A stretch of DNA of 64,000 bases from Archangiaceae bacterium. GTDB taxonomy: Bacteria; Myxococcota; Myxococcia; Myxococcales; Myxococcaceae. The notes beneath the pieces are model-generated. The model ran no database searches. It saw only the letters and a list, made by a program, of their open reading frames with translations, and was not told where the DNA came from. The position numbers and the translations under genes were made by a program. Location of the stretch: the NCBI GenBank assembly GCA_016879935.1, contig JAACJQ010000195.1, positions 1-64,000 on the forward strand, read 5' to 3'. Below are positions 1-64,000 of this stretch, in pieces. Numbering within the stretch: the first letter of the stretch is position 1; every line of letters begins with the position of its first letter.

Positions 1-2203
1 CCGCCTGCGTCAACACCCGCTCGGCGCTGCCAGGCGAGACGAAGTCGAAGATGTCCATCAACGGAAACGAGTGCTGCTCTCCGAGCGAGAGCAGAATCGC
101 GTCGTCACTCGCGGCCGCCTGAAGCTCGAAGTCGAACGCGCGACAGAAGCTCTTTCGCAACGCCATGCCCCACGCGCGATTGATGCGGGCTCCGAACGGC
201 GCGTGAATGATGAGCTGCATGCCGCCGGCCTCGTCGAAGAAGCGCTCGGCCACGAGGGTCTTCGTCGAAGGAATCTCGGTGAGGGCCGCCTTCGCGACGC
301 GCAGGTAGCGCACGAGCAACTCGGCCGCGTGCGCGGGCACCTTCAGCGTCTCTTCCAGCCACTGCTGCGCGTCGTCACGCTGGAGCACGTCTTCTCTCAG
401 CCGCCCGACCTCGAGCGAGAGCTCGTCAGTGCGGCCCGGCGCTTCACCACGCCAGAAAGGAACGTTTGGCGCCTGACCGTGCGCGTTCTCGACGCGAACG
501 GCGCCGTCGAAGATTCGTCGAATGCGCCACGAGGTGCTGCCGAGCACGAAGACGTCTCCGGGCATGGAGTCGATGGCGAAGTCTTCGTCGAGCGTGCCGA
601 CCTGCTTCTCTTCGGGCTCGGCGATGGCCGGGTACGTGAACAGGTCGGGAATCGCGCCGCCGTTCTGCAGCGCCATCAGCCGGGCGCCCTTTCGTGCCTT
701 GAGCTTTCCGTTCACGCGGTCTCGGTGCACGTGCACGCGCGAGCGGCCGCGGCTCGTCGAGACGCCTTCGGACACGAGGTGGAGCACCTTCTCGTAGTTC
801 TCCCAGGTGAGCTCGCGGTACGGCATGGCCCTGCGGAAGACGTCGTACAGCGCGCGTTCGTCCCACTCCTCGGCGGCAACTTCGGCGACGACCTGTTGTG
901 CGAGCACGTCGAGCGGCGCCTCGGGCAAGCGCACCGCGTCGAGCTGGCCTTCGTGAATCGCGCGCATCAACGCCGCGCACTCGACGAGCTCGTCGCGCGT
1001 CATCGCGTAGAGCACGCCCTTCGAGATGGCCGACTTGTGGTGACCGGAACGGCCGAGCCGCTGCAGCATGACGGCGATGTTCCGCGGGCTGCCGATCTGC
1101 ACGACGAGGTCGATGGAGCCGACGTCGATGCCCAGCTCGAGCGAAGCCGTCGCGACCATGATCTTGAGGCGGCCCGACTTGAGCAGCTCTTCGGCCGAGA
1201 GCCGCAGCTCCCTCGACATGGAGCCGTGGTGCGCGCGCACGTGTTCGTGACCCATGCGTTCGCCGAGGTCGTGTGCGAGGCGCTCCGAGAGGCGGCGCGT
1301 ATTGGTGAAGACGAGCATCGTGCGATGCGTCTGCGAGAGCGCGACGAGGCGGTCGTAGATCTGCCCCCACATCTCGTGCGTCGGCACCGCGGAGAGCTCT
1401 TCTTCGGGCGTCTCGAGCGACAGCTCCCACGGGCGCACGTGGCCGACCTGCACGAGCTCACACGGCGTCTCGGTGTTGCCGACGAGGAAGTGCGCGAGCC
1501 GTTCGAGCGGACGCGTGGTCGCCGACAACCCGATACATTGCAATTTTGCCGACGGGTCCTTGCGGGTGATGAATGACTTGAGGCGCTCCATCGAGAGCGC
1601 GAAGTGCGAGCCGCGTTTGTCTCTGGCGAGCGCGTGAATTTCGTCGACGACGACGGTGCGCACCGAAGCCATGGTGGCGCGGGCCTTGTCGGCGGTGAGG
1701 TAGAGGTACAGCGACTCAGGCGTGGTGATGAGAATGTGCGGCGGCTTCTTCACCATCTGCGCGCGTTCGCTCGAGGTCGTGTCGCCCGAGCGCACCATCA
1801 CGCGAATCTCGGGCAGGTCGACGCCGGCCTCTTTCGCGCGGGCCTTCAGCTGGGCGAGCGGCTCGAGCAGGTTCTTCTGCACGTCGTTGCCGAGCGCCTT
1901 GAGCGGAGACACGTACAGCACGTGTGTCTCGTCGGTGAGCTTGCCGTCGGCGGCGAGGCTGAAGAGCTCGTCGAGGCACGCGAGGAAGGCGGTGAGCGTC
2001 TTGCCCGAGCCCGTCGGCGCGGCGATGAGCACGTCTTTGCGTGCGCGAATGAGCGGCCACCCGCGAATCTGCGGCTCGGTGGGTTCGCCGAGCGTCTGCT
2101 GAAACCACGCGCGCACGACGGGGTGAAACGGCTTCAGCGCGTCATGCACCGGAACCTGGGCGGAGGCGGTGAAGTCGATGGGGATTTGCGGGGGCGCGGT
2201 CAT
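1..2203 (-). CDS. lhr: Lhr-type ATP-dependent DNA helicase, C-terminal part outside the window
   Basis: The frame opens with ATG at 2203 and stays open for 734 codons to the window edge, so the C-terminus is missing. Superfamily 2 helicase motifs are in order: Walker A APTGSGKT with Lys68, a DEIH Walker B at residues 187-190, SATT (motif III), and QRLGRSGH (motif VI). After the two RecA-like domains the frame continues into the region where Lhr proteins have winged-helix and Lhr-specific domains. Lhr enzymes are 3'-5' single-strand DNA translocases thought to act in DNA repair; that role is family knowledge. The gene lies 34 bases downstream of an unrecognised gene on the same strand, so the two may be co-transcribed. 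Long open frames on the opposite strand here are shadows. Confidence 0.93.
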   Translation of the reverse strand, partial: MTAPPQIPIDFTASAQVPVHDALKPFHPVVRAWFQQTLGEPTEPQIRGWPLIRARKDVLIAAPTGSGKTLTAFLACLDELFSLAADGKLTDETHVLYVSPLKALGNDVQKNLLEPLAQLKARAKEAGVDLPEIRVMVRSGDTTSSERAQMVKKPPHILITTPESLYLYLTADKARATMASVRTVVVDEIHALARDKRGSHFALSMERLKSFITRKDPSAKLQCIGLSATTRPLERLAHFLVGNTETPCELVQVGHVRPWELSLETPEEELSAVPTHEMWGQIYDRLVALSQTHRTMLVFTNTRRLSERLAHDLGERMGHEHVRAHHGSMSRELRLSAEELLKSGRLKIMVATASLELGIDVGSIDLVVQIGSPRNIAVMLQRLGRSGHHKSAISKGVLYAMTRDELVECAALMRAIHEGQLDAVRLPEAPLDVLAQQVVAEVAAEEWDERALYDVFRRAMPYRELTWENYEKVLHLVSEGVSTSRGRSRVHVHRDRVNGKLKARKGARLMALQNGGAIPDLFTYPAIAEPEEKQVGTLDEDFAIDSMPGDVFVLGSTSWRIRRIFDGAVRVENAHGQAPNVPFWRGEAPGRTDELSLEVGRLREDVLQRDDAQQWLEETLKVPAHAAELLVRYLRVAKAALTEIPSTKTLVAERFFDEAGGMQLIIHAPFGARINRAWGMALRKSFCRAFDFELQAAASDDAILLSLGEQHSFPLMDIFDFVSPGSAERVLTQA

Positions 2204-2237
2204 GCGGGGCACAGACTGAACGGCTGTGCAGAGATGA

Positions 2238-3197
2238 TCAAGACCTGTCGGTGCGCCCCAGCCAGTCGAGGAGTGGGCCGCACAGCTTCTTGCTGAGGAA
2301 CGTCGCCTTCGCGTCGTTGAAGAACCACTGCACGCCGAGCTTCGTGCTGGCACGTTCGAGGGCGCGAGGCAGCTTCGAGAGGTCTTTGCAGGGAATCGTG
2401 CGTGACGACTCCGAGTACGAGGTTGGCGAAGTGGTTCGGTGCGAGACGCTGGCCTGCAGGTCGGGGTTCGCGTCGGAGTCGAACTCGAGCTCGGCGAAGT
2501 ACTGCTGCGTGGTGCGGCCGCGACGAACGGCTTCGGTCGCGGGAATCAGCAGACGAAGACGAACGCGGCCGTTCTTCTCGAGGCCGAGCTGGCGACCGAG
2601 CGCGAGAACGGAAGAGGCGCTCCGAAGCGCGGAGAGCTTTTGGTCGGTCACCGCGAAGAGGCGGTCGGTCGATGGCGCGGCGAACACGCGCGCGGCTTCG
2701 AGTTGCTCGAGACGGTCGCGGTCATGTCGTGCGCGTTCGACGTGCGGCATCAACGCGTCGAGCGATTCTTCGGAGCCGTCACAGAGCAGCAGCGCGAGCA
2801 GGTTCGTCGGAATCCACTCGCTCCCAACAGCCGCGGCCTGCCACGCCGAGAGTTGCTTCCGGTCTTTCGCAATGGAGCGCAGCTTGTCGTGCTTCTTCTT
2901 CCGCGCTCCGAACTCGTAGGCGTTCAAGCCATCGAGCGCCGCCATCGTATCGCGCCAGGTCGATTGCAGCTGCGCGGACGGCACGTCAGCCATCATCGAG
3001 ATCATGAACAACGCCGCGGCCGAGAACGAACCGGTGCTGCGCTTCTGCACTTCCTTCGACAGCGCAGCGAGCATCGCGCGAATCTTCTGGTCGTCGAACG
3101 GCCGCGCCCAATGCGAGAACTTCCACCAGAACGGACCGCCCTGCTTCAGCAGTTGAAACGCGGTGCGCCGGTCATAGCCGTGTTGGTACGTCGCCAT
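2238..3197 (-). CDS. Unrecognised 319-residue protein, paralogue of the gene at 30210-31196
   Basis: ATG at 3197, 319 residues, no signal peptide or membrane segment, mostly helical in appearance. I do not recognise the family. It clearly resembles the protein at 30210-31196: both share a TWR..ALxxL..YEFG block, an AAAVGS-x5-LLALL block, a GSExSxDALxPHVERA block, and a C-terminal stretch that ends in an xxWL motif. The GSExSxDALxPHVERA segment looks like part of a helical-repeat (HEAT-like) scaffold, which is an inference. It sits directly upstream of lhr with a 34-base gap, while its paralogue sits downstream of a lipoprotein gene, so the context does not suggest one shared pathway. Confidence 0.8.
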   Translation of the reverse strand: MATYQHGYDRRTAFQLLKQGGPFWWKFSHWARPFDDQKIRAMLAALSKEVQKRSTGSFSAAALFMISMMADVPSAQLQSTWRDTMAALDGLNAYEFGARKKKHDKLRSIAKDRKQLSAWQAAAVGSEWIPTNLLALLLCDGSEESLDALMPHVERARHDRDRLEQLEAARVFAAPSTDRLFAVTDQKLSALRSASSVLALGRQLGLEKNGRVRLRLLIPATEAVRRGRTTQQYFAELEFDSDANPDLQASVSHRTTSPTSYSESSRTIPCKDLSKLPRALERASTKLGVQWFFNDAKATFLSKKLCGPLLDWLGRTDRS

Positions 3198-3278
3198 GGG
3201 CGCGCACCGTAGCCGGTCACTGCGCGACGAGTGGTTGCGGTCAGCAGTAAGTTGGCGCGGAACAATGCGGACCGAGCC

Positions 3279-3617
3279 ATGAACCCACCCTTCTCCGTCT
3301 TCACTTCGACGTCTGGCCTTGCTCTCGAGCAGTTGGCCTCACAAAAGTGGGACGGGGTCGTCGATGAGGAGTTCGCAAACGAACTCAGGGCCAAGTTCGA
3401 CAAGCTAGACGATCATCATTGCTCAGTCGGTTTGTGGCTCGTCAGAGATCTCAACTCTGACGCCGTACTCGCTCTCATTCGTCGTGCCTACCGCTCGAAG
3501 GGAACCGCCACGTCGACGATGGCCTCGCATCTGTGGGATAGAAGGCACGAGCGTGGATTGATGGAAACAAGACCTGCGAGGGCAGGAACACTGGAGGAGC
3601 TGCTTCGACAGCGGTGA
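3279..3617 (+). CDS. Small unrecognised protein
   Basis: ATG at 3279 gives 112 residues; an in-frame GTG at 3231 would add 16 residues, but ATG is preferred. The protein is soluble, with the motif HHCSVGLWLVRDL in the middle and an Arg-rich C-terminus. No family is recognised. Codon third positions are less GC-rich than in the surrounding genes, as in the next three genes, which suggests acquired or weakly expressed accessory DNA. A frame on the opposite strand (3475-3903) overlaps this gene and its neighbour, but its composition looks like a shadow. Confidence 0.55.
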   Translation: MNPPFSVFTSTSGLALEQLASQKWDGVVDEEFANELRAKFDKLDDHHCSVGLWLVRDLNSDAVLALIRRAYRSKGTATSTMASHLWDRRHERGLMETRPARAGTLEELLRQR

Positions 3618-3693
3618 GTGCAACCAGGTCGCATCGATACTCTCGGCAGTGACCAGTCTTCACAGCTGTCACGCAATGGCGGAGTCTTGGCCC

Positions 3694-3945
3694 ATGCCCG
3701 ACAACGAAGCCCGCTCCACGGACGGCCGAAGTCAGCTCGTCGAGCTTCTTCACCGGATGGCAGCTGACTTTCAGGCCAATCGCTCCAAATGGGAGAACGC
3801 AGAGGTCGACTCGTTTCTTCTCGCCGCAGCCTCCTGGGTCGAAGACATGGACGGGTACTACGAGAACAGGGGCGAGCCTGTTCCGAAGGAACCAAGTTGG
3901 CACGTCGTCGCCGACATCTTTCAGGCCGCGAAGACGTATGAGTAG
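3694..3945 (+). CDS. Small acidic protein resembling DUF7660
   Basis: The start ATG at 3694 is chosen because a GGAG lies at 3681-3684, nine bases upstream; ATGs at 3649 and 3676 are also in frame. The 83-residue product contains a WENAEVDSFLLAAASWVED block followed by DGYYENRGEPVP and a C-terminal AAKTYE. From memory this matches a small family of unknown function (DUF7660); this was not checked. There is no signal peptide or membrane segment. It belongs to a run of four small same-strand genes between 3279 and 5104. Confidence 0.7.
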   Translation: MPDNEARSTDGRSQLVELLHRMAADFQANRSKWENAEVDSFLLAAASWVEDMDGYYENRGEPVPKEPSWHVVADIFQAAKTYE

Positions 3946-4032
3946 CGAAGAACGACCAACTTCGCAGGCATCAGGCGCACTCCCGATAGGATCTGGCTAC
4001 GTGATTCATGAGGATGTTTGGGGAGATTGCCC

Positions 4033-4605
4033 ATGGGATTCACCAAGTCGCTTGATCTCTGCATGGTCGCCGACGACGAGCGCGCTCTCTCGGAAGCGCT
4101 TCGAGCGAGTCACCCGACTGTGGCATTCGTGAACGACGTGGTGTTCCCGACTCCGGATCCTGTGTTGCTCGATTCCATCGATCAGGCGAAGCACTTCGGA
4201 CAGGTGCTCCTCTGGGAGCGGACCAACTTCCCGACATTGCCTGTGATGCGCAGAAACGACGGGCGGTGGGAAGGGCCGACCGTTGGCCCGGTAATTCAAT
4301 ACCTGAAACCAGTGCTCAAAGCTGACCGACTTCAGTGCGGCAGAATCGCGGCAAGCGGAGGAACCTATGATGAGCCGCTGGAATCGGCGAACAACGCATT
4401 CATCAAGGACGTGTGGGCGGCCGCGAAGAAGCTGACGACAGGGGTGAAGTGCGTTGATGACAAGGGAAGGCTCATCAACGACAAGGTGCCGGCACTACGT
4501 GCGGGATTCCACGCGGCAGAGTGGCTCCGAAAGAAGCGTGGCCGCTTCTTCACGGACTATTCGTGGAACCTCTACCTGCCACTGGAGACAGCCAAGAGAA
4601 GGTAG
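4033..4605 (+). CDS. Unrecognised 190-residue protein
   Basis: ATG at 4033 follows a GGGGAGA ribosome-binding site six bases upstream, which decides it over the in-frame start at 4018. The product is soluble and 190 residues long. It begins with MGFTKSLDLCMVADDE and ends with a basic stretch followed by FFTDYSWNLYLPLE. No domain or catalytic motif is recognised. It lies in the same small accessory block as its neighbours, and base composition is lower in GC than in the flanking core genes. Confidence 0.65.
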   Translation: MGFTKSLDLCMVADDERALSEALRASHPTVAFVNDVVFPTPDPVLLDSIDQAKHFGQVLLWERTNFPTLPVMRRNDGRWEGPTVGPVIQYLKPVLKADRLQCGRIAASGGTYDEPLESANNAFIKDVWAAAKKLTTGVKCVDDKGRLINDKVPALRAGFHAAEWLRKKRGRFFTDYSWNLYLPLETAKRR

Positions 4606-4681
4606 CGAGCGTGACTGATTCACTGTCGTCTTAATTACCCTAACGTCAGACGCCCCTTCGCCAACGGTAGAAGAACCTCCC

Positions 4682-5104
4682 TTGAGAAATCTCATCACCT
4701 TCGCCCCTCTGCTTGCCCTCGGCTGTCTCTACGAACAGCCGACGCTCCGCAGCGATACGACGAGAGCCGACTACGACGCCCGTATTGCGTGCGTGGGGCT
4801 CACGGGCCTCAATCGGGCCTGCGTCGACGCCAGTTGGGAACTCCACACGCTGGTCGCGAAGAGTACTGCTTGCTCCGTCGACTCAGATTGCCGTCTGCTC
4901 GCAACTGAAGACCCGCTTGCGCCACCCTGGATTGCCGTCACCGCTTCCGCAGAAATGGAGAGGCTGAACTCGATTGCTCGAGTGCGAACCGCCTGCGGCG
5001 AAGTCGATCAGTGGGCAGCTCAACCTGAGACACGATGCCGCAACCACCGGTGCGTTCTGTCCGCGAAATACTCGTGGCCACGAGACTGCAAGGTTGAGCA
5101 CTGA
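4682..5104 (+). CDS. Secreted lipoprotein with Cys-rich domain
   Basis: The start is TTG at 4682; no upstream ATG is available. A short signal peptide ends in a lipobox, LALG followed by Cys at about residue 15, so the 140-residue product should be lipidated. The mature part has further cysteines, including the pattern ACSVDSDCRLL, which recurs in many myxobacterial lipoproteins. No enzyme motif is seen. The upstream 80 bases include an AT-rich patch (around 4632-4645) that may contain the promoter. It ends four bases before the convergent lipoprotein gene at 5109. Confidence 0.75.
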   Translation: MRNLITFAPLLALGCLYEQPTLRSDTTRADYDARIACVGLTGLNRACVDASWELHTLVAKSTACSVDSDCRLLATEDPLAPPWIAVTASAEMERLNSIARVRTACGEVDQWAAQPETRCRNHRCVLSAKYSWPRDCKVEH

Positions 5105-5108
5105 ATGC

Positions 5109-5930
5109 TCACCGCACGATGAACGTGTTCACCTCTGACACCGAGCCGTAGAAGCTCTCCACGCGGAAGTAATACTGATTGTTCACCGTCGCGAGCGGCG
5201 CCAGGTCAGCCGGCGTGAGCAACAGATACCCACCGATATTCCGCGTCATCGCGTAGTTCGGGTGCGTGCCCGAGGTCAGTGAGAACACGAGCACGTTCCC
5301 CGCCGTCCACGTCGAGACCGGACTGCCCGCGACGTACAGCTTGTGCGGCCCCTCGCAGAACGTCGTGTTCGTCGTCCAATCGAGTTCGATGACGCCGTTC
5401 GCGTTGAACGACACCATCTGGCAGTTCGTCGGAGCCACGAGGTTCATCGAACAACCACCCGACGGCACCTGCACCGCGACCGGCGAACAATCGACGCCGG
5501 AGCCGCCGCCACTTCCACCACCCGTCCCGCTCGTGCCGCCACCGGTTCCGCTCACGCCTCCAGCGACACCACCACCCGTGCCGCTCACGCCACCCGCGAC
5601 ACCACCACCGACTCCGCTCACGCCACCTGCCGCCGCGCCGCCCCCCGTGCTGCCGGCGCCGCCCCCACTTCCACTGACTCCGCCCCCACTTCCACTCGTG
5701 CCGCCTGAGAACCCGCCATTGCCCGTACTCATGCACGCGCCCGTGACGCACGACTGGCCGATGCCACCCGACACGCCGGCCGCTCCACCTCGCCCGCAGT
5801 CGGCGCTGTCGACCACCGTTCGACACTGCCCACGCGCATCACAACACCCGCTACACGTGCTCGCGCTGCACACCGGGCCCGAGCTGCAGGCAGCTCCGAA
5901 CACCACCAACCCGATGATCAGCACGCGCAT
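5109..5930 (-). CDS. Gly-rich lipoprotein with GGVSGTGGG-type repeats
   Basis: ATG at 5930 is supported by a GAGG ten bases upstream; a TTG at 5939 lacks such a site. The 273-residue product has a signal peptide with lipobox FGAAC, then a Cys-rich segment (CSASTCSGCCDARGQC), a long Gly/Ser/Thr linker with near-exact GGVSGTGGGVA repeats (coded at about 5510-5715), and a C-terminal beta-rich domain of about 125 residues beginning at DCSPVAV. The linker probably lifts the C-terminal domain away from the membrane. No enzyme signature is visible. The architecture is typical of surface lipoproteins of myxobacteria. Confidence 0.8.
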   Translation of the reverse strand: MRVLIIGLVVFGAACSSGPVCSASTCSGCCDARGQCRTVVDSADCGRGGAAGVSGGIGQSCVTGACMSTGNGGFSGGTSGSGGGVSGSGGGAGSTGGGAAAGGVSGVGGGVAGGVSGTGGGVAGGVSGTGGGTSGTGGGSGGGSGVDCSPVAVQVPSGGCSMNLVAPTNCQMVSFNANGVIELDWTTNTTFCEGPHKLYVAGSPVSTWTAGNVLVFSLTSGTHPNYAMTRNIGGYLLLTPADLAPLATVNNQYYFRVESFYGSVSEVNTFIVR

Positions 5931-6153
5931 GGAACCCAAGCCTCGGCGCGCGCGTCTCCCTCATCCATGGTCATCGCGTCGACCCGCCAGATCCCCGCGA
6001 TTCCTGAAGATTCTGGCGACCGAAAAACCCGCGCACGCCCTCGTGACTCGCTGCATCGACACGCGGCAATGTGCTTCCCTTTTTCTCCATTTCAGTGTGG
6101 CCCGTCAGCACCGTTTCGCCACGCTGGGAGGACCGCTTGAGGTGCGGTAGGTC

Positions 6154-8037
6154 ATGGACATGTTCCTTCAGCTGAAAGATTTGGCGAGCCAGAAGCTGAT
6201 CACCGTGCCCGAAGAGGGGCTCACCTTCGGACGCGAGGGCGGCGACGCTCAGGTCCAGGTGGCCGACATGGGCGTCTCCAAGCGCCACGCAGAGGTGTTC
6301 TGCGAAGGCGGCGCCTGGTTCCTCAAAGACCTCGGCAGCTCCAACGGCACGATGCTCGCGAACGAGCGCATCGCCGACGCCACCGAGATTCTGCCCGGCG
6401 ACGTCTTTCAGCTCAGCAAGCGCAAGTTCGAAGTGCTCAAGGTCGTCGAAGACGACGCGGGCGGTGAAGAAGAGGAGCAGGACGCTCCGCAGATGACCGA
6501 GCCCGAGCGCAAGGCGCCTGCGAAGCCGGCTCCGAAGGCCGCTGCCAAGTCGGCCCCGCCTCCGGCCAAGAAGCCCGCCGCCGCGAAGATGGCGCCTGCC
6601 GGTGGCCGTGAGCCGACCCGCGCCGCGCCCGAAGCCGATGACGGCGGTGGTGGTGGCGGTGACGAAGAGATGGGCAACGCGAGCGTCGGTCAGGTGCTCG
6701 CCGGCGTGCCCAAGGCCGTCGCGTACTACCTCGTGAACGTGCCCCTCATGCTGCTGAACCCGTTCGGCACCATTCGCAAGGGCATCGAGGAGCAGCCGAA
6801 GGACCCGATGGGCAAGATGGAGCTCATCGCCTGGGCCCTTCCCGGCAACATCTTCTCGGGCGCGATGGGCTTCATCGCCGGCCTCATCTCGCAGCTCATC
6901 GTCGGCGCCCTGAGCATCGGCAGCCTGATCAGCGGTCTCATCGTCGGCGCCATCGTCGCCGTCGTCGCCTCGGTCATCACCGGCATCATCTGGCACCCGC
7001 TGATGACCTGGCTCGTCGCCAAGCTCTTCAAGGGCGAGAGCGACGCGCGCGGCCGCACCAACTATTTCCTGCAGACGCAGACGGCCATCATCATCGCGGT
7101 GCTGCCGAGCGGCCTCACCATCATCATCGCCGCCCTCCGCGCGCGCTTCGGCATTCCCTTCATCGGCCTGATTCCCGTGCTGCTCTCGGCCGTGACGGGC
7201 GCGCTGTCGCTCTTCGTCTTCTACAAGTGGATGGAGCACTTCCAGACGGCGAAGTGGGTGAAGATCGTCGCGCTCGTGCTCATGGCGCTCACCGCGCTCG
7301 GTGCGCTCGCCGGCATTCCCGCTGCGCTCTCAGGTGGTGGCGGCGGCGTGGCCATCGCGTCGTCGGGCTCGGGTGGCGGTGACGTCGACGTGGGTGATGT
7401 CGACGACGCGCAGAAGCAGGCCCTCGACGCGATGAAGGCGGCTGGCGCGACGGCGGAGCAGATCAAGCAGGCCGAAGAGGCGTACAAGCAGTCGAAGGCC
7501 GCGATGAAGGCTGCTGCCGCCGCGACCGCCGACGCCGAGAAGGCCGCTGAAGACGCCAAGAAGGCCGGCGAAGACGCCGTGAAGAAGGGCAACGAGGCGG
7601 TCAAGAAGGGCAAGGAAGAGATCGCCAAGGCCGCCGAAGACGCGAAGGAGAAGGTCGACGCGAAGAAGCCGCCTCCGCCCGAAGAGAAGGTCGAGAAGCC
7701 GGTGGAGAAGCCCGTCGAGAAGACGGCCGCTGCGGAGCCCGAAGTGAAGTCGCCGCCCCCCGCTGCCATTCCGAGCGGCAACGGCTACCCGTCGTGGCAC
7801 GCCAAGTTCGAGAACATCGAGAAGCGCGTGACCGAAGACCCGACGCTGCTGCGCAAGGCCTCCATTCTCAAGCTGTACCAGGAGCTCCAGGAGGAGACGT
7901 CGGAGGCCGACGCCAAGGTTCGCAAGGACTACAAGAAGGTCGACCCCAAGACGCTCATGCACCTGCGTGACGCCGAGCTGTTCGACACCTCGGGCAAGAC
8001 GGTCGACGCGCTCCACAAGGAGCTGTTCGGGCGCTGA
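6154..8037 (+). CDS. FHA domain / YIP1-like membrane domain / coiled-coil protein
   Basis: ATG at 6154; 627 residues. Residues 1-97 form an FHA domain, with GRE, SKRHAEV and GSSNGT motifs that bind phosphothreonine peptides. Residues 98-180 are a Pro/Ala/Lys linker with an acidic Gly-rich end. Residues 181-393 hold several membrane helices and resemble a YIP1-type domain (LNPFGTIR). Residues 417-505 are an Ala/Lys/Glu-rich coiled coil, followed by a KP-repeat linker and a soluble C-terminal domain (543-627). An FHA domain on a membrane scaffold suggests a platform for Ser/Thr-kinase signalling, which is an inference. The next gene starts at the base after its stop codon. Confidence 0.85.
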   Translation: MDMFLQLKDLASQKLITVPEEGLTFGREGGDAQVQVADMGVSKRHAEVFCEGGAWFLKDLGSSNGTMLANERIADATEILPGDVFQLSKRKFEVLKVVEDDAGGEEEEQDAPQMTEPERKAPAKPAPKAAAKSAPPPAKKPAAAKMAPAGGREPTRAAPEADDGGGGGGDEEMGNASVGQVLAGVPKAVAYYLVNVPLMLLNPFGTIRKGIEEQPKDPMGKMELIAWALPGNIFSGAMGFIAGLISQLIVGALSIGSLISGLIVGAIVAVVASVITGIIWHPLMTWLVAKLFKGESDARGRTNYFLQTQTAIIIAVLPSGLTIIIAALRARFGIPFIGLIPVLLSAVTGALSLFVFYKWMEHFQTAKWVKIVALVLMALTALGALAGIPAALSGGGGGVAIASSGSGGGDVDVGDVDDAQKQALDAMKAAGATAEQIKQAEEAYKQSKAAMKAAAAATADAEKAAEDAKKAGEDAVKKGNEAVKKGKEEIAKAAEDAKEKVDAKKPPPPEEKVEKPVEKPVEKTAAAEPEVKSPPPAAIPSGNGYPSWHAKFENIEKRVTEDPTLLRKASILKLYQELQEETSEADAKVRKDYKKVDPKTLMHLRDAELFDTSGKTVDALHKELFGR

Positions 8038-9036
8038 GTGAAGCGGCTCGTTCCGCTGGCCGGAGCGGTGCTCATCGCCGCCTCCGGCCTCTCGTGTCTC
8101 AAGCTCATGACGACGATGCCGGGCAGCTCCTTCGCGGGACCTGCGCCGGCGTTTTCGTCTGAAGCGCTCGCGCTCGTCGAGTCGTTGCGCGCCGACGTCA
8201 CCGCGCTCTCGGTCGGCATCGGTGAACGCAACCTCGGCAACAAGCCCGACCAGCTCGAAGCAGCGGCGACCTGGGTCGAAGCCGAGCTGCTCGACGCGGG
8301 CTACTCGGTGACGCCCGAGCCCTTTCAGGTGAACGGCCACCCGGTGCGAAACCTCGTCGCCGACCTGCCGGGCACCGTCGCGCCGAAAGAGCTCATCGTC
8401 ATCGGCGCCCACTACGACTCGGCAGAAGGAACGCCGGGCGCTGACGACAACGCCTCGGGCGTCGCGGTGGGCCTCGCGCTCGCACGGCACTTCCACGACA
8501 CGCCCCAGCCGCGCACCGTGCGCTTCGTCTTCTTCACCAACGAAGAGCCGCCGTATTTCCGCACCGACGCCATGGGCAGCGACGTCTCGGCGAAACGCGC
8601 GAAGGCCCGCGGCGACGACGTGAAGGCCATGCTGTCACTCGAGACGATGGGCTTCTTCACCGACGCCAAAGACTCGCAGCACTACCCGTGGCCGTTCTCG
8701 GGCTTCTACCCATCGACGGGCCACTTCATCGCGTTCGTCGCCGACACCGACTCGCGCGAGCTCGCCCACGACGTCGCCGGTACGTTCCGCGCGCACGCCA
8801 CCATCGCGTCAGAGGGCTCGAGCGTGCCGGCCTTCATCGAAGGCGTCGACTGGTCAGACCATGGGCCGTACTGACGCGCCGGCTACCGCGCGTTGATGGT
8901 GACCGACACGGCGCCGTTTCGAAACCCGAACTACCACGAGGCCACCGACCTGCCGCCGACGATGGACTTCGAGCGCCTCGCGCGCGTGACGCTCGGGCTC
9001 GAGGCGGTGGTGCAGCAGCTCGCGAAGGCGAAGTGA
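8038..9036 (+). pseudogene. M28-family metallopeptidase lipoprotein interrupted by an in-frame TGA
   Basis: GTG at 8038 directly follows the upstream stop. The signal peptide has a lipobox (SGLSC, Cys20). Zinc-peptidase motifs of family M28 are present: His125 in GAHYDS, Asp136 in GADDNASG, Glu169/170 in TNEE, Glu202 in LETMGFF and His275 in SDHGPY. Codon 279 (8872-8874) is TGA. The same frame continues at once with RAGYRALMVTDTAPFRNPNYH and 53 residues in all, to a TGA at 9034-9036. M28 relatives have Trp at this place (SDHxxFWxxG), so a TGG-to-TGA change is the simplest reading. A product stopping at 278 would lack the conserved C-terminal part. Possible explanations are recent pseudogenisation, a sequencing error or readthrough. 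Confidence 0.85.
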
Positions 9037-9037
9037 G

Positions 9038-10003
9038 TCACCGCAGGTCGTAGCGGGTCAGCACCGGCAGATGGTCGCTGGTCGTCGTCTTCGCGTCAGG
9101 AATCACCGCGGGCACGTTCACGACCTTGGCGGAGCCTTCCAGGAACCGGTCGGCCAGCTCGTTCGTCGCGAGGTGGTGGTCGATGGTCGACGTGAACGTG
9201 AGCGTGGTCGAGATGTTGCCCTTCGTGAGCGCGTCGGTCGTGAAGCGATAGCCCGCGTCGGAGAGGAACGGCGCGAACGGCGTGGCGCTTCGGCGGTACG
9301 TCGAGACGTCGAGGTCGTCGTTGAAGTCGCCCACCACCAGCACCCAGCGCGTCGGGTACTCGGTGTCGAGGAAGCGCTTGAGCGCGACGGCGGCTTCGGT
9401 GCGGCGCGTGTAGCCATCGAGGTTCGCCATCGCCTTGAAGTGCGCCACCAGCACCACGAGCGTGCGCGCGTGCCCGCCTTCGTCGAAGCGCAGCTTCACC
9501 TCGAGCGGAGGCCGGCCGCCGAACGACGCCTGCGCCTCGGTCAACACCACGCGCGCCGACTCGACGGTGAAGCGCCGGTGGTAGACGAGCGCGACCTTCT
9601 GCTCCTTCGCCCAGTAGAAGTCGTGGCCCTGCGTCACCGACGGGTCGGTCACCAGCAGGCCCCGGTGGTCGGGCAGCTTCGTCATCAGCGTCGCGAACGC
9701 GTCTTCCGAGACGACCTCGACCAGCCCTGCCAGGTCGGGCGCGGTCTGCCGGAGCACCTTCGCGACGTTCGCCTGCTGCAGCGCTTCGTCGGTCGGCCCC
9801 TCTTCCGCCGAGCCGAACCACTCGACGTTCCACGACATGACGTCGACGGTGTCGCTGCGGTCCTCCTTCGCGAGCCTCAACTCGGCAGTGACCTCGCCCT
9901 GCTCCGTGTCCTCGGGCGAGATGGTGATGGTGGCGGCAGCGTCTTCCACCGGGGTTCCACACGCGGCGAGCACGACGAGCAACGACCAGGTGATTCGCGA
10001 CAT
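9038..10003 (-). CDS. Endonuclease/exonuclease/phosphatase-fold lipoprotein
   Basis: ATG at 10003 has a GGAGG five bases upstream. The signal peptide ends in a lipobox (LVVLAAC), giving a 321-residue exported lipoprotein. Family motifs are all visible: VMSWNVEWFG with the metal-binding Asn and Glu, LVAHFKA, GDFNDDLD and the C-terminal SDHLPV. The fold covers nucleases and phosphodiesterases; the substrate cannot be told from sequence. The gene ends one base after the convergent broken M28 peptidase gene. It is divergent from the MocR regulator at 10098, and the shared upstream region holds the regulator's probable operator, so it may be a target. Confidence 0.85.
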   Translation of the reverse strand: MSRITWSLLVVLAACGTPVEDAAATITISPEDTEQGEVTAELRLAKEDRSDTVDVMSWNVEWFGSAEEGPTDEALQQANVAKVLRQTAPDLAGLVEVVSEDAFATLMTKLPDHRGLLVTDPSVTQGHDFYWAKEQKVALVYHRRFTVESARVVLTEAQASFGGRPPLEVKLRFDEGGHARTLVVLVAHFKAMANLDGYTRRTEAAVALKRFLDTEYPTRWVLVVGDFNDDLDVSTYRRSATPFAPFLSDAGYRFTTDALTKGNISTTLTFTSTIDHHLATNELADRFLEGSAKVVNVPAVIPDAKTTTSDHLPVLTRYDLR

Positions 10004-10045
10004 GACGGCCTCCAGAACGACTTCGAGTGCGCGCACCGTGCCTTC

Positions 10046-10095
10046 GACTGGTCTGCCGAAACAGGACCAGTCCGAGAATTTCCGGTAGACCAGTC
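10046..10095. promoter_or_regulatory. Probable MocR operator: three GACTGGTC/GACCAGTC half-sites
   Basis: The octamer GACTGGTC lies at 10046-10053 and its reverse complement GACCAGTC at 10065-10072 and again at 10088-10095. The first two form an inverted repeat, and the last two a direct repeat 23 bases apart. MocR/GabR-type regulators are known to bind direct repeats. The third copy ends three bases before the GTG of the regulator gene, which suggests autoregulation. Confidence 0.65.
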
Positions 10096-10097
10096 GA

Positions 10098-11519
10098 GTG
10101 TTCACGCTCGACCGGCGCTCCCACGTCGCCCTGCCCCAGCAGCTCGTGCAGCAGGTGGTGCTCGCGATTCGCTCGGGAGCGCTGAAGCCTGGCGCCGCCC
10201 TCGCCGGCACCCGCACCCTCGCAGACGAGCTCGGCGTGCATCGCAACACCGTGAACGCCGCCATCGACGAGCTCGCCGCGCAGGGGTGGGTCGAGAAGCG
10301 GCACGGGCGGGCGACGCGGGTGACGACGACGCTCCCGATTCCGCACGACGTCGAGGCTGGAGCGACGCGTGGGCTCGGCTTCGGCGTGCGCCCCTGGCCC
10401 GGCTCCTCGCGCGCGTTCGAGGCGGTGCCGAAGGGCGTGCTCGACTTCTCGTCGGGCCTGCCAGACCCGCGGCTGTTCGACGCGACGGCGTTGGCCCGCG
10501 CCTACCGCCGCTCGCTCCGTCACTCCAAAGGGCGCCTGCTCGGCTTCGGTCACCCCGCGGGAGACGAACGCCTTCGTCGCGCGCTCGCGGCCCAGCTGAG
10601 CGCCCGCCGCGGAATTCCCTGCACCGAAGACGACGTCGTCATCACGAGAGGCAGCCAGCTCGCGATGCACCTGCTCGCGCTCGCCCTCACGCGGCCGGGA
10701 GACACCATCGCCGTCGAGTCGCCCGGCTACCCCTCGTATCGAGATGCGTTCACGTGTCTCGGCGTTCGTGCGCTCGCGATTTCCGTCGATGACGAAGGGC
10801 TCGATGTCGAGAAGCTCGCGACGGTGAAGACGCCGCTGCGCGCAGTGCTGCTCACGCCGAACACGCAGGACCCGACGACGGTCACGCTCTCGGCTCGACG
10901 ACGACTCGCCCTGCTCGAGTTCGCGCGACGTCGCCGTGTGCCACTGCTCGAGCTCGACACCGACTTCGAGTTCACCTTCGAAGGGCCGGCCGGGCTTCCC
11001 CTCGCCTCGCAGGACCGGGCGGGCGTCGTCGTCTACGTGGGCACCTTGTCGAAGGCGCTCGCGCCCGGGCTGCGCACCGGCTTCGTCGTCGCGCCGAAGG
11101 AGCTGCGCGACACGCTGCTCGCGGTTCGTGGGCAGGTCGACCGCACCGGTGACGCCGGGCTCGAGCGCGCGCTCGCCGAGATGCTCGAAGACGGCGAAGT
11201 ACAGCGCCACTCCCTCAAGGCGAGGCGCGTGTTCCTCGAGCGGCGTGACCTGCTGCTGGAGCTGCTCCGGCGTGAACTCGGTGACGTGCTGTCGTTCGAG
11301 GTGCCGCGCGGTGGGCTCGGGCTGTGGGCGACGGTTTCGCGCTCCGTCGACGTCGAGGCGTGGGCCGCGCGCGCGCTGAACCACGGCGTTCGGTTCTTTC
11401 CCGGGAGCGCGTTCTCTCCCACCGGGCGGAAGCTGCATGCGCTGCGGCTCGGGTTCGCGCACCTGAACGAAACGGAGCTCGTCGAGGCCGTGCGCCGCCT
11501 CGTTCGCGCGCGCGCCTGA
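10098..11519 (+). CDS. MocR/PdxR-type regulator (GntR wHTH plus aminotransferase-like domain)
   Basis: GTG at 10098; 473 residues, the usual length for the family. Residues 1-75 are a GntR winged helix (LADELGVHRNTVNAAIDELAAQGW). The rest is a fold-type I aminotransferase domain with GSQLAMHLLA, ESPGYPSYRDAF, TPNTQDPT and the PLP-binding Lys region YVGTLSKALAPGLRTGF. Such regulators bind PLP or its amino-acid adducts and often control vitamin B6 or amino-acid genes. No B6 gene lies nearby. No Shine-Dalgarno site is seen before the GTG, where an operator half-site sits instead, so the message may be leaderless. Confidence 0.92.
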   Translation: MFTLDRRSHVALPQQLVQQVVLAIRSGALKPGAALAGTRTLADELGVHRNTVNAAIDELAAQGWVEKRHGRATRVTTTLPIPHDVEAGATRGLGFGVRPWPGSSRAFEAVPKGVLDFSSGLPDPRLFDATALARAYRRSLRHSKGRLLGFGHPAGDERLRRALAAQLSARRGIPCTEDDVVITRGSQLAMHLLALALTRPGDTIAVESPGYPSYRDAFTCLGVRALAISVDDEGLDVEKLATVKTPLRAVLLTPNTQDPTTVTLSARRRLALLEFARRRRVPLLELDTDFEFTFEGPAGLPLASQDRAGVVVYVGTLSKALAPGLRTGFVVAPKELRDTLLAVRGQVDRTGDAGLERALAEMLEDGEVQRHSLKARRVFLERRDLLLELLRRELGDVLSFEVPRGGLGLWATVSRSVDVEAWAARALNHGVRFFPGSAFSPTGRKLHALRLGFAHLNETELVEAVRRLVRARA

Positions 11520-11583
11520 TCGTGGTCATGCAGTTTCTGCGACTGAGTGCGCCCGCTCCGCCCAGACGACGACGGCGAGGAAG

Positions 11584-12255
11584 ATGCATCGACGCGTTGG
11601 CATGAAACGAGTCCTGAAGTGGTTGAGCGTGGCGCTGCTGGTGCTGCTCGTGCTGCCGCCGCTTGTCTGGGTGCTCGGCGTCAGACACGCGGCGATGTCG
11701 TGGGGCGCGAGCGCGACCGAGTGTTCGCAACCGCTCGCCGGTGACGAGCTGATTCCCAACCCCGAGCGGCAGACGACGCGCGGCATCTTCATCGCCGCGG
11801 CGCCCGAGGCCGTCTTCCCCTGGGTCGCGCAGATGGGCGCTGGCCGCGCGGCGTTCTACAGCCACGACTGGTTCGAGACGAACCTGGTGGGCTGCCCGCT
11901 GGTGAATGGCGAGCGCATCGTCGAGGCGTGGCAGACGAAGCCGGGAGACATCGTGCGCATGTGCCCCGAAGGCAGCGGCCCGCCGATGGTCTACGTGGTG
12001 AAAGAGGTGACGCCACCCAGCGCGTGGGTGATTGCCATCGAAGACAAGGGCGCTCCGGTGACGACGTGGGCCTTCGACCTTCGACGTGAAGGTACGGGCA
12101 CCCGGTTGCTGGTTCGCAACCGCACCGGTGTCGCGCAGTTCTGGCAGGAGCTCATCGAACCCGGCGTCGCGCTGATGGAGCACGGCATGCTCGAAGGCCT
12201 CAAGGCTCGCGCCGAGCGCAGCAGGCCAGACGCGGTGAGCCAACGCACGCCCTGA
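11584..12255 (+). CDS. Membrane-anchored SRPBCC-fold protein
   Basis: The 223-residue product has an N-terminal hydrophobic segment (about residues 9-32) and then a START/SRPBCC-like domain, recognised from IAAAPEAVFPWVAQMG, AFYSHDWFE and the C-terminal helix. The family binds hydrophobic ligands; nothing specific to this member is visible. ATG at 11584 has GAGGA only two bases upstream, while an ATG at 11602 has no clear site, so the start is uncertain by six codons. It follows the MocR gene by 64 bases on the same strand. Confidence 0.75.
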   Translation: MHRRVGMKRVLKWLSVALLVLLVLPPLVWVLGVRHAAMSWGASATECSQPLAGDELIPNPERQTTRGIFIAAAPEAVFPWVAQMGAGRAAFYSHDWFETNLVGCPLVNGERIVEAWQTKPGDIVRMCPEGSGPPMVYVVKEVTPPSAWVIAIEDKGAPVTTWAFDLRREGTGTRLLVRNRTGVAQFWQELIEPGVALMEHGMLEGLKARAERSRPDAVSQRTP

Positions 12256-12307
12256 GGCGTCTTCTGCACGACTTCGCGAAGCCAACGAACTGTCGGAGAC
12301 TCGGGCG

Positions 12308-13042
12308 ATGAAGACACTCGCGCTCGTCGCCGTGCTCGCCAGCTCGGCCTTCGCAGAGCCTCGCAAGCCCATCATCGCGTACTGGGTCATGCACCACGAC
12401 GTTCGCCCGCCGTCGGGAAAGCCGTGGGAACAGACGTTCTCGCTGCCGCACCTCGTCGCCTACGACGATGGCCTGGTGGTGGTGACGAGAGATGGTGAGG
12501 TGCGCTCGGTGATGCTGACGGGCGCCGAACGCGCGGCCCTCTTCGACGCCGGCGGCAGCGAGTTCTTCTCGTTGAAGGACAGCTACGAAGGCACCCGCGA
12601 GATGCACCCGCCCGCGCATCTCGTGACGCGCTGGAAAGGCGACGTCCGCAAGACGGTGCGCTTCTTCGGGCGGCTCGACGAACCGACACACCGAGCTGCG
12701 GCGCCGGCATCACTGCAGAAGGCGCTCGATGCGCTCTCGACGTGGCAGCACCCGCAGCTCAAACCGTACGAACCTGAGCTGCTCGCGCTGCGCGCCTGCC
12801 AGACGAAGGCAGCTCCTTTGAAGAAGGGCTGGCCGAGCGGCTGGCCCACGCCCGACCAGGGCAAGAAGGCGCTCGCAGCCGACTGCGTGTCGCTGACCCT
12901 GCCCGGCACCGAGAAGAAGCGCGCCGAAGCGCTGCTCACGAAGGGCAACGCCTTCACGGTGATTCAGCACCAGGGCGCGGCCTGGCTGGTCACGCTCGAG
13001 CGCTTCGAGTTGCCGGCCGAAGCCGCGTGGGAGGGCCGCTGA
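12308..13042 (+). CDS. Secreted protein of unknown function
   Basis: ATG at 12308; 244 residues. A signal peptide (VAVLASSAFA, probable cleavage after residue 16) precedes a soluble domain starting KPIIAYWVMHHD. Two cysteines lie in the C-terminal half, possibly forming a disulfide. No catalytic motif or known domain is recognised. It ends one base before the convergent CocE-type hydrolase gene. Confidence 0.75.
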   Translation: MKTLALVAVLASSAFAEPRKPIIAYWVMHHDVRPPSGKPWEQTFSLPHLVAYDDGLVVVTRDGEVRSVMLTGAERAALFDAGGSEFFSLKDSYEGTREMHPPAHLVTRWKGDVRKTVRFFGRLDEPTHRAAAPASLQKALDALSTWQHPQLKPYEPELLALRACQTKAAPLKKGWPSGWPTPDQGKKALAADCVSLTLPGTEKKRAEALLTKGNAFTVIQHQGAAWLVTLERFELPAEAAWEGR

Positions 13043-13043
13043 G

Positions 13044-15287
13044 TCAGCGCGGCATGCCCGTGAGGTTCACGTGCGGGCGAACGTCTCGGCACGGCTGACC
13101 ACGCAACGACGGGCACGGCGGGGCCATCGACGGCACCGTCACGTTCTGCACCACCGGCAGCACCAGCTTCGAGGCGTGCGCCGCGTCGGTGCCGACGAGG
13201 TAGGCCACTTCTCCCGTGAGGGGCTTGATGGCGAAGCGCCAGTCGGCGCGCGTGCCTCCGGGCGTGTCGACGGTGACGCGAACCTTCGAGCCCGCGCGGA
13301 GCACGTGCGCGAACCCCGCCGTGCCGATGCGAACCTCGGCCCACTGGTTGATGGGCAGCGGCGCCCAGTTCTCCTGCGAGTACGTCTGGTCGGGCCACAG
13401 CTCCGTCGCGTTCGGGCCCGGCTTGCGGTGACCGGCGCGCAGCCAGCCCGACTGCAGGTACACCTCTTTGCCGTCACTGCGCACTTCACTCAGCGTCACC
13501 TGCAGGTCGGCGCTCTCGACGGGAGACTGCAGCCACAAATCGACGCTCGCGGTGCCGAGCAGCACCGTGTCGGCGGTGAACGTGCCGCCTTCGAAGACGA
13601 TGGCGTGGTCCTGCATGGCGTCGCGCCATTCGTACTTCGGCAGCTTGTCCCAGACGTCTCCGCCCATGCCGAGAATGCCGCGCTGCCCGGCGAGCGGGTC
13701 GTAGAGGAACCGCGCCGGCAGGCTCATGGGCGAAGGCGTCGCGTCACCCAGCGTTCCATTGGGCTGGAAGAAGAGCGTCGTCGCCTGCTGCCCCTCGGGC
13801 GGCCACTGGCGGAAGCCGTGCGTGAAGGTGCCCCTCGGAGCGCCCAGGTCCTTCGCGTCTCCGGCGCCGCTCTCGAAGATGACCTTGAGCCGCGGCTCGG
13901 CCTTCCACGCCGCCACCGCTTCGTCGCGCGAGGTGAACTGCGTCCACTTCGTCTGGGGCAGCGTCTGCTTCGACTTGAAGACCTGGTCGAAGACGAAGGG
14001 GCTGAAGTTGCGGAACGTCGCCGGGTCTCTCGGCACGCGCCTGGCCACGAACAGCTCGAGAAACGCGTGCCACTCGGCCAGCACCTCGGGCGCAAAGCCG
14101 TCGATGTGCACGCCGTTGAGCGCGGTGAACCGCACCGCGTCGCTGCCGGTGAACTTGTCGAAGAGCAGGAAGAAGTACGGGCCGGTCTGCTCGTCGTGCC
14201 ACGCGCCGGTGAGGAAGGTGGGCACCTCGATGCGGTTCACGAAGAGCGCCGGGTCGTAGCGGTCGTGCTGGGCGGGGTCGTGGAACTCGATGAGCCGCGC
14301 CTGCGCCACGTTGTCGACGAGCTGGCCGTGCAGGAGCTGGTTCTCGCGGCACGTCTCGTCACCGCCGTCGACGCGCGCCTGCTCCCAGCCCTGGCCGTAC
14401 GGCACGGCCTTGCTGAGCACGTTCTTCACCCACGAGATGGCGAAGCCGTCGTTCAAGATGCCGCCGGGCAGCAGCGTCGTCGTGGTGCTGCCGATGACCG
14501 ACATGGGCGCGATGGCGGCGAGGCCGGGCGGGCGCTGCGCGGCGACGAAGAGCTGCGAGATGCCCGGGTACGAGAGGCCCACCATGCCGACCTGGTGGTG
14601 TTGCACCCAGCTCTGCGCCGCGACCGTCTCGATGACGTCGTAGCCGTCGAGCACCTGCAGCTGCTCGAAGTAGTCGTACGCGCCGCCAGAGCAGCCCGTG
14701 CCGCGCATGTTCACGCTGACCGTCGCGTAGTCCATCATGCCCGCGAAGAGCGCCGACGCGTCTTGCGGCGTCGCGCACACCACGGGGAACTCGTCGCAGA
14801 GAAACTCGAAGTCCTTGATGGGCTCGCCCGGCCGTGACGCCGCGTAGCCCGAGTAGTTCACCACCGTGGGGAACGGGCCCTTGCCCTTGGGCAGCGTCAC
14901 CCACGCCGACAGCTTCGTGCCGTCGCGCATGGTGAGGTAGTTGAAGCCCGCCTCGAGCTTCTGGCCCGTGTACAGCTCGGGCTTCGGCGGCAGCTGCTCG
15001 AGCGACTTCACCGTGAGGGGCCGCGTCTGCTCCTTCGCGCCCGCGACCTTTACCACGTAGCCCGTACCCGGCTCGAGCCCGCGCACCACGAGCGAGCCCA
15101 GCGCGTCGGCCACACCCGTCGTCACCGGCTTGCCGTTGCGGGAGATCTCGAGCGTCGCGCCCGGCTCGGCGTGCGTGACGTAGAGCTGCTGGAGCGTCTC
15201 GCGAACCTGGAAGGTGGGCTCGGGCGCCCCGCAGGCGACGGCGAACACCGCGAGCGGCAGCGACAGGAATCGTGAATGAATGGTCAT
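13044..15287 (-). CDS. CocE/NonD-type alpha/beta hydrolase lipoprotein (X-Pro dipeptidyl-peptidase S15 family)
   Basis: ATG at 15287 is preceded by GGGGAGA. A signal peptide with lipobox (VFAVAC) starts the 747-residue protein. After about 110 residues of beta-rich N-terminal sequence comes the S15 catalytic domain: Ser in GLSYPGIS, Asp in FLTGAWHDEQTG and His in NGVHIDGF. The C-terminal jelly-roll domain typical of the family (VDLWLQSPVESADLQVTLSEV) closes it. Relatives cleave X-Pro dipeptides, cocaine esters or glutaryl amides; the substrate is not predictable here. It is the last gene of a minus-strand run that starts near 24333. Confidence 0.9.
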   Translation of the reverse strand: MTIHSRFLSLPLAVFAVACGAPEPTFQVRETLQQLYVTHAEPGATLEISRNGKPVTTGVADALGSLVVRGLEPGTGYVVKVAGAKEQTRPLTVKSLEQLPPKPELYTGQKLEAGFNYLTMRDGTKLSAWVTLPKGKGPFPTVVNYSGYAASRPGEPIKDFEFLCDEFPVVCATPQDASALFAGMMDYATVSVNMRGTGCSGGAYDYFEQLQVLDGYDVIETVAAQSWVQHHQVGMVGLSYPGISQLFVAAQRPPGLAAIAPMSVIGSTTTTLLPGGILNDGFAISWVKNVLSKAVPYGQGWEQARVDGGDETCRENQLLHGQLVDNVAQARLIEFHDPAQHDRYDPALFVNRIEVPTFLTGAWHDEQTGPYFFLLFDKFTGSDAVRFTALNGVHIDGFAPEVLAEWHAFLELFVARRVPRDPATFRNFSPFVFDQVFKSKQTLPQTKWTQFTSRDEAVAAWKAEPRLKVIFESGAGDAKDLGAPRGTFTHGFRQWPPEGQQATTLFFQPNGTLGDATPSPMSLPARFLYDPLAGQRGILGMGGDVWDKLPKYEWRDAMQDHAIVFEGGTFTADTVLLGTASVDLWLQSPVESADLQVTLSEVRSDGKEVYLQSGWLRAGHRKPGPNATELWPDQTYSQENWAPLPINQWAEVRIGTAGFAHVLRAGSKVRVTVDTPGGTRADWRFAIKPLTGEVAYLVGTDAAHASKLVLPVVQNVTVPSMAPPCPSLRGQPCRDVRPHVNLTGMPR

Positions 15288-15369
15288 GTTTTCTCCCCGG
15301 GCGCGGGAAGTACTCCCGGCCCACGAGCCATGCAACTCGACCGCGGAAAAACCTCTTCGAGCCTCTGCT

Positions 15370-16155
15370 TCAGGGCGTGCAGGGCTTCACGATGCTCGGT
15401 GTTCCCGAGGTGTCGTCGATGCGGGAGACCCCACCCTGCATGGTCACCTCGGCAGAGAACGTGGCCTTCTCGGCGGCGCCCTTCACGTCGACCTTCACCG
15501 AGGTCGCGCCCAGCGACTTCACGTCGATGCCCACCTTCGCGAGGTCGTTCGAGTACGTGTCGAACTCGGCGAAGTACGACTTCTCGGCGATGTAGACGGC
15601 CTTCGCGGCCTTCTTGAGCTCGTCGGTGCACGTCGGCCTGGGCGGCGCGGGAGGCGCCATGGGCACCCACGCGCCCTCCTTCTTCTCGAAGAGCTCGACG
15701 TTCGACTGCAGCATCTTCGCGCTCTCGAGCTCGGACTCGAGGGTGCGCTGGTCGACGAAGGGCCCGCCCAGCAACACCAGCCGCTTTCCCGTCGTGCTGA
15801 CGAAGCCCGTCGAGCACCGGTTGCCCTGACCATCGAAGAAGTCGACCGTCGTCAGCGTCTCCGTGACGCGCACGAGCGCCTTCACCGCGTCGAACGACTT
15901 CGCGCCAGGCGGGAGCGCCTGCTCCTCGAGCACCGCCGCGGCCATGCGCTTGCGGTCCGCCGGAGCGACGGGCAACGCGTCGACGTAGGCGGCGATCTCC
16001 TTCTTGTTCGCGAGCAGCGCCTTGCGGTCACCACCCAGCACGAGCCACTTCGCCATGCGGGTGTCGACCTGCGTGACGAGGTCGGTGTTGTCCTTCACGG
16101 CGAGGCCACGCGGCGCCCCTCCGAGCACGGAGAGCGAGATGAGGAGCGAGAACAT
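15370..16155 (-). CDS. Secreted protein with a pilin-like C-terminal domain
   Basis: ATG at 16155; 261 residues with a short hydrophobic N-terminus. The middle part has no recognised domain. From about residue 175 the sequence CTDELKKAAKAVYIAEK followed by SYFAEFDTYSNDLAKVGI closely resembles the segment after the N-terminal helix of type IV prepilins. The prepilin leader and hydrophobic assembly helix are absent, so it should not assemble as a pilin. Two cysteines bracket this domain. It lies 12 bases downstream of the giant MopE/vWA frame and is probably co-transcribed. Confidence 0.7.
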   Translation of the reverse strand: MFSLLISLSVLGGAPRGLAVKDNTDLVTQVDTRMAKWLVLGGDRKALLANKKEIAAYVDALPVAPADRKRMAAAVLEEQALPPGAKSFDAVKALVRVTETLTTVDFFDGQGNRCSTGFVSTTGKRLVLLGGPFVDQRTLESELESAKMLQSNVELFEKKEGAWVPMAPPAPPRPTCTDELKKAAKAVYIAEKSYFAEFDTYSNDLAKVGIDVKSLGATSVKVDVKGAAEKATFSAEVTMQGGVSRIDDTSGTPSIVKPCTP

Positions 16156-16167
16156 GAGGAGCCCGTT

Positions 16168-22884
<6,717 letters not shown>

Positions 22885-22887
22885 GGC

Positions 22888-24333
22888 TTAGAAGAAGGCT
22901 CCGGCTTCGAGCGCGAAGAAGAAGCGGTTTTCCACCACCGTCAGACCGGGAAGCTCGGCCGAGAGTCGTGAGCCGCGGGCGCCGCCGCGGACGAAGAAGA
23001 CAGAAGCAGGTTTGAGCTCGAGCCACGCTTCACCAGCGAGCGAGAGCTTCGTCGAGGTGGCCGAGCTGCCCTGGAGGATTCGTGGGCCCGCGGCGACATC
23101 GAGCGCCAACAGGTTGCGGAAGAGCGGCTGACGAATTCTCAGCTGCGCGTCGATGCCTCGGTACGTCGCCGAGACGAGCGGCAGCGTGCAGGCGTCGAAG
23201 AGCGTGCGCTCCTGGCTCCAGCCGCCGCCGACGCCCACGCTGGGCGCGTACGTCGAGTCGGCCACCTTGAAGCGGTACGTGCCACGCACCTGCAGGTCGT
23301 CGTCGGTCATCGAGCAGTTGGTGCCCTGCGCCGCCCCTTCGATGCCCGTCGCCTTCACGAACGCCCGGCGGAAGTTCACCTCGACCTCGAGGTCGGCCCA
23401 CCGCTTCCCTGCCATCGAGGGAATGAACTGGAGCGGCTGCACCTGCGCATACACACCGACGCCGACGACGCCGTTGTTGCGCAGCTCGGCGAGCTGGCTG
23501 GCCGCTTCACCGCTGATGGAGAGGCCACGGAGCGCCGCGCCCGCTCCCACCGCGACGACGACGCGCGTCTTGTCGGGGTCGGCGCTCCACTCCTTCGGCG
23601 CCTGCTTCACCTCGAGCGGAGGCGCGTCGTTGATGTCTTCTTCAGGCGGCGGCGGGGGCGGTACGTCGGCGGCCGCGACGGCCGTGGCCGGCTTCTCTTT
23701 CGAGAGGTCGATGAGCGCCTTGCCCAGAATCGTCGCCAGGTCGTCGCCGTTCTTCTGCGTCAGCCCGCCTGCGTTGGCCACGTACAGCGGCTCGCCCTTC
23801 ACCACGCCTTCCGCGTCGTGAATCGTCGCGACCAGCGACGCCGTCTTGTTGAACTCGAGCAGCACGATGAAGCCGACGTTGGTGGCCTTGGCGAGCTTCG
23901 AGAGCCCCGCGGGCGTTCGCGCGAGCGCGACGGTGAAGCCCTCCTTCACGATGGCGCCCTGAATGAGGTCGGCGCCCAGCACCTTGCCTTCGAGCTGCTT
24001 GCCGAGGCTCGCGACGAACTTCTTGTGCGAGGCGTAGTCGAACTTGTCGAACGTCTTCTTGGTGTCGAAGCCGCTGAAGCCGCCCTGGCTCTGCGTCACG
24101 CGCACGATGGGCGGCAGCAGCAGCACCGCCTTCACGTCGGCGGTGGACGAGAGGTCGAGCTCGACGGGTTTCTCGGCCGGCTTCTCGACTGGCTTCGCCG
24201 CGGGCTTCTTCGGCTCGGCCTTCTTCTCGTCTTTCTTGTCAGGCGGAGACGACAGGTCGAGCTCGAACTGGGCGAAGGCAGTCGAAGCACAGACCACGAG
24301 CGAGGTCAGGACGACGCGACTGTGATGGATCAC
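22888..24333 (-). CDS. Exported protein with N-terminal soluble domain and C-terminal outer-membrane-barrel-like part
   Basis: GTG at 24333 has GAGG seven bases upstream and begins a good signal peptide (VVCASTAFA). The 481-residue product starts with two ELDLSS motifs separated by a Lys/Pro/Ala linker, continues with an alpha/beta domain (VKAVLLLPPIVRV), a Pro-rich linker (PPPPPPEED), and a C-terminal part of alternating beta strands that ends in Phe, as outer-membrane proteins do. I do not recognise a specific family. Its stop lies three bases before the giant MopE/vWA gene, so the two are almost certainly co-transcribed. Confidence 0.75.
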   Translation of the reverse strand: MIHHSRVVLTSLVVCASTAFAQFELDLSSPPDKKDEKKAEPKKPAAKPVEKPAEKPVELDLSSTADVKAVLLLPPIVRVTQSQGGFSGFDTKKTFDKFDYASHKKFVASLGKQLEGKVLGADLIQGAIVKEGFTVALARTPAGLSKLAKATNVGFIVLLEFNKTASLVATIHDAEGVVKGEPLYVANAGGLTQKNGDDLATILGKALIDLSKEKPATAVAAADVPPPPPPEEDINDAPPLEVKQAPKEWSADPDKTRVVVAVGAGAALRGLSISGEAASQLAELRNNGVVGVGVYAQVQPLQFIPSMAGKRWADLEVEVNFRRAFVKATGIEGAAQGTNCSMTDDDLQVRGTYRFKVADSTYAPSVGVGGGWSQERTLFDACTLPLVSATYRGIDAQLRIRQPLFRNLLALDVAAGPRILQGSSATSTKLSLAGEAWLELKPASVFFVRGGARGSRLSAELPGLTVVENRFFFALEAGAFF

Positions 24334-24433
24334 CGTGGAACCTCGAAACGCTCGGCGGAAGGGCGGCCCTGGAAACAGGCGACGACCGTCAAAGTGTAGA
24401 GAGCCGTGCACAGGCTGTCAGGGGCGTTGTTTG

Positions 24434-24458
24434 CGCACACGAAGCTACAGCGTGTGCG
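24434..24458 (-). terminator. Hairpin between genes, possible terminator
   Basis: CGCACACG at 24434-24441 pairs with CGTGTGCG at 24451-24458: an eight-base perfect stem with a nine-base loop. It lies about 75 bases downstream of the stop of the minus-strand gene at 24525. No T-run follows, so its role as a terminator is doubtful. Confidence 0.3.
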
Positions 24459-24524
24459 AATGAGGGCGGTCCGCCAGTTTCCCACGCGCGCGTGAGGGGA
24501 AACGCACAACGAGCGGTCACGACA

Positions 24525-25721
24525 TCACTTCAGCGCCTTCATCCACTCGGCGAGCGCGCCGTCCTTCAAGTCGGCCAGGCGCGAGGCCTCGAGCGGAGGT
24601 GCCCGCAGCAGCAGGTCTGCCGAGGCGGCGTCACACGGCTGTTGCTCACGAAGCCAGTTCGCATCGGCCTCGGTCGAGGGCCGCACCGCGCGCAACGACG
24701 CGGCGACGCCGAGCGCCTCCTGCAACGCCGCGCACCGCATCGGAATGCAGCCGAGCGCCTTCGTGCGCACCTCGTTCGGCACCCCGGGATAAAGCAGATA
24801 CGTGCCCGCGAACGCCGCCGCGCGTACCCGGCCTCGTTCGGCGTCCGAGAACGGCGCGAGGGGTGGCGCCCGCCCCGCCTGCGCCCACGTCTCTCGCACG
24901 AGCCCGTGAAACGACGACGCGCGCATCATCTCTCCGAGGAGCGTTCCACCCGAGGCGCAGAGGTCGGCCAGGTGCAGCACTTCGATGGTGGCCTGCTCGA
25001 GCTCGCCCTCGTGCGTTCCTTTCAAGAGCCGCAGTCGCGCCCAGTGCAACAACATCACGTAGCTCGGCAGCGGTGCGTCGACGAAGGTCGAAGGCCGGCC
25101 GTCGCGCAACGGGCCTTGCGCGCTCAGCGACCAGTGGTCGAACTCGAGCAACTGCTTCATCCACCCGAAGTCGAGGCCTGCGTAGAGCTCGGACCCAGCG
25201 CTCTGCCACCCTGGAGCCTTCAAGCGCGCGACCAGCGGGTCGGGAAGATGCAGCAAGCCGACGCGGCCATTCTCCCAGTCGGCGCGGCCCTCCATGAAGA
25301 CAGCGGCGTCATGCTGGCGTGCGTTCGGTTTGAACTCGTCACGCGCGCGGAGCGTCTTCGTGTCGTCACAGTACTGGTCGACGACGCGCGCGGCTTCGGC
25401 GGCGTTCTGCGTGAGGAACTCGTCGAGGTGCTGGAGCGCGACCGACGTCACCTGCTGAGCCCCCGCGTCGAGGAGCGCCGGCCCTGCGTCCGCCTCGACC
25501 GCGAGCGCTGCGAGCAGCGGCGCCAGTGTCGTCGGCGTCGCGACGCCCGGGCGGACCTGTGGGGTGTTCTTCGCCGGAAGGGCTCGTGGCGCCGTCGTCG
25601 GAGGCTCCGCGAGCAGCTCACCCAGGGTCGACTCGGCAGAGGCCGTCGCGCGAGCTCCCCGCCATGCGGTGAAGGCTCCGACGAGAACCGCGAGCACCAC
25701 CACCCACCAGGGTCTGCGCAT
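24525..25721 (-). CDS. Membrane-anchored or secreted protein of unknown function
   Basis: ATG at 25721; 398 residues. An N-terminal hydrophobic segment (VVVLAVLVGAFTAW) serves as anchor or signal, followed by an Ala/Pro-rich stalk to about residue 65 and a largely helical domain. Several cysteines (DQYCDD, LCASGG, CIPMRC, QPCDAA) are present. No known domain is recognised; similar anchored helical proteins are common in myxobacterial genomes. It lies 36 bases downstream of the ABC-F gene on the same strand. The 191 bases between its stop and the next gene hold only a hairpin. Confidence 0.7.
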   Translation of the reverse strand: MRRPWWVVVLAVLVGAFTAWRGARATASAESTLGELLAEPPTTAPRALPAKNTPQVRPGVATPTTLAPLLAALAVEADAGPALLDAGAQQVTSVALQHLDEFLTQNAAEAARVVDQYCDDTKTLRARDEFKPNARQHDAAVFMEGRADWENGRVGLLHLPDPLVARLKAPGWQSAGSELYAGLDFGWMKQLLEFDHWSLSAQGPLRDGRPSTFVDAPLPSYVMLLHWARLRLLKGTHEGELEQATIEVLHLADLCASGGTLLGEMMRASSFHGLVRETWAQAGRAPPLAPFSDAERGRVRAAAFAGTYLLYPGVPNEVRTKALGCIPMRCAALQEALGVAASLRAVRPSTEADANWLREQQPCDAASADLLLRAPPLEASRLADLKDGALAEWMKALK

Positions 25722-25757
25722 GCGAGGGAGTGTGGTCGAGCGCGGCCCCGACCTCCA

Positions 25758-27383
25758 TCACGCTTCGTGCAGGCCCGGCGCTTCGCGACCCGTCGAGTTC
25801 ACGTACTCGGTGTAGCCACCGCCGTACGAGTGCGGGCCTTCGGGCGTGAGTTCGAGCACGCGGTTCGACAGCTCGGCCAGGAAGTGCCGGTCGTGCGAGA
25901 CCATGAGCAGGCTGCCCTCGAAGCTCTTGAGCGCGTCGATGAGCATCTCTTTCGTCGCGAGGTCGAGGTGGTTGGTGGGCTCGTCGAGCACGAGGAAGTT
26001 TGGCGGGTCGAAGAGCATCAGCGCGAGCACGAGCCGCGCCTTCTCGCCACCCGACAGAATGCGCACGACCTTCTCGGTCTCGTCTCCGGGGAAGCCGAAG
26101 CAGCCGGCCAGCGTGCGGAGCGTGCCTTCGGACGAGCGGGGGAACGCGTCGACCAGCGTCTGCCAGACGGTCTTCGTGCCATCGAGCACGTCCATCGCGT
26201 GCTGCGCGAAGTAGCCCAGCTTGATGCTGTTGCCGACGGTGACGACGCCGGTGTCGGCCTTGCCTTCTCCCGCGACGAGCTTGAGCAGCGTCGACTTGCC
26301 CGCGCCGTTCACGCCCAGCACGCACCAGCGCTCGCGCCGGCGGAGCAGGAAGTCGAAGTTCTTGTACACGACGAGGTCGCCGTAGGCCTTGTTGACCTGG
26401 GTGAGCTTGACGACGTCTTCACCGCTGCGCGGCGGCGGCTTGAACTCGAAGCGCACCTTCTCGATGTGACGCGGCGGCTCGACGCGCTCGATCTTCTCGA
26501 GCTTCTTCACGCGCGACTGCACCTGGGCGGCATGCGAGGCGCGGGCCTTGAAGCGCTCGATGAAGGCGAGCTCCTTCTTGAGCATGGCCTGTTGCCGCTC
26601 GTACGTGGCCTGCTGCTGCGCCTCGGCGATGGCCTTCTGGCCGACGTAGAACTCGTAGTCGCCCGTGTACGAGGTGAGCTCGCCACCGTCGATCTCGAGA
26701 ATGCGGTTGCAGACGCGGTTCAAGAACTCGCGGTCGTGCGACGTCATCAACAGCGCGCCTTCGTACTGCTTGAGGAACTGCTCGAGCCAGATGAGCGACT
26801 CGAGGTCGAGGTGGTTCGACGGCTCGTCGAGCAGCATCGCGTCGGGCTTCATCAGCAGAATGCGCGCGAGCGCGACGCGCATCTTCCAACCACCCGAGAG
26901 CGCGCCCACGTCGCCGTCGACCATCGAGGGGCGAAAGCCGAGGCCGGCGAGAATCTCTCGAGCGCGGCCTTCGAGCGCATACCCACCGAGCTCGTCGAAG
27001 CGGGCCTGCACCTCGCCGAAGCGGGTGACGAGCGCGTCGAGCTGGTCGGCCTTGTCGGGGTTCGCCATGTCGTGCTCGAGCTGCTTGAGCTCGCGCGCGA
27101 CCTCCGAGACGTTGCCGGCGCCGTCCATCGTCTCTTCGATGACGGTGCGGCCCGACATCTCGCCGACGTCCTGGCGGAAGTAGCCGATGGTGACGCCGCG
27201 ATCGACCGACACGCCGCCTTCGTCGGGCGTCTCTTCTTTCATGATGTAGCGGAAGAGGGTCGATTTGCCCGAGCCGTTGGGGCCGACGAGGCCGACCTTC
27301 TCGCCCTTGTGGAGCGCGGCGGAGGCACCGATGAAGAGAATCTGACGGCCGTGCTGAGCGCCGATGTTGTCGAGGCGAATCAT
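25758..27383 (-). CDS. ABC-F family ATPase (ribosome-associated, two ABC domains)
   Basis: ATG at 27383 gives 541 residues starting MIRLDNIGAQHG, the normal ABC-F beginning. Both nucleotide-binding domains are complete: Walker A GPNGSGKST and GVNGAGKST, signatures LSGGWKMR and LSGGEKARL, Walker B plus EPSNHLD and EPTNHLD, and H-loops SHDREF and SHDRHF. The linker carries the charged coiled-coil (P-site tRNA interaction motif) region. There are no membrane segments, so this is not a transporter. ABC-F proteins act on ribosomes in translation control or antibiotic protection. The layout looks like the housekeeping YbiT/EttA-type group, but the subgroup is uncertain. Confidence 0.92.
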   Translation of the reverse strand: MIRLDNIGAQHGRQILFIGASAALHKGEKVGLVGPNGSGKSTLFRYIMKEETPDEGGVSVDRGVTIGYFRQDVGEMSGRTVIEETMDGAGNVSEVARELKQLEHDMANPDKADQLDALVTRFGEVQARFDELGGYALEGRAREILAGLGFRPSMVDGDVGALSGGWKMRVALARILLMKPDAMLLDEPSNHLDLESLIWLEQFLKQYEGALLMTSHDREFLNRVCNRILEIDGGELTSYTGDYEFYVGQKAIAEAQQQATYERQQAMLKKELAFIERFKARASHAAQVQSRVKKLEKIERVEPPRHIEKVRFEFKPPPRSGEDVVKLTQVNKAYGDLVVYKNFDFLLRRRERWCVLGVNGAGKSTLLKLVAGEGKADTGVVTVGNSIKLGYFAQHAMDVLDGTKTVWQTLVDAFPRSSEGTLRTLAGCFGFPGDETEKVVRILSGGEKARLVLALMLFDPPNFLVLDEPTNHLDLATKEMLIDALKSFEGSLLMVSHDRHFLAELSNRVLELTPEGPHSYGGGYTEYVNSTGREAPGLHEA

Positions 27384-27417
27384 GTCGCGCGCGCCATGGC
27401 ACAACGGGGCCGCGCGG

Positions 27418-28092
27418 TCACCGCTTCGTTGTGGCGACTTGCGGGGTCCACCGCGCTTTCGACCCGGGCGCGGGCGGCTGGTGGGCGAAGGGCATGGGCA
27501 GCAGCGCGGCGAGCGCGGCCTTCGCGGCGGTGAGGTCTCCGTCGACGTGCGCCTTGTCGAGGGGAGCACCGGCGAAGAAGAGCGCTCTGGCCTGCTCGGT
27601 GGTCAAGTGGAGCGTGGCCGCGCTGCGGTCGGGCCGTGCCTTGAAGACACGCAGCCACTCGGGCTCGAAGCGCAGGGTGAACCAGGTGCCTTCGACGTCG
27701 ACGGCGAGCGTGACGTCGGCGCCGCCGCGGTAGCGCCGCTTGAGCGAGAGGAAGCCCCAGCTCAGGTCGACCCGGTCGGTGCGTCTGGGCGTGCCGAGGT
27801 AACGGCCGCCGAAGCGGGCGAGCTCCATGACGACGGGCTCGAGCGACGCGCCCAGTTCGGTCAGCTCGTAGCCGCCGTCAGTGGAGTGGATGAAGCCTTC
27901 TTCCTCCATCGATTGCAGGCGGGCGGCGAGCAGGTTGGTCGTGAGCCCGGGGAGCGCCTCGAGCAGCTCGGAGTAGCGCCGCGGCCCGAGCAGGAACTCG
28001 CGCACGAGCAGCAGAGTCCACCGCTCGCCGACGAGATCGAGGGCTCGAGCGAGCCCACAGAACTGCTGGTAGCTGCGACGTTTGGGCGCCAT
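27418..28092 (-). CDS. HxlR-type winged-helix regulator with C-terminal ligand-like domain
   Basis: ATG at 28092; 224 residues. Residues 1-100 match the HxlR family: CGLARALDLVGERWTLLLVRE, GPRRYSELLEALPGLTTNLLA, and LELTELG-type wing. The C-terminal 110 residues are beyond the usual HxlR length and look like a small SCP2-like lipid- or ligand-binding domain (LHLTTEQARALFFAG). The gene is divergent from the membrane protein gene at 28151. The 58-base gap contains an AT-rich palindrome overlapping both promoters, so it probably represses both itself and that gene. Confidence 0.9.
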   Translation of the reverse strand: MAPKRRSYQQFCGLARALDLVGERWTLLLVREFLLGPRRYSELLEALPGLTTNLLAARLQSMEEEGFIHSTDGGYELTELGASLEPVVMELARFGGRYLGTPRRTDRVDLSWGFLSLKRRYRGGADVTLAVDVEGTWFTLRFEPEWLRVFKARPDRSAATLHLTTEQARALFFAGAPLDKAHVDGDLTAAKAALAALLPMPFAHQPPAPGSKARWTPQVATTKR

Positions 28093-28095
28093 GAC

Positions 28096-28132
28096 TTTAC
28101 TTTTAGATAGTACCTCGATATTTCTTTTTCAA
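28096..28132. promoter_or_regulatory. Divergent promoters with HxlR-type palindrome TACT-N7-AGTA
   Basis: Minus strand: TTGAAA (28127-28132), 17 bases, TATCTA (28104-28109), a good sigma-70 promoter for the regulator. Plus strand: TTTACT (28096-28101), 17 bases, TATTTC (28119-28124) for the gene at 28151. The palindrome TACT-N7-AGTA at 28098-28112 covers the -10 of one and the -35 of the other. It resembles the known YodB (HxlR family) box TACT...AGTA. Confidence 0.65.
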
Positions 28133-28150
28133 CCACGAACTGGAGCCCGC

Positions 28151-28909
28151 ATGTATCCCCTCCCCGCCTCGTCGTCGTTGCTCGCCGGCTTTCCGCTGCT
28201 GGCCGGGTGTCTGATCGTGCTGGTCGCGCTGGGGCACCGGGTGGCGGCGGCTCGGCTGGGGGTTGATGGGCGGTTGGCGCTGAGACGAACGCTGGTGTTC
28301 CTGGCCATCGCGGCGCTGTGGCAGGTGGTGGTGTCGTCGTTGGCAGTGAAGGGCGTGCTGGCGCGGTTCGACGCGCGTCCGCCTCCCCTCATCTTCCTGC
28401 TCGTGTTCATCGCGGGGGGAGCGCAGGTGCTGGCGCGGTCGACGTTCGGGAAGACGCTGAGTGAAGGCCTGCCGCTCGCCGCGCTCGTGGGGTTTCAGGC
28501 GTTCCGGTTGCCGCTGGAGTTGCTCATGCACGGCGCGGCGAACGAAGGCGTGATGCCGGAGCAGATGACGTTCACGGGGTGGAACTTCGACATCGTGACG
28601 GGCGCGAGCGCGGTGGTGGTGGCGGTGCTCGTCGCGACGGGAGTCGGCGGGCGACGACTGGTGCTCGCATGGAACGCGCTGGGCACCGTGCTGCTGGTGA
28701 CGGTCGTGGTCATCGCGGTGTCATCGACTCCGCTGTTCGCCGCGTTCGGTGAAGGAGCGGCGCTCAACACGTTCATCGCGTACGTGCCGTTCACCACGCT
28801 GCCGACGGTGATGGTGCTGCTGGCGATGGCGGGGCACGTGATGGTGTGGCGGAAGCTGCTCGCGGAACGCACCGTCGTCGCAGCGGCTCCAGTCGCCTCG
28901 GTGGCATGA
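28151..28909 (+). CDS. Polytopic membrane protein of unknown function
   Basis: ATG at 28151 has GGAG five bases upstream. The 252-residue product has about seven hydrophobic segments. The central motif FRLPLELLMHGA followed by MTFTGWNFDIVTG is shared, from memory, with a widespread uncharacterised membrane family. No transporter or enzyme signature is seen. It is divergent from an HxlR-type regulator that probably controls it. The next gene overlaps its stop as ATGA, showing translational coupling. Confidence 0.8.
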   Translation: MYPLPASSSLLAGFPLLAGCLIVLVALGHRVAAARLGVDGRLALRRTLVFLAIAALWQVVVSSLAVKGVLARFDARPPPLIFLLVFIAGGAQVLARSTFGKTLSEGLPLAALVGFQAFRLPLELLMHGAANEGVMPEQMTFTGWNFDIVTGASAVVVAVLVATGVGGRRLVLAWNALGTVLLVTVVVIAVSSTPLFAAFGEGAALNTFIAYVPFTTLPTVMVLLAMAGHVMVWRKLLAERTVVAAAPVASVA

Positions 28910-29322
28910 GTCCGACCGCTGCCGACTTCTCGATCGAAGCAGGAGCCGAGAGCACCCTGCCGAAGTGCGAATGCTGCGGTGGGGTGACGCGAATCGTGCG
29001 GGCGTTCGCTCGTGCGGTGCTCCTGGTCCGATGGACTGTCGGAGCGCGGCACGATGCTGAGGTCGCGGTGAGTGTCGGGGCCTGGTGCAATGCCGACAGG
29101 AGCCCACGACGCCTGGTCGCACTCCTGCTGCGCCAGCAACCGAACGGTCCCGCGTTCATGGTCGTCGACGCCGACCTCGCACGATGGGACGACTCGAGCC
29201 TGCTCGGCACAGCCCTGCGCTCCGAAGACGTTCTGAACACCCCGCTCGCATCCGAAGTGTTCGCAATCCTCGACGCAGCGGGCGCAGCCGACCTCCGCCT
29301 CGCCAACTGGCATCTGAGCTGA
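28906..29322 (+). CDS. Small unrecognised protein with CxCCGG motif
   Basis: ATG at 28906 overlaps the upstream stop (ATGA). The 138-residue product has a CECCGG motif near residue 22 that could bind metal, then a mixed alpha/beta domain ending LRLANWHLS. No signal peptide or membrane helix. No family is recognised. Being coupled to the upstream membrane protein gene, it should share its HxlR control. Confidence 0.65.
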   Translation: MSPTAADFSIEAGAESTLPKCECCGGVTRIVRAFARAVLLVRWTVGARHDAEVAVSVGAWCNADRSPRRLVALLLRQQPNGPAFMVVDADLARWDDSSLLGTALRSEDVLNTPLASEVFAILDAAGAADLRLANWHLS

Positions 29323-29539
29323 TCGACTCACAGAGCCGCTGTTCGCGAGCGCAACTTCATCACTGCGCCTGGCGATACTCCGAGGTGCGCTGCGTTCTCA
29401 CCACCCGATTCGTCGAGCCGCTCCGGGCTGAATCGCGAGTCGAGCGAGTCGAAGTTCTGGTGACGTCGTCGCCCAGCACCAAGGTCGTGAGCGCGGGTCC
29501 CTGCACGTGTCCCATTTCGGGAGCACGCAGGAGACCTTC

Positions 29540-30094
29540 ATGTTCACCACACTGATCACCGCGCTCATCGCCGCTTCGCCGTTCCCTTCCTTTCTGAACG
29601 CCAGCTCGCCGGTCGACACAGAGGCCGGCAGACGGTCGCTCGGCCTCTCGGTCGGAGGACTTCGCCTCTTCTCGGACAACGCCAGCGAGCCAGACCTCAT
29701 CGCCCCGGTCACGATCGAGTGCAGCTACGACGTTGGCAGCGCGACAGCGCTCTTCGTGCGGGTGCCCATCGGCGTGGGACTCGTCGGCGTCGGAGCTCCG
29801 ACGACCTCAGGCACAGGGCTCGTCGTCACGACTGGCGGTCAATTCGGCGTTCGCCATGCCTTCGGTGCCGAGTTCGTCAGACCGTTCCTCGGCGCATATC
29901 TCAGTGGGCTCTACGTCCTGTCGCGCGCGCCATCGTTCCTCGCGGGGCCCGGCGTCGCCGTGGGCCTCGAGACCGCGCGCTTCGCCGATTCGCTGTCGGT
30001 TCACCTGCTCGGGCAGTGCGACTGGTTCGTCGCGCTCAACGGCCCGCAGGCCTTCAGCGTCGGCACCACCCTCGGCGTCACGACCACGTTCTGA
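29540..30094 (+). CDS. Exported beta-rich protein, probably outer-membrane barrel-like
   Basis: ATG at 29540 is preceded by AGGAG six bases upstream. A signal peptide (FTTLITALIAASPF) leads a 184-residue protein of alternating hydrophobic strands that ends in Phe, a pattern of small outer-membrane barrels. No specific family is recognised. The 217 bases between it and the upstream gene show no gene or clear regulatory element. Confidence 0.65.
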   Translation: MFTTLITALIAASPFPSFLNASSPVDTEAGRRSLGLSVGGLRLFSDNASEPDLIAPVTIECSYDVGSATALFVRVPIGVGLVGVGAPTTSGTGLVVTTGGQFGVRHAFGAEFVRPFLGAYLSGLYVLSRAPSFLAGPGVAVGLETARFADSLSVHLLGQCDWFVALNGPQAFSVGTTLGVTTTF

Positions 30095-30218
30095 ACCGCA
30101 ACGGCGAGCCGCTGTGGGCGAACCGCAAGGCCATCGCGCTGGCGAGCGACGCCGACGCCAACGTGGTTCGCGCGAGCAGCTACTACAACATCGCCCGCAT
30201 CTACGGCGCTCACGCCTT
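30092..30218 (+). pseudogene. Possible remnant of a TPR-type protein
   Basis: Downstream of the stop at 30094, one frame reads GEPLWANRKAIALASDADAN and then VVRASSYYNIARIYG, which looks like a tetratricopeptide helix pair (ALxxA....A..YNLGRIY). No start codon or continuation is present; the frame runs into the opposite-strand gene that ends at 30210. It may be the leftover of a deleted gene, or chance. Confidence 0.3.
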
Positions 30219-31196
30219 GCCGAGATGGCTCCCCGTTCCTTCGAGCCACGAGAGGAACGTCGCGAGCCGCTTCCCTCGCAGATGACGCGTCGACGCGCTC
30301 CGGAACTCCCAGGTCGTCTCGAGCTTCTTCGCCGCCTCACGCAGGTACGTCGGCAGCTCGAGCAACGAGCACTCGGTCGTTCCATCGGCGTGGTGCAGGT
30401 CGGTGGAGGTCCGCTCACCGCCGACGCCGCCGTAGAACGCCGGCCCGGGCAGGTCGCTGTCGATCGAGATCCAGAAGAACCGGTTGCCGGTTCCTGCGAC
30501 ACGAACGTCGACGCGAAATCGCTTGCCCGACGCGATGCCGAGCGCCTTCGCCAACTCGTTCGCGGGAGCGCTCGTTCGGGCCGCGTCGAGCCGCCCCTCG
30601 ATGAGCGACATCAACGCCGTCATCGCCTTCGTCTTCGCGGCGTAGCGACCGAGCCTCGAGAGCGGCTCGAGCTGCGCCTCGTCTTTCAGCGCGCGCTCGA
30701 CGTGCGGGAGCAACGCATCGGCCGACGGCTCCGAGCCCTCCATCGCGAGCACGGCGAGCAGCTCGAGCGGCACGTTCGTGGAGCCGACGGCTGCGGCCCG
30801 CGCTGCCTCGACGATGCGCTCGTTCTTCCGCAGCTCCGTCAGCCTCGCGGCCTTCTCCTTCGAGCCGAACTCGTACTGCGACTCGAAGACCTTCAGCGCG
30901 TTCACCGCCGTTCGCCAGGTCGTGAGCAGCGTCTGGTCTGTCGTGTCATCAGCGGCGACGCGGAGGAACACCGACGCTGCTTTGCGCCGTTCGCCATCTC
31001 GTGCGCTCTTCGTGACCGTCTGCGACCAGGGCTCGAGTTCGGCGAGCACCGCGCGAATGACCGTCACCTCGAGCGCCTCGGTGGAGCGGGCGAAGCGGTA
31101 CCAGCTCCACTCGAGCAGCTCGAACGCCGTCGAGACGTCGACGTCCTGCGACGGAAAGTGGCCCCACTTGCGGCGCTCTTCCTTCGTGCTCGCCAT
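30210..31196 (-). CDS. Unrecognised 328-residue protein, paralogue of the gene at 2238-3197
   Basis: ATG at 31196; 328 residues, soluble and mostly helical. It shares with the 2238-3197 protein the TWR-x-x-x-x-AL block followed by YEFG, the AAAVGS-x5-LLAVL block, the GSExSADALLPHVERA block and the C-terminal WxFxxAxxxxLxxKxLxxxLxWL pattern. I do not know the family. It begins three bases after the stop of a lipoprotein gene on the same strand, so the two are co-transcribed, and possibly function together at the envelope. Confidence 0.8.
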   Translation of the reverse strand: MASTKEERRKWGHFPSQDVDVSTAFELLEWSWYRFARSTEALEVTVIRAVLAELEPWSQTVTKSARDGERRKAASVFLRVAADDTTDQTLLTTWRTAVNALKVFESQYEFGSKEKAARLTELRKNERIVEAARAAAVGSTNVPLELLAVLAMEGSEPSADALLPHVERALKDEAQLEPLSRLGRYAAKTKAMTALMSLIEGRLDAARTSAPANELAKALGIASGKRFRVDVRVAGTGNRFFWISIDSDLPGPAFYGGVGGERTSTDLHHADGTTECSLLELPTYLREAAKKLETTWEFRSASTRHLRGKRLATFLSWLEGTGSHLGKA

Positions 31197-31199
31197 CGC

Positions 31200-32285
31200 T
31201 CACTCGATGACGGGCGGCGGTTTCTGAAAGCCCTGCACGATGAACACGCTGTCGGGCAGCCCCGGCCGCGCCCACGTGAGGAAGAGGAAGTCACCGGTCT
31301 CGGGCTCGAAGTACGCGCCCCACGGCCGCGGGAAACGCGAGAACATGCGGCGGCGCGTTCCGGCGACGGGGTTGCCCTGCTGGTCGACCTCGATGACCGA
31401 CACCTCGCTCGCGCTCCACTCCGAGATGATGATGCTGGGCCTGGTGAACTGCGCCGAGCCGAGCGGCACGTACGCAAAGCCACCGGGGCCACCCGAGAGC
31501 TGCATCGCGCCGGTGTCTCTGACCTGCGTGACGCCGTACACACCTGCGTCGACCGACAAGCCCAGCTTGTGCCAGCGCCCGTCGGGCCAGCCGACGATGC
31601 GGTACTCGCCAGCGGCCGCGAGCCATGGCGGAACCCGCCCGATGCCTCCCGCGCTCGAGCCCATCTGCCCATGCGTCGTGAGGTCCACCGTCCACAGGGG
31701 CGTGCTCGCGCCGAGCTTCAGCTGCGAGAGCTGCCACACCTGCCAGCCCGTGTAGAGCAGCGAGCCGCCCGCCATCTCGAGAATGTTCGCGTCGATGTAC
31801 GGCGTGTCGGCGACCTTCGTGGCGCTGCCGTCGTAGCCGATGATGTGGCCACACGCGTTGCGGCGAAGCCCGATGCGATACAGCGCGCCGCTCGAACGCT
31901 CCGACGCTCCGGCGATGAGCAGGTGGTCGCGGTCGTTCTGCAGAATCACGCAGCCGCCGAGCGGGCCGGGCACGCCAGGCACGGGGCCGAGCTCGGAGAA
32001 CGTGTAGTTCGCTGCGAAGTCAGGGTGCATCACCACGCCGGCATCGTCGGGCGGCTGCGGGAGCGGCGGACAGAAGACGCCTGCGTCGAACTCGGCTCCG
32101 CCGCCCGCGTTGAAGCCGCCGCCCATCGCCGAGCCGCCCGCGCTGCTGCCGCCACCACCACCGCCGACGGAGCGCCCGGCGTCGACACCTGCGTCAGTGC
32201 CTGAGCCGCCGACCTTCACCGTGTTGGCTCCGCACGCTGCGACGAGCGCGAGGACGAACAAACTCGGAGCGCGTGAGCGGGTCAT
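31200..32285 (-). CDS. Gly-rich lipoprotein, possible beta-propeller
   Basis: ATG at 32285 has GGAG seven bases upstream, chosen over a start 40 codons further up. Lipobox VAAC at about residue 19 gives a lipidated protein of 361 residues. A Gly/Ser/Ala linker with DAGVDAG motifs leads to a beta-rich domain with repeated blade-like strands (GEYRIVGWPDGRWHKLG; GYDGSATKVADTPYI), suggesting a propeller. No active site is recognised. It is the first gene of a two-gene unit with the paralogue at 30210. Confidence 0.75.
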   Translation of the reverse strand: MTRSRAPSLFVLALVAACGANTVKVGGSGTDAGVDAGRSVGGGGGGSSAGGSAMGGGFNAGGGAEFDAGVFCPPLPQPPDDAGVVMHPDFAANYTFSELGPVPGVPGPLGGCVILQNDRDHLLIAGASERSSGALYRIGLRRNACGHIIGYDGSATKVADTPYIDANILEMAGGSLLYTGWQVWQLSQLKLGASTPLWTVDLTTHGQMGSSAGGIGRVPPWLAAAGEYRIVGWPDGRWHKLGLSVDAGVYGVTQVRDTGAMQLSGGPGGFAYVPLGSAQFTRPSIIISEWSASEVSVIEVDQQGNPVAGTRRRMFSRFPRPWGAYFEPETGDFLFLTWARPGLPDSVFIVQGFQKPPPVIE

Positions 32286-32432
32286 CAGGGCGCTCCAGCA
32301 TGGCGTGGTGCCGGCGGCATGCCCAGCCCCGTGTCTCACGACCCGGCCAGCCGGTTCCGCGTTGGTGCTGCTCGACGGCCGCTCCACATCGCCGACTGAC
32401 ACCACCCGCGCGCACGAATCGAGTCGTGCTGT

Positions 32433-32882
32433 TCAGTCCTCGCCCGGGCGAACGACCCGCTCGACCGTACGCGTGCCGATGACCTTGAGGTACTCGTCGC
32501 GGTCATTGAGCGCCTTCGTCGTCAGCGAGCCCATCACGAGCATCTCGGTCTCGAACAACGACAGCCGCTCGCACCGAACGTCTCCGGTGACGATGAGACA
32601 CATCAACCGGTCTGACACGCAGAGATGGCCGGTCGAGGTGAGGTTGCCGGCGAAAACGATGGTGCCGACGTCTCCAGTGCCGGCACAGAGCGAGCGCACC
32701 TCATCGTCGTGCAGCGCGATGTTGCCGCTGCGGTCGCCTTCGAACACGACGACGTTCAACCCGTAGTCACCACCAGATGCGAGCAACGCCCGCGCGCCGA
32801 AGCGGGCGTCGAGCTCGTCCTCCGTGATGACCGAGCGCCCTGGGCTCAGTTGCCGAAGACCATGCCCGCGCGCGAGAGCCAC
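32433..32882 (-). CDS. Small polymer-forming (bactofilin-like) protein, start uncertain
   Basis: The coding evidence is the C-terminal part: LNVVVFEGD, IVFAGNLTSTGHLCVS, LIVTGDVRCERLSLF, and MLVMGSLTTKAL, a run of short strands of beta-helix type as seen in bactofilin-like polymer-forming proteins. The start is unclear. GTG at 32882 overlaps the end of nuoN by 37 bases; the region just after nuoN has no ATG/GTG/TTG until a TTG at 32786, which would cut off the helical segment ITEDELDARFGARA. It lies immediately downstream of the nuo operon and may be read through from it. Confidence 0.5.
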   Translation of the reverse strand: MALARGHGLRQLSPGRSVITEDELDARFGARALLASGGDYGLNVVVFEGDRSGNIALHDDEVRSLCAGTGDVGTIVFAGNLTSTGHLCVSDRLMCLIVTGDVRCERLSLFETEMLVMGSLTTKALNDRDEYLKVIGTRTVERVVRPGED

Positions 32883-34405
32883 TCCGAGATGGGACCGGGA
32901 ATGATGCCGAACGCCACCGTCGCGATGGCCGAGACGACGAGCGCGACTTCGGTCGTCCAGTGACGGAACGGCGCGGGCGCATCGACCGGAGCCGGGCGCA
33001 TGAACATGTAAACGACGACGCGCAGGTAATAGTAGGTGCCCGCGACGCTCGCGAGCACGCCCGCGACGGCCAGCCAGATGAGGCCCGCGTCGACGGCCGC
33101 GCTGAAGATGAAGAGCTTGCCGAGGAAGCCCACCGTCGGCGGAACACCGGCCAGCGACAACATGAACGCCGCCATCGCCGCAGCCCAGCCGGGCTGACGC
33201 TGCGCGAGACCGGCGAAGCGCTCGAGGTCCCACGTGTTGCCGCGCGTCTCGTCTTCACGACGCTCGATGGCCGCCAGCGTGCCGAAGGCGCCGATGGACG
33301 TGACGGTGTAGCCGAGCAGGTAGAAGAGAATGCCCTTGTAGACGCCCGCGTTGACGGCGGCGGTCGCGAGCAGGGGCGTCGCCGTCAGCACACCGCCGAC
33401 GTCGGAGGCCTTCGACCCGGCCGGCACGAACAGCGCGGTCACGCCGAGCAGCAGGTAGCCCGCGTGCGCGATGGAGGAGTACGCCAGCATGCGCTTCACG
33501 TTGCGCTGGGGCATCGCGAGCAGGTTGCCGGCGACCATCGTGAGCAGCGCGAGAATGCTGAAGAGCGTGAAGGGCACCTGCGGGTCGAGGCCGTGCACCA
33601 GCGCGAGGAAGGTACGCACGAGCGCGACGAACGCCGCCGCCTTCACGCCGACGCTCATGAGCGCGGTGACGGGCGTAGGCGCGCCCTCGTACACATCGGG
33701 CGTCCACATGTGGAAGGGAACGGCGGCGACCTTGAAGGCGAAGCCGGCGAGCACGAAGCCGAAGCCCGCGTAGACGAGGCCCGACTTCGTGGCCATGACG
33801 CCCGGCAACACGGTCGCGAGGTCTGAGAGCCGCGTCGTGCCCGTGGCGCCGTACAGCAGGGCCGCGCCGTACAGCAGCAGCGCCGCCGCGAACGCACCGA
33901 GAATGAAGTACTTGAAGCCGGCCTCGGCAGGGCGCGGGCCGCGACGCAGGAACGCGGTGAGCGCGTAGGTGGCGACCGAGAGCACCTCGAGGTTCACGAA
34001 CAGGGTGATGAACTCGTTCGACAGCGCGAGCAGGCTCATGCCCGCGGCCGCGAAGAGCATCAGCGCGTAGAACTCACCGCGCTCGGCGTTGCGGTGCTTC
34101 AGGAAGCCCGAGGCCAGCAGACACGCCAGACCGGTGCCGATGCACACCATCACCGTCAGGAAGCTCGAGAACGGGTCGAGCACCGCGTAGCCCTGCAGCA
34201 CCATGCGCGCAGGCTCGAACGCGTTCGAGAGCGCGAAGGCGCCCGCGACCACCGAGGCGAGCAGCCCGATGATGGCCATGTACGTTCGGTTGGCGGCCGA
34301 GAGGAACACCTCGGAGAGCATCAGCACGATGGCACCGACGACCAGAATGGCCGCGGGCACCACCGCCATGAACTCCGACATCGCAAAGTTGGGCGTGTTC
34401 AGCAC
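32846..34405 (-). CDS. nuoN: NADH-quinone oxidoreductase subunit N
   Basis: GTG at 34405; 519 residues and about 14 membrane helices. It is one of three antiporter-like proton-pumping subunits of complex I in the inner membrane. Conserved features are visible: the helix 5 Glu (NLEVLSVATYAL), Lys in GFAFKVAAVPFHMWTPDVYEG, and MLAYSSIAHAGYLLLG with its Lys/His. Last gene of the nuoEFJKLMN operon, 15 bases after nuoM. Confidence 0.95.
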   Translation of the reverse strand: MLNTPNFAMSEFMAVVPAAILVVGAIVLMLSEVFLSAANRTYMAIIGLLASVVAGAFALSNAFEPARMVLQGYAVLDPFSSFLTVMVCIGTGLACLLASGFLKHRNAERGEFYALMLFAAAGMSLLALSNEFITLFVNLEVLSVATYALTAFLRRGPRPAEAGFKYFILGAFAAALLLYGAALLYGATGTTRLSDLATVLPGVMATKSGLVYAGFGFVLAGFAFKVAAVPFHMWTPDVYEGAPTPVTALMSVGVKAAAFVALVRTFLALVHGLDPQVPFTLFSILALLTMVAGNLLAMPQRNVKRMLAYSSIAHAGYLLLGVTALFVPAGSKASDVGGVLTATPLLATAAVNAGVYKGILFYLLGYTVTSIGAFGTLAAIERREDETRGNTWDLERFAGLAQRQPGWAAAMAAFMLSLAGVPPTVGFLGKLFIFSAAVDAGLIWLAVAGVLASVAGTYYYLRVVVYMFMRPAPVDAPAPFRHWTTEVALVVSAIATVAFGIIPGPISEWLSRAGMVFGN

Positions 34406-34420
34406 GGTAGGGTCACCAGG

Positions 34421-36163
34421 TCAGGGAGTCGGATTGAGCGCAGCGGCGGCGGGCATCAACCGGCCGGTGGGCAGGAAACGCGGCATCGGCGGCTGCGCAG
34501 GCGCGGCGTCGGCGACGGCCACCTTCGCCGGCAGCTGACGCACCATCACGCGCACCTTCGAGTCCTCGGTCGTCGCGTCGGTCTTGCCCGAGGCGTACTG
34601 CGCGCGGGCGAGGAAGCGCTCGGTCGACGGGTTCAACATGTCGAGGAACGGCTGCGGGCGCAGACCCATGATGGCGATGAGCGCGAGCAGCGGAATCGCC
34701 GCGATGATTTCACGACGGTTCAGGTCCTTCAGGCCCAGGTTCTCCTGGTGCGTGACCGTGCCGAAGAAGACCTTCTGCACCATCCACAGCATGTAGGCCG
34801 CGCCGAGGATGACGCAGGTGGTGGCCAGCACGCCGATGACCATCGGCAGGTTCGACTTGAAGGTGCCGAGCAGCACGAGGAACTCGCCCACGAAGCCGTT
34901 GGTGCCGGGCACCGCGATGCTCGAGAACGTCACCACGAGGAAGAAGGCGGTGAAGATGGGCATCACCTTCGCGATGCCGCCGTAGTCGGCCATGAGGCGC
35001 GCGTGGCGGCGCTCGTAGAGGAAGCCGAAGAGGAGGAAGAGGGCTCCGGTCGACACGCCGTGGTTCAGCATCTGGTACGCGCTGCCCGTGGCGCCTTCGC
35101 CCGTGAAGGCGAACATGCCCAGCATGCAGTAGCCGAGGTGGCTGACCGACGAGTACGCGATGAGCTTCTTGATGTCTTTCTGCGCGAGGCACATCAGCGC
35201 GCCGTAGACGATGCCGATGACGGCCAGAATGCTGATGGGCAATTGGTACTGCCGCGCGGCCCCGGGGAAGAGCGGCACCGCGAAGCGCCAGAAGCCGAAG
35301 GTGCCCATCTTCAGCATCACGCCGGCGAGAATCATCGAGCCGGCCACCGGCGCCTGCACGTGCGCGTCGGGCAACCACGTGTGCACGGGGAACATCGGCA
35401 CCTTGATGGCGAACGCGATGGAGAACGCGATGAACATCAGCGGGCCCCAGCGGTAGAGCGCGTGCGCTCCGGCCGAGATGTTGTTGCAGTCACCCGCCGC
35501 GGTGCAGGCCGCCACTTCGCGGTTGAGCGACATGAGGCCGTTGTAGAGCGTCGCGTAGTCGAAGCTGCGCTGACCGGCGGGAGCGGCGATGAAGTACACG
35601 CCCAGCAGCGCCACCAGCATGAGCAGCGAGCCGACGAGCGTGTAGAGGAAGAACTTCGTCGCGGCCATCTGGCGCTCTTCCGAGCCCCACACGCCGATGA
35701 GCAGGTACATCGGAATCAGCATCGCCTCGAAGAAGACGTAGAAGAGCAGCACGTCGAGCGAGCACACCGCGCCGAGCAGCGCCGTCTGCAGCACCAGCAG
35801 CGCGAGGTGGAACTCCTTCACGCGCTCGTCGATGAACGTCCAGCAGGCGAGCACCACGAGGGGCCCCAGCACGCCGGTCAGCAGCACCAGCGTCATCGCG
35901 AGGCCGTCGACACCGATGTGGTAGCTCAGGCCGAGCTCGTCGATCCACGCGAGCCGGTACTCCATCTGGAACTCGACCGGGCTCTTCGGCACGAAGCGAG
36001 TCCACGCCCAGACGCAGGTGAGCAGGTTCAGCAGCATGCCCAGCAGGGTCACGCCGCGAATCTGCGCCTTCTCGGTCTTGGGCATGAACATCACCAACGC
36101 CGCCACCAGCAGTGGCGAGAAGATGACGAGGTTCAGCATGCGGGAGTCGTAGATGCTGTTCAC
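34421..36163 (-). CDS. nuoM: NADH-quinone oxidoreductase subunit M
   Basis: GTG at 36163 overlaps the nuoL stop as GTGA; an ATG at 36139 is the alternative. 580 residues, antiporter-like membrane subunit of complex I. Family features include FFEAMLIPMYLLIGVWG with the key Glu, AFAIKVPMFPVHTWLPDAH with Lys and His, and IAYSSVSHLGYCMLG. A periplasmic-side loop of about 45 residues with two cysteines (AACTAAGDC) and a Pro/Ala-rich C-terminal tail of some 50 residues are longer than in E. coli. Confidence 0.95.
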   Translation of the reverse strand: MNSIYDSRMLNLVIFSPLLVAALVMFMPKTEKAQIRGVTLLGMLLNLLTCVWAWTRFVPKSPVEFQMEYRLAWIDELGLSYHIGVDGLAMTLVLLTGVLGPLVVLACWTFIDERVKEFHLALLVLQTALLGAVCSLDVLLFYVFFEAMLIPMYLLIGVWGSEERQMAATKFFLYTLVGSLLMLVALLGVYFIAAPAGQRSFDYATLYNGLMSLNREVAACTAAGDCNNISAGAHALYRWGPLMFIAFSIAFAIKVPMFPVHTWLPDAHVQAPVAGSMILAGVMLKMGTFGFWRFAVPLFPGAARQYQLPISILAVIGIVYGALMCLAQKDIKKLIAYSSVSHLGYCMLGMFAFTGEGATGSAYQMLNHGVSTGALFLLFGFLYERRHARLMADYGGIAKVMPIFTAFFLVVTFSSIAVPGTNGFVGEFLVLLGTFKSNLPMVIGVLATTCVILGAAYMLWMVQKVFFGTVTHQENLGLKDLNRREIIAAIPLLALIAIMGLRPQPFLDMLNPSTERFLARAQYASGKTDATTEDSKVRVMVRQLPAKVAVADAAPAQPPMPRFLPTGRLMPAAAALNPTP

Positions 36164-38364
36164 GGGACGTACCTCTGAAGAATCCACACGAGGGCGCCGG
36201 CGAGGCCGAGCGCCATGATGGCGGCGTAGGCCTGCGCGTCACCCGTCTGCAGGTAGCGCAACACGGCGCCCGTACGCTGCGTCACCCACGCAGTGCCACG
36301 CACGGCGACGCCGTCGATGAGAATCGAGTCGACCACCCGCCACAGCACGCGCGACACCACGCCGATGGGGCGAATGACGAGCAGCTGGTACACCTCGTCG
36401 ACGTAGAACTTGTTGAACGAGAAGCGGCGCACGGCGTCGAGCGTCGGGTTGAGCGGCTGGCCGGCACGCGACGGGAACACGCGCATGTAGAGGAAGAACG
36501 CGAGGCCGCCGCCCGTGATGGCGATGACCCACGCCTGAATGTAGGCGCCGTAGGGAACGTGCTCTTCGGCGGGAATGACGAGGAACTGCCGCTTCGCCAG
36601 GTTCTCCTGCGTGGTGCGGAAGACGGGGTCGAGGAAGTTCTCCATCAACGTCTGAATCGTGTTGCGGCCCTCGGGCTTCATGATGGGCAGGCCGTGCACC
36701 AGCGCGACCACCGACAGCACCGCGAGCACCACCAGCGGCAGCGTCATGTGCCAGCTCGACTCGTGCGCGTGCGGCGTCTTCGCCTCCTTCGAGCGCGGGT
36801 ACTCGAACGCCACGAAGTACATGCGCATCATGTAGAAGGCCGTGCAGCCTGCGGTGATGACGCCCAGCACGTAGGCCACGTGCAGCGCCCACTCGACCTG
36901 CGGAATCGAGTTGGTGTGCGCCGCATGCAGAATGGCGTCCTTCGAGAAGAAGCCTGAGAGCGGGAAGATGCCGGTGATGGCCAGCGTCGCCACGAGGAAG
37001 GTGGCCCACGTCGTCGGCATCTCTTTGCGCAGGTTGCCCAGCTTGGTGATGTCTTCTTCGTCACCGTTGCCGTGCATCACGCTGCCCGCGCCGAGGAAGA
37101 GACAGGCCTTGAAGAACGCGTGCGTGACGACGTGCAGGAAGGCCGCCCAGAACGCGCCTGCGCCGATGCCGAGGAACATGAGGCCCAGCTGCGAGACCGT
37201 CGAGTACGCCAGCACCTTCTTGAGGCCCTTCTGGCTGAAGGCGATGAGCGCGGCGATGAGGGCGGTGGCTCCACCGATGAGCGCGATGGTGGCCATGGCC
37301 GTCGGCGAGAGCACCGCGAGCCACGAGATGCGGCAGAACAGGTAGATGCCCGAGGTGACCATCGTCGCGGCGTGGATGAGCGCCGAGACGGGTGTCGGGC
37401 CAGCCATGGCGTCAGGCAGCCAGACGTAGAGCGGAATCTGCGCAGACTTGCCGGCGGCGCCGAGCAGGAAGAGGAGCAGCGCAATCGTCAGCACGCGGCC
37501 GAACGTCATGCCCTCGAGCGGGCCCGACGGAATCTTGTCGTCGAGCAGGCTCGCGAAGACCTTCGAGCCCTCTTCCAGCACGCTCACCGAGAGCGGCCCC
37601 TTCTGCTTCGCGCCGTCAGACAGACGCGCGAGCACCGAGCTGCCTTCGAGGCCTGGGCGGCCGAGCTTCGAGGAGACGTCGGCCGGCATCTTCATGGCGG
37701 CCTCGAGCGCGAGCACCATGATGAAGCTGCCGACGAGGAAGCCGAAGTCGCCGATGCGGTTGGTGATGAATGCCTTGCGGCCGGCGTACGCCTTCGCGGG
37801 GTCGGTGTACCAGAAGCCAATCAGCAGGTAGCTGCACATGCCGACGCCTTCCCAGCCGACGAAGAGCAGCGGCAGCGAGTCGCCCAGCACCAGCGTGAGC
37901 ATCGCGGCGACGAACAGGTTCAGGTACGCGAAGAAGCGCCAGTAGCCGTCGTCGTGAGACATGTACTCGGTCGAGTACAGGTGAATGAGGAAGCCGACGC
38001 CGGTGATGACGAGCAGCATCGAGCCCGACAGGTGGTCGGCGAACAGCCCGAACGTCACCTTGAAGGTGCCTGCCGAGAACCACGTGCCGAAGTCGGCGCC
38101 GACCGCGTAGTTCACGCTGCCGAACGGCGTCATCGCCATCGCGCGGTAGTCGTTGATGGTCCAGAAGACGATGAGCGACAGGAGGAAGCTGCCGAACACC
38201 GCGCCGACGGCGACGAGGTGCGTGTTGGCCCGGCCGAGCACCTTGCCGAACACACCACTGACGAAGGCGCCGATGAGCGGCAGCAAGATGATGAGCCACA
38301 ACAGCTGGCCCGCCTGCTGGGGGTCGACCGGAGCGGTCTGAAAGAACTCGACGAGTTTCTGCAT
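36160..38364 (-). CDS. nuoL: NADH-quinone oxidoreductase subunit L
   Basis: ATG at 38364; 734 residues, longer than the E. coli subunit (about 613). Core signatures are present: FVGWEGVGMCSYLLIGFW with Glu, GKSAQIPLYVWLPDAM with Lys, and VLAYSTVSQLGLMFLGIG. The extra length comes mainly from a soluble insertion of about 65 residues (around ADVSSKLGRPGLEGSS to GPLEGMTFG) and a loop before the long lateral helix near the C-terminus. It pumps protons in the distal arm of complex I. 20 bases follow nuoK. Confidence 0.95.
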   Translation of the reverse strand: MQKLVEFFQTAPVDPQQAGQLLWLIILLPLIGAFVSGVFGKVLGRANTHLVAVGAVFGSFLLSLIVFWTINDYRAMAMTPFGSVNYAVGADFGTWFSAGTFKVTFGLFADHLSGSMLLVITGVGFLIHLYSTEYMSHDDGYWRFFAYLNLFVAAMLTLVLGDSLPLLFVGWEGVGMCSYLLIGFWYTDPAKAYAGRKAFITNRIGDFGFLVGSFIMVLALEAAMKMPADVSSKLGRPGLEGSSVLARLSDGAKQKGPLSVSVLEEGSKVFASLLDDKIPSGPLEGMTFGRVLTIALLLFLLGAAGKSAQIPLYVWLPDAMAGPTPVSALIHAATMVTSGIYLFCRISWLAVLSPTAMATIALIGGATALIAALIAFSQKGLKKVLAYSTVSQLGLMFLGIGAGAFWAAFLHVVTHAFFKACLFLGAGSVMHGNGDEEDITKLGNLRKEMPTTWATFLVATLAITGIFPLSGFFSKDAILHAAHTNSIPQVEWALHVAYVLGVITAGCTAFYMMRMYFVAFEYPRSKEAKTPHAHESSWHMTLPLVVLAVLSVVALVHGLPIMKPEGRNTIQTLMENFLDPVFRTTQENLAKRQFLVIPAEEHVPYGAYIQAWVIAITGGGLAFFLYMRVFPSRAGQPLNPTLDAVRRFSFNKFYVDEVYQLLVIRPIGVVSRVLWRVVDSILIDGVAVRGTAWVTQRTGAVLRYLQTGDAQAYAAIMALGLAGALVWILQRYVP

Positions 38365-38384
38365 GGCGTTTTGTCCGGTTCCCG

Positions 38385-38699
38385 TCAGTGCTTCATGGAC
38401 TGAATCTCTTCGATGTTGACGGTGCCTCGGTTGCGGAAGACCGAGATGATGATGGCGAGGCCGACGGCGGCTTCGGCCGCTGCGACGGCGATGATGAAGA
38501 ACGGGCTGATGTGGCCGACGGTGTCGCCACGCTCACGCGCGAACGCGAGGAACGTGAGGTTCGCCGCGTTCAGCATGAGCTCGATGCACATGAAGACGAC
38601 GAGCGCGTTGCGGCGAATGAGCACGCCGAGCATGCCGAGGCAGAACAGCGCCGCCGCGAGGATGAGGTAGTTGGCCGTGGGAACGACGGTGAAGTTCAT
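38385..38699 (-). CDS. nuoK: NADH-quinone oxidoreductase subunit K
   Basis: ATG at 38699; 104 residues, three membrane helices, the standard size. The two buried Glu residues that form the proton path are visible in [13 protein letters not shown] and [13 protein letters not shown]. Located between nuoJ and nuoL in the usual order, with gaps of 15 and 20 bases. Confidence 0.97.
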
Positions 38700-38714
38700 G
38701 GTCGTGTCTCCAGG

Positions 38715-39230
38715 TCAGATGCGCGACTTCGCGACCACCACGGCGCCGACGATGGCGACGAGGAGCAGCAGCGAGACCGCTTCGAAGGGGAACAACCACT
38801 GCGTGTACATGACCGCGCCCAGCTGTTTGAGCGTGCCGAACGTGGCCACGCGGCCCGCGTCGCTCGCCCACGCGATGGTGTCGCTCGAGGGGAGCTTGCG
38901 GAAGACGCTGACGAGCGCGGCCAGCAGCGCGACCGTGGCGATGGCTCCCGCGATGCGTGACGGCGACAGCTGCGCGATGGGCCCCGTGTCGGTCAGCGAC
39001 AGCAGCATGATGACGAAGAGGAAGAGCACCATGATGGCGCCCGCGTAGACGAGGATCTGGAGCACCGCGATGGTGTGTGCCCAGAGCAGCACGTAGATGC
39101 CGGCGAGGAAGAAGAAGCTCGCGACCAGCGACATCGCGCTCGCGACGGGGTTGCGCACGAAGATGACGCTCGCCGCCGAGACGATGGTGCCGATCGAGAA
39201 GACCACGAACAACAGCTGCTCGGCGTTCAC
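38715..39230 (-). CDS. nuoJ: NADH-quinone oxidoreductase subunit J
   Basis: GTG at 39230 overlaps the nuoF stop as GTGA. 171 residues and five hydrophobic helices; typical NuoJ motifs FVRNPVASAMSLV and LQILVYAGAIMVLFLFVIM are present. Its direct linkage to nuoF is unusual, because nuoG, nuoH and nuoI normally stand between them. Confidence 0.95.
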   Translation of the reverse strand: MNAEQLLFVVFSIGTIVSAASVIFVRNPVASAMSLVASFFFLAGIYVLLWAHTIAVLQILVYAGAIMVLFLFVIMLLSLTDTGPIAQLSPSRIAGAIATVALLAALVSVFRKLPSSDTIAWASDAGRVATFGTLKQLGAVMYTQWLFPFEAVSLLLLVAIVGAVVVAKSRI

Positions 39231-40567
39231 TGGAACTCTCCGTACGCGCCCCACGGCTTCTCACCGTACGGGCAGCCCTTGCGGGTGATGTGCTCCTCGA
39301 ACTCCTTGCGGAACTTCTGCACGAAGGACTGCACGGGCAGGGCTCCGGCATCGCCGAGGGCGCAGATGGTGTTGCCCAGCCCGATGGGCGGCCAGGGCGC
39401 GATGGCCTGGGCGACGTTCATGAGCGTGTCGAGGTCGCTCATCTCGCCGCGGCCTTCTTCGATCTTGCGAATGAGGCGCGCCATCCACGGCTGGCCTTCA
39501 CGGCAGGGCGTGCACTGGCCGCACGACTCTTCGGCGTAGAACCGCGCCACGCGCCAGATGCTGCGCACCGCGCAGGTCGCGTCGTCGATGACGATGACGC
39601 CACCCGAGCCGGCCATGGAGTTGAGCGGCTTGAAGGCGTCGAACTCGAGCTTCACGTCGAGCTCGTCGGGCGTCAGCACCGGCGCCGAGCTGCCACCGGG
39701 AATGACGGCCTTCACGTTGCGGCCTTCGGGCAGACCCTGACCGTATTCCTTGTCGTAGATGAGCTCGCGCATCGAGGTGTCCATCGACACTTCGTACGTA
39801 CCGGGGCGAATGACCGAGCCCGAGAGCGTGACGAGGCGCGTGCCACCCGACTTCGCGGCGCCGAGCTTCGAGAACCAGTCGGCGCCCTTCTCGAAGATGC
39901 GGGGCAGCGCGGCGATGGTCTCGACGTTGTTCACCACCGTGGGGCAGCCGAAGAGGCCGACGACGGCAGGGAACGGCGGCTTGAGGCGGGGCCAGCCCTT
40001 CTTGCCTTCGAGCGACTCGAGCAGCGCGGTCTCTTCACCGCAGATGTACGCGCCGGCGCCGCGCACCTGCACGACGTTCAGCTCGAAGTCCTTGCCCATC
40101 AGCTTCTTGCCAAAGATGCCGTCGGCGTAGGCCTCGGCGATGGCGGCGTCGAGCACGCTCGAGGGGTATTTGAACTCGCCGCGCGCGTAGATGTAGCAGC
40201 TGTGCGCGCCGAGCGCGTAGCAGGCGATGCCGATGCCCTCGAGGAGCATGTGCGGGTCGTTCTCGAGAATGAACCGGTCTTTCGCGGTGCCCGGCTCGGA
40301 CTCGTCGGCGTTGATGGCGAGGTAGCGGGGCTTGGTGTTCTTCTCGAGCGAGGGCACGAAGCTCCACTTGAGCCCCGTGGGGAAGCCGGCGCCGCCACGG
40401 CCACGCAGGTTCGACTTCTTCACCTCGTCGGTGATCTGCGCAGGCTGCATCGAATCGAGCACGCGCTTGAGCTGCTGATAGCCGCCGCGCTCCTTGTAGC
40501 CCTTGAGCGTGTTCTGACCGGGCTTGCCCCAGTCGCGCGTCATGACCTTCTCGGTGAGCACGCTCAT
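39227..40567 (-). CDS. nuoF: NADH-quinone oxidoreductase subunit F (NADH- and FMN-binding)
   Basis: ATG at 40567 overlaps the nuoE stop as ATGA. 446 residues. The FMN/NADH-binding glycine-rich loop (LRGRGGAGFPTGLKW) and NADESEPGT are present, as is the Cys set for the N3 4Fe-4S cluster (ESCGQCTPCREG plus a later Cys in GNTICALGD). It oxidises NADH in the peripheral arm and passes electrons on through NuoE/NuoG. NuoG is not encoded in this window. Confidence 0.97.
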   Translation of the reverse strand: MSVLTEKVMTRDWGKPGQNTLKGYKERGGYQQLKRVLDSMQPAQITDEVKKSNLRGRGGAGFPTGLKWSFVPSLEKNTKPRYLAINADESEPGTAKDRFILENDPHMLLEGIGIACYALGAHSCYIYARGEFKYPSSVLDAAIAEAYADGIFGKKLMGKDFELNVVQVRGAGAYICGEETALLESLEGKKGWPRLKPPFPAVVGLFGCPTVVNNVETIAALPRIFEKGADWFSKLGAAKSGGTRLVTLSGSVIRPGTYEVSMDTSMRELIYDKEYGQGLPEGRNVKAVIPGGSSAPVLTPDELDVKLEFDAFKPLNSMAGSGGVIVIDDATCAVRSIWRVARFYAEESCGQCTPCREGQPWMARLIRKIEEGRGEMSDLDTLMNVAQAIAPWPPIGLGNTICALGDAGALPVQSFVQKFRKEFEEHITRKGCPYGEKPWGAYGEFQ

Positions 40568-41052
40568 GTCAAGGTCTCCAGAAGGCGGTCGACCTTCTCT
40601 TTGGTGAGGTTCTCGTGGTGGTCCTCGTTGATCTGCATGCACGGGGCGGTGCCGCAGCTGGCGAGACACTCGGTCTCACGCAGGAAGACCTTCTCGCCGT
40701 TGGTGCCGGCGTGCGTGTTGAGCTTCTGCTCGAGGTACTTGAGCATGCCCTCGGCGCCGCGCAGCGCACACGAGAGGTTCGTGCAGACGTCGATGACGTA
40801 CTTGCCCGGCTTCTCGGTGTGGAACATCACGTAGAACGTCGCGACCTCGTAGCAGTGCGCGACCGTGGTCTCGAGGCGCTCGGCGACGAGCTTCATGCCC
40901 TCGGGCGGGCACCAGGTCTTGATGCTCTGGAGGAGCCGCAGCGCCGGCAACATCGCGGCGCTCTTGCGGTCGTTCGGGTAGTGAGAGAGCAGCTGGGCGA
41001 TTCCATCATCGAATCGTTTCTGCTCTGCGGGCGTGAAGAGGGGCTCCGACAT
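40564..41052 (-). CDS. nuoE: NADH-quinone oxidoreductase subunit E (2Fe-2S)
   Basis: ATG at 41052; 162 residues, thioredoxin-like ferredoxin fold. The four 2Fe-2S ligands appear as CTNLSC and CLASCGTAPC. First gene of the operon nuoEFJKLMN. The upstream 97 bases to the next gene must hold the promoter; no clear -35/-10 pair or Shine-Dalgarno site was recognised. Confidence 0.96.
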   Translation of the reverse strand: MSEPLFTPAEQKRFDDGIAQLLSHYPNDRKSAAMLPALRLLQSIKTWCPPEGMKLVAERLETTVAHCYEVATFYVMFHTEKPGKYVIDVCTNLSCALRGAEGMLKYLEQKLNTHAGTNGEKVFLRETECLASCGTAPCMQINEDHHENLTKEKVDRLLETLT

Positions 41053-41116
41053 GGCGGCGGGTTCGTAGAAGCGTGCACCCCCCGCGTCAACGAAAACCCT
41101 GGTGTCGACGAGCAGT

Positions 41117-41140
41117 TCTGATCACCGCCGCGCGATCAGA
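41117..41140 (-). terminator. Hairpin between the lipoprotein gene at 41150 and nuoE
   Basis: TCTGATC at 41117-41123 pairs with GATCAGA at 41134-41140, seven bases around a ten-base loop. It lies ten bases downstream of the stop of the gene at 41150 and upstream of nuoE. No T-run follows, so it could be a weak terminator or part of the nuo leader. Confidence 0.3.
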
Positions 41141-41149
41141 AAGTGATGG

Positions 41150-41557
41150 TCAGGGCGTTCCGCCGTCGGCCAGGCAGAGGCCGGTCGGGTACCAGCAGCC
41201 CGAGGCGCACGTCGCCAGCGTTCGGCCGAAGCACGAGCGCACGCCGGCGTCGGTGCCCGCGCAGTCGCGGCCCTTCCACGATTGACCGCTGGGGCAGCTG
41301 ACGGAGCCACCATCGAGTACGGCGGGCGGCGCACACGGCCCGTCCGAGACCTGCGACCAGCAGCTGGTTCCGCTCGCGCAGCTGAAGAAGGTGCCCGAAA
41401 CCGGAGCCGTGCAGTACTCGACGCCCACGTACTCCGACGAACACGCCACCGCGGGGGCCGTGCCGGGGTTCTTCGGCGGCTCGCAGACGGTCGCGTTCGG
41501 AGCAGCAGCACAGCCAGCCATCACCAGGCACACGGACCACGTTCGCAGCGTCGACAT
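41150..41557 (-). CDS. Cys-rich lipoprotein
   Basis: ATG at 41557 starts a signal peptide with lipobox VMAGC. The 135-residue product has about a dozen further cysteines (CASGTSCWSQ, CSSEYVG, CFGRTLATCASGCW), consistent with a disulfide-stabilised extracellular domain. No known fold is recognised. It is on the same strand as nuoE and just upstream of it, 97 bases apart. Confidence 0.75.
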   Translation of the reverse strand: MSTLRTWSVCLVMAGCAAAPNATVCEPPKNPGTAPAVACSSEYVGVEYCTAPVSGTFFSCASGTSCWSQVSDGPCAPPAVLDGGSVSCPSGQSWKGRDCAGTDAGVRSCFGRTLATCASGCWYPTGLCLADGGTP

Positions 41558-41586
41558 GTTGGGGCACTTTCCTGGGCGCGTTCGGC

Positions 41587-42012
41587 TCACCGTCGCCCGA
41601 ACTTGTACGCCTCACGCACGGTGACGCCCGGCCCCGTCACCACCAGCACCAGATCCTGAACGGGGAGCGCTTCGGAAGCAAACGAGAGCGGCTCGAGGTG
41701 TGATTTCGCCTCCGTCGTCGGGTCGAGCGTGAAGAAGGTGCGGCCTCGTTTCACCTGAAGGCCCGGGGGCAACTCGAGCTGCACGGTGATGGGCGACGCG
41801 CTCGGGCCGTAGTCGACACGGGCGCCAAGCTCCATGCGGGTCGGCGTGAGCACCTGTTGCTGCCACGTCGCCACCACCTTTGGCGGCAGGGGCGGCGTCG
41901 GCGGCTCAGCGACCTTCACGGGCTCGACCGGAGCCACCACCGGCGACGCCTTCTTCTCGTCGCAGGTGCACGCCGTGACGCCGAGGAGTGCCGCCAGAAC
42001 CCACATGCGCAT
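41587..42012 (-). CDS. Lipoprotein of unknown function
   Basis: ATG at 42012; 141 residues. Lipobox LGVTAC followed by Cys15, then a Pro/Val-rich linker and a beta-rich domain (PITVQLELPPGLQVKRG; LVLVVTGPGVTVREAY). No recognised family. It is divergent from the receiver gene at 42161 and shares a 148-base upstream region containing two copies of TGACGTGACG. Confidence 0.75.
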   Translation of the reverse strand: MRMWVLAALLGVTACTCDEKKASPVVAPVEPVKVAEPPTPPLPPKVVATWQQQVLTPTRMELGARVDYGPSASPITVQLELPPGLQVKRGRTFFTLDPTTEAKSHLEPLSFASEALPVQDLVLVVTGPGVTVREAYKFGRR

Positions 42013-42087
42013 GTGCCCACCTGTAGCACTCCGTCACCCAATCGTCGGAACCTGAATGGAATCAGCGCGCTCGCCCCTCAATGAAGT

Positions 42088-42149
42088 TGACGTGACGCCT
42101 GAAGCGGTGTGGCCTCTGGCTCCTTCCTTGGTTGGCGAGTGACGTGACG
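42088..42149. promoter_or_regulatory. Perfect decamer direct repeat upstream of the receiver gene
   Basis: TGACGTGACG occurs at 42088-42097 and again at 42140-42149, 52 bases apart, which is about five helical turns, in the divergent region between 42012 and 42161. The spacing would place both copies on the same face of the DNA. Which regulator would bind is unknown. Confidence 0.35.
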
Positions 42150-42160
42150 GGGTTCTCACT

Positions 42161-42604
42161 TTGAGCGTGGGTCAGGAACAGAGCCAGACGGCGAACGGCA
42201 CGAGCCCGTCCGGGTACCGTGTGCTCATCGTCGAAGACAACCCGCACATCATCGAGATGTACAGCTACGTGCTGAAGAAGCTGGCGGCGAACGAGCTCAA
42301 GGGCACCACGCCGCTCGAGGTGCACTTCGCCGCCGACGGTCACGCCGCGATGACGCTCTTGACCGACTCGCCGTTTCACCTCGTGATGACCGACCTCTAC
42401 ATGCCCGTGATGGACGGGTTTCAGCTGATCGAGAAGATCCGCTCCGAGCCGGCGCTCAAGGCGTTGCCGGTGGTCGCGATCTCGGCCGGCGGGCAAGACG
42501 CGAAAGACCGCGCCATGAAGCTGGGCGTGACGAGCTACCTCAAGAAGCCGGTGCGCTTCGCCGACGTGATGGACACCGTGAAGCAGTTGCTGCGCATCAC
42601 CTGA
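42161..42604 (+). CDS. Single-domain response regulator (receiver)
   Basis: TTG at 42161 (a GTG at 42167 is an alternative); 147 residues. Receiver motifs are complete: acidic pair Glu25-Asp26 (VLIVEDN), phospho-acceptor Asp78 (MTDLYMPVMDG), conserved Ser (ISAG) and Lys (SYLKKPV). There is no output domain, so it acts through partners. The kinase-like gene begins ten bases later, which suggests that the two proteins work together. Confidence 0.92.
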   Translation: MSVGQEQSQTANGTSPSGYRVLIVEDNPHIIEMYSYVLKKLAANELKGTTPLEVHFAADGHAAMTLLTDSPFHLVMTDLYMPVMDGFQLIEKIRSEPALKALPVVAISAGGQDAKDRAMKLGVTSYLKKPVRFADVMDTVKQLLRIT

Positions 42605-42614
42605 GAAAGAACCC

Positions 42615-44090
42615 ATGTCGCAGGCCATGACGAGAGACAAGGTCAGCGGAGACGCGCTCTTCATTCTGAAGAGCCTGAAGGAGAACGGCCGGCTCGGCCG
42701 CTCGAACAAGCTCGCGGACGTCAAGACGGCGCTCGAAAGCAGCGTCAGCCTCGAGTTCGACAGCTACTTCTTCTTCCTCCGCAAGTTCCACTACATCGCG
42801 ATGGATCGCGAGGCGCAGCTCAAGCTGACTGATCAGGGCGAGCGCGTCGTCGGCGGTGACTATCTCGACAAGTTCACCGGTGAGGTCGGCGAGTTCTTCG
42901 CTGATCAGATCACCGCTGACTCCGAGTCCGACGGCGGCGACTCGACGATGATGCAGCCGCCCGAAGCGCCGCCGCCTCCTCCCGCGACCGATCTCATTCT
43001 CGAGGAACCCAAAGCCATGCCTCCTCCTCCGCCCCGTGGCGGTGGCCGCAAGCCGCCCCAGCCCGAAGACTTCTCGCCGCCCTCGATGCCGCACGTCACC
43101 GCGCCCGAGGTGCAGCCGCAGCGTGGGTTCGCGCCCGCTCCCCTTCCCCTCACGGCCGCCGTCGCGGTGCAGCCCCAGCCCATGCAACTGAATCAAGTCT
43201 CGAGTCCGTCAGGCATCGCGAGTGGCGGAGGCAAGGGGCAGGACCTCGACCTGCGCTACCAGAAGTTCGACGCCATCGGCTCGGGCCCGCTCGGCACCGT
43301 CTACAAGGGCAAGCACAACGCGCTCGGCCTCGACGTGTGCGTGAAGGAGCTGAAGGACATCTTTGGCTACTTCTCGTTCCTCCAGCGCGGTGAGGTCATC
43401 AAGCGCCTCAAGAAGGAGCTGTGCGCGCAGGCGCAGGTTCGTCACCCGAGCATCATTCAGGTGCTCGACCAGAACACCGACCAGGCGCGCCCGTACTTCG
43501 TGATGGAGCTCTGCAAGGGCAGCCTGCGCGAGAAGCTCGAGGCGTCGGGCGGCAAGGGCATTCCCGTGCCGCAGGCGATTCGGTACTTCCTGCAGCTGTC
43601 GTACGCGTTGCGCGCCGCGCACCAGCAGGGCCTCACGCACCACAACATCAAGCCCGAGAACGTGCTGTTCGACGCGTACGGCAACGTGAAGATCGGCGAC
43701 TTCGGCCTCTCGCGCGTCATCGAGGTCGACCAGACCAAGGGCATGCCGCAGGTCTTCGTCGGCACCGGAGGCATGGGCTACATGAGCCCCGAGCTGATGG
43801 CGCGCGCGAAGGACGTGGGCCCGTCGAGCGACGTCTACGGCCTCGGCATTCTGCTCTACGAGATGCTGACGGGTCAGATTCCCGGCCGCCGGTCGCCGCT
43901 GCCGAGCGAGATCAACTCCGACTGCCCGACGAAGCTCGACCCGATCTTCGACAAGATGACGCAGGACCGCAAAGACTCGCGCTACCCCGACTTCGAGGCC
44001 GCGCTCGATGATTTCTACAACGCGTTCTCGGGCAAGGAATACCTCACCAAGGGCGACGTGATTCTCTCGAGCGAAGTCGCCGCGAGCTGA
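42615..44090 (+). CDS. Ser/Thr kinase-like protein with degenerate catalytic loop and N-terminal wHTH-like domain
   Basis: ATG at 42615; 491 residues. Residues 1-98 look like a small winged-helix-type domain, 110-200 are a Pro-rich linker, and 214-470 a protein kinase domain. The glycine loop (GSGPLGTV, 222-229), Lys244 (VCVKEL), helix C Glu268 and DFG (Asp362) are present. The catalytic HRD is HHN (342-344): Asp is replaced by Asn in HHNIKPEN. The rest of the loop (Lys346, Asn349) is intact. ATP binding is thus likely and phosphotransfer doubtful. A strong terminator follows. Confidence 0.9.
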   Translation: MSQAMTRDKVSGDALFILKSLKENGRLGRSNKLADVKTALESSVSLEFDSYFFFLRKFHYIAMDREAQLKLTDQGERVVGGDYLDKFTGEVGEFFADQITADSESDGGDSTMMQPPEAPPPPPATDLILEEPKAMPPPPPRGGGRKPPQPEDFSPPSMPHVTAPEVQPQRGFAPAPLPLTAAVAVQPQPMQLNQVSSPSGIASGGGKGQDLDLRYQKFDAIGSGPLGTVYKGKHNALGLDVCVKELKDIFGYFSFLQRGEVIKRLKKELCAQAQVRHPSIIQVLDQNTDQARPYFVMELCKGSLREKLEASGGKGIPVPQAIRYFLQLSYALRAAHQQGLTHHNIKPENVLFDAYGNVKIGDFGLSRVIEVDQTKGMPQVFVGTGGMGYMSPELMARAKDVGPSSDVYGLGILLYEMLTGQIPGRRSPLPSEINSDCPTKLDPIFDKMTQDRKDSRYPDFEAALDDFYNAFSGKEYLTKGDVILSSEVAAS

Positions 44091-44115
44091 TCAGCGTTCA
44101 TGACGCAATCACGGG

Positions 44116-44151
44116 AGGCCGAGCGCAGCTGCTCGGCCTTTCGTCGTTTTT
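44116..44151 (+). terminator. Rho-independent terminator after the kinase-like gene
   Basis: AGGCCGAGC (44116-44124) pairs perfectly with GCTCGGCCT (44131-44139) around a six-base loop, followed by TTCGTCGTTTTT. It ends the receiver/kinase transcription unit 26 bases after the stop codon. Confidence 0.9.
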
Positions 44152-44194
44152 GGGGCACCGAAACGCTCGCGTGACAGGTGTCTTCGCGAGTTCA

Positions 44195-44212
44195 CGTCAC
44201 GAGGGCGTGACG
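44195..44212. promoter_or_regulatory. Short perfect inverted repeat upstream of the glycosidase gene
   Basis: CGTCACG-AGGG-CGTGACG lies about 50 bases before the ATG at 44264. Related GTGACG/CGTGAC strings occur nearby. It could be an operator or a small stem in the leader. Confidence 0.3.
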
Positions 44213-44263
44213 CCAGAACGGCGCCGCTTCCGCGAGCGCGCGTGACGCGAGACATCTCGGTGC

Positions 44264-45826
44264 ATGAACCGATTGCTCGTCGTCGCCGTCGTCTTTCTCT
44301 CGCAGCTCACCTTCGCGGCTGATCAGTGGACCACGCCCTTCCAGGGCATTCGCCGCCTCGAGCGCACCACCTCGAACCAGCGCATTCACGCCGTCGTCGT
44401 CGACCTGAGCGCTCCGGGCGTGAAGCTGCAGTCGACCGCCTCGTCACAGCGCGGCCGCACGCCGACGTCGTTCGCGAAGCTCATCGGCGCGCAGGTGGCC
44501 ATCAACGCCGACTTCTTCAAGGCGGGCTACGTGACGAGCGGCCTCGCGGTGGGCAACGGCGTGAAGTGGCCCGACACCAACGACTCGCGCACGTACGGAA
44601 CGTTCGCGTTCGACACGACTCCGCTCGCGCCGCGCGTCGAGCTGCAACCGCCCGAACACGTGATGCAGCCCGCGTCGTGGATGAAGGGCGTCGTCTCGGG
44701 CCGCCCGCGCGTGCTCGCGAATGGCACCGTGCTCACGTCGACGGCCTCGGTCTGCGCGAACAACGTGCGGCACCCGCGCACGGCCATCGGGCTCTCCGCC
44801 GACAAGAAGAAGCTGTTCATGGTGGTCGTCGATGGGCGCTCGTCGGTGGCGGCCGGCATGACGTGCTCCGAGGTCGGCGCGCTGCTCAAGTCGCTCGGCG
44901 CGGCCGAAGGCATGAACCTCGACGGTGGCGGCTCGAGCGCGATGTACGTTCAGGGCTTCGGCACGGTGAACCGCCCCTCTGACGGCCAGGAGCGCGTCGT
45001 CGGCAATCACCTCGCCGTCTTCGCGAAGCCCACCGTGCGCACCGGCACGGTGAAAGGCGCGGTGTACGTGAGCGGCAACCTCACCAACCGCATCGCAGGC
45101 GCGGTCGTGCGCGTGTCGAACGGCATGAAGGCGACGACGCTGGCGAACGGGCTCTACGACTTCACGCTGCCCGTCGGCACGTACACCATCACCGCGTCGG
45201 CGCCCGGCTACACGTCGGCGTCGGTGAAGCGCACCATCACCGCGAGCACCACCATCTGGGGGAGCATTCCCCTCGTGCGCTCCGCGACGGCCGACTTCGA
45301 CAAAGACGGCGTGCTCGACTCGCGTGACAACTGCGTGCGCGTGAAGAACGCCAACCAGGCGAACAACGACCGCGATGCCGCGGGTGACGCGTGCGACGGC
45401 GATGACGACAACGATGGCCGGGCCGATGAAGACGACAACTGCCCGATGAAGGCGAACGCGAACCAGGCTGACTCCGACCGCGATGGCCTCGGAGACGTGT
45501 GCGACTCGACGCCCGGCACGCCGCGCCCGGTGGACCTGATCATCGACGAGCCGCTCGACACGGAAGGCCTCTGGCAGCCCGCGCCGCTCGACGACCTGAC
45601 GTTCCTCGAGTCGCTCGAGGTGCCGCTGCTCGTGGTCGATGACGAAGAAGGAGACCTCGAAGGCGTGCTGGTCGACGGTGACGAGGCCGAGCTTCCAGAG
45701 GACGTGCTCGATGCCGACGCCGAGGTGCTGAACGCGGAACAGGTGGGTTGCAGCTCGGCTCCGCTGCAGGGGCTGTGGCCGCTCGCGATGCTGGCGCTCG
45801 CCCTGCGCCGCCGTCGTCTTCACTGA
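44264..45826 (+). CDS. Secreted phosphodiester glycosidase (NAGPA-type) with TSP3 repeats and MYXO-CTERM tail
   Basis: ATG at 44264; 520 residues. Signal peptide (VVFLSQLTFA), then a NAGPA domain at about 40-275 with INADFFKAGY, RTAIGLS, VVVDGRS and the signature NLDGGGSSAMY. A carboxypeptidase-regulatory-like beta sandwich (280-340) follows, then thrombospondin type 3 calcium repeats (DFDKDGVLDSRDNC; DSDRDGLGDVCD), an acidic stalk and a MYXO-CTERM tail (GCSSAPLQG, hydrophobic helix, RRRR). The enzyme family cleaves N-acetylglucosamine phosphodiesters and is found on exopolysaccharide-related enzymes. It is probably displayed on the surface. Confidence 0.9.
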   Translation: MNRLLVVAVVFLSQLTFAADQWTTPFQGIRRLERTTSNQRIHAVVVDLSAPGVKLQSTASSQRGRTPTSFAKLIGAQVAINADFFKAGYVTSGLAVGNGVKWPDTNDSRTYGTFAFDTTPLAPRVELQPPEHVMQPASWMKGVVSGRPRVLANGTVLTSTASVCANNVRHPRTAIGLSADKKKLFMVVVDGRSSVAAGMTCSEVGALLKSLGAAEGMNLDGGGSSAMYVQGFGTVNRPSDGQERVVGNHLAVFAKPTVRTGTVKGAVYVSGNLTNRIAGAVVRVSNGMKATTLANGLYDFTLPVGTYTITASAPGYTSASVKRTITASTTIWGSIPLVRSATADFDKDGVLDSRDNCVRVKNANQANNDRDAAGDACDGDDDNDGRADEDDNCPMKANANQADSDRDGLGDVCDSTPGTPRPVDLIIDEPLDTEGLWQPAPLDDLTFLESLEVPLLVVDDEEGDLEGVLVDGDEAELPEDVLDADAEVLNAEQVGCSSAPLQGLWPLAMLALALRRRRLH

Positions 45827-46533
45827 TTGCGCTGAGACACCCACTGTTGGTGGAGCCCGTCGATGTCTGGCACGAAGCGCCGGCCTTCGATGGGCGTCGC
45901 CTTGAGAATGCGGTCGAGACGGAAGATGCGGGCCTGCTGCTTGTCGACGTCGCGCGCGAGCAGGTACCAGGCGGGGCTCTCGACGAGCAGGCCATGCGGT
46001 TCGACCACACGCACGGTCTCGGCGCCGTGGCGATCGCGGTAGCGCAGCGACAGCACGTGACCTTCCCAGAACGCCTCTTCACACACGCGCAGCAGTCCTG
46101 AAGCGACCGGTCCGAGCTCGGCGTAGACGCGCGCCGAGGCAGGCCGGCCGACGATCACCCGCTTGACGAGCCGGCGAAGCGAGCGGGCGCGCTCCTTCGG
46201 CAGACTCGCGAGCATTCGGGTCAGCCCACGCTCGGCCTGCTTCGACCACGGCGTCGACACGGTGCGGGCCATCACGGTCGTCGCGACCCACAAAGCGACC
46301 AGCTCGTCCTGCGCGAAGTGCACGCCGACGAGGCCCCGGTCTTCGGACAAGCGCACGCCGCCGCCCGGGCCACCTTCGGCGTCGATGGGCAGGCCCCGTT
46401 CGCGCAGCGTCGCCAGGTCGCGCAGCACCGTTCGCCGGCTCACCCCGAGCTGACGTGCGAACGAGGCGACGGTGCCCTGTTCACGTGCCTCGAGCAGCTC
46501 CTTCAGGTCCAGCACCCGGCTTGCGCGCGTCAT
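45820..46533 (-). CDS. YafY-type regulator (HTH_11 plus WYL domain)
   Basis: ATG at 46533 has a GGAGG four bases upstream. 237 residues: an N-terminal helix-turn-helix (FARQLGVSRRTVLRDLATLRERG) and a C-terminal WYL domain (VEPHGLLVESPAWYLLARD, FRLDRI). WYL domains sense nucleic acids or other ligands. The gene is divergent from the alpha/beta hydrolase gene at 46618 with a perfect palindrome between. Its 3' end overlaps the convergent glycosidase gene by seven bases. Confidence 0.92.
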   Translation of the reverse strand: MTRASRVLDLKELLEAREQGTVASFARQLGVSRRTVLRDLATLRERGLPIDAEGGPGGGVRLSEDRGLVGVHFAQDELVALWVATTVMARTVSTPWSKQAERGLTRMLASLPKERARSLRRLVKRVIVGRPASARVYAELGPVASGLLRVCEEAFWEGHVLSLRYRDRHGAETVRVVEPHGLLVESPAWYLLARDVDKQQARIFRLDRILKATPIEGRRFVPDIDGLHQQWVSQRNQ

Positions 46534-46548
46534 CGACCCTCCACGAGA

Positions 46549-46571
46549 TGGGTGACCGTTTCTGTCACCCA
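46549..46571. promoter_or_regulatory. Operator palindrome TGGGTGAC-N7-GTCACCCA
   Basis: Perfect eight-base arms with a seven-base spacer lie in the 84-base divergent gap, 16 bases before the regulator start and 47 before the hydrolase start. GTGAC/GTCAC-type palindromes are typical of YafY-family regulators, so this is probably the operator of the adjacent WYL protein. Confidence 0.7.
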
Positions 46572-46617
46572 CCCTTGCTACCACGGTCGGGTCGTTCACC
46601 TCTCACCGGAGCTCCTC

Positions 46618-47367
46618 ATGTCCCAGTTCCTCACGTTGGCCGTCGATGACGGCGGCGGTGGTGCCGCCCTGCCCCTCGTCTTCCTTCACTCGGCGGGTGG
46701 AAACGCGTCTCAGTTCGAGGCGCAGCTGAAGCACTTTCGACGAACCCGGCGCGCGCTGGCCTTCGACCTTCGCGGGCATGGGCGCTCAGCGGGCGGGCGT
46801 AGCGACGACCTCGCGCAGCACGCAGCCGACGTGCTCGGAAGTCTCGACCAGCTCGGTCTGCGCCGTGTCGCGCTCTGTGGCCACAGCTGGGGCTCGGCGG
46901 TGGCGCTCGAGGCTGCGGCGCGTGAGCCGAGCCGCTTCGCCGGAGTCTTCTTCATCGACCCGGCCTCGGACGGGCGGGCGATTCCCCGGGCGGAAGCGGA
47001 CGGGCTCTTGGCGGCGCTCGCCGCCGACTACGAAGCCACCGTCACCGCGTACTGGCGGTCGCTGCTCGCTGGCGCACGGCCCGACGACGCCGGGCGCATT
47101 CTCGAGGCGCTGCTCACCTGTGCTCCTGAGGTGGTCATCGGCACCCTCGCCTGCACGTTGCGGTGGGACCCTGTCTCGCGCCTCGATGCGCTGACGATGC
47201 CGAGGCACGCGCTCATCACCCCGTTCAACGACGTGCCCTCGGCGTGGCACCGACTTGTGCCGTCACTGCCGCACTCGCGCATCGAGCACACGAGCCACTG
47301 GCCGCACGTCGACGCGCCCGACGAGGTGAACGAACGCCTCGAGCGCTTCTTCGACCCGCTGCGCTGA
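46618..47367 (+). CDS. Alpha/beta hydrolase
   Basis: ATG at 46618 has a GGAG six bases upstream; 249 residues, soluble. Catalytic triad: Ser in CGHSWGSAVAL, Asp in ITPFND and His in EHTSHWPHVD; the oxyanion motif is LHSAGGN and the strand 4 motif FDLRGHGRS. The substrate is unknown. Its divergent neighbour is a WYL regulator with a clear operator between, so expression is probably induced by a specific ligand. Confidence 0.9.
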   Translation: MSQFLTLAVDDGGGGAALPLVFLHSAGGNASQFEAQLKHFRRTRRALAFDLRGHGRSAGGRSDDLAQHAADVLGSLDQLGLRRVALCGHSWGSAVALEAAAREPSRFAGVFFIDPASDGRAIPRAEADGLLAALAADYEATVTAYWRSLLAGARPDDAGRILEALLTCAPEVVIGTLACTLRWDPVSRLDALTMPRHALITPFNDVPSAWHRLVPSLPHSRIEHTSHWPHVDAPDEVNERLERFFDPLR

Positions 47368-47369
47368 GT

Positions 47370-48143
47370 TCACGCGCCGCCCGCCATCACGAGCTTCGAG
47401 AAGTCGCCCTTCGCGAGCGCGGCCTCGTCGATGAACCAGTCGACGTCTTCGACGTCCCCGAACTCCGCGCCGAGCTCGTCATCGGAGTTGAGTTGAAGCA
47501 GCAGCCGCAACCCCTCCTCCTGCACCGAGTAGCCGTTGTGGTCGCGATGGCCGAGCAGGTGCGTGGGGTAGAAGCCGGACGCCATCGACGGCGCGGAGTA
47601 ACGGCGACGTTCTTCGGCCGACAACGTGCTCGCGACGAGCGGCTCCATCGCGTTCGGCAACATCCACCCCGGCGTCAGGTGCACACGGCAGGTGGCGTAC
47701 GGCTCGCGGTCGTCGTCGTCCCAGCCCTCGGGGAGTTCACGGCGAACCAACTTCGCGGTCGGCGGGGTGTACAGCACGACGCCTTCGCCGCAGTGCAGTT
47801 GCTCACCGCGCGGAACGTCGAGCAGGAAGAACGACAGCAGGCCCTTCGACGGCAACGCCTTCGCAGCTTCGAACACCGACAGCGACGCGAGGTCGAACTG
47901 GCCGACGAAGAAGAGCGGGTTCTTCTCGACGGTTGGCCACTTCGTGGGTGCAGGGAGATCGGGCAAGCCGCCGAAACGGGTCGCGCCGAGGTCGAGTTCG
48001 TCGTCGGTCGCTTCGAGGTCGAGCCACACCGTCGGCGCCAGCAAGGCGTCAGCGTGCCGCTGGAGCTTCGCCGCGATGAGCCGTTCGACGAGCTGCTGCT
48101 TCTGCACCTGCTCCGAGGGTCGCTTCGGTTTCCTGAAGGCCAT
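47370..48143 (-). CDS. DUF1963 (YwqG-like) protein
   Basis: ATG at 48143; 257 residues, cytosolic. Family motifs: RFGGLPDLP followed by WP, PLFFVGQFDLASL, FFLLD, LLGHRD and a C-terminal LLLQLNSDDELGAEFGD followed by WFIDEAALAKGDFS. DUF1963 proteins are widespread and have no firmly assigned function. The gene lies nine bases downstream of hflX and is probably co-transcribed. Confidence 0.9.
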   Translation of the reverse strand: MAFRKPKRPSEQVQKQQLVERLIAAKLQRHADALLAPTVWLDLEATDDELDLGATRFGGLPDLPAPTKWPTVEKNPLFFVGQFDLASLSVFEAAKALPSKGLLSFFLLDVPRGEQLHCGEGVVLYTPPTAKLVRRELPEGWDDDDREPYATCRVHLTPGWMLPNAMEPLVASTLSAEERRRYSAPSMASGFYPTHLLGHRDHNGYSVQEEGLRLLLQLNSDDELGAEFGDVEDVDWFIDEAALAKGDFSKLVMAGGA

Positions 48144-48152
48144 GCCCGAACA

Positions 48153-49829
48153 CTACGACTCGTTCACGGCCGCATGGAGCGCTTCTGCCTTCTCGCTCTG
48201 CCCCTCGGCGAACAGCGTCGTCTCGGCCTTCTCGAGCAGCTCGTCGAAGCCACGGCGATCGAGCGCGCTCACCGCGACGCCGCCGTGCGCACGAAGCAAC
48301 GCGTCGACCTGCTCCGCCGACAACCGGTCGACCTTGTTCCACACCTTGAGGCGCGGCCGCTCGCTCAGCTCGAGCGACCCGAGAATCTTCTCGACCGCTT
48401 CCACTTGCGCGTCTCTCGCAGGGTCGGAGGCATCGATGACGTGCAGCAACAGCGACGCGTCTTCGAGCTCTTCGAGCGTCGCGCGGAACGCGGCCACCAG
48501 GTCTTTCGGCAGGTCGCGAATGAAGCCCACCGTGTCGGTGATGATGACCTCGTGCTCTCGGGGGAAGCGCAGGCGCCGCGACGTCGGGTCGAGCGTGGCG
48601 AAGAGCTTGTCCTCGGCAAGCACGTCACTTTTCGTGAGCGCGTTGAGCAGCGTCGACTTGCCCGCGTTCGTGTAGCCGACGATGGAGATGATGGGCAGGT
48701 CGCGGCGCGTCCTCTGCCGACGGCGCGTACGGCGGTCTCCCGAGAGCTGCTCGAGCTTGCGGTCGAGCATGGTGATGCGATCGCGTACGCGGCGACGGTC
48801 GATCTCGAGCTTCGTCTCGCCGGGGCCGCGGCCTCCGACGCCACCACCCATCAGGCGCGACATCGACTCGTTGGCGCCGACGAGCCGCGGCATCAAGTAC
48901 TTCAGCTGCGCGAGCTCGACCTGCAGCTTGCCTTCGGCGCTCTGCGCACGCTGCGCGAAGATGTCGAGGATGAGCTGCGTGCGGTCGAGCACCTTCATGC
49001 TGGTCGCTTCGCTGATGCCGCGCGCCTGACTGGGCGAGAGTTCCTTGTCGAGAATGAGCACGTCGCCGTGCAGTTGCATCGAGCGCAGGTTGAGCTCGTC
49101 GAGCTTGCCCTTGCCGATGAGGTACTTCGGGTCGGCCTGCCGTCGCATCTGCAGCACTTCGTCGACGACCTCGACGCCTGCGGTGCGCGCGAGTTCCTTC
49201 AGCTCGGTGAGCGAGGCTTCGCTGTCACCGCGTCGGCCATCGAGACACACCGCGACGAGCACGGCGCGTTCACGGTCTCCCACCTTGCGGGCGGTGGCCT
49301 TCGAGGCGAGCTCGTCTTCGAGCGCTTCGATGGTGGCCGCGAAGTCGGGCTGGCCGTCGAACACCGAGCGCAACGTCTCGGTGCGCCACAACGAGCCGTC
49401 GTGGTTCTCGGGCAGCAGATGCGCGTAGTGCAGCACGCCAGGTTCGCCGTTCGGAGCGACGCCGATCGCCGCGACGAGGTCGAGCCGCAGCAGCGCGAGG
49501 TCGGTGAGGTCGTCGCGGGTGAGCGGCTCGGACTTGAGGTGCGTGTGCACGAGGCGCAGACCGCGCAGACGAACCTGACCCGCGCGCGTACGGCCGATGT
49601 CGGGCAGCTCGAGCTTGTGCGCGTTGCCGACGATGACGGCGTCGACTTCGCCTTTGCGCGTGAGCAGCACGCCGACCTGACGGTTCGTCTCGTGGCTGAA
49701 CTCGACGAGGTGGCGCGCGAGCTCGGCGCTGACGATGTCGCTGGTCGAGACACGGCGGCGGAAGGTGTTGCGCAGGTGCTTCAGCTCACTCGGCTTGAGG
49801 CCGAGGGTGTTGCCTGAGGGTTCGTTCAT
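48153..49829 (-). CDS. hflX: Ribosome-associated GTPase HflX with extended N-terminus
   Basis: ATG at 49829; 558 residues, longer than the E. coli protein (about 426) because of an N-terminal extension of about 150 residues. The HflX domain ([34 protein letters not shown]-rich helix, [21 protein letters not shown]) precedes the G domain: G1 [10 protein letters not shown]2/G3 [11 protein letters not shown]4 NKVD. HflX splits stalled or hibernating ribosomes under stress. The long form occurs in several bacterial groups. Confidence 0.95.
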
Positions 49830-50019
49830 GTGGCGATGGTGAGGCGATAGCGTTGGCGCCTCGCCGCGGCAACGGTCGTCGTCGCACGGGCGGGCAGGAA
49901 GAAGTCGGGGCTCCGCGGTCGCTCAGATCATCGCGCGCTGCTGACGGACGGTCTCGCGCGAGCTGACGTCGTCGTACGAGAATCAGCAAGCCCCCAGCTC
50001 CACGGTGCGGAGAGTCGGT

Positions 50020-50136
50020 CCTCCGGCATGAGCGCGGTGATTGGTGAGTCGAGACGAAGCCACCCGGGTGAAGCCAGCCGTCCGGTCGCCTCGTCCACCG
50101 AATACGAACGCGGTGCTCCCGAGGCGCGCACTGACC
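50020..50136 (-). pseudogene. Degenerate second copy of the GH5 C-terminal segment
   Basis: Within the 307-base stretch 49830-50136, which has no intact gene, the minus strand one frame off reads GAPRSYSVDEATGRL. This resembles GTPGSYSLDEATQTF in the C-terminal domain of the adjacent GH5 gene, including at the DNA level around TATTCG-TGGACGAGGCGAC. It seems to be a decayed partial duplication. The rest of the gap shows nothing. Confidence 0.4.
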
Positions 50137-51480
50137 TCAGCGTTTGCGAACGAGTGTGACCCGCACGTCGGAGGCCGTCGCTTCGACGAAGCCCACGCCT
50201 CCGTCGACCGACCACGTGCACCCATCGCACTGGGCCGTCGCGTCGACCCACGCCGAAGGCAACGCCACCACCGTCGGCGCGGTGAGCGTCGCATCACGCG
50301 TGAACGAGAACGTGAACGTCTGCGTCGCCTCGTCCAGCGAATAGGAGCCGGGCGTTCCCGCCACACGCTCGGGAGCGGGGCGCACGATGCCGCGCGCGAG
50401 CTCGGGCTTCACACCACCATCGGCCAGCGCGAGCCCGTATCCGTCGTCTTCACGCGTGAACTCCCAGTACATGGCGCCCGCGTTCACCGCGCCGTGCGAG
50501 GCGTACTGCGCGTCCATGTACTCGACGATGCCAGGGTGGCTCGCGTTGCCGCCGTACTCTCCGATGACGAGCGCGGCACCGAGTGCATCTGCTTCGGCGC
50601 GCAGCAGCTTCGCGTTCTCGAGAATCGCCGCGCGCCGTTCCGGTCGAAAACCCAGCCCACGCTCGGCATCGGGGTCGTACGCATGCGGCGCCTAGACGAT
50701 GTTGGGCTCGTCGAACCGCGGGAGCGCGGTCGGCAGGCCCAGGTTCCGGCTCGCGGCGGGCTCGAAGAAGCCAATCCAGTCAGGGCGCTCGGCGCGCACC
50801 TCGGCGAGCACGTCGCGATACAGCGGCGCCAGGCGCGTCTTCTCGAACACGTCGTTCGGCAGCGAGCCCCACGGCGGCTCGTTCATCGGGTCGAACCCGA
50901 TGACGCCGCGCTCGTCCTTCAGCGCCTTCGCCACCTGCCGCCACGCGCTCGCGTACTTCGCTTTGAGCTCCTTGCTCGACCAGAAGCCATCGACGCACGC
51001 GATGACCTGCGTCGAAAGGGCGTTGAGGAACCACGGCGTCACCGGGCGGTACGCGGCGTAGTTCGCCTCATCACACGTCCACCGCGGAGCCCCGTTCGCG
51101 CCGACGAAGCCCTCGCCGTACAGGTCCTGGTGCAGGTCGATGAAGACGAGGAGTCCGGCTCCAGTCGCGAGCGAGACGCGTCGGCGCAGCTCGGCGAGGT
51201 ACGTCTCGTCGTAGACGTCGCGGGTCGGCTCGATGGCGCTCCACGAGACGAGAAAGCGCACCGAGTTGAAGCCCCACGCGCGCAGTTGCTGGTAGTCGGG
51301 CGTGTCGTGGAAATCGAAGTACGGCTTCGTCTTGTGTTTCCCGCTCACGTTCACGCCACGAAGAATGACGGCCCGGCCCTGCGGGTCGCGGAGGAAGCCG
51401 CTCTTCACGGAGTAGCTGGCGGGCGGCGGTGGCGCCGCTGGCACACACGAGACGAGCAGGAACAGGCCGAACCAACGCAC
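50137..51480 (-). pseudogene. GH5-family glycosidase (endoglycoceramidase/cellulase type) interrupted by an in-frame TAG
   Basis: GTG at 51480, signal/lipobox region FLLVSC, then a GH5 barrel: LRGVNVSG, GFNSVRFLVSW, VFIDLHQD, and acid/base Glu201 in DPMNEPPWG. Codon 263 (50692-50694) is TAG, after FDEPNIV. The frame continues at once with APHAYDP and includes the nucleophile Glu308 in VIGEYGG, then a beta-sandwich C-terminal domain, to TGA at 50137. Relatives read NIVYAPHxYDP, so the TAG replaces a Tyr codon. A product ending at 262 would lack the nucleophile and be inactive. Possible explanations are a recent nonsense mutation, a sequencing error or suppression. Confidence 0.88.
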
Positions 51481-51510
51481 CTGCCCACTCTCTCACGATG
51501 AACGTGGACC

Positions 51511-52710
51511 GTGGTGGTAGCGTGCCGCTCGTCCGTGTCTTCGATTCAACTGCCGGTCGGTCTCGAGTCGCTCTCCGCCGCGTTTCTGTTCGGGCTGGGC
51601 CTGCTGTTCGGCAGCTTCTTGAACGTCGTCATCCACCGCCTGCCGCGCGCCGAGAGTGAGACGAGCACGTGGTGGGTCGGCTACTCGAGTCTGTGGACTC
51701 CACCGCGCTCGGCCTGCCCGCACTGTGGCCATGAGATTCGCTGGTACGAGAACATTCCCGTCTTCTCGTGGCTGGCGCTGCGAGGGCGGTGCGCTGGCTG
51801 CAAGGCGCCCATTTCTCCGCGCTACGTGCTGGTCGAGCTCCTGACGGGTCTGCTGTTCGCAGCGTGCTTCGTGCGGTTCGGGCTGACGTACCCGCTTCTC
51901 CCCGCGCTGGTGATGATGGTGCTGGTGGTGCCGCTCGTCTTCATCGACGCCGAGCACTGGATTCTGCCGTTCGAGCTGACGCTGCCCGGCATCGTGCTGG
52001 GCATCTCGTTGTCGGTGCCGATGGGGTGGGAAGCCGTCGCGAACTCGGCCATCGGCGCGAGCGTCGCGTTCCTCGCCTTCCGGTTGATGGAGTACTTCGG
52101 TTGGCTGCTGTTCCGCAAAGAAGCCCTCGGTGCAGGAGACAAGTACCTGCTCGCGTTGCTCGGCGCGTTTCTGGGCTGGCGGCCGTTGTTCGCCGTGTTG
52201 TTCCTCTCGTCGTTGCAGGGGGCGGTGTTCGGCGGGTTGAACCTGCTCCTGCGTGGCCGCGCGGGGCCTGAGCGCGAAACGAACCCCGAGACCGGGCAGG
52301 GACAGGCGCCGACCGCTCCAGTCGAAGCAGCGAGCACCCCGACAGCAGCGCCTGGTGAGACGACCACACCAGCGCCTGCCGCAGACTCGTCGCCGGCTGA
52401 AGAAGAGGAGGTCTTCACCTTCACGCCCGACTTCCTGAAGCCGGGGCTCTCGGTCGCACGGCGGCTCGTGCTGCTCCCGTGGACGATGCTGTTCCAGCCG
52501 ATTCCCGACGACCCGGTGATGGAAGCGTCGGCCGAAGGCGAAGCCGCAGAAGAAGTGGAGTGGACGCCTGGGGTGACCTCACTGCCCTTCGGCCCGTGGA
52601 TTGGGCTCGCCGGCATCGAGGTGATGTTGCTGACGCCGTGGCTGCACGCGACGTTCGCGGGCACGCCGTTCGGCATGACGCTCAAGCTGCTGTTCGGCCC
52701 GCCGAGCTGA
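51511..52710 (+). CDS. pilD: Type IV prepilin peptidase (PilD/GspO) with a long insertion
   Basis: GTG at 51511, with a GTG at 51535 as alternative; neither has a clear ribosome site. About 399 residues, polytopic. It has the FGLGLLFGSFLNVVIHRLP start, the two zinc-type CxxC pairs (CPHCGHEIRWYENIP and CAGC), and both catalytic aspartates, in VFIDAEHWILPFELTLPG and ALGAGDKYLLALLGAFLGW. Before the last conserved helices (LPFGPWIGLAGIE) there is a Pro/Ala/Glu-rich insertion of about 100 residues. The enzyme cleaves and N-methylates prepilins at the inner membrane. No pilin gene lies beside it. Confidence 0.92.
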   Translation: MVVACRSSVSSIQLPVGLESLSAAFLFGLGLLFGSFLNVVIHRLPRAESETSTWWVGYSSLWTPPRSACPHCGHEIRWYENIPVFSWLALRGRCAGCKAPISPRYVLVELLTGLLFAACFVRFGLTYPLLPALVMMVLVVPLVFIDAEHWILPFELTLPGIVLGISLSVPMGWEAVANSAIGASVAFLAFRLMEYFGWLLFRKEALGAGDKYLLALLGAFLGWRPLFAVLFLSSLQGAVFGGLNLLLRGRAGPERETNPETGQGQAPTAPVEAASTPTAAPGETTTPAPAADSSPAEEEEVFTFTPDFLKPGLSVARRLVLLPWTMLFQPIPDDPVMEASAEGEAAEEVEWTPGVTSLPFGPWIGLAGIEVMLLTPWLHATFAGTPFGMTLKLLFGPPS

Positions 52711-53844
52711 TCAGTCGAGCACGACGAGATCGTCGCGATGCACGGCCTCGTCCATGCCGCGCCAGCCGAGCACTCCTTCAATCTGCCCGCTCTTGAGCCC
52801 CGCGATGCGGGAGAGGTCTTCCGCCGAATACGCCACGAGCCCGCGGGCGAACGCCTTGCCGTCTGGCCCCGCGATGTCGACCGGGTCTCCGTGCGCGAAC
52901 TGACCCTTCACTTCTGTGAGACCCGACGGCAGCAGGCTCTTCTTCTTGTCGATCAGCGCGACGCGCGCGCCGTCGTCGACGACCAGCGTGCCCTTCGGTT
53001 TGAGCGCATGCGCGATCCACGCGGCGCGGGCGTCACGATGTGAGGCGAGCGGCTCGAACACGGTGCCGAGATCGGCGCCTTCGAACAGGCCCGTCAACGC
53101 GCCGCTCCGATGCCCTTCTGCGATGACACAGCGAAGGCCCAGCTCGGTCACCCGCGCGGCTGCTTTCAGCTTCGTCGCCATGCCGCCGGTGCCCACGCTG
53201 CTGCCGCTGCCACCAGCCGCCTTCAACATCGCGGGCGTCACCTGCTCGACGAGGGGAATGCGCTTCGCGCTCGGGTTCGTGCGCGGGTCGGCGTCGTAGA
53301 GCCCGTCGACGTCGCTCAAGATGATCAACACGTCGGCCTGCACCAGCCCCGCGACGAGCCCGGCGAGCGTGTCGTTGTCGCCGAACTTGATCTCGTCGAC
53401 CGAGACGGTGTCGTTCTCGTTGATCACCGGCACCACGCCGTGGCTGATCAACCGCTCGAGCGCGTGGCGGGCGTTCAAGTAGCGCCGCCGGTCCTGCACG
53501 TCGGAGTGCGTGAGCAACACCTGCGCGACGACCTTCGGCGCGAGCGCCTCTTCCCACGCGCGCATCAACCGGCTCTGCCCCACGGCCGCGCAGGCCTGTT
53601 TTCCAGGAATGTCCTTCGGGCGCGCCTCGAGCCCCAGGCGTTCGACGCCGAGCGCGATGGCGCCCGACGACACCACGATGAGCTCGCGACCCTCGGCGAG
53701 CGCGAGCAGCTCCTTCGCGAGCTTCTCGAAGTGCCCTCGATGGAACTTGCCGGTCGCGTGCGTCAGCGCGTTGGTGCCGATCTTCACGACGACGCGGCGC
53801 GCCTGTGCCAACGCCTCTCGCCCTGTCTTCCGTCTCACGGTCAC
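52711..53844 (-). CDS. proB: Glutamate 5-kinase
   Basis: GTG at 53844 (GTG at 53838 also possible); 377 residues, the size of the AAK-plus-PUA form. Kinase motifs: VVVKIGTNAL, VSSGAIALG, VINENDTVSVDEIKFGDNDTLA, LSDVDGLYDADP and GTGGMATKLKAA. The C-terminal PUA domain starts near DPVDIAGPDG. It catalyses the first step of proline synthesis. proA is not adjacent. The gene ends at the base after the convergent prepilin peptidase gene. Confidence 0.97.
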   Translation of the reverse strand: MTVRRKTGREALAQARRVVVKIGTNALTHATGKFHRGHFEKLAKELLALAEGRELIVVSSGAIALGVERLGLEARPKDIPGKQACAAVGQSRLMRAWEEALAPKVVAQVLLTHSDVQDRRRYLNARHALERLISHGVVPVINENDTVSVDEIKFGDNDTLAGLVAGLVQADVLIILSDVDGLYDADPRTNPSAKRIPLVEQVTPAMLKAAGGSGSSVGTGGMATKLKAAARVTELGLRCVIAEGHRSGALTGLFEGADLGTVFEPLASHRDARAAWIAHALKPKGTLVVDDGARVALIDKKKSLLPSGLTEVKGQFAHGDPVDIAGPDGKAFARGLVAYSAEDLSRIAGLKSGQIEGVLGWRGMDEAVHRDDLVVLD

Positions 53845-54042
53845 GGCGCCCGCATATCACCGGCGCGCGCCGTCTTGACCGAACGAGCGGCCGCGTTCTC
53901 ACGAACACGCGCGAACGAAGCGACGACCCACGACGAGGACGACGGAATCGACCACGTCAAGGCGGTGCGCCGCTTGTTTCATCCGAGCGCCCGCAGTCTC
54001 CTTCTGTTCGTTCGCGAAGCGCTGTCGATGGAGGCCGACCCG

Positions 54043-54402
54043 ATGCGCCCTCACCTGGACGTCGCAGAGACGATGCACGAAGCCGGAGGCAGCCTGCTCG
54101 AGCGGGCCCTCGACCCCGAGCGTTGGGCGCTGCCGACCCGCCGCGTGAACAAAGAGAACCTCTGTCAGGTGGGCAGCGTGCAGGTGTGCGCCTCGCTCGA
54201 CATCACACCCACGCTCGACACCTTCATTCGCATCTCGTTCCGCGGACCGAGCCTGTCGCCCATGCAGGCCGCCGAGCTGCTCGAGCAGTTCGTCTCGAAG
54301 CGCTTCACCTACGTTCCGAACGCCGAGTGGTTCGTCGAGATCGACGCCCGCAAGTGGATTCACTTCTCGCGGAAGTACACGGAGCAGCGACTCGAGGCTT
54401 GA
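54043..54402 (+). CDS. Small unrecognised protein, first gene of a coupled operon
   Basis: ATG at 54043 is chosen because GGAGG lies eight bases upstream; the frame is open further 5' but overlaps no other start with such a site. 119 residues, soluble, no signal peptide: starts MRPHLDVAETMHEAGG and contains CQVGSVQVCASLDITP. No family recognised. It lies 17 bases upstream of the secreted-protein pair and is likely the first gene of the unit up to 56387. Confidence 0.6.
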   Translation: MRPHLDVAETMHEAGGSLLERALDPERWALPTRRVNKENLCQVGSVQVCASLDITPTLDTFIRISFRGPSLSPMQAAELLEQFVSKRFTYVPNAEWFVEIDARKWIHFSRKYTEQRLEA

Positions 54403-54419
54403 GGCAGACTGCTGGCCTC

Positions 54420-54704
54420 ATGAAACGACTCCTCCTCGTCGCCACGCTCGCGCTGTCGTCGGTTGCGCTCGCCGACCTCGTGTCGGACACCGAGTCGGCC
54501 TGCCGCGACAAGAAGGCCGGTGACGCCTGCCGCGCGAGCCTCTCGGCCGGCGTGTGCACGGCCTCGAAGTGCAGCCGCAACGACTACAGCGAGGGCATTC
54601 CGCCGAAGCAGAAGGTCGTCGACTGCCTGAAGTGCCTCGAAGCGACCACCGACGGTGGCGTCGCGACGAAGAAGCCGAAGAAGACGTACGGGAGCGCGCC
54701 ATGA
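54420..54704 (+). CDS. Small secreted six-Cys protein with DYSEGIPPK motif
   Basis: ATG at 54420; 94 residues with signal peptide (LALSSVALA). The mature protein has six cysteines (ACRDKKAGDAC, GVCTASKCSR, VDCLKC) and the motif DYSEGIPPK. It is a paralogue of the next gene product, which shares the spacing and the DYSEGVPPK motif but has only four of these cysteines. The C-terminus is Lys-rich (KKPKKTYG) and has no membrane helix. Its stop overlaps the next start (ATGA). Confidence 0.8.
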   Translation: MKRLLLVATLALSSVALADLVSDTESACRDKKAGDACRASLSAGVCTASKCSRNDYSEGIPPKQKVVDCLKCLEATTDGGVATKKPKKTYGSAP

Positions 54705-55051
54705 GAACCCTGACCCTCGCCGTCCTGCTCGTGGCAGGCGTCGCCCTCGCCGACATTCCCCCTTCGAACTCGACGCAGTGCCACAGCGCGCAGACGGGCG
54801 CGGCGTGCACCACCGACGACGGCAAGCCGGGCACCTGCCTCAAGCAGCTGGTCAGCCGACTGGACTACAGCGAGGGCGTCCCTCCGAAGACGAAGCAGGT
54901 CGAGATGCTGCTCTGCGTGGCCAGCGTGACGGCGCGGTCGACCGCCACCAGCTCGCCTCCATTCTTCGCCGCCGGCGCGTTGATGCTGGTGATGCTGGGC
55001 CTCATCGTCACGAAGCTCGTGAGCCGCGGCCGCCGGAGCGCCGCTGCGTGA
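54701..55051 (+). CDS. Membrane-tethered four-Cys paralogue with DYSEGVPPK motif
   Basis: ATG at 54701 overlaps the previous stop. 116 residues: signal peptide (LLVAGVALA), domain with four cysteines and DYSEGVPPK, then a C-terminal hydrophobic helix (FFAAGALMLVMLGLIV) followed by a basic end (SRGRR). This tail resembles a CTERM-like anchor. Compared with its neighbour, the Cys before SRxDYSEG is Val and the Cys eight to nine residues after PPK is Met. Its stop overlaps the next start as GTGA. Confidence 0.8.
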   Translation: MRTLTLAVLLVAGVALADIPPSNSTQCHSAQTGAACTTDDGKPGTCLKQLVSRLDYSEGVPPKTKQVEMLLCVASVTARSTATSSPPFFAAGALMLVMLGLIVTKLVSRGRRSAAA

Positions 55052-56043
55052 GCGTGGCGGGCGCGATCCTCGCTCCGGTGGACTCGGTCCGCTCGGCGAT
55101 TCTGAAGGTCGCCTCGCCGTGGGTCAGCCCTCTCTTCGCCGATCGCCGCCGCCGGGTGTGGTGGCTCGGCGTCGTCTCGGTCGTCAGCGCCTTCGTCGTC
55201 ACGGGCCTGGTGCCGCTGTGGAGCCTCGCGCTGGGCCCCGTGCTCCTCGGGGTGCCTCACCTCGTCTCCGACGTGCGGTACCTCGTCGTTCGCCCGAAGC
55301 TGCATCACAAGCCGTGGCTGCTCGTGCTGGTCGGTGCGCCGCTGCTCGCGACCTCCCTCGGCGCGGGGCCTGAAGTCGGCGTGCTGGCCATCGTCCCTGC
55401 GGTGTTCGGCGCGGGCTTCTCGTGGCGGCTCGTCGTCGTCGCCTTCGTGTGGCTCGCGTTGACGGCCGCTGCGTACCTCGAGCCCTTCGGCTTTCAGCTC
55501 GCCTTCGTGCACGCCCACAACCTCCTCGCCGTGCTGCTCTGGTGGAGCCTGACGGCTCGCGCGAAATCGATGGCGTGGGTTCCCCTGCTCACCGTCGGCG
55601 GCGCCGTCGCGATTCTCGCCGGTGCGCTCGACCCGCTCGTCACCTGGAGCGGTGGCTGGAGCGCGCCGTGGACGGGCACGAGCTTCACGGAGTTCGTCGA
55701 GAACATCACCCCTGCCCTCGACCCGACGCTCGCCGGGCGGCTCGTGCTCTCGTTCTGCTTTCTGCAATCGGTGCACTACGCGGTGTGGCTCAGGCTCGTG
55801 CCCGACGACGCGAGACCACGCCCGGCGCCACGCACCTTCGCCGCGAGCTGGGACGCGTTGGTGGCCGACTTCGGGCTCGCGCCGCTGCTCGTCTTCGTCG
55901 CGCTCTCGTTGGGGCTGGCGGTGTGGGGCGCCGTCACGCTCCCGGGCGCGCGGCTCGGCTACCTGCAGCTCGCGGCGTTTCATGGCTACCTCGAGCTCGC
56001 CATCGCCGCCCGGTGGTTCGCGTTCGGGCGCGCCTCGACATGA
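55048..56043 (+). CDS. Polytopic membrane protein, possibly Brp/Blh-like
   Basis: GTG at 55048 overlaps the upstream stop. 331 residues with about nine hydrophobic segments. Histidines sit in motifs typical of diiron/iron membrane oxygenases: GVPHLVSDVRYLV, FVHAHNLLAVLLWW, FLQSVHYAVWLRLVP and AFHGYLELA. GxPHxxxDxxYL and the HYxxW motif recall the Brp/Blh beta-carotene 15,15'-dioxygenase family, but the match is partial and no carotenoid gene is nearby. It is coupled to the two DYSEG proteins and to the small membrane protein downstream. Confidence 0.7.
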   Translation: MSVAGAILAPVDSVRSAILKVASPWVSPLFADRRRRVWWLGVVSVVSAFVVTGLVPLWSLALGPVLLGVPHLVSDVRYLVVRPKLHHKPWLLVLVGAPLLATSLGAGPEVGVLAIVPAVFGAGFSWRLVVVAFVWLALTAAAYLEPFGFQLAFVHAHNLLAVLLWWSLTARAKSMAWVPLLTVGGAVAILAGALDPLVTWSGGWSAPWTGTSFTEFVENITPALDPTLAGRLVLSFCFLQSVHYAVWLRLVPDDARPRPAPRTFAASWDALVADFGLAPLLVFVALSLGLAVWGAVTLPGARLGYLQLAAFHGYLELAIAARWFAFGRAST

Positions 56044-56387
56044 GCGCGTTTCTCGAGAGCGCGTTGGGCGCCTGGCTCGTCGGCTTTCTCTTCACGCAGG
56101 CCATCGAGGTGCCGCTGTACCTGCGCATCACGCACGGCAGGTGGGCCACCTCGGTGCTCGCGTCGACGCTCACGCACCCCATCGTGTGGTTCGTCTTCCC
56201 GGCGCTGTGCCCGCTGTCGTGGGGCTACTGGGGCATGGTCGCCGCAGCCGAGGTGTTCGCGGTGGTGGGCGAGACGGTGTGGCTGCGGGTGAACGGTGTG
56301 GCGTGCGCGCTCAAGTGGGCGTTCGTCGTCAACGCCGCGAGCGCGGTCGGAGGCCTGCTCTTGCGCGCGACGTTCGACGTGCCCTGA
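56040..56387 (+). CDS. Small membrane protein coupled to the Brp-like gene
   Basis: ATG at 56040 overlaps the previous stop (ATGA). 115 residues with about three membrane helices; FTQAIEVPLYLRITHGRW, THPIVWFVFP and a Glu in AAAEVFAVVGETVWL are the most distinctive stretches. No family is recognised with certainty. Last gene of the coupled operon; it ends one base before the convergent cyclase gene. Confidence 0.75.
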   Translation: MSAFLESALGAWLVGFLFTQAIEVPLYLRITHGRWATSVLASTLTHPIVWFVFPALCPLSWGYWGMVAAAEVFAVVGETVWLRVNGVACALKWAFVVNAASAVGGLLLRATFDVP

Positions 56388-57989
56388 TCAGATGCCGTTG
56401 AGCCGGTAGTACCGCAGCGGCTGCGCGACGTTCTTCACCGGCGTCTCGTCGAGCGAACCGATGGTGTACTTCGCGAGCGCCGGGTCCTTCAGGGGCGACG
56501 CGGCTTCCCACGCTTCTTTCATCACCAGCGTCTCGCGGAACGCACCGAGCGACTGCAGGCGCGCCGTCTGGTTCATGCCCGTCGAGAAGCTCGTGTAGTT
56601 GCGGTTCGGGCCGAAGAGGCCGCAGAAGCTGACCGCGAGGTTCACGCCGATGGCGACGCCGAGGCCCGGCATCTTGAGAATCTCCGACAGCCGGCTGATC
56701 TCGGGGTGCGCGCTCATCGTGTCACGCGTGAAGGCCTGAATCTCGGCCGCAGCCTTGATGGCCGCCACCGCGCGATTGCCCGGCGAGTCCTTGAAGAAGG
56801 GGGGGCCGAAGAGGCCGATGACGCAGTCTCCGACCATCTTGTCGAACACGCCGCCGTGCCGATGAAGAATGCGCACCGACTCGGCCGACCAGTCGTCGAC
56901 GAACTTGCCGATGCGCTCGGGCCGCTCGAGCACCTGCTCACAGATGCGCGTGAAGCCGTTGATGTCGGCGAAGAGAATGCCCACCTCTTCGGCGCGCGGA
57001 GCGAGGTAGCGCCGCTCGTAGTCGGGGTCTTTCAACAGCTCGTCGATGGCCTGCGACGAGAAGAACTGCGAGAGGTGAATGCGCTCGCGGTTGTAGTCGA
57101 TGAGGCGCTGCGAGAGCGTCGACGCGAGCAGCCGCAGCAGGTCGATGGTGTACGCCGAGAAGCCGTCGCCGCCGCTCCAGACCATGATCTTGCCGAGGGC
57201 GTGCGAGTCGCCGACGCCGCTGATCAACACCGTCTCGACCGCTTTGCGCTCGCCCAGCACCTGCGCGAGGTGTTTGTCGCTGGGCGTGATCAGGTTCGGG
57301 CCATACGCACGAATCGCGTCTTCGAGCGTGGTGAAGCGGCGGCCGTTCGACGCGTGCTCGAGCTGGCCGTACTTGTACATGCGGTAGTGCAGGGCGCCCG
57401 ACTCCACCGCGTCGCGGTAGAGCAGCAGAAAGCCCGGCAGCTTCACCTTCTCGCACAGCGCCCGCACCGCGCCGTCCATGCCGACTTCGAAGACGCGGTT
57501 GGCCAGGTACGTGTTGATGGTGACGAGCAGCTGGTGCTTCTCGGCGGCGGTCTGAATCGAGGCCAGCACGGTGTCGAGCTCTTCGGCGATGGTCTCGAGC
57601 GCGCGCGCGAGCTTCGCCGCGTCACTGGTGCGGTCGCCCTCGTAGAGAATACCGATGGAGCCGACCGGCGTGCCCACCACGTCGAGCTGCTGGGAGACGA
57701 AGGTGTGGCCGCTCTCGAGCTTGCGCACGCCCCAGCGGCTGCCCGTGAGCAGGGTGCCGGGGAACACGCCGTCGAACTCGCCGTGTGAGAACGTGGTCGA
57801 GACGAGCTCTTCGTCGAGCGTCGTCACGCACATGCCTCGCGCGCCGATGAGGTGCATGACGGGCGGGAAGAGCCGGTTGAACGCCTTCTCGACGCTCTCG
57901 CGATGCTTGAGCGACTCCTCGAGCAGGTCGTCGACGGTTCGGTTCAGCTCCCGCAGGTGCTTCAGCTCTTCCAGCGTCAGGTCGTCCAT
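56388..57989 (-). CDS. Class III adenylate/guanylate cyclase with N-terminal GAF-like region
   Basis: ATG at 57989, alternative ATG at 58022; 533 residues, no membrane segment. The N-terminal 320 residues comprise a coiled start and one or two GAF-like domains (LLVTINTYLANRVFEVGMDG). The cyclase catalytic domain (about 345-515) has both metal-binding Asp (ILFADINGFT and GDCVIGLFGPP) and the FSTGMNQTARLQSLG transition-state region. The product, cAMP or cGMP, cannot be assigned surely. Likely a cytosolic sensor making a cyclic nucleotide. Confidence 0.9.
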   Translation of the reverse strand: MDDLTLEELKHLRELNRTVDDLLEESLKHRESVEKAFNRLFPPVMHLIGARGMCVTTLDEELVSTTFSHGEFDGVFPGTLLTGSRWGVRKLESGHTFVSQQLDVVGTPVGSIGILYEGDRTSDAAKLARALETIAEELDTVLASIQTAAEKHQLLVTINTYLANRVFEVGMDGAVRALCEKVKLPGFLLLYRDAVESGALHYRMYKYGQLEHASNGRRFTTLEDAIRAYGPNLITPSDKHLAQVLGERKAVETVLISGVGDSHALGKIMVWSGGDGFSAYTIDLLRLLASTLSQRLIDYNRERIHLSQFFSSQAIDELLKDPDYERRYLAPRAEEVGILFADINGFTRICEQVLERPERIGKFVDDWSAESVRILHRHGGVFDKMVGDCVIGLFGPPFFKDSPGNRAVAAIKAAAEIQAFTRDTMSAHPEISRLSEILKMPGLGVAIGVNLAVSFCGLFGPNRNYTSFSTGMNQTARLQSLGAFRETLVMKEAWEAASPLKDPALAKYTIGSLDETPVKNVAQPLRYYRLNGI

Positions 57990-58068
57990 CGGCACACACG
58001 GGAGGGTACCACGCGTGGGCATTTGGCCGAGAACTTCGCCGCGCCCGGAATGGAGGTAGACTGATCAC

Positions 58069-58362
58069 ATGCTGATCGCGCTTGCCGCTTCCCTCCTCGT
58101 CTCCACGTCGTCTGGCACTCGCCCGAACACGTACAACGAACGATGGTTGTGCGACCTGTGGGCAGGGGCTCAGTGCCACGCCACCAGCTGCCAGAAGGAC
58201 GGCAAAGACCGCTGCCAGGCCGTCTCGAAGCAGTGCCAGGAGACGAGCAAGCGCGTCGAGGTCGACTCGGGCCGTGCGCAGAAGAAGGCCGCGTGTGCGC
58301 GCGCGTTGCTGGCGCAGACGTGTGGTTCGCCGAAGCCGCCCGAGTGCGACGGGCTGCTCTGA
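58069..58362 (+). CDS. Small secreted Cys-rich protein
   Basis: ATG at 58069; GGAGG lies upstream at a rather long distance of about 13 bases. 97 residues with signal peptide (ALAASLLVSTSSG) and eight cysteines (LCDLWAGAQCHATSC, RCQAVSKQC, CARALLAQTC). No family is recognised. The gene stands alone between a divergent cyclase gene and an Uma2-type gene. Confidence 0.65.
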   Translation: MLIALAASLLVSTSSGTRPNTYNERWLCDLWAGAQCHATSCQKDGKDRCQAVSKQCQETSKRVEVDSGRAQKKAACARALLAQTCGSPKPPECDGLL

Positions 58363-58410
58363 GGCCTTCAGGTCGTTGCGTCGCTCCAGCAGACGACGGA
58401 CACTCCCGAC

Positions 58411-58977
58411 ATGTTGACCATCGCTGAAGTCCAGCCCTTCGAGGTCCACCGCCTCGATCGAGCCGCGTACCATCAGCTCTCCGACGCGGGCGCGTTCACC
58501 GGCAAGAAGGTGCAACTCATCGACGGAGTCATCGTCACCATGAACTCGATGGGGCCGCCTCACGCGTTCGTCGTCGGGAAGTTGAATCAGCTCCTGAGTC
58601 TCCAGCTGGGAGACTCCCGCATCATTCGAGTCGGCTTGCCGCTGGCGCTGTCGGAGCGCTCGGAGCCTGAGCCCGACCTCGCCGTGGTGTCCGAGAAAGA
58701 CACGGACCCGGGCGCTGACCATCCCTCCAGCTCGCCGTTGATCATCGAGGTCTCCGACTCCAGTCGCACCTTCGATCTCGGCCTCAAGGCTGACCTCTAC
58801 GCCGCAGCTCGCCTGCCCGAGTACTGGGTGGTCGACCTCAAGAACGCGAAGATCGTCGTGCACCTCGAACCGAAGAAGGGCCGGTACCAGCGCGTTCACC
58901 GCTTCGGGCGCGGCAAAGCAGTCACCTCCACCATCGCGCCGCGGGTGACCATCAAGGTGAACGACCTCTTCGTCTGA
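58411..58977 (+). CDS. Uma2-family (DUF820) nuclease-like protein
   Basis: ATG at 58411; 188 residues. Restriction-endonuclease-like fold of the Uma2 family: LIDGVIVTM, PHAFVVGKLN, EPDLAVV, PLIIEVSDSS, DLGLKADLYA and LPEYWVVDL contain the PD-(D/E)XK-type residues (Asp in PDLAVV, Glu and Lys in IIEV...KADLY). Function of the family is not established; many genomes carry dozens of copies. No partner gene is evident. Confidence 0.92.
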   Translation: MLTIAEVQPFEVHRLDRAAYHQLSDAGAFTGKKVQLIDGVIVTMNSMGPPHAFVVGKLNQLLSLQLGDSRIIRVGLPLALSERSEPEPDLAVVSEKDTDPGADHPSSSPLIIEVSDSSRTFDLGLKADLYAAARLPEYWVVDLKNAKIVVHLEPKKGRYQRVHRFGRGKAVTSTIAPRVTIKVNDLFV

Positions 58978-59118
58978 GCACGCCTCCCCCCAGTTCGTGC
59001 AGGCACCAGACCTGAACAGAAGGCCCCCTCGAGACGTTCGACCCGCATGCGCCACCCCGCCGGGTTGATCAGCCGTTCCGCGTGCATGGGCCCACCAAAG
59101 TCGTGTAGGAGCCGGGGC

Positions 59119-60372
59119 ATGCGTCGCCTGACCCCTGCTCTCACCCTGCTCCTCGCCCTGCCCGCGTTCGCCCAGGAAGGCGACGCCAAGCAGAAGCTCT
59201 CGGTGGTGCCCTTCGCGCTGCTGTCGGCCGACGTGAACCCGCGCGCCAGCATCAAGGCCGTCGGCATGCTGAGCCAGGAGTTCAAGAGCGCCGAGAAGTT
59301 CGACCTCGTCGAGGCGAAGAAGAAGGAAGCCGACCTCGCGAACGACGCGCTCGCCGACGCGCGCAAGGCCGTCGACGACGCGAAGGAGCTGCGCGGCAAG
59401 AAGAAGTTCCGGCTCGCCGACGAACAGCTGACGAAGGCCATCGGGCTGTTCCAGAAGAACGCCTCGGCCATCACCGACATCGCCGAAGTCGTCGACGCCT
59501 ACGCCCTGCTCTCGGCCGTTCAGTACAACACCGGCCGCGACGAAGAGGGCCTCAAGAGCCTCACCACCGCGCTCGCGCTCGCGCCCGATCGCGACCTGCC
59601 TCTCGCCGCCACCTCGGCCCTCTTCGCCCGCGTCGTCACCGAGACCCGCAAGGCCGTGAAGGAGAGCAGCAAGGGCCAGCTCGTCGTCGAGTCGACGCCT
59701 GGCAACGCAGCGATTCTCGTCGATGGCCTCCCGCTCGGCTCCTCGCCGCTCACCGTGAAAGACGTTCCTCCCGGGCTCCACTTCTGGCGCGCAGCGCTGC
59801 CGAACGGCGAGCTGCAGGGCGGCGTCGTCGAGGTCTCGTCGGGCAAGCAGGCCAACGTGCGCGCCACCAGCGCCTCGAAGGACCCGGAGTCGCGCCTGCT
59901 CTCGGCCGTCGCGCAGAACAAGATCGACCCCGACGCCCTCACCGCAGCGAAGGAATACGCCAGCGCCACCAGCGCCGACCTGCTCATCTTCGGCGGTCTG
60001 TCGACGAAGGTCGGCAAGGGCCTCATCCTCGACAGCTTCGTCTACGCAGTGTCGGCCAACGAAGTGCGCCGCCTGCCGCGCGCCACCTTCGACGCCGAGC
60101 TGCTGAACGCCGGCATGGAGTTCTACAACCTCGCCGGTGAGGTCGCGAAGAAGGGCGCGCAGACGGGCGAATCGGTGAAGGTGCCCGCCAGCGTCTCGTT
60201 CGACCTCGTCGGTCAGTCGGCGAAGGTGGCCGAGGTGAAGTACGGCGTGGTGCCCGGCAAGGCCGCGGCGGCCGATGCGCTCGAAGGCATCGAGGGCAGC
60301 GGGAAGGAGCCGGGCAAAGAAGACGGCCCCCGCAAGCCCCTCGGCCCCCGCGCGCCGCTCAAGAAGAAGTGA
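59119..60372 (+). CDS. Secreted PEGA-domain protein
   Basis: ATG at 59119 has AGGAG seven bases upstream. 417 residues with signal peptide (LLLALPAFA). The N-terminal domain (SVVPFALLSADV...KFDLVEAKK) resembles those that find low-abundance envelope regulators; a helical TPR-like part follows; and a PEGA domain lies at about 205-270 (LVVESTPGNAAILVDGLPLG, SPLTVKDVPPGLH). The tail is Lys/Pro/Gly-rich. PEGA domains occur in surface proteins and bind cell-wall or S-layer parts. The stop overlaps the next start as GTGA. Confidence 0.85.
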   Translation: MRRLTPALTLLLALPAFAQEGDAKQKLSVVPFALLSADVNPRASIKAVGMLSQEFKSAEKFDLVEAKKKEADLANDALADARKAVDDAKELRGKKKFRLADEQLTKAIGLFQKNASAITDIAEVVDAYALLSAVQYNTGRDEEGLKSLTTALALAPDRDLPLAATSALFARVVTETRKAVKESSKGQLVVESTPGNAAILVDGLPLGSSPLTVKDVPPGLHFWRAALPNGELQGGVVEVSSGKQANVRATSASKDPESRLLSAVAQNKIDPDALTAAKEYASATSADLLIFGGLSTKVGKGLILDSFVYAVSANEVRRLPRATFDAELLNAGMEFYNLAGEVAKKGAQTGESVKVPASVSFDLVGQSAKVAEVKYGVVPGKAAAADALEGIEGSGKEPGKEDGPRKPLGPRAPLKKK

Positions 60373-61292
60373 CCTCGCCCGTCGGCCGGTTTGCGCCGAG
60401 CCCGACGGGACGGCTGCACCTCGGGAACCTCCGCAGCGCCCTGCTCGGGTGGCTCGACATTCGTGCGCGCGGCGGCCGGTTTCTGCTGCGCATCGAAGAC
60501 CTCGACCCCGACCGCTCGAAGCCCGAGCACGTCGACGGCATCTTCGAAGACCTCGAGTTCCTCGGGCTGGACTGGGATGGAGAGGTGCTCCACCAGTCGC
60601 GGCGCGCCGACGTGTACCGCGACGCGCTCGAGCACCTTCGTCGGCAGGGCCGCGCGTACGACTGCACGTGCTCGAGGGCCGAGGTGGCGCGCGCCGCGTC
60701 GGCGCCGCACGTCGGTGAAGAGGGCCCCGTCTACCCCGGCACGTGTCGAAGCGGCGCGAGCCCGAAGCCCGGGCGACAGCCAAGCGTTCGGTTTCGCGTG
60801 GCGCCCGGCGTGGTGCGCTTCGTCGACGAGCTCGCCGGCCCCTTCGAGCAGAACGTGGAGCACACGATTGGAGACTTCCTCGTGCAGCGCTCCGACGGTG
60901 TGGCGAGCTACCAATTGGCCGTCGTCGTCGACGACGCGGCGAGCGGCGTGACGCGGGTGCTGCGCGGAGACGACCTGCTCTCGTCGACACCACGGCAGCT
61001 GCAGGTGCTCGAGGCACTCCAGCTTCCCGCGCCGGCGTACGCGCACGTGCCGCTGCTGCTCCAGGCCGATGGCAAACGCCTCGCGAAACGTGATGGGGCG
61101 ACGACCGCGGCGGGGTTGCGGGAGCGCGGCGTCTCGGCCGAGGCCATCATCGGGCTGCTCGCCAGGTGGAGTGGCCTGGGCGACGGCTCGCCGGTGAGGG
61201 CGAGAGACCTGGTGCGCGACTTCTCACTCGCCCGGGTGAGGCGCGAACCGACGGTGGTGCACGACGACGAACTGCTGGCGCTGGTTCGATGA
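60369..61292 (+). CDS. gluQ: Glutamyl-Q tRNA(Asp) synthetase
   Basis: GTG at 60369 overlaps the PEGA gene stop. 307 residues, the size of GluQ-RS rather than full glutamyl-tRNA synthetase; the anticodon-binding domain is absent. HIGH-type motif PTGRLHLGN, the zinc-type set CTCSRAEV with YPGTC, and KRLAKRDG in place of KMSKS. It glutamylates queuosine at position 34 of tRNA(Asp). Coupling to an envelope protein gene is odd, and may simply reflect operon packing. Confidence 0.95.
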   Translation: MTSPVGRFAPSPTGRLHLGNLRSALLGWLDIRARGGRFLLRIEDLDPDRSKPEHVDGIFEDLEFLGLDWDGEVLHQSRRADVYRDALEHLRRQGRAYDCTCSRAEVARAASAPHVGEEGPVYPGTCRSGASPKPGRQPSVRFRVAPGVVRFVDELAGPFEQNVEHTIGDFLVQRSDGVASYQLAVVVDDAASGVTRVLRGDDLLSSTPRQLQVLEALQLPAPAYAHVPLLLQADGKRLAKRDGATTAAGLRERGVSAEAIIGLLARWSGLGDGSPVRARDLVRDFSLARVRREPTVVHDDELLALVR

Positions 61293-61783
61293 TGCGACGC
61301 GAGCTGCTCATCATTCTCGGCGTGCTCGTGCCCTTCGGCGCGCTGGTCGTGCTGGGCCTGCTCTTCCTGCGTCAGGAGCCGCCTCCGCCCGTCATCGTCG
61401 CACCGCCAGAGCCCGAGGTCGTCGTTGCGCCGGTCGCCCCATCGCCACCTCCCGTCGCCGTGGTCGTCGACGCAGGAGCGGCGCAAGCCTCCACCGCGCC
61501 GGTGCCGAAGGAGCTCGCCGCACCGCTCGCCGCCGTCACGCCCGAGGTGATGCTCTGCTTCCGTGACGAGCGCGCCCACCTGAAGACACCGCAGCGCCTC
61601 GAGGTGCGCTTCACTCCGACGGCTGACGGAGGCTTCGTCGAAGTGCACGTGCCCGCCCTCACCAACCCGCTCATCGCCGCCTGCGTGGAGGACGTGTTCG
61701 ACGAGGTGCGTTTCGCACCGACCGGCGCCGAGACGTTTCGACCGGCGATTCACACCTTCATCTTCGACCCGTCGCGAGACTGA
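61289..61783 (+). CDS. Membrane-anchored protein with TonB/AgmX-like C-terminal domain
   Basis: ATG at 61289 overlaps the gluQ stop. 164 residues: an N-terminal membrane helix (LLIILGVLVPFGALVVLGLLF), a Pro/Val/Ala-rich stalk spanning the periplasm, and a C-terminal domain starting TPEVMLCFRDE with two cysteines. The layout of anchor, Pro-rich linker and small C-terminal domain is that of TonB-like or AgmX-like energisers, but no TonB signature is clear. Coupled to gluQ. Confidence 0.7.
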   Translation: MMRRELLIILGVLVPFGALVVLGLLFLRQEPPPPVIVAPPEPEVVVAPVAPSPPPVAVVVDAGAAQASTAPVPKELAAPLAAVTPEVMLCFRDERAHLKTPQRLEVRFTPTADGGFVEVHVPALTNPLIAACVEDVFDEVRFAPTGAETFRPAIHTFIFDPSRD

Positions 61784-61806
61784 CGGTACAGTCCCAGTCC
61801 CTTCCG

Positions 61807-62643
61807 ATGCGGCACACCATCGAGCAGCTCGGGCCGAAGCACCTCGAGGCGCTCAAACAGCTCCTCGCGAAGGACCCGACCCACAACCTGTACCTGCTCG
61901 GCGTGCTCGAGGAGTTTGGCGTCGTCTGTGACCCGGCGCGCGCGCCGTTCGCGTTTCACGGCCGCTTCACCGAAGGCGAACTCAACGCGGTCATCTTCGT
62001 CGGCGGTTCGGGTGGCCTCGTCATTCCTTCTGCCGGCCCGCTGGGCGCCATCACCGAGCTCGCGCGCTCCCTGGCTGCGACGGTGCAGCTCAAGTCGTGC
62101 ATCGGCGAGAAGATGCTCGTCGACGTGCTGGTGCAGCACCTCAACGCGCAGGTGAAGTTCTCGAAGACGCAGCGGCTGTACTCGGTGTCGGCCGACGACC
62201 TCGGGCCCTTCACGAACCCCCTGTTGCGGGTGGCGACCGAAGCCGACCTCCCGCAGCTCGTTCCGCTGGCCGCGGCGTGCGTGAAGGAGATGCACGAGCG
62301 CGACCCGCTGGCCGACGACGCCGAGGGCTTCGCGGTGCGCGTGAAGCAGCGCGTGATGACGAAGCGCACCTACGTGCTCGAAGAGAACGGCAAGCTCATC
62401 TTCAAGCTCGACATCGGCAGCCGCTCGCAGTTCGGCGCCGAGCTCGAGGGCGTGTTCACCTCGGCCGACTTCCGCGGCAAGGGCGTGGCGACGTTGTGCC
62501 TCGGGCAGATTTCGCGGTTTCTGCTCTCTTCTCTGCCGCGGCTCACGGTGCGCGTCGACGACTCGAACTCGGCCTTCGCCGGTATCGCGCGCAAGGTCGG
62601 CTACGTCGGTGGCCGGGCGCAGCGCTTCGTCTGGGGCGAGTGA
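61807..62643 (+). CDS. GNAT acetyltransferase with DUF4081-like N-terminal half
   Basis: ATG at 61807; 278 residues. The N-terminal half (NLYLLGVLEEFG, FHGRFTEGELNAVIFV) matches DUF4081-type domains and the C-terminal half is a GNAT fold with the acetyl-CoA loop around EGVFTSADFRGKGVATLCL and VDDSNSAFAGIARKVGY. The substrate is unknown. It lies 23 bases after the TonB-like gene and ends a four-gene unit starting at 59119. Confidence 0.88.
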   Translation: MRHTIEQLGPKHLEALKQLLAKDPTHNLYLLGVLEEFGVVCDPARAPFAFHGRFTEGELNAVIFVGGSGGLVIPSAGPLGAITELARSLAATVQLKSCIGEKMLVDVLVQHLNAQVKFSKTQRLYSVSADDLGPFTNPLLRVATEADLPQLVPLAAACVKEMHERDPLADDAEGFAVRVKQRVMTKRTYVLEENGKLIFKLDIGSRSQFGAELEGVFTSADFRGKGVATLCLGQISRFLLSSLPRLTVRVDDSNSAFAGIARKVGYVGGRAQRFVWGE

Positions 62644-62647
62644 CGCG

Positions 62648-64000
62648 TCAGGGGCAGTGCTGAAAGGCGCCCGGGTCGGGGCTCGCTGGTCGCTGCCGGC
62701 CTGAGAAGTCGACCAGCACACGGGCGTTCGTTCGACCCGCGCCACGTAGCGGGCTGGCCGGTGACGGTCTGAAGTCGCGGGCCGCCACGTCGACGAAGAG
62801 CGGGTTCGTCTCGATGGACGAGGCGTCTCGCGAGGTCGCCGTGCGCCACGCCTGCAGGGTGAACATCGAGCGGGTGCCGCTGAACTCGAACTCGGGGCCC
62901 TGCTGGCGGAAGAAGGCGTTGAAGTCGCTCTGCCATGCCGTCGGCGCCGAGATGCGAACGTTCGCGTGGGTGGGCCGCGGCGCGAAAGACGCCAGCACGT
63001 TGTTCTCGAGCTGCAACCGCTCGATGGTGCCGCGCGAGCCACTGAGCGCGTCGAACTCGAACGTCGGCGCGGTGCTCACGACGGTGTTGAAGGCCACCAG
63101 CACGTCGCTCGACTCCGACACGTAGAGGCCCCGCACGTTCTCGTCGGCCACGCGCCCGTCGTTCCACACGACGTTGTTCACCACCGTCGCGAAGTTCGAG
63201 AGCTCGACCATGATTTGCCCCTCGCGGCCGTTCCCGTGAACCCAGTTCCGCGCGACGGTGACCGATGCCGTGGCCGAGCCGCTCGAACCGTCGAGCCAGA
63301 TGCCGACACCGTCGTTGTCGAACACGTGGCACCCCTCGATGCGCGCCGCCTGGTTCGTGACGACCTTCATGCCGCCCGCTTCCCAATACGGGTTGAAGTG
63401 CCGCCGATTGTTGCGCGCGACGACGGAGTGCTCGAGCGTCGCCGTCGAGTTGAGCGACAGACCGAGCTGGCCGTTGTCGCGAATGAGGCAGCGAGAGACC
63501 GTGCCCGACGTGGCGACGCCCGCGAGGTCCATCTGCTCGACGATGGAGTTCGAGAGCAGCGTGTTGCCGAGCAACGTGACGCCCGCCATCTGACGGTGCG
63601 CGGCCGAGGCGTTGTTGTGGCGGAACGTGAGCCCCTCGATGCACAGGTGGCCAGGCGCGTTCGGGTAGAAGAAGAGCACGCGGCGCTGGAGCGCGACCTC
63701 GACGAGATGGCCGGCCGGAGGCGCGTCGTTCGCCAGGCGGATGAAGAGCGTGTTGGTGGCCGAATCGAAGAAGAACGCACCCGCCCGCGTGTCGAGCTCG
63801 GTCAACGAGGCGCCGACGACCTCTCGGCACCAATCACCCGTCGACGAGGGGCATGCGGGGTGCACCGCCGGCAGAATGCCCGCGACCTGCTGGAGCGGAA
63901 CGCCGTCGACGAACACCTGCTGCGGCGCCCCTCTCGGCAGCATGGGGCACTCGCCGCCACTGCAACCCTCGGGACCGAGCTGCGTCGCAGACCATGGCGT
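62648..64000 (-). CDS. Right-handed beta-helix protein, 5' end outside the window
   Basis: The frame is open from the window edge to TGA at 62648, at least 450 residues; the start is not in the window. The sequence has the ladder of short strands and turns of PbH1-type parallel beta-helix proteins (EHSVVARNNRRHFNP, EGCHVFDNDGVGIWLDG, VNNVVWNDGRV, LENNVLASF) and an N-terminal TQLGPEGCSGGECP with two cysteines that look exposed. Such folds bind or cleave polysaccharides. The C-terminal part DFRPSPASPLRGAG recalls secreted pectate-lyase-like proteins. Probably exported, not proven. Confidence 0.82.
   Translation of the reverse strand, partial: TPWSATQLGPEGCSGGECPMLPRGAPQQVFVDGVPLQQVAGILPAVHPACPSSTGDWCREVVGASLTELDTRAGAFFFDSATNTLFIRLANDAPPAGHLVEVALQRRVLFFYPNAPGHLCIEGLTFRHNNASAAHRQMAGVTLLGNTLLSNSIVEQMDLAGVATSGTVSRCLIRDNGQLGLSLNSTATLEHSVVARNNRRHFNPYWEAGGMKVVTNQAARIEGCHVFDNDGVGIWLDGSSGSATASVTVARNWVHGNGREGQIMVELSNFATVVNNVVWNDGRVADENVRGLYVSESSDVLVAFNTVVSTAPTFEFDALSGSRGTIERLQLENNVLASFAPRPTHANVRISAPTAWQSDFNAFFRQQGPEFEFSGTRSMFTLQAWRTATSRDASSIETNPLFVDVAARDFRPSPASPLRGAGRTNARVLVDFSGRQRPASPDPGAFQHCP

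Follow-up and report, generated by a model that had tools for sequence, protein, structure and literature searches.

A conserved gene unit of cysteine-rich exported proteins and two membrane proteins in the Myxococcota

An Archangiaceae bacterium carries a short run of overlapping genes for two cysteine-rich exported proteins and two membrane proteins, which raises the question of whether these genes make up a system of the cell envelope and, if so, what that system might do. The run lies within a 64,000-nucleotide stretch of DNA from contig JAACJQ010000195.1 (here called the window). An earlier note, made from the sequence letters only, read it as an undescribed redox or lipid/pigment-modifying complex at the envelope.

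The locus and its exported proteins

Four genes on the plus strand form the core of the locus. B (54420-54704) encodes a secreted six-cysteine protein of 94 residues with a signal peptide, and C (54701-55051) encodes a membrane-tethered four-cysteine paralogue of 116 residues, also with a signal peptide. They are followed by D (55048-56043), which encodes a polytopic protein of 331 residues with about 10 transmembrane (TM) segments, and by its partner gene E (56040-56387), which encodes a protein of 115 residues with about four TM segments. The description in the earlier note, with no C-terminal anchor in B, a C-terminal TM segment in C, a polytopic D and a small membrane protein E, was confirmed. 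Upstream on the same strand is A (54028, or an internal ATG at 54043, to 54402), which encodes a small cytosolic protein of 124 residues and is a regular neighbour in Myxococcaceae. By sequence inspection, the unit is flanked on one side by proB (52711-53844, minus strand) and on the other by a cyclase-like gene (56388-58022, minus strand). Beyond the latter, positions 58411-58977 resemble, also by inspection, an Uma2-type (DUF820) nuclease-fold protein.

Successive core genes overlap by 4 bp, as ATGA between B and C (54701), GTGA between C and D (55048) and ATGA between D and E (56040), just as first described. The overlaps are kept in relatives: the gap between D and E is zero or negative at 18 of 20 loci and that between the last B/C gene and D at 10 of 14, and the D-E overlap is also present at the more distant loci L032, L036, L040 and L055. 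Comparison with homologues in two congeners gave dN 0.19-0.20 and dS 0.62 for D, dN 0.11-0.12 and dS 0.55-0.61 for E, dN 0.26 and dS 0.69-0.82 for B, and dN 0.26-0.34 and dS 0.56-0.92 for C. B, C, D and E are therefore real genes, since dN is well below dS, the mark of purifying selection, and the overlaps are conserved. A promoter scan of the locus found no sigma-70 consensus, and a terminator scan found terminator-like matches at no more than chance level.

B and C are 39% identical (E-value 3e-12 in a genome-wide tblastn search). The cysteines of B, at positions 28, 37, 46, 51, 69 and 72, follow the pattern CxnGxxCxnGxCxxxxC...DYSxGxPP...CxxC in the family alignments, and the protein ends in a lysine-rich tail with no C-terminal TM segment. 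The AF2 model of B is a small three-strand beta domain (core pLDDT about 90-93, pTM 0.54). Neither a fold search with B nor a profile sequence search with the B/C family gave a significant match in the PDB.

Many relatives of B carry a tail like that of MYXO-CTERM proteins, in which a cysteine is followed by a TM segment and an arginine-rich end. At Myxococcaceae loci, B-type copies usually have this tail, and C-type copies have the TM segment and arginine-rich end with no cysteine. The window's own proteins lack the complete layout: B is without the TM tail, and C, which has a C-terminal TM segment and an arginine-rich end, has no cysteine where the TM segment starts. The version in the window's genus is derived, with the B tail lost and no tail cysteine in C. 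The earlier suggestion of one domain in a soluble and an anchored form thus holds for this genus and fails elsewhere, where the B form has an anchoring tail of its own. Elsewhere in the window, at 44264-45826, a secreted protein of 520 residues carries a canonical MYXO-CTERM-like tail (GCSSAPLQGLWPLAMLALALRRRRLH). A second C-like branch, marked by the motif RRPDFxxxxPPxW, occurs at four Myxococcaceae loci (L120, L121, L122 and L123), next to another uncharacterised protein of about 300 residues with C-terminal TM segments.

Distribution in the Myxococcota

D was found in 19 of 195 genomes of the phylum, and MAGs of Sandaracinaceae, Labilithrix and Polyangiaceae add further cases. In Myxococcaceae, the gene order is A, one to three B/C genes, D and E; in more distant Myxococcota, D-E, or D with a B-like protein, recurs. 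Presence of E and of B/C was recorded for 189 of these 195. E is present in all 17 D-positive genomes covered by the E search and in nine others. Counted by genus, E occurs in 13 of 14 D-positive versus 5 of 75 D-negative genera (Fisher p 8e-11) and B/C in 9 of 14 versus 2 of 75 (p 1.5e-7), both values being inflated because phylogeny is ignored. The genes are linked in relatives and not scattered, and the co-conservation expected of a system is borne out by the recurrence of the B/C-D-E order in Myxococcaceae.

Tailed exported proteins also recur beside single members of the unit. Where D is absent, a tailed B-like gene lies directly beside E in G135 (L127) and G092 (L192), and three such genes stand in tandem upstream of E in G167 (L188). 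Tailed proteins are encoded immediately upstream of D at L037, L055 and L039, the last of which is not of the B/C family, and immediately upstream of a diverged form of D, described below as D2, in G178 (L195), with a marginal match to the B/C profile. Of 373 predicted neighbourhood genes, a strict tail filter kept three, and two of these immediately precede D; the binomial value for this enrichment was computed after the pattern had been seen and is illustrative only. At L032 and L036 and in G010 and G024, D-E is present but no B/C gene could be detected beside it.

Gene A, which the earlier note counted as a member of the system, has to be removed from it. A belongs to an uncatalogued cytosolic family that is found in nearly all Myxococcaceae and whose WIHFSRxYT end is strongly conserved. 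Of 189 genomes, 85 have A, and most of these have no D, which makes A an adjoining gene rather than a component; G054 has the B/C-D-E cassette and A on different contigs. In G010, A adjoins E, and D is on another contig.

None of A to E matches Pfam or NCBIfam above cut-off, and the families built from D (25 members), E (20) and B/C (32) gave only stray sub-threshold matches. In PHROGs, A, B, C and D are without a match and E has one weak sub-threshold match to phrog_24773, of unknown function (E-value 0.035). PADLOC gave no match for B to E, and no relative was found in the viral contigs searched. Apart from that one sub-threshold match, all three sources were negative, and a phage or defence origin of the unit was rejected. 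D falls in no known family and the parts are uncatalogued in Pfam and NCBIfam, so that the earlier reading of a coupled, co-conserved envelope operon outside the catalogues is supported. Three families with no catalogue entry travel together in a phylum known for its surface-based social behaviour.

The membrane proteins D and E

The AF2 model of D has 10 helices and high confidence (pLDDT 92.4, pTM 0.90). Fold searches against the PDB and against viral models, and a profile sequence search against the PDB, gave no significant match. A diverged branch of the family, D2, was reached through weak matches to E: in G143 and G185, the genes beside these matches specify a 10-TM protein that shares the motifs of D (GLPH/GLAH..E.RY, LHN, QxxHY and HAWxE). 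A D2 search found the branch in G143, G176, G178, G185 and G186, and it adjoins E in G143, G178 and G185. The two branches are homologous, as their profiles align over 287 columns with an hhalign probability of 97% and an E-value of 4.6e-11.

Residues P56, G68, H71, R77, H157, Q240, H243, Y244, P252, Y305, H312 and E316 are invariant in both branches, and N158 is nearly so. According to the AF2 helices and hydropathy, the four invariant histidines lie one each on TM2, TM6, TM8 and TM10. Positive-inside flanks indicate that these four helices all run from periplasm to cytoplasm, and the histidines sit at a similar depth, each about 10-14 residues short of where its helix ends on the cytoplasmic side. 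To judge from these residues, the histidines would meet in one site and, with the invariant Glu, Gln, Tyr and Arg, look like an intramembrane active site that is probably metal-dependent. Even with no reaction assigned to it, D is notable as a confidently modelled protein of 10 helices whose conserved residues form a compact set and for which solved structures offer no match. The invariant positions of E are W12, T19, E23, T45-H46-P47, W50, E71, E78, N98, S101 and G105.

Proposed function and competing readings

The functional unit would consist of B/C, D and E. The tentatively preferred reading, which falls somewhat short of even confidence, is that D and E form an inner-membrane complex, probably metal-dependent, whose role is to mature, anchor or work with the cysteine-rich surface proteins encoded beside it. 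D, with its 10 or so TM segments, would pair with the four-TM E; B and C are disulfide-rich exported proteins, and D-E would mature, anchor or otherwise handle them as substrates or partners. In the window's genus, B, with its tail lost, is probably released, and C stays tethered.

Such a system would be a dedicated one beside the general myxosortase route, in which the CPBP protease MrtX cleaves proteins with the cysteine, TM and arginine tail and the lipid-attaching enzyme is unknown (PMC11980579). What the two share is a signal peptide and this kind of tail, both present in relatives of B, and the association of such proteins with a polytopic membrane protein. They differ in that D lacks the CPBP motifs EExxxR and HxxxN, that D has a patchy distribution and MYXO-CTERM runs through the whole phylum, and that the canonical tail is missing from the window's B and C. 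The exosortase/PEP-CTERM and rhombosortase/GlyGly-CTERM systems likewise encode a polytopic inner-membrane protein together with exported proteins that end in a TM segment and an arginine tail; D, unlike their enzymes, has neither an invariant cysteine nor rhomboid-type catalytic residues, and processing in the D system is putative. D was accordingly rejected as a myxosortase or other CPBP protease, both motifs being absent from its invariant columns and no Pfam match having been found, and as an exosortase or archaeosortase, whose invariant catalytic cysteine it lacks. Lacking both an invariant cysteine and EExxxR, D does not share any known sortase chemistry.

If D-E does act on tailed surface proteins, it would supply a dedicated route alongside the myxosortase pathway, which has only recently been described (PMC11980579). 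A bolder form of the idea, unlikely as it stands, is that D and E found a new family of intramembrane enzymes, with a fold new to the PDB, that modifies co-encoded cysteine-rich surface proteins of Myxococcota, for example by attaching lipid to MYXO-CTERM-like tails. The main counterpoint to any role for D-E in handling B/C is that D-E stands in some lineages with no B/C gene detected next to it, so that B/C may be accessory. In addition, the window's B has no tail and its C no MYXO-CTERM cysteine, and MYXO-CTERM proteins are so common in the phylum that some adjacency is expected.

Among the alternatives, the one that survives best, although it too is improbable, makes D-E a membrane enzyme that modifies lipids, quinones or carotenoids in the manner of Brp/Blh, with B/C as its partners in the periplasm or at the surface, carrying or sensing the product. 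It is consistent with the presence of D-E without B/C in several lineages and with the design of D, which shares with Brp/Blh (PF15461, BCD) about 10 TM segments, one histidine on each of several helices (TM2, TM8 and TM10 in common) and the motif GxPHxxxD, as GVPHxxxD. Homology, however, is undetectable beyond that motif. None of the 25 members of the D family matches Pfam BCD at E<=1, the window's own genome has no BCD match, and hhalign gave probabilities of 0.9% and 4.5% over 15 columns with a BCD profile of only five sequences; widening the set through viral contigs and plasmids yielded few sequences. Set against the BCD layout (GxPHGAxD, HF, the TM8 histidine and PH), D has GxPH and lacks GA, and hydropathy places its second histidine motif on TM6 rather than TM4. 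The Brp/Blh-like motifs reported in the earlier note are thus real as one motif and a style of intramembrane histidines; membership in the family is not supported, and the label is to be dropped. As a profile search found no Brp/Blh structure in the PDB, the lack of a PDB fold match for D leaves a resemblance standing. An ordinary retinal cassette, a microbial rhodopsin-like gene directly followed by a Brp/Blh gene, is found at L059 in G110, of the same order.

A role in lipid or pigment chemistry also stays open because a solo B-like gene adjoins a gene for an RPE65-type carotenoid oxygenase (Pfam E-value 7e-84) in the congener G006. This neighbour was found only once, and the inspected D loci showed no linked rhodopsin or carotenoid gene. 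The pair, at L118:4385-6277, consists of a DYS-type MYXO-CTERM gene and, 3 bp upstream on the same strand, the RPE65-family gene; it is not linked to D-E.

It is less probable still that D-E is a non-catalytic transporter or scaffold in a trans-envelope complex with B/C. Translational coupling and the co-conservation of all parts would suit a stoichiometric complex, but conservation in D is concentrated in intramembrane His, Gln, Tyr and Glu residues, as is typical of an active or ligand-binding site. Four intramembrane histidines at similar depth could instead ligate haem, and D-E might then be a haem- or metal-bearing redox complex that handles disulfides or electrons for the cysteine-rich B/C. 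This is doubtful, more so than the scaffold: the D and E families have no CxxC or invariant cysteine, and D has no PDB fold match to haem A synthase, b-type cytochromes, DsbB or VKOR. That the genes are mere neighbours with no joint function is very improbable; MYXO-CTERM proteins are common and A is just such a neighbour, yet this reading is disfavoured by the correlated presence of B/C, D and E and by an adjacency that recurs in divergent lineages and changed genomic contexts.
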